Assembly (NCBI GenBank): GCA_020052325.1
Contig: JAGVPF010000066.1
Span: 1-15,673 of the forward strand
Reading direction: 5' to 3'
Length of the DNA: 15,673 nt
From: an archaeon
Lineage (GTDB): Archaea; Micrarchaeota; Micrarchaeia; Anstonellales; Bilamarchaeaceae
Shown one piece after another: positions 1 through 15,673 of this stretch. Under the pieces are notes generated by a model, which was not told the DNA's origin, did not search any database, and was given only the letters and a program-made list of their open reading frames with translations. Positions within the stretch are counted from its first letter, which is position 1. Each line of letters opens with the position of its first letter. A program made the position numbers and the translations under genes.

Positions 1-882
1 CCGGTCCAGCCGGCGCAGCCGCGGCCCGTGCAGCCGCCTGTCGAGGCGCCCACCGAGCCGTCTGAGGATTCACTGCGCCCGGCATTCACTTTAGAAGGCT
101 CAAGGACGCCTCTTCACGGCCTTGGGACCTCGGAAAACCGCGGAGACATATACGCGGCAGAAGCGCTCGGCCACATCCGGCTGAACGATTCGCTCAGTCT
201 CATCGTAGGCGGCATGTTCAGCACATACGGGCTTGCGCTCACGACAGCGCAGGCCGAATCCAGCCTCCGCAGCTATTCGGGCGACATCGCAGCCGGGCTT
301 TCCTACCAGAACGGCAGGCACTACCTTTACGGCCTCGGATTCGGCGGATACCGCGGCATCCAGACAAACCTGCTATCACTCGCGGACGGGCGCACGCTCG
401 ACCAGCTCAGCAGCGGCATCGAATTCGGCGGGGCGGGCGGATACAACTACTCGAACATTTTCGCACTGCGGGTGCAGGGCGGCAACAACCCGTTCAACCC
501 GTTCTCAGCGCGCGTTTTCGGCGCAGTGCCGTACACGTGGGCGGAAGGCGTCTATCCCTATGTGGAGGCGGATTTCCTCTGGCTCCATACGCTCCGGCCT
601 GCAGACAGCCCCGGCTTTGTCGGGCTCACCACGCTTGATGAGAACGCATTCCATGTGCGCGCCCTGGCAGGCCTGCCAATCTACCGCATCGGCCCGGTGG
701 TGCCAATCGCAATCGCCGGAGGCGAATTCAACATATCGGGCGGCAGCGTGACCTCGGGAACAGGCATCTTCGGGGGAGGGCTTAGAACCTTCTTCACCCG
801 CGGGCTGGATCTCGAGGCCTTTGGCGCTGCGACGCTGCATGGCGACCCCCTCATCCTCTTGAGGATGGGCTACCGCATGTGA
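1..882 (+). CDS. Beta-barrel-like surface protein, C-terminal part (5' end outside window)
   Basis: The frame is open from base 1 with no stop, so the gene starts upstream; the GTG at 28 is probably an internal Val. 293 residues are visible. The first about 25 are a Pro-rich linker (PVQPAQPRPVQPPVEAP), typical of a spacer between an anchor or periplasmic-like part and a folded domain. The rest has no hydrophobic helix. It is a run of alternating hydrophobic/Gly/aromatic strands separated by short polar turns (for example GDIAAGLSYQNGRHYLYGLG, YPYVEADFLWLHTL, LDLEAFGAAT), ending in an amphipathic strand ILLRMGYRM. This pattern resembles outer-membrane beta-barrels or beta-rich surface domains. 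I do not recognise a named family. The C-terminal residue is Met, not the Phe common in bacterial barrels. An extracellular beta-sandwich or propeller remains possible. Confidence 0.75.
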   Translation, partial: PVQPAQPRPVQPPVEAPTEPSEDSLRPAFTLEGSRTPLHGLGTSENRGDIYAAEALGHIRLNDSLSLIVGGMFSTYGLALTTAQAESSLRSYSGDIAAGLSYQNGRHYLYGLGFGGYRGIQTNLLSLADGRTLDQLSSGIEFGGAGGYNYSNIFALRVQGGNNPFNPFSARVFGAVPYTWAEGVYPYVEADFLWLHTLRPADSPGFVGLTTLDENAFHVRALAGLPIYRIGPVVPIAIAGGEFNISGGSVTSGTGIFGGGLRTFFTRGLDLEAFGAATLHGDPLILLRMGYRM

Positions 883-906
883 TGCGGGATTAATGGAATG
901 CAGGAA

Positions 907-957
907 ATGCCGGAACGCAGCTGAAAACGCGGTTTCGGCATCATTTTTATCTTTTTA
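907..957 (+). terminator. Hairpin plus U-rich terminator
   Basis: The left arm at 907-916 (ATGCCGGAAC) pairs with 932-941 (GTTTCGGCAT) over ten pairs with one G-U. A CGC/GCG extension at 916-918 and 929-931 is an alternative inner stem. The tract 943-957 (TTTTTATCTTTTTA) follows directly. It lies 24 bp after the stop of the barrel-like gene and before the next start, so it likely ends that transcript. The T-rich part may double as the core promoter of the endonuclease IV-like gene. Confidence 0.55.
943..950 (+). promoter_or_regulatory. Possible TATA element for endonuclease IV-like gene
   Basis: TTTTTATC is centred about 28 nt before the ATG at 975, the spacing expected for a leaderless archaeal transcript. 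No Shine-Dalgarno site lies before that ATG. The element overlaps a terminator-like T tract, so it is only a candidate. Confidence 0.3.
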
Positions 958-974
958 CCCCCTCTTTCTCATCC

Positions 975-1823
975 ATGAGCATCCGGTTCGGCCCGGCGGG
1001 CATACCCATCCAGTGCGAAGGCGGAAGCACTCTTGACGGTGTCAGGTGCTGCCATGCGCTCGGCCTTAACGCAATGGAGATGGAATTCGTCCAGGGCGTC
1101 CGGATGAAAGCGGATTCGGCAAAGGAAATCCGCACGGTGGCAGGCCCGCTCGACATCTCGCTCTCCTCGCATGCGCCCTATTTCGTGAACCTCTGCTCGG
1201 ATGAAAAAATCAAGATAGCGAACTCGAAGCGGCACATCCTGGACTCCGCCCGCATCACGGCCCTTGCCGGGGGCAACATAACGGTCTTCCATCCCGGCTT
1301 CTACCAGAAACTGGGTCCGGAGGAGGCGTTTTCCAGGGCGAAGGCCGTCCTGGGGGAGATAGTTGCGGAGCTGAAGGCTGAAGGAGTGAAAATACGCCTC
1401 GGGGCCGAGACGGTCGGGAAAAAGAGCGCGTTTGGCGGACTGCAAGAGAACATCCGGCTCTCCCAGCAGGTCGAGATGGTGGAGCCGGCAATCGATTTCG
1501 CCCACCTGCACGCTCGCGGGGATTTCAGGATTAGGGGCGAGGCCGATTATCGGGCGATTTTCAGCCTGCTAGAATCGGAGCTGGGCGATTATGTGAAGCG
1601 GTTCCACTGCCATTTCTCAGAGATAAACTACAGCGACAAGGGCGAGCTGAACCATTTTCCTCTCGGCACTAACAACGAGCCGCCCTTCCGGCCCTTCATG
1701 AAGGTTTTGGCGGAAAACGGGTACTCCGGGACCGTCATCTGCGAGACGCCGAAACTGGATATCGACGCGCTGATAATGATGCGCGAATTCGAGACGGCCG
1801 GTAAAGAGCCGGGTGGGGGATGA
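975..1823 (+). CDS. Endonuclease IV family TIM-barrel protein (AP endonuclease type)
   Basis: A 282-aa protein of the AP endonuclease family 2 / xylose isomerase-like TIM-barrel class, about the length of E. coli Nfo. That family cuts DNA 5' of abasic sites using three metal ions. Candidate ligands occur in order and with Nfo-like spacing: H66 (SSHAPY), H106 (VFHPG), E145 (GAETVG), D174 and H177 (IDFAHLH), H213 (HCHFSE), H227 (LNHFPLG) and E257 (ICETP). The Asp of the Nfo D-x-H pair before the LG motif appears to be Leu here (ELNHFPLG). The family and barrel are clear; AP endonuclease activity is inferred. The ATG has a TATA-like element at about -28 and looks leaderless. The stop overlaps the ribosome-binding region of the next gene, so the two are probably co-transcribed. 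Confidence 0.85.
   Translation: MSIRFGPAGIPIQCEGGSTLDGVRCCHALGLNAMEMEFVQGVRMKADSAKEIRTVAGPLDISLSSHAPYFVNLCSDEKIKIANSKRHILDSARITALAGGNITVFHPGFYQKLGPEEAFSRAKAVLGEIVAELKAEGVKIRLGAETVGKKSAFGGLQENIRLSQQVEMVEPAIDFAHLHARGDFRIRGEADYRAIFSLLESELGDYVKRFHCHFSEINYSDKGELNHFPLGTNNEPPFRPFMKVLAENGYSGTVICETPKLDIDALIMMREFETAGKEPGGG
1811..1819 (+). promoter_or_regulatory. Shine-Dalgarno-like site that sets the next start
   Basis: GGGTGGGGG lies 5 nt before the ATG at 1825 and inside the last codons of the endonuclease IV-like gene. It favours ATG 1825 over the in-frame GTG at 1813, which is part of the site itself. Confidence 0.5.
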
Positions 1824-1824
1824 T

Positions 1825-2724
1825 ATGGCGCTGCTCATAGAATACCTCGAAGAGGCGGCCGCATACCTGCGCGAGAAGAAGCTGAAGCTGAAGAAGCTTG
1901 ACGAGCAGTACCGCCACATCTACGACCGCGACATCAAGAAGGAGATGGCGCAGACCAGGCTGGAAATCGCGAAGAAATCCTCCGAGGTCACAAACGAGCT
2001 TCTCTACAATCTCGAGGAATTCCGCTCAATCCACAAATACTACCCTGAACTGCTGCAGGCCTATACGGAAGACGAGTACATCGGGAAGGTAATATCGAAA
2101 AAGTCCTGGCTCCTGGACTTCAAGCCTCTTCCGGCAAAGGCCGCCGCGGAAAAGCTGAATGAGCTGAAATCCTGGCGCGCCCAGCTCATGGATGCCAAGA
2201 AGTTCCTCAAGGGCTGGGTCGGCACCGTGAGCGCGCGGTCCTTCATCGCGACATATCCGGTGCTGCGCGGCTACCTGAGCGGGGACATCGACAAGGTCGA
2301 TGCGGTTTCGGCGATTAAGAATGCGGATAAAATCCTGCTCCGGGAGGGCTGGCTCCTCCTGATAGGCGATTCCCTGATACAGATACCGATTGCGAAATTC
2401 ATGACGCAGATAAACAACCTGCTTTACGAGGAGATGACGGCGAAGACCGCGTATGTCCGCTCGCAGGGCCGCGGCACCGTCGCCGAAACGGTGGCGCTCC
2501 GGAAATACCAGGAGGTCACTAGGAAAAGGCTGCATTACGAGAAGGTGCTCACGCAGGTCCTGCTCGCGAACCCGGCATACCTCAAAACCCTCAAGAAAAA
2601 GAAGAGCTGGCTTTCGCGCGAGAAGGCCGGCAACCTGGACAAGCTTGTCCAGTCGGTGACTCCGCATACGATTAAGGAACGCGTCTGGCTGAACCAGATG
2701 CGGAAAAAGCTCGAGGAAAAATGA
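1825..2724 (+). CDS. Basic coiled-coil protein of unknown function
   Basis: 299 residues from ATG 1825, directly after the endonuclease IV-like stop at 1823. I do not recognise a family. The first about 75 residues are highly charged and helical (EYLEEAAAYLREKKLKLKKL, then KKEMAQTRLEIAKKSSEV), consistent with a coiled coil. The middle contains a hydrophobic patch (EGWLLLIGDSLIQIPIAKF) too polar and short to call a membrane segment with confidence. The C-terminal 90 residues are rich in Lys/Arg (TLKKKKSWLSREK, NQMRKKLEEK). There is no signal peptide and there are no Cys residues. The one-base gap and the Shine-Dalgarno site in the upstream gene suggest translation coupled to the endonuclease IV-like protein, so a nucleic-acid-related role is possible but unproven. 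Confidence 0.8.
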   Translation: MALLIEYLEEAAAYLREKKLKLKKLDEQYRHIYDRDIKKEMAQTRLEIAKKSSEVTNELLYNLEEFRSIHKYYPELLQAYTEDEYIGKVISKKSWLLDFKPLPAKAAAEKLNELKSWRAQLMDAKKFLKGWVGTVSARSFIATYPVLRGYLSGDIDKVDAVSAIKNADKILLREGWLLLIGDSLIQIPIAKFMTQINNLLYEEMTAKTAYVRSQGRGTVAETVALRKYQEVTRKRLHYEKVLTQVLLANPAYLKTLKKKKSWLSREKAGNLDKLVQSVTPHTIKERVWLNQMRKKLEEK

Positions 2725-2743
2725 CTGCTGCCCGATTTGCGCC

Positions 2744-2749
2744 TTTTTT
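2744..2749 (+). terminator. T-run between convergent genes
   Basis: Six T in a row (GCCTTTTTTCAAG), 19 bp after the stop of the coiled-coil gene and before the 3' end of the opposing TPR gene. Archaeal RNA polymerase can stop at such U-tracts. I see no convincing hairpin. Confidence 0.35.
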
Positions 2750-2760
2750 CAAGCCTCGCT

Positions 2761-3264
2761 TCAGACGCCGCGCATGCGCTCCTCGATTTTCTTCTTTTGC
2801 GCCGGGGTTATGCGCGGGTCCTCTTTGAGGAAAAGCGAGTAGAAATTCAGGAGCAGCTGCTTGGTCTTCTTCCCGTCAAGGTTCCGCGCCTTTTTGATAT
2901 GCGAATCAGAACGCGGGTCGTCGAGGAAGAGGTAGCATATCGCCAGGAAGAAATTCGTGGTCGGGTCGTCAGGCTCGATTTCGAGGGCCTCATTGAACGC
3001 CTCGACCGCCTTTTCAATCTCGAAAAGCTCGAAATGCGCCATCCCCTTGATTTGGTAATACCTGGACTGGCGCCCGAGAAGCAGGGCGCGCTCGAAGCAG
3101 TCCTGCGCCGCGTCATAGTTGCGCATCTTGAGCGAGATGACGCCGCGGAGGTACCACAATTCGTCGTTTCCGGAATCAGTAAGGATAAGCCTGTCCAGGA
3201 CGGCTGCCGCCTCCTTGAACTTCAGCTCCCTAAGGAGCGACCTTGCCCTCTCCAATTCCTGCAT
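2761..3264 (-). CDS. TPR-repeat protein
   Basis: 167 residues made mostly of tetratricopeptide repeats: about 2-34 (ERARSLLRELKFKEAAAVLD), 35-67 (LWYLRGVISLKMRNYDAAQD), 68-101 (YYQIKGMAHFELFEIEKAVE) and a weaker fourth at about 102-134 (NFFLAICYLFLDDP). Each shows the W/Y-x-x-G-x-x-x pattern and the A-x-x-x-F/A-x-x-A-L spacing. TPR stacks are protein-binding scaffolds; the partner is unknown. There is no signal peptide or membrane segment, so it is probably cytoplasmic. The C-terminal 30 residues are very basic and acidic (TPAQKKKIEERMRGV). A good TATA box lies about 24 nt before the ATG with no Shine-Dalgarno site, so the mRNA is probably leaderless. The gene faces away from the 94-aa orphan across a 124-bp intergenic region. 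Confidence 0.9.
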   Translation of the reverse strand: MQELERARSLLRELKFKEAAAVLDRLILTDSGNDELWYLRGVISLKMRNYDAAQDCFERALLLGRQSRYYQIKGMAHFELFEIEKAVEAFNEALEIEPDDPTTNFFLAICYLFLDDPRSDSHIKKARNLDGKKTKQLLLNFYSLFLKEDPRITPAQKKKIEERMRGV

Positions 3265-3283
3265 GGTCTAACTATCGTACGAA

Positions 3284-3294
3284 AATTAATAAAA
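3284..3294 (-). promoter_or_regulatory. TATA box of the TPR gene
   Basis: On the minus strand the sequence reads TTTTATTAATTTTC, centred about 25 nt upstream of the ATG at 3264. This fits a leaderless archaeal promoter. Confidence 0.55.
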
Positions 3295-3332
3295 CCCTCA
3301 AGCATTCCCAAGCGGGGCCGGTCCGAGCATGG

Positions 3333-3342
3333 ATATATAAAA
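3333..3342 (+). promoter_or_regulatory. TATA box of the 94-aa gene
   Basis: ATATATAAAA is a strong archaeal TATA element. Transcription would start near 3362-3366, giving a leader of about 25 nt that is A-rich and carries GTGGT (3381-3385) just before the ATG at 3389. Confidence 0.6.
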
Positions 3343-3388
3343 CGTTCTCTACACAATTTTATCGTAATAAAAGTAAAAAAGTGGTACA

Positions 3389-3673
3389 ATGGCAGAGACA
3401 TTCCGTGAAAGGGAGGCCCCGAAGCCGGCTCAGGCCCAGAAGCTCCTGCCTTCAATCCGGCGCGAGGAGCATGAGCTGCATGGCCCGATAGATTCGCTTG
3501 GCCGGGTCGCCGTGAACCTTAGGATTCCTGCCGAATCGACAAGGCCCGGGAACGAGCGGGCCGTGGCAAGGGCCGACATTGACATGTTTGTGGCGAGGAA
3601 CGTGTCCGAGCTGCGGTTTGAGGGCTCGACGCCGTTGCATGCGCGTTTCCTTCGGATGCTCGAAAGCATCTGA
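3389..3673 (+). CDS. 94-aa protein of unknown function
   Basis: A small soluble protein that I do not recognise. The N-terminal 30 residues are charged and look disordered (MAETFREREAPKPAQAQKLL). The rest has short predicted strand-like stretches (RVAVNLRIP, ELRFEG) and two likely helices (ERAVARADIDMFVARNV, LHARFLRMLESI). It has no Cys, signal peptide or membrane helix. A strong TATA box and an A-rich leader support expression as its own gene. The opposing frame over the same bases has no comparable promoter. A DNA-binding or regulatory protein is possible, but nothing in the sequence proves it. Confidence 0.65.
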   Translation: MAETFREREAPKPAQAQKLLPSIRREEHELHGPIDSLGRVAVNLRIPAESTRPGNERAVARADIDMFVARNVSELRFEGSTPLHARFLRMLESI

Positions 3674-3690
3674 ATTCGCGGCCCAGCATC

Positions 3691-3700
3691 CGATATTTAC
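3691..3700 (+). promoter_or_regulatory. Possible TATA element for the two-TM PH-like gene
   Basis: CGATATTTAC is centred about 31 nt upstream of the ATG at 3727, near the spacing of a leaderless start. The match to TTTAWATA is only partial. Confidence 0.35.
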
Positions 3701-3726
3701 GATATCCAACTGCGTGGCGCTTCGAT

Positions 3727-4296
3727 ATGAAACTTATTGCCGATTCCAAGGACTTTTCTTCTGACAAGCGGGCGCTGGGTTTCACCCTGCTGCTCTGTTT
3801 CGCAATCCCGCTGATGTTCGCCCCGCTGTTTCTCCTGGCGGCGCCATCGATGGTGGGCATCCCCGCGCCAGCCGCGCTCGCAATCCTGCTTGGGGGCCTT
3901 GCGCTCCTGTTGTTCCTGGGGCTTTTCCTCAAGGGGCAGGGCATCCTCTTCAAAGTGCCTCTGCGCGTCTTTGAGGAGGGGCTGCTCATCCAGCCCGCGG
4001 TTAGCCTCCGCCCAGTCATGGTGCCCTATCCGGACATCTCGGCAATCGAGTTGTTCTACGGTGCGGAAGGGAAGGTGAAGATGGGGTGCTCGGTTTCCTC
4101 AGCGAAATCCGGCAGAATCCGGAGCATCGAGAACTTTTCCGATATAAGCGCGCTGAAATCGTTCACCGAGCGCATCCGCCCGGTCCTCGAGCAGACCGGC
4201 TTCCGCATGGAGGATTCGCAGGAAAGCGGCAATTTCGCCCGCTTCGCGTTCCGCAAGCCCATATCATTCCAGGGCGCCCCGGCATGGCGCATTTAA
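3727..4296 (+). CDS. Two-TM membrane protein with PH-like C-terminal domain
   Basis: 189 residues. There are two closely spaced hydrophobic helices at about 17-40 (LLLCFAIPLMFAPLFLLAAP) and 47-69 (LAILLGGLALLLFLGLFL), then a soluble part. The stretch at about 78-112 (VFEEGLLIQP...VPYPDISAIELFYG) has the look of bacterial PH-type domains (bPH), where a strand-turn-strand is followed by an IPY-x-DI-x-x-I motif after a membrane hairpin. The family is named by this pattern only. The soluble domain is probably cytoplasmic. The function is not known. The gene converges on guaAB, with 43 bp between the two stop codons. Confidence 0.75.
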   Translation: MKLIADSKDFSSDKRALGFTLLLCFAIPLMFAPLFLLAAPSMVGIPAPAALAILLGGLALLLFLGLFLKGQGILFKVPLRVFEEGLLIQPAVSLRPVMVPYPDISAIELFYGAEGKVKMGCSVSSAKSGRIRSIENFSDISALKSFTERIRPVLEQTGFRMEDSQESGNFARFAFRKPISFQGAPAWRI

Positions 4297-4339
4297 TCTC
4301 AATTCCGAGCCGATGCATTATTCGACGGCTCATCCCTAT

Positions 4340-5296
4340 TCACTCCATCTCAATCGTTCCGGGCGGCTTGTTCGTGATGTCGTAGACCACGCGCCCGACA
4401 GTGCGGATTTCGTTCGTGATTCGGGTGGATATGCGCTCGAGAACTTCCGGAGGGATGTGCGAGAAGTTCGCCGTCATCCCGTCCAACGAGCGTACCGCCC
4501 TGACAATGACCGTGTACTGGTAAGCCCTTTCATCCCCGCGCACGCCGACCGTCTTCGAGGGCAGAAGCGCGGCGAAATACTGCCAGGGCCTCTCCATCTT
4601 TTTCGCGGCCACAGCCGCGTCAATCTCGTTCTCGGCGATGTCGCAGGCCTCCTGCACGATATGGATTTTTTCCTCCGTAATCTCGCCCACGATGCGGACC
4701 GCGAGGCCCGGACCCGGGAACGGCTGCCTCTGGTGGATGCTTTCAGGCAGGCCGAGCTCCTTTCCCACCAGCCTCACTTCATGCTTGTACAATTCGCGGA
4801 GCGGCTCGCACAATTTCAGGTGCATCTTCTCCGGCAATCCGCCGACATTGTGGTGGCTCTTTATCGTGTCGCGGCCCATCCCCCCGCTCTCTATCCAGTC
4901 CGGGGCTATCGTGCCCTGTATCAGGAACTTGACATCCGTCGCCTTCGCCTCATCCTCGAAAATGCGAACGAACGCCTCGCCGATTATTTTCCGTTTCGTT
5001 TCCGGTTCAATGACGCCCTTAAGTGCGTCCAGGAAGCGCTTCCTCGCATCCACCACCTTCAAATCAACGCCGAGGGCCTTCGCCACCGCCTTCACCTTCC
5101 CGGTCTCGTCCTTCCTCATCAGGCCGTTGTCGACATAGACGATGTGGAGCTGGCCCGGAACCGCGCGCGCAGCGAGCGTAGCAGCAACAAACGAGTCGAC
5201 ACCGCCCGATACCGCGGTGATTGCATGGTCCTTCCCCATCCTCTCCCGTATGTCCTCCTCTGCCTGGACGATGAATTTTTTCGCTTCGAATGGCAT
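4340..5296 (-). CDS. guaAB: GMP synthase, ATP-pyrophosphatase subunit
   Basis: 318 residues. This is the archaeal stand-alone subunit that activates XMP with ATP and aminates it to GMP, using ammonia from a separate glutaminase subunit (not in this window). The PP-loop is S30GGVDS35. Other family motifs are QGTIAPDWIESG at about 127-138, IKSHHNVGGLP at 145-155, RQPFPGPGLAVR at 190-201 and the C-terminal XMP-binding/dimer end ITNKPPGTIEME. I chose the start at 5296 (MPFEAKKFI). The frame stays open further upstream, but that is antisense-like sequence inside the neighbouring gene. GGTG just before the ATG, in the last codons of the Yip1-like gene, can serve as its ribosome-binding site. Only two bases separate the two genes, so they form an operon. 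Confidence 0.96.
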   Translation of the reverse strand: MPFEAKKFIVQAEEDIRERMGKDHAITAVSGGVDSFVAATLAARAVPGQLHIVYVDNGLMRKDETGKVKAVAKALGVDLKVVDARKRFLDALKGVIEPETKRKIIGEAFVRIFEDEAKATDVKFLIQGTIAPDWIESGGMGRDTIKSHHNVGGLPEKMHLKLCEPLRELYKHEVRLVGKELGLPESIHQRQPFPGPGLAVRIVGEITEEKIHIVQEACDIAENEIDAAVAAKKMERPWQYFAALLPSKTVGVRGDERAYQYTVIVRAVRSLDGMTANFSHIPPEVLERISTRITNEIRTVGRVVYDITNKPPGTIEME

Positions 5297-5298
5297 AG

Positions 5299-6063
5299 CT
5301 ATGCACCTGAGGTTATCATTGGGTCGATTCCGAGGGCAACCGAGACGATGCTCACCGCGGCGGCCCATACAGTGAACCTGAGCAGCAGGATGATTATGGA
5401 AATCGCCATCGCGTGCGGTAGCGATATGCCATGGACGGCCGAATACGCCCTCGCATAGAGGTAAACCATCACATACAGGGTCGTGATGAAAAAAACCGCG
5501 AGCAACCCCGCGATGCCAATGCACGGGATGGGCAGGAGGAACGAGGACATCATCGAGAACCCGGCCGCGAGCCAGACAACCGATGATGCATATAGGTGCT
5601 GGCCAAGGGCGCCCTTGCCCCCGGTGATTTTGGCAATGCCATATGCGAGCCCCTCGGTCCCTATCATGATGACTGAGCCGAAAACGACATATAGGAAGAA
5701 CTGGTAGGCGGCAGCCGGCACGAGAATATCATAGCCTATGCTCGGCATCTCGGTATCCATTATCTCGGCCATCGTGTCGTACTTGGCGTTGGCGAACAGC
5801 ACGAACTCGGCCGAGTTGAGTATCCCTATCCCGAGCAGAACGAAACCGGCGAGGATGATGATTCCGAACGCAAGGGAGGCATTCGATGTCTGCGACGCTT
5901 CCGTTATCGCTGAAACATGCTTCTCGAAGGAAAAGAGGTCTTTGGCCAGCTGCCAGCTTTTTGCGACATCATCGATTTTGAGGCCTGCTATGCTCTCAAT
6001 TCGCGGCAGTTTCGCCGCGTAGTCCTTCTTCTGGGCTTTCACCGGCGCTTTCTTTCCTCCCAT
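5299..6063 (-). CDS. Polytopic membrane protein, Yip1-domain-like
   Basis: 254 residues. The N-terminal 60 are cytoplasmic, basic then amphipathic (MGGKKAPVKAQKKDY). About five membrane segments follow at roughly 64-90, 111-135, 155-178, 182-206 and 217-246. The arrangement, including GIAKITGGKGALGQHLYA before the third segment and HGISLPHAMA before the last, resembles the Yip1/YIPF-type domain found widely in archaea. Those proteins have no settled function in prokaryotes. The gene starts leaderless from a TATA box shared with the divergent endonuclease Q gene, and is followed after 2 bp by guaAB. I see no reason in the sequence why a membrane protein should be coupled to GMP synthesis. Confidence 0.8.
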   Translation of the reverse strand: MGGKKAPVKAQKKDYAAKLPRIESIAGLKIDDVAKSWQLAKDLFSFEKHVSAITEASQTSNASLAFGIIILAGFVLLGIGILNSAEFVLFANAKYDTMAEIMDTEMPSIGYDILVPAAAYQFFLYVVFGSVIMIGTEGLAYGIAKITGGKGALGQHLYASSVVWLAAGFSMMSSFLLPIPCIGIAGLLAVFFITTLYVMVYLYARAYSAVHGISLPHAMAISIIILLLRFTVWAAAVSIVSVALGIDPMITSGA

Positions 6064-6084
6064 GGCTACCTATTCCAGCGCTTC

Positions 6085-6092
6085 TTTAAATA
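6085..6092. promoter_or_regulatory. Shared bidirectional TATA box
   Basis: TTTAAATA is the only TATA-like element in the 51-bp gap between two divergent starts. Its centre (6088.5) is 26.5 nt from the ATG at 6115 (plus) and 25.5 nt from the ATG at 6063 (minus, where it reads TATTTAAA). Both distances are the archaeal TATA-to-start-site spacing, so both genes are predicted to be leaderless and driven from one TBP site. Confidence 0.65.
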
Positions 6093-6114
6093 AGTTTGGC
6101 GGCTCTTTCAATGC

Positions 6115-7368
6115 ATGAAGGTCATCGCAGACCTGCACGTGCACAGCAAATACGCGAGGGCCACCAGCCCCCGCAACGACATACCCGGCTTATGCGCCGG
6201 GGCGAAAATCAAGGGCATCAATGTCATGGCCTCGGGTGACTTCACGCACCCGTCATACTTCAATGAATTGCGACGCGACCTTGCGCCTGCCGAAACGGGC
6301 ACCGGGCTGTACAGGTACGACGGGGTCCATTTCATCCTCTCGACCGAGCTGTGCGTCAGCTTCGAATTGAATGGCAAGAACAGGCGGATGCACCAGGTCG
6401 TGCTGGCCCCGTCATTGGAAATCGTGGCGCAGATGAACGAGCGGCTCTCAAGGTTCGGCAACCTGTCCGAAGACGGCAGGCCCACGCTTTCGGTTTCCTG
6501 CTCCCAGCTTGCGGAGGAGCTTTTCTCCATCTCAAAGGACATCGTAATCATACCCGCGCACGCGTGGACGCCATGGTTCTCTATTTTCGGTTCGAAGGCC
6601 GGGGTGGACTCGGTCGAAGAGGCGTTCGAGGACCAATCGTGCAACATATTCGCCCTTGAGACCGGCCTCTCAAGCGACCCTGCGATGAACTGGATGCTGA
6701 GCGCGCTCGACCGCTATTCGCTCGTTTCCAACAGCGATGCGCATAGCCTTGAGAAGCTCGGGCGCGAGGCGAACGTGTTCGAGCTCGACGCACTCGCCTA
6801 CCGCCCGCTCATCGATTCGATACGGACCCGCAAGGGATTCCAGAAGACATATGAATTCTATCCCGAGGAGGGGAAATACCATTACGACGGCCACAGAGAG
6901 TGCGGCATCATCTTTTCCCCCTCCGAATCCAAGAGCCACAACAATATCTGCCCTGTCTGCAGGAAGAAGCTGACAATCGGCGTGTTGCATCGCGTGAGCG
7001 ACCTTGCAGACCGCAAGCTTGGCTTTCGGCCGGAAGGCGTCGTGCCGTTCCAGCACATCGTCCCCCTGACGACCGTCATATCGAAGGCGATAAGGAAGCC
7101 CGAGACGTCCGTCGTTGTCCTGGAGGAGTACTCGAAACTCATACGCTACTTCGGGAACGAGTTCGCCGTCTATGAGTCCCCCGAGGAGCAGGTGCGCCTT
7201 GCGACTTCGAAGGAAATAGCCGACGCGCTTGCGCGCGTGAATTCCGGGAAAATCTCATGGGTGCCGGGCCATGACGGCGTCTTCGGCCAGCTCATACTCG
7301 ATGAAGCGAAGGCGGAAACAAAGAAAGGCGCGGTTGACCGGAAGCAGAAAAGCCTCGACGACTTCTAG
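6115..7368 (+). CDS. Endonuclease Q (PHP-domain repair nuclease)
   Basis: 417 residues, close to the length of thermococcal EndoQ. That enzyme nicks DNA 5' of deaminated bases (uracil, hypoxanthine) and abasic sites. The PHP metal-site motifs are DLHVH (6-10), SGDFTHP (40-46), E78, PAHAWTPW (147-154) and SNSDAH (205-210). A zinc-finger-like part follows: GHRECG (259-264) and CPVC (279-282), with Cys 263, 279 and 282 and a fourth ligand, perhaps a His, that I cannot fix. Next comes the conserved LTIGVLHRV (286-294). The extreme C-terminus QKSLDDF (411-417) is a PCNA-interacting (PIP) box, fitting the known PCNA link of EndoQ. Transcription is predicted to be leaderless. The stop codon shares the palindrome CTAG with the stop of the convergent DUF2085 gene. 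Confidence 0.95.
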   Translation: MKVIADLHVHSKYARATSPRNDIPGLCAGAKIKGINVMASGDFTHPSYFNELRRDLAPAETGTGLYRYDGVHFILSTELCVSFELNGKNRRMHQVVLAPSLEIVAQMNERLSRFGNLSEDGRPTLSVSCSQLAEELFSISKDIVIIPAHAWTPWFSIFGSKAGVDSVEEAFEDQSCNIFALETGLSSDPAMNWMLSALDRYSLVSNSDAHSLEKLGREANVFELDALAYRPLIDSIRTRKGFQKTYEFYPEEGKYHYDGHRECGIIFSPSESKSHNNICPVCRKKLTIGVLHRVSDLADRKLGFRPEGVVPFQHIVPLTTVISKAIRKPETSVVVLEEYSKLIRYFGNEFAVYESPEEQVRLATSKEIADALARVNSGKISWVPGHDGVFGQLILDEAKAETKKGAVDRKQKSLDDF

Positions 7369-8126
7369 CCCATTCGGGCATTTTTTTTGTGCGCGGCTTT
7401 TTTAAGCCCGGATTTCCCCCCGGGTTCGGGCATCTCCCCAGCATCCGCCTTATCCGGCTCTTGTTCGCGCTCAGCATGCCGGGCCTTCCGCGCTTTAAGA
7501 TAAGCATCCATCTCGTCATTCCCCTCAGCAGGCCCGCCGAATATGTTCACAAGGATTGGTATCGCGTAGAACGATGCGGCGAAACCCGCGGCCGCCCCGG
7601 TGAGCAGCCTCATCATGTTCGTGCTTTCGTATTCGAACGGGATGGCATTCCCGCCAAGCAGCGGCTTGTCAATCTCGGTAAGGAGCTGGAGCCCCCCGTC
7701 CACGGCAATCGGCACCATGGCGAGGATGAGGTAGGCGGCCGGATACATCGAGCGCGATTCCAGGCGCCGCACGAAGGGGTATACGGCCCCGGCAAGGAGC
7801 ATCGCAAAATAAATGCCGAAATCCCTTGAGCATACGGGCATCTTGTAACCTGTGACATCGCCGTTCACAACCCCTATGCCCCTGCGGTCATTAAGGTCGC
7901 TGACGTACCCCCCGCCCTGCGCGGTGCAGTCGTCAATCCAGAACGATTCGTTTTCATTGAAGACGCACAGCGAGCGCGAGAGCTTCTGGTGGCATGTCGG
8001 GGCGAAGGCGTCGTAAGCGAAACCCATGTCCTTCTGGAAGGCCAGGAATGGCACGAGAATCATCGAGCCGGCAAAGAACAGGAAGAACAGCATATATCCG
8101 GCGTAAGCGATTTTGGCCTTGTCCAT
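7365..8126 (-). CDS. DUF2085 membrane protein
   Basis: 253 residues. The signature motifs of DUF2085 are present in order: CHQ (45-47) with SRSLC (50-54), PVCSRDFGIY (97-106), AVDGGLQLL (141-149) and ESTNMMRLLTG (167-177). Membrane segments lie at about 7-30, 103-120, 128-148 and 172-196. The family occurs in archaea and bacteria and has no assigned function; the Cys/His motifs suggest a metal or redox site outside the cytoplasm. An insert at about 55-95 carries another Cys (C67, DDCTAQGGGY). The last 50 residues form a charged tail rich in Lys, Glu and Ala (ARKARHAEREQEPDKADAGE), part of which is encoded by the terminator of the opposing gene. A TATA box lies 26 nt upstream, so the gene is probably leaderless. 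Confidence 0.88.
   Translation of the reverse strand: MDKAKIAYAGYMLFFLFFAGSMILVPFLAFQKDMGFAYDAFAPTCHQKLSRSLCVFNENESFWIDDCTAQGGGYVSDLNDRRGIGVVNGDVTGYKMPVCSRDFGIYFAMLLAGAVYPFVRRLESRSMYPAAYLILAMVPIAVDGGLQLLTEIDKPLLGGNAIPFEYESTNMMRLLTGAAAGFAASFYAIPILVNIFGGPAEGNDEMDAYLKARKARHAEREQEPDKADAGEMPEPGGKSGLKKAAHKKNARMG
7368..7388 (+). terminator. Short hairpin plus T8 after endonuclease Q
   Basis: GCCC-ATTC-GGGC (7368-7379) forms a short stem, followed by A and eight T (7381-7388). It starts at the last base of the endonuclease Q stop codon. The same bases encode the Lys/Asn-rich C-terminus of the opposing DUF2085 protein. Confidence 0.6.
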
Positions 8127-8148
8127 CGGCGTAAGCTAGGTGGAAAGG

Positions 8149-8159
8149 TTTTTTAATTA
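8149..8159. promoter_or_regulatory. TATA region serving two divergent genes
   Basis: TTTTTTAATTA lies in a 64-bp gap. On the minus strand TTAAAAAA is centred 26 nt from the ATG at 8126 (leaderless). On the plus strand TTTTAATTA would start transcription near 8181, just at the Shine-Dalgarno site of the PRC-barrel gene. Confidence 0.5.
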
Positions 8160-8178
8160 GTTTCACGATTAAAAAGAC

Positions 8179-8187
8179 AAGGTGATC
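8179..8187 (+). promoter_or_regulatory. Strong Shine-Dalgarno site of the PRC-barrel gene
   Basis: AAGGTGATC matches the complement of the archaeal 16S 3' end and sits 3 nt before the ATG at 8191. It decides the start in favour of ATG 8191; the in-frame GTG at 8182 is part of the site. Confidence 0.7.
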
Positions 8188-8190
8188 GCA

Positions 8191-8442
8191 ATGAGCACAA
8201 AACTATCTAGACTCTACGGCATGGACATCTTCACCGATTCGGGGAAGTTCATCGGCAACGCACAGGACTTCATCGTCGACCTTGAAGGCGGCGAGGTTTC
8301 CAGGATTCTGATTGAGGCCCTCCCGGTCGGCAAAGAGGACGCGAAGAAAGCCCTCCGCGAAAAGAGCATTCTCTACAAGAACGTGAAATCCGTCGAGGAT
8401 GTCATCGTCGTAAGCAAGGGCCCGGCCGTGCACCCGCAGTGA
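8191..8442 (+). CDS. PRC-barrel domain protein
   Basis: 83 residues, essentially one PRC-barrel domain. The typical opening is LYGMDIFTDSGKFIGNAQDFIVD, with the G-x-x-IG-x-x-x-D pattern, then EVSRILIE and the closing ILYKNVKSVEDVIVVS. Small stand-alone PRC-barrel proteins are common in archaea. Some (CdpB type) work with SepF/FtsZ in cell division, others bind RNA or other proteins; which applies here cannot be told from sequence. It is cytoplasmic, with no signal peptide. It is followed 7 bp later by a tiny two-helix membrane protein in the same orientation, so the pair are probably co-transcribed and may act together at the membrane. Confidence 0.9.
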   Translation: MSTKLSRLYGMDIFTDSGKFIGNAQDFIVDLEGGEVSRILIEALPVGKEDAKKALREKSILYKNVKSVEDVIVVSKGPAVHPQ

Positions 8443-8449
8443 TTCGCCC

Positions 8450-8641
8450 ATGGGAAGCACTCTGAAGAATATTATTCTCCTTGTGATTTCACTGCTGATA
8501 GGAATCGGCGTCACCTACATGGGCACATCGCTCATGGAAGGGACGTACCCTATCGACCAGCAGCTCCAGATAATCTTCGCTGTCATCCTAACGATTTTCG
8601 CCTACACCGCTTTCTATTTCATGACCAAGGGCGGCGGCTGA
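8450..8641 (+). CDS. 63-aa two-helix membrane protein
   Basis: Two membrane segments, at about 7-29 (NIILLVISLLIGIGVTYMG) and 38-58 (LQIIFAVILTIFAYTAFYF), are joined by a short acidic/polar loop (EGTYPIDQQ). It ends FMTKGGG. I do not recognise a family. It starts 7 bp after the PRC-barrel stop and has no promoter of its own, so it is likely the second gene of that operon. Its last 17 codons and stop overlap the 3' end of the dephospho-CoA kinase gene on the other strand. Confidence 0.75.
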   Translation: MGSTLKNIILLVISLLIGIGVTYMGTSLMEGTYPIDQQLQIIFAVILTIFAYTAFYFMTKGGG

Positions 8642-9118
8642 CAGCCATTTATCTATCTTCTTTTTCAGTCTTTCATCCGGGACAACCACTACCAGCCCTT
8701 CCCCGGGCTGGCCGTATATTATTATGTCCCTCCTGCCCGCGCTTCTTATGAACGCAAGGGCGGTAAGGTCCTCCTCGCCGTCGATTAGGACGGCTCCGCC
8801 CTTCTCTATCAGCATAGGGGCGTCGGCTATAATAGACTCGGAGAGCGTCCCGGGCGGGTTGCTGTACCGGGATGGGTTCCTGAACGCGTTGTCGAGTATC
8901 GCCTTCCTTTCCGGTTCAAGGCCCTGCCTCATGAAAAGATGGTCAAAGACAGCCAGGTGCGGGAGTACCCCCGCGCCAAGCAAGCCGAGCGTGCAGACAT
9001 CTCCAATGGATATAATGCGGTGCGTCCTGCCGAGTTCCTTCAGCCCTTCGTAACCCTTCTGGAGCCTGCCAAGGGGTGATTTAAGCGTCGCCCTCACGCT
9101 GGCCGGGATGGTGACCAT
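8588..9118 (-). CDS. GTP-dependent dephospho-CoA kinase (DUF359 family)
   Basis: 176 residues, matching the archaeal DUF359 enzyme that uses GTP to phosphorylate dephospho-CoA in the last step of CoA synthesis. Conserved blocks are SIGDVCTLGLL (37-47), LAVFDHLFMR (55-64), NPPGTLSESI (87-96), LIDGEEDLTALAFI (111-124) with the acidic GEEDL active-site region, and YGQPGEGLVVV (135-145). It is soluble, without a signal peptide. The TATA element TTTTAAAC lies about 25 nt upstream of the ATG, so the gene is probably leaderless. The last 17 codons overlap the tail of the small membrane protein on the plus strand by 54 bp. Full family length and intact motifs argue that the overlap is real rather than a missed stop. 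Confidence 0.93.
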   Translation of the reverse strand: MVTIPASVRATLKSPLGRLQKGYEGLKELGRTHRIISIGDVCTLGLLGAGVLPHLAVFDHLFMRQGLEPERKAILDNAFRNPSRYSNPPGTLSESIIADAPMLIEKGGAVLIDGEEDLTALAFIRSAGRRDIIIYGQPGEGLVVVVPDERLKKKIDKWLSAAALGHEIESGVGENR

Positions 9119-9138
9119 GGGGGATTAACCCCGCCCGA

Positions 9139-9147
9139 GTTTAAAAC
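9139..9147 (-). promoter_or_regulatory. TATA box of dephospho-CoA kinase
   Basis: GTTTTAAAC read on the minus strand is centred about 25 nt before the ATG at 9118. It sits in the 35-bp gap after the stop of the large Asp-rich gene. Confidence 0.5.
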
Positions 9148-9153
9148 GCTGCC

Positions 9154-10638
9154 CTAAAGCTCGCTTACCTCGATTGTGATTGCGGTCAAATCCGCCCGGT
9201 TCATGTGCGGCGTCACCTCGATTCTTTTGAAATCATCGGTGACTATTATGGTCGTCTTCAGGTCCTCGGGGAAAGCATATCCGGTCTGGACCGGGCTCCC
9301 CCCGCAGGTGATGTCGAAGATGGCCGCTCCATCCCCATCCACCCCGAGGTATGTGAAAACGTAGCCCCCCACGGTCTCGGTTGAGCCTGTATGGATGGTG
9401 CCGGTGAAATTCCCGACCGTGGACTCTATGCATGCAGGGCCCGGAGTGCCTCCGTCGCCTATGCCGCCGTCACTTATCCCCCCGTCTGAAACAGGGGGCA
9501 GGTCCTCCACGATTATCGTAACTGAGGTCTCCGTAGAGTTGCTCATGTGCGGCGTAACCCGAAGGCGCTTTCCGTCGGCTGGAATATCCACCGTGGTTTC
9601 TTCATCCTCATTGAACTGGTAGACGCTGACGCTGGTGCCTCCGATGCATGCAACATTGAGGATGGTCTTGCCATCAGGGCTCAGGCCGGCATAGCTGAAT
9701 ATGTAGCTGCCGACAACCTGCTCGGCGCCTAAGCCGATTGAAGAAGAGAAGTATCCATTTGCCGCGCCAGGGCAGGTGAGCGGCCCGCCATCAGTCGTTC
9801 CTCCGTCGGTCACGCCACCATCAGTGACGCCGCCGTCGATGGTTCCTCCATCGGTTCCTGTGTCCCCTCCGGTATCTGCATCCGTGTCAGCGTCCAAATC
9901 GACTCCGGCATCCATGCCCGTATCGGCATCCGTGTCAGCGTCCATGTCGGAATCCGCGTCTGCGCCTCCGTCGAAGTCCGTATCGGCATCCGTATCCATG
10001 CCGCCGTCGACAACATTGCATCTCATCGTGGCGCTAAGCCTGGCCCTCTTCGGGTCGGTCACCAGGACCTGCGTCGCTGTGACGTCTATTTCTATGACTG
10101 TCGTAACGACGCCGAATGTCACCGTGGAGTTCTCCCTTATCGGCACGTTGTCGCCGCTCGGGCCGACAAGCACATGGCACGAATCCAGGACATCGACAAT
10201 CGCCCTCTGCTCGCCCGCGGATTCATCCGTGGTCTCAAGCCTGAAATTGAAATCGCCGATTGGAAGGATGTCGCTTGAATTCAGCAGGCCGGATACCGTC
10301 TGCGGCGTGCAAACCGGCTCCACCGGGACGCAGTCCCCGCCGTCCGAGCCCCCGTCGCTTCCGCCGTCGGCATCCCCGCCGTCGGTTATGTCTGCATCCG
10401 TATCCGCATCGGGACCTCCATCATTCTGGACCCCGCCGTCGTTGTGCTGGCTGTTCGGCGGAATGGGCACGTAATTATCGATGGTCCGATCGCCGCACGC
10501 GTGCAGGCTCAGGGCTAAGACAACGCCTGCCCCCGGGGCAAGCAGCCACTTGGAAAATACGCCTTTCGTTTCCCTTTCCTCGTTCCCCTTAATCCCGATA
10601 ACCTTTTCAGAATCCGTGTCCTTGTGCAATCTGTTCAT
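9154..10638 (-). CDS. Secreted lipoprotein-like Asp-rich repeat protein, paralog 1
   Basis: 494 residues. A charged 26-residue N-region starting MNRLHKD is followed by a signal-like helix (GVFSKWLLAPGAGVVLALS) ending in LHAC-GD, with C48 as a possible lipidation Cys. Then come an acidic linker (66-102, DGG/DADTDAD), domain A (about 103-207; Cys 103, 110, 154, 207), a long acidic linker (208-287, DTDADTD then TDGG repeats), beta domain B1 (289-380), a DGG linker (381-401) and beta domain B2 (403-494). B1 and B2 share VG-(S/G)-Y, a central Cys (C331, C445) and RVTPHM/EVTPHM. These are likely extracytoplasmic beta-sandwich domains on flexible polyanionic spacers that could bind divalent cations. 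The function is unknown; a surface adhesin or S-layer-associated protein is my inference. A paralog lies immediately upstream and another at the window edge. Confidence 0.85.
   Translation of the reverse strand: MNRLHKDTDSEKVIGIKGNEERETKGVFSKWLLAPGAGVVLALSLHACGDRTIDNYVPIPPNSQHNDGGVQNDGGPDADTDADITDGGDADGGSDGGSDGGDCVPVEPVCTPQTVSGLLNSSDILPIGDFNFRLETTDESAGEQRAIVDVLDSCHVLVGPSGDNVPIRENSTVTFGVVTTVIEIDVTATQVLVTDPKRARLSATMRCNVVDGGMDTDADTDFDGGADADSDMDADTDADTGMDAGVDLDADTDADTGGDTGTDGGTIDGGVTDGGVTDGGTTDGGPLTCPGAANGYFSSSIGLGAEQVVGSYIFSYAGLSPDGKTILNVACIGGTSVSVYQFNEDEETTVDIPADGKRLRVTPHMSNSTETSVTIIVEDLPPVSDGGISDGGIGDGGTPGPACIESTVGNFTGTIHTGSTETVGGYVFTYLGVDGDGAAIFDITCGGSPVQTGYAFPEDLKTTIIVTDDFKRIEVTPHMNRADLTAITIEVSEL
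9778..10017 (-). repeat. In-frame tandem repeats coding Asp-rich linker (paralog 1)
   Basis: The plus strand shows GTATCGGCATCCGTGTCAGC-like 6-bp-periodic sequence, read on the minus strand as D-A-D-T-D-A-D. The left part (9779-9864) is a 12-bp-type unit coding T-D-G-G. The units are imperfect but keep the frame. Smaller stretches of the same kind are at 10336-10443 and 9436-9498. Confidence 0.75.
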
Positions 10639-10640
10639 TG

Positions 10641-10650
10641 TCTCCCACCC
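10641..10650 (-). promoter_or_regulatory. Ribosome-binding site of paralog 1
   Basis: Read on the minus strand this is GGGTGGGAGA, 2 nt before the ATG at 10638. The identical ten bases precede the start of paralog 2, which supports both starts. Confidence 0.6.
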
Positions 10651-10695
10651 TCTCCTCTGTTAATATTGTTGTATAAATGTGATATATATGCTAAG

Positions 10696-10704
10696 ATTTT
10701 TAAA
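10696..10704 (-). promoter_or_regulatory. TATA box of paralog 1
   Basis: Minus-strand TTTAAAAAT is centred 62 nt upstream of the ATG, giving a leader of about 35 nt. The same nonamer sits 58 nt upstream of paralog 2. The leader here is AT-rich (ATATATATC) but lacks the perfect inverted repeat seen upstream of paralog 2. Confidence 0.5.
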
Positions 10705-10735
10705 TAAATTCGCTCCGGTTGATTGGGGAAATAGG

Positions 10736-10760
10736 AAAAGAATATTAGAAAAAGGAAAAA
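10736..10760 (-). terminator. U-rich terminator of paralog 2
   Basis: Directly after the stop codon at 10762-10764 the minus strand reads TTTTTTCCTTTTTCTAATATTC and then TTTT. This is a U-rich archaeal-type termination zone without a hairpin. Confidence 0.55.
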
Positions 10761-10761
10761 A

Positions 10762-11895
10762 TCAGGGGTTCTTGACTTCTATCCCCACCGAAACTACCGT
10801 CGCTGTGACGTAGTGCGGGGTAACCTCTATCACTTTGCCATCGACCGCAACGGTCAGCGTGGTCTTCACATCCTCTGGGAACGCGTAGTTCGTCTCCACG
10901 GCGTTGCCGCCGCACGAGATGTTGAACAGCGCGTTGCCGCTTCCGTCCACGCCAAGGTACGAGAAGGCATAGCCGCCCACGTTCTCGGTGCTGCCGACCG
11001 GAATCGAGCTGCTGAAGGTGCCTGTGGTCGCATCCACGCATGCGACCGGGCCGGAGTCCGTATCGACCCCGCCGTCGGTGGTTCCCGCGTCAACGTCCGT
11101 ATCGGCATCGACGTCAGTGTCAGCGTCGACGTCCACATCGGCATCAAGCCCGCCGTCCATGTCAGTATCGGCGTCCGTGTCAGCGTCTACGTCGGTATCC
11201 GCATCGACATCCGCATCCATGTCGGCATCGGCGTCCGCGCCTCCGTCTGTGACTCCGGCGTCGGTTTCCTCCTCTATGCACCTCATCGTCGCGGTAAGCC
11301 TTGCCCTCTGGTCCGTAAGCGTCACCTGCTCGGCCTTCACATCGACCTCTATCTTGCCCGCAAGCGCCACGATTGTGACAGTCGCGTTCTCGCTGATTGC
11401 GACGTCGTCGCCGTTAAACACCGGCACGTCGCAGACATCGTTGAGGTCAACCACCGCAATCTGCTCGGATGAGGATTCAATGGTGCCTTCCAGCTCGACC
11501 CTGTAGTCGCCAACGACCAGCGGGGCGGAACCGGCGGTGATAATCGCCGAGACCGTCTGCGGCGTGCAAATCGGAGTCGGGGCTTCGCAGCCCGCGTCAG
11601 CGTCGGTATCAGCATCCGGGCCCGTATCAGAATCGGGACCCGTATCAGTATCGGCATCCATGTCGGAATCGGCATCCACATCCGGCCCGGCATCCTGGTT
11701 CGCCGGCGGAATCGGCACGTAATTATCAAGAGTCTGGTCTCCGCAGGCGTGCGCGCTGAGCGCGAGCATCGCTACGGTCGTCGGGGCAAGTAGCCACTTG
11801 GAGAAAACGCCCTTCTTCTTTTCATCCCCCGAATTGCCCTTCTCCCTCCCTTCCGGTCCCTTCTCTGATTCAACATCCTTATGCAGTCTGTTCAT
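10762..11895 (-). CDS. Secreted lipoprotein-like Asp-rich repeat protein, paralog 2
   Basis: 377 residues, a shorter paralog of the gene downstream. The N-region MNRLHKDVESEK and the signal-like GVFSKWLLAPTTVAMLALSA are followed by HAC-GD (C51). An acidic linker runs from 67 to 102, and domain A from about 103 to 206 (CTPQTVS, VVGDYRVELEG, ARLTATMRC, as in paralog 1). A long acidic linker (208-284, DADADMDADVDADTD-type) leads to one beta domain (286-377; CVDATTGTFSSS, VGGYAFSYLGVDG, NISCGG, IEVTPH). It lacks the second B domain of paralog 1. It is probably exported and lipid-anchored; the lipobox (A-H-A-C) is weak, so a simple membrane anchor is an alternative. It has its own promoter with an inverted repeat, and a U-rich terminator, so it is a separate transcription unit. 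Confidence 0.85.
   Translation of the reverse strand: MNRLHKDVESEKGPEGREKGNSGDEKKKGVFSKWLLAPTTVAMLALSAHACGDQTLDNYVPIPPANQDAGPDVDADSDMDADTDTGPDSDTGPDADTDADAGCEAPTPICTPQTVSAIITAGSAPLVVGDYRVELEGTIESSSEQIAVVDLNDVCDVPVFNGDDVAISENATVTIVALAGKIEVDVKAEQVTLTDQRARLTATMRCIEEETDAGVTDGGADADADMDADVDADTDVDADTDADTDMDGGLDADVDVDADTDVDADTDVDAGTTDGGVDTDSGPVACVDATTGTFSSSIPVGSTENVGGYAFSYLGVDGSGNALFNISCGGNAVETNYAFPEDVKTTLTVAVDGKVIEVTPHYVTATVVSVGIEVKNP
11044..11274 (-). repeat. In-frame tandem repeats coding Asp-rich linker (paralog 2)
   Basis: 6-bp-periodic sequence (plus strand GTCNGTATCNGC-like) coding D-A-D-T/V/M-D on the minus strand. A shorter stretch at 11590-11697 codes the first linker. Unit order differs from paralog 1, which points to independent expansion and contraction. 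Confidence 0.75.
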
Positions 11896-11897
11896 GA

Positions 11898-11907
11898 TCT
11901 CCCACCC
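11898..11907 (-). promoter_or_regulatory. Ribosome-binding site of paralog 2
   Basis: Minus-strand GGGTGGGAGA, 2 nt before the ATG at 11895, identical to the site of paralog 1. Confidence 0.6.
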
Positions 11908-11917
11908 ACTTGTTAAA

Positions 11918-11948
11918 GTTTTTGTCTATTTGTGTTTTAGACAAAAAC
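11918..11948. promoter_or_regulatory. Perfect 11-bp inverted repeat, candidate operator
   Basis: GTTTTTGTCTA (11918-11928) and TAGACAAAAAC (11938-11948) are perfect inverted arms with a 9-nt spacer. The repeat starts right next to the TATA box on the minus strand and spans the predicted start site (near 11927). Such a position suits a dimeric repressor. A hairpin in the 5' leader is the alternative. Confidence 0.55.
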
Positions 11949-11957
11949 ATTTTTAAA
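11949..11957 (-). promoter_or_regulatory. TATA box of paralog 2
   Basis: Minus-strand TTTAAAAAT, centred 58 nt before the ATG, predicts a leader of about 32 nt. The same nonamer occurs upstream of paralog 1. Bases 11958-12009, up to the 3' end of rpiA, hold nothing else I can name. Confidence 0.5.
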
Positions 11958-12009
11958 CATGCTTTATACCGCTAAGAAGACGCTCCCCCGGGTTTTTTAC
12001 CCTAATAAA

Positions 12010-12660
12010 TCAGAGAATCCGGTGGCCCTTATCGTTGCCCACTATAATAATGTCGAATCTGGTGAAGATGCCGTTTTCCACTATTCCCGGCATGCTTTTG
12101 AGCCACTCCTCCATCTTTTTCGGCTCATCTAGCCTCATATCGCAGTCTATTATGAAGCTGCCATTGTCGCTTATGACCGGCCCCAGCTTGGCCTTTGCCA
12201 TCCTGATTCTTGGATTGTATTCCTTCAGGTGCCTCATGACGAGCGGGGCTGCGAAGGGAAGCACTTCGAGATTGACCTCTCCTTCGAGGACGCCTTCCTG
12301 GACCTTGCTCTCGTCAACTATGATGATGAATCTCTTGGCGTTATAGCCGATTATCTTCTCGCGCGTCAGCGCCCCGCCGCCACCCTTGAGGAGCGCGGTC
12401 TTGGTCACCTTGTCCGCTCCGTCCACGGCAAGGTCTATCTCATCGATGGCGTCGGTTTCGGTCACGAATATGCCGCTTTCTATGGCCAGCATCCTCGAAT
12501 CGAAAGACGTCGTGACGCATGTCACCTTGAGGCCCTTTCTGACCCGCTCGCCAAGCAGCTTGATGAATTCGCGCGTCGTCGAGCCGCTGCCAAGGCCTAT
12601 GCACATGCCATCCTTCACGTATTCGAGCGCCGCCTTTGCCGCATTGACCTTAGCATTCAT
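12010..12660 (-). CDS. rpiA: Ribose-5-phosphate isomerase A
   Basis: 216 residues from the ATG at 12660. The enzyme interconverts ribose-5-phosphate and ribulose-5-phosphate. Motifs are IGLGSGST (21-28, phosphate loop), DLAVDGADK (77-84, with D80 and D83), KGGGGALTREKI (92-103, with K92 and catalytic E101), IVDESK (114-119) and the C-terminal PGIVENGIFT. These positions match E. coli D81, D84, K94 and E103. The frame extends upstream to an ATG at 12711 that overlaps the previous stop as ATGA, but that adds 17 odd residues (MTDGPACARGGKKGGCS) and has no ribosome-binding site. ATG 12660 has an AAGGGGGA site and the usual N-terminal length. It is the last gene of a three-gene minus-strand unit. 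Confidence 0.95.
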   Translation of the reverse strand: MNAKVNAAKAALEYVKDGMCIGLGSGSTTREFIKLLGERVRKGLKVTCVTTSFDSRMLAIESGIFVTETDAIDEIDLAVDGADKVTKTALLKGGGGALTREKIIGYNAKRFIIIVDESKVQEGVLEGEVNLEVLPFAAPLVMRHLKEYNPRIRMAKAKLGPVISDNGSFIIDCDMRLDEPKKMEEWLKSMPGIVENGIFTRFDIIIVGNDKGHRIL

Positions 12661-12707
12661 GGAACATCCCCCTTTCTTGCCGCCCCGGGCGCAAGCCGGC
12701 CCGTCCG

Positions 12708-12929
12708 TCATTCGCTCTTGCTAAACGCCACTCCCTTGCCGTCCTCCTGGCGCAAAACCTCGAGGATATTGCCCTTCGTGTCGGCGAGCGAGACCTCGGT
12801 GAAGCTCTCCCCGGCCCTGATGGTTACTATCCTCGGGCGGTTGTCGAGCATGACTTTGATGCTGTAAATTTTCTGCCTTTGGTTGTACCCGTATTCGACC
12901 TTGCAGTTCTTGAAGATGTTTTCAGCCAT
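12708..12929 (-). CDS. 73-aa protein of unknown function
   Basis: A small soluble protein that reads as mainly beta: CKVEYGYNQRQKIYSIKVML, PRIVTIRAGESFTEVSL and NILEVLRQ look like successive strands. It has one Cys (C9) and no membrane helix. I do not recognise a family. The start follows the stop of the 97-aa gene by 4 bp, with a GGTTGATG ribosome-binding stretch, and the stop is 47 bp before rpiA. The gene is therefore the middle member of a unit. Regular codon use and tight packing make it real despite its size. Confidence 0.7.
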   Translation of the reverse strand: MAENIFKNCKVEYGYNQRQKIYSIKVMLDNRPRIVTIRAGESFTEVSLADTKGNILEVLRQEDGKGVAFSKSE

Positions 12930-12933
12930 ATCA

Positions 12934-13227
12934 TCAACCCTGCGACATCTGGTAGAGCGTCAGCAGCTGGGAGCCTGCCCTCCTCATCTGCGTCTCCATT
13001 TCCGGTTTTGCCGCGACGAATCCGGCCATCGCGAAGTTGAACACCTGCCTGGCGTTCCTTTCCTGCTCGGATACGCTCTGCTGCATCACCGGCCGGAGCT
13101 GCGAAAGGTCCCGCGGGGGCTGCATCTCTGGCGGCCTGACTGCCGGCTTCTGGGCCTCCCCTGCCTGCGCGTGCATGGCGAGCAGTGCATCACGCCTTGA
13201 ACTTCTTGCGTCTTCTTCACCAGCCAT
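12934..13227 (-). CDS. 97-aa Gln/Ala-rich helical protein of unknown function
   Basis: 97 residues from the ATG at 13227 (MAGEEDARSSRRDALLAMHA), preceded by GAGGATGATGG as ribosome-binding site; the frame is open eight codons further, but that ATG is less well placed. A Pro-rich middle (KPAVRPPEMQPPRDLSQLRP) joins two helical parts. The C-terminal stretch (SVSEQERNARQVF...KPEMETQMRRAGSQLLTLYQ) faintly recalls the helical core of the archaeal PDCD5-type DNA-binding protein, but the match is too weak for a name. It has no membrane helix. It is the first gene of the unit ending in rpiA. Confidence 0.65.
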   Translation of the reverse strand: MAGEEDARSSRRDALLAMHAQAGEAQKPAVRPPEMQPPRDLSQLRPVMQQSVSEQERNARQVFNFAMAGFVAAKPEMETQMRRAGSQLLTLYQMSQG

Positions 13228-13249
13228 AACCATCATCCTCTTTGATATC

Positions 13250-13277
13250 AATAATAATGTTTTCCTGCATTTTTAAG
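13250..13277. promoter_or_regulatory. Divergent promoter region between alaX and the rpiA unit
   Basis: Only 53 bp separate the two starts. AATAATAAT (13250-13258) is centred about 27 nt before the alaX ATG (leaderless). On the minus strand CTTAAAAATG (13268-13277) would start the rpiA unit near 13246, leaving a leader with the GAGGATG site. Neither is a perfect TATA match. Confidence 0.4.
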
Positions 13278-13280
13278 ATT

Positions 13281-13991
13281 ATGGGAGACGCTCTTTATCT
13301 TGAGGACAGCTACTTACGGGAGTGCGATTCAACCGTGGTCGCAGCAAACGGGAAGGAGGTCATCCTGGACCGGACGGTCTTCTATCCGAAAGGGGGCGGC
13401 CAGCCCTCGGACACGGGCAAACTGCTCGCATCATCCGGTTCCGAGTTCCGGGTTGTGAATGTATTGAAAAAAGACGGGAGGGTTATCCACGAATTGGACA
13501 AAGACGCGGCATTCGCTCCGGGGGCGCGTGTGAAATGCGTCATCGACTGGGAGCGCCGCTATCGCCTTATGCGGATGCATACCGCCGCTCACGTTCTAGG
13601 CGCGACAATGTATCGCGAGCTCGGTGTTCTCATAACCGGGAACCAGCTTGAAGAAGACAGGGCCCGCTTCGATTTCAGCCTCGAATCATTCGACAGGCCC
13701 AAATTCGAGGATGTCGTCCGCAAGGCCAACGAATCGCTCGCAGGCGGCGCGGAACTCCGCACATACTCCCTCCCGAGGGAAGAGGCGATGAAAATCCCGG
13801 GTGTTGTGAAGCTCGCGAACGTGCTTCCCCCGTCCATCACTACGCTGCGCATCGTGGAGATTCCCGGCATCGACATCCAGGCTGACGGCGGGACGCATGT
13901 GAAGAGCCTGCGGGAGGTCGGGCGCATCGAAATCCAGAAGCTCGAGAACAAGGGCAGGGACAACCGGAGGATTTATTTTAGTTTATCCTGA
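13281..13991 (+). CDS. alaX: Alanyl-tRNA editing protein AlaX
   Basis: 236 residues, the medium (AlaX-M) size class. It is a free-standing homolog of the AlaRS editing domain that removes Ser (and Gly) from mischarged tRNA-Ala. The N-terminal FYPKGGGQPSDTG (34-46) is the GGQ-type motif of this class. Zinc-site motifs are H100-TAA-H104 and GGTH206 in DIQADGGTHVKS. The usual Cys of CGGTH is Asp (D202) here; I recall this D variant in other archaeal AlaX, so it may be normal, but the zinc ligand set would differ. It lacks the C-terminal dimerisation domain of AlaX-L. I chose ATG 13281 because the frame upstream is AT-rich promoter sequence. The next gene follows after 23 bp, so they are probably co-transcribed. 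Confidence 0.93.
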   Translation: MGDALYLEDSYLRECDSTVVAANGKEVILDRTVFYPKGGGQPSDTGKLLASSGSEFRVVNVLKKDGRVIHELDKDAAFAPGARVKCVIDWERRYRLMRMHTAAHVLGATMYRELGVLITGNQLEEDRARFDFSLESFDRPKFEDVVRKANESLAGGAELRTYSLPREEAMKIPGVVKLANVLPPSITTLRIVEIPGIDIQADGGTHVKSLREVGRIEIQKLENKGRDNRRIYFSLS

Positions 13992-14001
13992 TATTCCCTC
14001 A

Positions 14002-14008
14002 GGGAGGT
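14002..14008 (+). promoter_or_regulatory. Strong Shine-Dalgarno site
   Basis: GGGAGGTG-type site (GGGAGGT plus G at 14009), 5-6 nt before the ATG at 14015. It fixes the start of the two-TM protein and shows it is translated from a leadered or polycistronic mRNA. Confidence 0.65.
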
Positions 14009-14014
14009 GCTTAT

Positions 14015-14584
14015 ATGAGCAAATACAAACTAGTAAGCGGTCTTTTCGTCATCCTTGGCCTGCTCGTCATAGTCGGGGCGGCCTACGTCATCATCCAGTA
14101 TGCCACGGGCATGATAAACGCAGTCGTGGATTTCGTCACGACAAACGATTACTCCAAGCTGCAGCAGTGCGGTATCACTCCGCCAAGCGAGTTCGCCAAG
14201 GTGAAGAACGAATTCGCAACCCTCATCCTTCCAGCCCTTTACGTCGGGCTGCCGGGATTGCTTCTTGTGGTATCCGCCCTCATGTTCCTCGCAGGATTCT
14301 ACTATCATCGGGGAAAGCTTGAGGACGACACGAAAAAGCACGAGGAACTCGAGCGCGAGATGGTCCACAAGATAGTCAATAAGATGGACTCCGAAAAGGG
14401 CGGCCAGCCTGCAAGGGCGGTCCCACCGCAAAGAGTCCCGCCTGCAAGGCCCCCCGTTGCAAGGGCAGAACCATATAGGGAGTCCCAAGAGGCGGAGGAG
14501 GAAGAGGCTCCGGTTGAAGAAGCGCCTGAGGAGGAACCCGAGGAGCTTCCACGGCCGAAACCTGCCCTGAAGAAGAGGAAATGA
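14015..14584 (+). CDS. Two-TM protein with charged Pro/Glu-rich tail
   Basis: 189 residues. Membrane helices lie at about 8-29 (SGLFVILGLLVIVGAAYVII) and 71-96 (LPALYVGLPGLLLVVSALMF), with a roughly 40-residue loop between them containing a single Cys (C52). After the second helix a charged helical or coiled-coil part (100-127, KLEDDTKKHEELEREMVHKI) leads into a Pro-rich basic stretch (ARAVPPQRVPPARPPVA), then an acidic block (EEEEAPVEEAPEEEPEE) and a basic end (KPALKKRK). The tail is probably cytoplasmic and disordered. I recognise no family. The gene follows alaX by 23 bp with its own strong ribosome-binding site, and ends before a hairpin terminator, so alaX and this gene form one operon. 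Confidence 0.8.
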   Translation: MSKYKLVSGLFVILGLLVIVGAAYVIIQYATGMINAVVDFVTTNDYSKLQQCGITPPSEFAKVKNEFATLILPALYVGLPGLLLVVSALMFLAGFYYHRGKLEDDTKKHEELEREMVHKIVNKMDSEKGGQPARAVPPQRVPPARPPVARAEPYRESQEAEEEEAPVEEAPEEEPEELPRPKPALKKRK

Positions 14585-14594
14585 TTTCTTTTTC

Positions 14595-14624
14595 CGGGCG
14601 CCTTCTTTGCGCCCGATTATTTTT
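14595..14624 (+). terminator. Intrinsic-type terminator of the alaX operon
   Basis: CGGGCGC (14595-14601) and GCGCCCG (14609-14615) form a perfect 7-bp stem with a 7-nt loop, followed by ATTATTTTT (14616-14624). It begins 10 bp after the stop codon. Confidence 0.7.
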
Positions 14625-14630
14625 ACGTGG

Positions 14631-14643
14631 GTATTAAAGTTTA
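14631..14643 (+). promoter_or_regulatory. Likely TATA region of the initiator tRNA
   Basis: GTATTAAAGTTTA is centred about 44 nt before the tRNA. Transcription would start near 14663, leaving about 18 nt of 5' leader to be removed by RNase P. Confidence 0.4.
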
Positions 14644-14680
14644 TTGCCTCATGATGAGTACGCAACTTCTATCCAGCTAT

Positions 14681-14755
14681 AGCGGGGTAGGGAAGCTTGG
14701 AGTTCCCGCTGGGCTCATAACCCAGAGACCGGTAGTTCAAATCTACCCCCCGCTA
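14681..14755 (+). tRNA. Initiator tRNA-Met (CAT)
   Basis: A complete 75-nt cloverleaf. The acceptor stem AGCGGGG/CCCCGCT is perfect (14681-14687 with 14748-14754). The D stem is GGGA/TCCC, the anticodon stem CTGGG/CCCAG with anticodon CAT at 14716-14718, and the T arm GGTAG-TTCAAAT-CTACC, with discriminator A at 14755. Three G-C pairs directly under the anticodon loop and an A1-U72 pair mark it as the archaeal initiator rather than elongator Met or Ile2. CCA is not encoded, and I see no intron. A hairpin terminator follows. Confidence 0.95.
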
Positions 14756-14769
14756 TTTCTATTGCGGGC

Positions 14770-14808
14770 TTTGGACGGTCGGCCGTCCAAACCAGCCGCT
14801 ATTTTTTT
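14770..14808 (+). terminator. Long hairpin plus T7 after the tRNA
   Basis: TTTGGACGG (14770-14778) and CCGTCCAAA (14783-14791) form a perfect 9-bp stem closed by the tetraloop TCGG, with a looser outer pairing GCGGGC/AGCCGC. Seven T follow at 14802-14808. It probably ends the tRNA transcript. Confidence 0.65.
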
Positions 14809-14838
14809 GTTCCTGATTCTAGGGTTCCGGGAAACCTC

Positions 14839-15366
14839 TCAGGCGAGCAGGTGCAGGGTGAAAGCGCCCAGAAACGCAAGAAGGACGTACCTTAGAATCC
14901 GTCCGGCGGCACACGACAGCAGGAATCTCCACCAGGCAATCTTCAAGCTTCCGGCTATGACCCCCGCAACATCGAAAAGCGGGTTCGGGATGAATGACAG
15001 CACGAATATGGCCGCGACATCGTGCTTCCGCACGAGCCCCTCTATCCTTCTGCTCTCCTTTATGCGGTTGTTCATCAGGTCTCGGACGCCCTCCCCGGCC
15101 AGGTAACCTGTCAACTCCCCTATGGCCGAGCCGATGCCAACCACTATGCCAAGGATGACCGGGTCCAGGACAGTGCTCATCGCTATGACCACGGCCCAGC
15201 CGGGTGCGGGAAAGAGGATTGTAGCCGAACTCAGGAGGGCGATAAGGAAAGCCCCCAGGTACCCATAGCTTCCAAGGGCCGCAATGTCGCTTGAAAAGTA
15301 CAGTACTGCGGCAGCTATGCCGATTGCCGCGATTATCTGCAGGATGCCTTCGGCCTTTTTTTCCAT
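14839..15366 (-). CDS. VTT/DedA-like (SNARE-associated type) membrane protein
   Basis: 175 residues from ATG 15366; an in-frame TTG at 15378 would add four residues (MVKK) but has no clear support. About five hydrophobic segments lie at 8-30, 35-60, 66-90, 117-140 and 150-172. Family-type motifs are GIGSAIGELTGYLAGEG (77-93), with the conserved G-x-x-x-G-E, and FIPNPLFDVAGVIAG (125-139), followed by AAGRILRY (153-160), as in YqaA/DedA/TMEM64-like VTT proteins. Members are implicated in lipid scrambling or membrane homeostasis; the substrate here is unknown. The N-terminus is short and basic. A box C/D sRNA gene ends 13 nt before the start on the same strand, so the two may share a transcript. 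Confidence 0.88.
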   Translation of the reverse strand: MEKKAEGILQIIAAIGIAAAVLYFSSDIAALGSYGYLGAFLIALLSSATILFPAPGWAVVIAMSTVLDPVILGIVVGIGSAIGELTGYLAGEGVRDLMNNRIKESRRIEGLVRKHDVAAIFVLSFIPNPLFDVAGVIAGSLKIAWWRFLLSCAAGRILRYVLLAFLGAFTLHLLA

Positions 15367-15379
15367 TTTTTTAACCAAG

Positions 15380-15440
15380 TGCGGTTCAGTAATGATGTTC
15401 TCATCAGTTGTCAGGAATACCTCTATTCATCATAACCGCA
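15380..15440 (-). ncRNA. Box C/D sRNA (2'-O-methylation guide)
   Basis: On the minus strand all parts of an archaeal box C/D sRNA occur in order. The 5' stem is TGCGGT (15440-15435), then box C ATGATGA (15433-15427), a 12-nt guide ATAGAGGTATTC (15426-15415), box D' CTGA (15414-15411), spacer CAAC and box C' TGATGA (15406-15401). An 11-nt guide GAACATCATTA (15400-15390), box D CTGA (15389-15386) and the 3' stem ACCGCA (15385-15380) follow. The terminal stem is a perfect 6 bp and total length is 61 nt. By the N+5 rule the D' guide would direct methylation of the A in a GAAUACCUCUAU target, and the D guide the G in UAAUGAUGUUC. I cannot identify the target RNAs. A T-rich TATA-like element lies about 26 nt upstream. 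Confidence 0.85.
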
Positions 15441-15461
15441 ATAGAAACGTTCCTTAAAAGG

Positions 15462-15470
15462 ATTAAAAAA
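15462..15470 (-). promoter_or_regulatory. T-rich element: end of paralog 3 and/or promoter of the sRNA
   Basis: The minus strand reads TTTTTTAAT just after the paralog 3 stop codon. It can act as a U-tract terminator, and as a TATA box centred 26 nt before the 5' end of the box C/D sRNA at 15440. The choice cannot be made from sequence. Confidence 0.45.
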
Positions 15471-15474
15471 AGGA

Positions 15475-15673
15475 TTAGAGGTTCGTCACGTTGATTCCAA
15501 TCGAAGTCGTCAAGGCAGTCACGGTGTGCGGGGTAGCCGTAATCCGTTTTCCGTCGATAACGATATCGATTGAAGTGGCGACGTCCTCGGGGCAGGCATA
15601 GCTGGTCTCCACGGGGTTGCCCCCGCAGGTAATCGTTAACAGGGCATCCATGCCCGGGTTCGGGCCCTCATAC
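15475..15673 (-). CDS. Third Asp-rich family member, C-terminal domain only (cut by window edge)
   Basis: 65 codons plus one base are open from the window edge to the TAA at 15475-15477; the start lies beyond the window. The visible part aligns along its whole length with the last domain of the two other family members. MDALLTITCGGNPVETSYAC matches NALFNISCGGNAVETNYAF, PEDVATSIDIVIDGKRITATPH matches PEDVKTTLTVAVDGKVIEVTPH, and VTALTTSIGINVTNL matches VTATVVSVGIEVKNP. One difference is an extra Cys (YACPED instead of YAFPED). Whether it has the signal-like leader and acidic linkers cannot be seen. It shows that the family has at least three members within this locus, on the same strand. Confidence 0.85.
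   Translation of the reverse strand, partial: YEGPNPGMDALLTITCGGNPVETSYACPEDVATSIDIVIDGKRITATPHTVTALTTSIGINVTNL

Follow-up and report, generated by a model that had tools for sequence, protein, structure and literature searches.

A family of stalked, putatively membrane-anchored surface proteins in Micrarchaeota with heads that appear to be copied between chromosomal slots

The window, the whole 15,673-nucleotide stretch of DNA analyzed here, carries two complete adjacent paralogues (S1 and S2, both on the minus strand) and part of a third family gene (S3). S1 and S2 fill a chromosomal slot with fixed borders (slot I), and S3 lies in a second (slot II). The features are as follows, all on the minus strand.

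8588..9118, minus strand: DUF359 gene (PF04019), a fixed border of slot I
9154..10638, minus strand: S2 gene, 494 aa; leader, Cys48, stalk, A domain, stalk, two heads
9157..9438, minus strand: S2 second head, B2; head profile match
9499..9780, minus strand: S2 first head, B1; head profile match
9781..10017, minus strand: S2 acidic/TDGG stalk, aa 208-286
10018..10326, minus strand: S2 proximal A domain, aa 105-207
10327..10425, minus strand: S2 membrane-proximal acidic stalk, aa 72-104
10495..10497, minus strand: S2 anchor cysteine, Cys48
10762..11895, minus strand: S1 gene, 377 aa; leader, Cys51, acidic stalk, A domain, acidic stalk, one B head
10765..11046, minus strand: S1 head, a B domain (aa 284-377); fold match to an S-layer-type beta-sandwich
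11047..11262, minus strand: S1 second acidic stalk, aa 212-283; pLDDT near 50, DNA tandem repeats within
11278..11583, minus strand: S1 proximal A domain, aa 105-206; beta domain with 8 predicted strands, pLDDT mostly 92-97
11587..11691, minus strand: S1 membrane-proximal acidic stalk, aa 69-103
11743..11745, minus strand: S1 anchor cysteine, Cys51, closing the hydrophobic segment
12010..12711, minus strand: rpiA (PF06026), the other fixed border of slot I
14839..15378, minus strand: VTT-domain membrane protein gene (PF09335), slot II border
15475..15673, minus strand: S3, C-terminal portion of a third head in slot II (65-residue piece at 15475-15672); gene cut by the contig end

Both complete proteins begin with a charged n-region and a hydrophobic segment that ends in Cys, followed by low-complexity stalks and beta domains. 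The original prediction that the two genes and the third fragment are related was borne out by a search of the same genome with S1, which returned nine matches, including S1 itself and pieces on contigs C3, C118, and C93. S2 matched at 54% identity (E 4.3e-90), its second head at E 9.4e-31, and the S3 fragment at 53% (E 7.7e-16). The predicted common leader and acidic DxDxD/TDGG spacers are likewise present: S1 and S2 are 68% identical in their leaders, 53% in the proximal beta domain, and 40 and 55% in the heads, and DNA tandem repeats lie within the spacers, at 11087-11237 and 11606-11672. A single shared Cys-containing beta domain had also been proposed. The terminal B domain (284-377 of S1) is indeed common to S1, S2, and the fragment, but a second kind, the proximal A domain (∼105-206 of S1), compares weakly with it by profile (14.5%), and S2 comprises one A and two B domains. 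Judging from leader type and neighbors, S3 probably completes a gene that starts on contig C93; no overlap was found between the two pieces, whose longest match in common is 9 bases. Contig ends fall inside stalks and heads (e.g., C3, C93, C118, and C48 in this genome), so family genes are often broken in assemblies.

In 56 of 59 family ORFs, the hydrophobic segment of the signal ends in a cysteine; the other three are a truncated protein, one whose start is likely miscalled, and a weak match lacking a signal. This cysteine is probably lipid modified and would keep the protein in the membrane, and the same anatomy suggests that proteins of the S1/S2 type are located at the surface. Bacterial Lgt (PF01790) and LspA (PF01252) were each found in none of the 17 genomes of the genus (controls were found in 9 and 10 of 14); an archaeal lipoprotein route, AliA/AliB, is outlined in PMC12186497. 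The haloarchaeal lipobox is given as LAGC, with Gly at −1 in ∼98% of cases, in the account of PMC2945643. In both groups the Cys follows a hydrophobic segment, but the −1 residue here is G, A, or S in 44 of 55 cases and N, K, R, or V in 11, and the segment begins at about residue 18 to 52.

The proteins, ∼190 to 550 aa long, were predicted to belong to no named family, and database searches agree. There was no Pfam match for S1 or S2 and none with confidence for 24 heads, no NCBIfam match over cut-off, and at most weak partial matches to PDB sequences (best E 0.019 and 0.037). The sequence evidence supports describing these as modular, lipoprotein-like surface proteins outside any named sequence family. 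A strong match to a characterized family, which would have spoken against that description, did not appear by sequence; by fold, the predicted head moderately matches an archaeal S-layer domain, the beta-sandwich of MA0829 (PDB 3u2g and 3u2h). The whole model reached E 0.11 against the S-layer structure in Foldseek, and 3u2g was not among the best 50 Foldseek matches listed for B alone, coming top only after VIA re-alignment. The corresponding sequence model (DUF1608, PF07752) gave no match to S1, S2, or the 24 heads at E up to 1; it found nothing in the 17 genus genomes and nothing over cut-off in 295 relatives, and the Methanosarcina acetivorans control was found. A PF07752-like protein, L097, had no match in the homologue search or the PDB.

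The head profile matched 10 of the 17 genus genomes (several of which are incomplete) and 13 of 295 related genomes. Every matched genome or protein to which a source gives a name belongs to Micrarchaeota or to unclassified archaea. The 24-head profile was too little conserved for the named-genome scan, for which a closer six-head set was used, giving six loci. In the protein search with S1, the best 120 of 153 matches were assessed, and those from P0030 onward, except P0035, were dropped by eye as compositional; a search with the head alone yielded P0002 and P0121 out of 141 candidates.

In relatives, family genes occupy conserved chromosomal slots between housekeeping genes, and these slots can also be empty or otherwise filled. 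Slot I is empty in 4 of 16 cases, and it holds secreted proteins in G004 and a transporter-like membrane protein in G007 (read by eye). Slot II in G015 carries the leader motif and was confirmed by its cysS and polC neighbors; a locus neighboring polC, first called slot VI, was accordingly counted as slot II. One of the two loci in G013 is a rearranged hybrid (PIN, gene, DUF359) with no clean slot.

Stalk chemistry is interchangeable. Among stalks of at least 20 residues, by our own thresholds, 49 of 65 members are Asp-rich and 16 are not (14 of 35 in the genome-derived subset). Gly-rich and Asp/Lys stalks bear the same head kind as Asp stalks, and on contig C24 of G006 a Gly stalk adjoins two Asp stalks in neighboring genes of one genome. 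These observations bear on the originally proposed polyanionic, cation-stiffened fibers as an account of the whole family; on this reading, Asp stalks would bind Ca2+ and turn into rigid rods. The Asp-rich majority, which includes the stalks in the window, favors such fibers, but the sharing of one head kind across stalk types does not, and the stalks are predicted to be disordered (in models without ions). Moreover, DxDxDG is not enriched (70 observed versus 68.05 expected; 195 of 500 shuffles reached that count), and we regard cation stiffening as improbable. A thrombospondin type 3 reading, with DxDxDG calcium loops, was also considered and was rejected on the same composition expectation.

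Stalk lengths range from 42 to 277 residues within G008, where the longest includes another domain; in a few rows (L078 ORF 13 and L092 ORF 15), the stalk measurements take in other sequence. The longest exact DNA matches among family pieces of the window's genome are 8 to 19 bases, with two exceptions, one of 30 bases within the head (S1/C3) and one of 38 bases between pieces of one and the same gene (C118/C3). Because no long stalk tract common to the slots was seen among this genome's pieces, stalk DNA as a substrate for conversion is unsupported.

Trees of the two ends of the protein are discordant: leaders group by slot across genomes, and heads group by genome, whatever the slot. The full head set gave some slot clustering (5 of 200 as low) and the full leader set some genome clustering (5 of 200), and both disappeared when each genome and slot contributed a single row. 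Of the 37 inner branches in the careful head tree, 9 were starred, and single groups were formed only by G013, G005, and G015, the other multi-head genomes needing 2 to 3 changes; the leader tree was poorly resolved (2 of 28 branches starred). The head trees omit partial heads (on L088 ORF 0, L011, L080/L044, and L092 ORF 15) as well as heads from genomes outside the genus and from database proteins, and the careful one includes two slot III heads absent from the gene caller's output. The final leader tree includes five leaders of G014 and G011; leader trees were built without the G011 slot I leader (L140) and leaders outside slots I to III. The G013 hybrid-locus gene was treated as I/III (uncounted) in the head trees and as III in the leader trees and the codon test.

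Based on the leader-by-slot and head-by-genome pattern, together with codon evidence of copying, we propose that the heads evolve in concert, probably by gene conversion. Heads might instead be alike through recent lineage-specific duplications and shared composition, with no conversion between old slots. Tandem copies do exist and can inflate the genome signal of heads, and 21 of 25 cross-slot head pairs are old (27 to 59% identity), with codons at or near expectation. However, the genome signal persists with one head per genome and slot, leaders follow slot under the same control, and synonymous codon identity exceeds expectation in three genomes, the only ones where recent copying between loci was demonstrated, the G013 hybrid-locus case among them. 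Duplication without conversion is an unlikely account.

A layer of decoys or varied receptors, in which head exchange changes the surface under viral pressure, would suit heads that are variable, patchy, and exchangeable and slots whose filling differs among relatives. Yet no virus link was found in a viral scan, which gave a single weak contig match (34 residues, 35%). Heads that are alike within a cell would also make a poor decoy set, and we consider this explanation quite unlikely. In separate searches, a viral fold library gave nothing at E 0.001 or better, and PHROGs gave one weak match (E 0.042).

The reading we favor, with somewhat better than even confidence, is that these are membrane-anchored, stalked display proteins of Micrarchaeota whose heads are copied between slots and so stay alike within a cell. 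The long charged n-region and hydrophobic segment would direct export, the terminal Cys, probably lipid modified, would hold the protein in the membrane, and a disordered, low-complexity stalk of interchangeable chemistry would raise one or two heads, small beta-sandwiches of the archaeal S-layer type, above it. Leaders would descend within each of a few fixed slots, and heads would be copied from slot to slot inside the genome, most simply by gene conversion; because of this proposed copying, the heads of one cell would be alike and grow apart from those of other species. This likeness would most probably arise because all heads of one cell meet, and presumably bind, one common partner. That partner may be external, the surface of a host or neighboring cell, although we put this at a little below an even chance. 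Adhesins for partner-cell contact, as originally suggested, would accord with heads carried on stalks and with a distribution that is patchy and variable, binding and localization standing as candidate properties.

The common partner could also be the cell's own S-layer, which we consider possible but doubtful. The proteins would then be tethers like Sulfolobus SlaB, each with an anchor, a stalk serving as distance ruler, and a terminal beta-sandwich docked on the lattice, and heads would agree within a genome since all must fit one lattice. The S-layer-like head fold and the grouping of heads by genome are consistent with this, a cultivated Micrarchaeon is described as bearing an S-layer without known anchoring (in the account of PMC8975820), and SlaB is itself portrayed as a distance ruler (PMC6911244). 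An essential tether should be more constant, though, so the presence of the head profile in just 10 genus genomes, the empty slots I, and the wide spread of stalk lengths within G008 count against it.

For the question of how DPANN archaea recognize partner cells and hold on to them, this family in a Micrarchaeota genus offers short, expressible candidates with clear anatomy. Tentatively, and with the balance of probability against it, gene conversion between scattered slots may represent a DPANN mode of concerted head exchange that spreads one head type over a cell's anchors, the stalk being a tolerant protein junction. If so, the entire surface could be retargeted in concert to a new partner, which would make this an archaeal equivalent of antigenic variation in bacteria, yet one keeping copies alike instead of diversifying them. 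If head type tracks host rather than phylogeny, the family would mark partner specificity.

Several known systems share parts of this design. In the MSCRAMM Sdr/Clf adhesins of staphylococci, an Asp-rich dipeptide-repeat stalk lifts the binding region off the surface, and the anchor, a C-terminal LPXTG sorting signal, lies at the protein end opposite to that of the S1/S2 type. The stalks here do match the corresponding NCBIfam models (S1, 43 bits; at most 53.5 bits among five proteins scanned), but these scores are far under the cut-offs of 999 to 2500 bits, the best stretches lie in stalks, not heads, and stalk chemistry is unconserved in the present family. LPXTG was not seen in S1 or S2 (read by eye), and S1 ends two residues past its last predicted strand. 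MA0829 has a predicted likeness in the head fold, but it is a large lattice protein with tandem DUF1608 domains, and its Pfam model has no sequence match among our proteins, which are small, N-anchored, and stalked, with one or two heads. The SPEARE proteins of Nanohaloarchaeota, as described in PMC6642349, are DPANN surface proteins with variable extracytoplasmic parts, proposed for host contact; they mostly run to thousands of residues and carry protease, laminin-G, and restriction-enzyme-type domains, unlike the far shorter S1 and S2, in which no Pfam domain was found. SlaB, in the description of PMC6911244, has a membrane anchor, a stalk, and terminal beta-sandwich domains, an arrangement resembling the one suggested here from sequence. 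No coiled coil or helix is predicted in our stalks, at low confidence (pLDDT near or under 50). In contrast to SlaB, the putative anchor is N-terminal with a conserved Cys, and several variable copies lie in scattered slots.

Features of contig C48, one of the 179 contigs of the 1.03-Mb, 62% complete genome assembly G000, and parts of the first gene:
10762-11895, minus strand: S1, complete gene, 377 aa
9154-10638, minus strand: S2, complete gene, 494 aa, head to tail with S1
15475-15673: S3, third family gene, cut by the contig end
S1 residues 105-206: proximal beta domain (A)
S1 residues 212-283: second acidic stalk
S1 residues 284-377: terminal beta domain (B), the head

The paralogy of S1, S2, and the fragment, as originally predicted, was borne out far above chance (S1 versus S2, E value of 4.3e-90; fragment, 7.7e-16). 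S1 consists of a charged n-region of ∼34 residues, a hydrophobic segment ending in Cys51, an acidic stalk, the A domain, a further stalk, and the B domain; S2 has the same order of parts but two B domains. An incomplete plus-strand open reading frame (ORF) at positions 1-882 (293 aa) has, by eye, the look of a membrane beta-barrel, with longer relatives in G006 (L082, 2425-3996) and G005 (L091, 11544-13214) and no convincing Pfam match.

A search of the protein collection returned 153 matches. Among the best 120, the family build is common to P0001 to P0029 and P0035, some of them fragments, and the family matches carrying an organism name (P0011, P0023, and P0027) are all “Candidatus Micrarchaeota.” P0030 and the remaining listed matches were judged by eye to be compositional matches to the stalk and were rejected. 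Six loci in named genomes belong to Micrarchaeota, “Candidatus ainarchaeum,” or an unclassified archaeon MAG. A head profile (A1) matched 13 of 295 related genomes at an E value of 0.001, namely, 10 of the 17 genus members and 3 from other parts of the family. S1 and S2 had no match in Pfam and none above a cut-off in NCBIfam, PHROGs gave one weak match only, to a relative, and the titles and listings retrieved in searches of open-licence papers included no paper describing such a family. In another genus of the family (G035 and G023), loci L021, L023, and L032 combine an anchor cysteine and Asp stalk with different C-terminal domains. Head-like domains with an Asp stretch between them and no obvious signal segment occur in G013 (contig C38; L143, 585-1556).

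In 56 of 59 distinct ORFs with a Met start, a cysteine falls within the hydrophobic segment or immediately behind it. The 56 include L059, a weak match without a signal; the three exceptions are a protein truncated at its N terminus, an ORF whose start is likely wrong, and L058, likewise signal-less and weak. Without L058 and L059 (n = 55), the preceding residue is A (18), G (15), S (11), N (7), K (2), V (1), or R (1). The haloarchaeal lipobox is reported as LAGC, with Gly in ∼98% (PMC2945643). Bacterial Lgt and LspA were matched in 0 of the 17 genus genomes, and AliA/AliB have been reported as an archaeal substitute for the bacterial enzymes (PMC12186497). Judged from sequence, the family proteins, originally predicted to be lipoprotein-like, are likely lipid-anchored through this cysteine. 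In the same organisms, a DUF4349 protein (PF14257) adjoining slot III (L011, 1429-2292, and orthologues) has a short signal and a cysteine in a more ordinary lipobox (LMFGC or LAFGC).

Among 65 members with a stalk of at least 20 residues, 49 were Asp-rich, 8 Gly-rich, 3 mixed Asp and Lys/Arg, and 5 other, although database-derived members are biased by retrieval with an Asp-rich query; among the 35 genome-derived members, 21 were Asp-rich and 14 were not. G006 carries neighboring family genes with Gly and Asp stalks. DxDxDG was not enriched (70 versus 68.05 expected). S2 and P0003 are 96% identical in the leader, 92% in A, and 87 and 78% in the heads, and 43 of the 47 residues by which they differ in length fall, as segmented, in the second stalk. 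The best reading of the stalk is that of a free spacer; what stays constant is the anchor cysteine and the head core.

Comparison of neighbors showed that family genes recur at the same chromosomal places. Slot I is bordered by rpiA and a DUF359 (PF04019) gene, both present in 16 of 17 genus genomes. It is empty, with the two genes directly adjoining, in G002, G009, G015, and G016 and filled by family genes in G000, G008, G005, and G014; it holds secreted proteins of other kinds in G004 and a membrane protein in G007. In G001, it holds a related anchor-and-stalk protein (L131, 1882-3825; 647 aa) with a similar anchor, an Asp stalk, and Cys-rich repeats as heads, so slot I accepts other heads. 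In five assemblies (G006, G010, G011, G012, and G013) rpiA and DUF359 lie apart; a family-type gene adjoins rpiA in all five and DUF359 in G006, G010 (a head fragment), G011, and G013, and the G012 DUF359 gene has slot III-type neighbors, with no family gene seen beside it. The rpiA-adjoining gene of G011 (contig C6; L140, 3-512), which the contig start truncates, has a Gly stalk and anchor cysteine; in that genome, slot I appears to be filled from both sides. Slot II adjoins a VTT-protein gene or polC/cysS, and slot III is flanked by PIN-domain and ACT-domain genes. In G013, a family gene sits between PIN and DUF359, where slots III and I have been rearranged into a hybrid. G000 contigs C118 and C3 share their terminal 38 bases, which belong to a head, and are thus very likely two halves of the slot III gene.

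Slot I of G014 (L134) also encodes a protein kinase (2669-4501; PF00069, E value of 1.6e-48; weak PEGA match, 0.037) and a second product (4606-6012) whose matches to outer-membrane barrels are weak (PF13505, 0.027; PF03797, 0.034); if truly outer-membrane-like, this protein would be notable in an archaeon. Near slot III of a named Micrarchaeota MAG, two long proteins have a barrel-like look (L045, 12492-14441 and 14641-16188) and no convincing Pfam match; relatives of the former recur at loci of G008, G015, and G005.

Which leader a gene has is fixed by its slot; which head it has depends largely on its genome. The careful trees add two slot III genes absent from the first gene calls, and the enlarged tree also includes five divergent leaders, from G014 and G011. 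Since either signal is inflated by tandem copies, we additionally drew one row per genome and slot.

Label changes on trees (in brackets, value for shuffled labels and shuffles as low)
First leader tree, 24 leaders: slot 4 (10.4); genome 15 (16.4)
First head tree, 38 heads: genome 10 (26.9); slot 9 (11.0)
Careful leader tree, 26 leaders, 8 genomes: slot 3, minimum 2 (11.9; 0/200); genome 16 (17.4; 34/200)
Careful head tree, 40 heads, 10 genomes: genome 12, minimum 9 (27.9; 0/200); slot 10, leaving out 7 rows without a slot I-III label (13.3; 5/200)
Enlarged leader tree, 31 leaders, 10 genomes: slot 7, minimum 2 (14.4; 0/200); genome 19, minimum 9 (22.2; 5/200)
One per genome and slot, 20 heads, 9 genomes, six draws: genome 8-10 (0/300 every draw); slot 9-10 (281-300/300)
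One per genome and slot, careful set, 17 heads, 7 genomes, four draws: genome 6-8 (0/300); slot 8-10 (184-300/300)
One per genome and slot, 22 leaders, 10 genomes, four draws: slot 4-6 (0-1/300); genome 17-18 (229-296/300)

Used as a query against 59 genomes, the slot III leader retrieved, outside G000, only G008 C15, G015 C29, and G006 C11, all slot III; within G000, the S1 leader also matched, weakly (6.2e-8).

The likeness of heads within a genome is most simply explained by gene conversion or recombination that acts on heads inside the genome. Codons at identical residues were identical more often than expected in cross-locus heads of G013 (73 and 76% versus 42 and 43%; one locus is the hybrid), in the S1 and slot III heads of G000 (79% versus 47%), and in cross-locus heads of G010 (66% versus 51%), which establishes recent copying in these three genomes. 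Codon identity was at or near expectation in 21 of 25 cross-slot pairs; from the trees, we infer older copying between loci. Over the same 74 head positions, S1 and the C3 gene share 61 and P0002 and P0121, possibly from one genome, share 66, versus 53 for S1/P0002 and 54 for C3/P0121, which correspond in their leader or A domain, and 49 and 57 for the remaining pairs. Outside the heads, the members of these two corresponding pairs are alike (83% identity in the A domain and 91% in the leader, respectively). P0001 and S1 are 87% identical in the leader and 74% in the A domain versus 30% in the head.

Heads would thus be exchanged inside a genome by gene conversion or recombination, and selection would then act for the heads of one cell to fit one partner. 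The patchiness of the family (10 of 17 genomes), the empty slots, and the finding that one slot can hold a similar anchor with other heads would favor a partner outside the cell. The S-layer-like fold predicted for the head would instead favor the cell's own S-layer as the partner. For a cultivated Micrarchaeon, an S-layer of unknown anchoring is reported, as are filaments visible between it and its host (PMC8975820).
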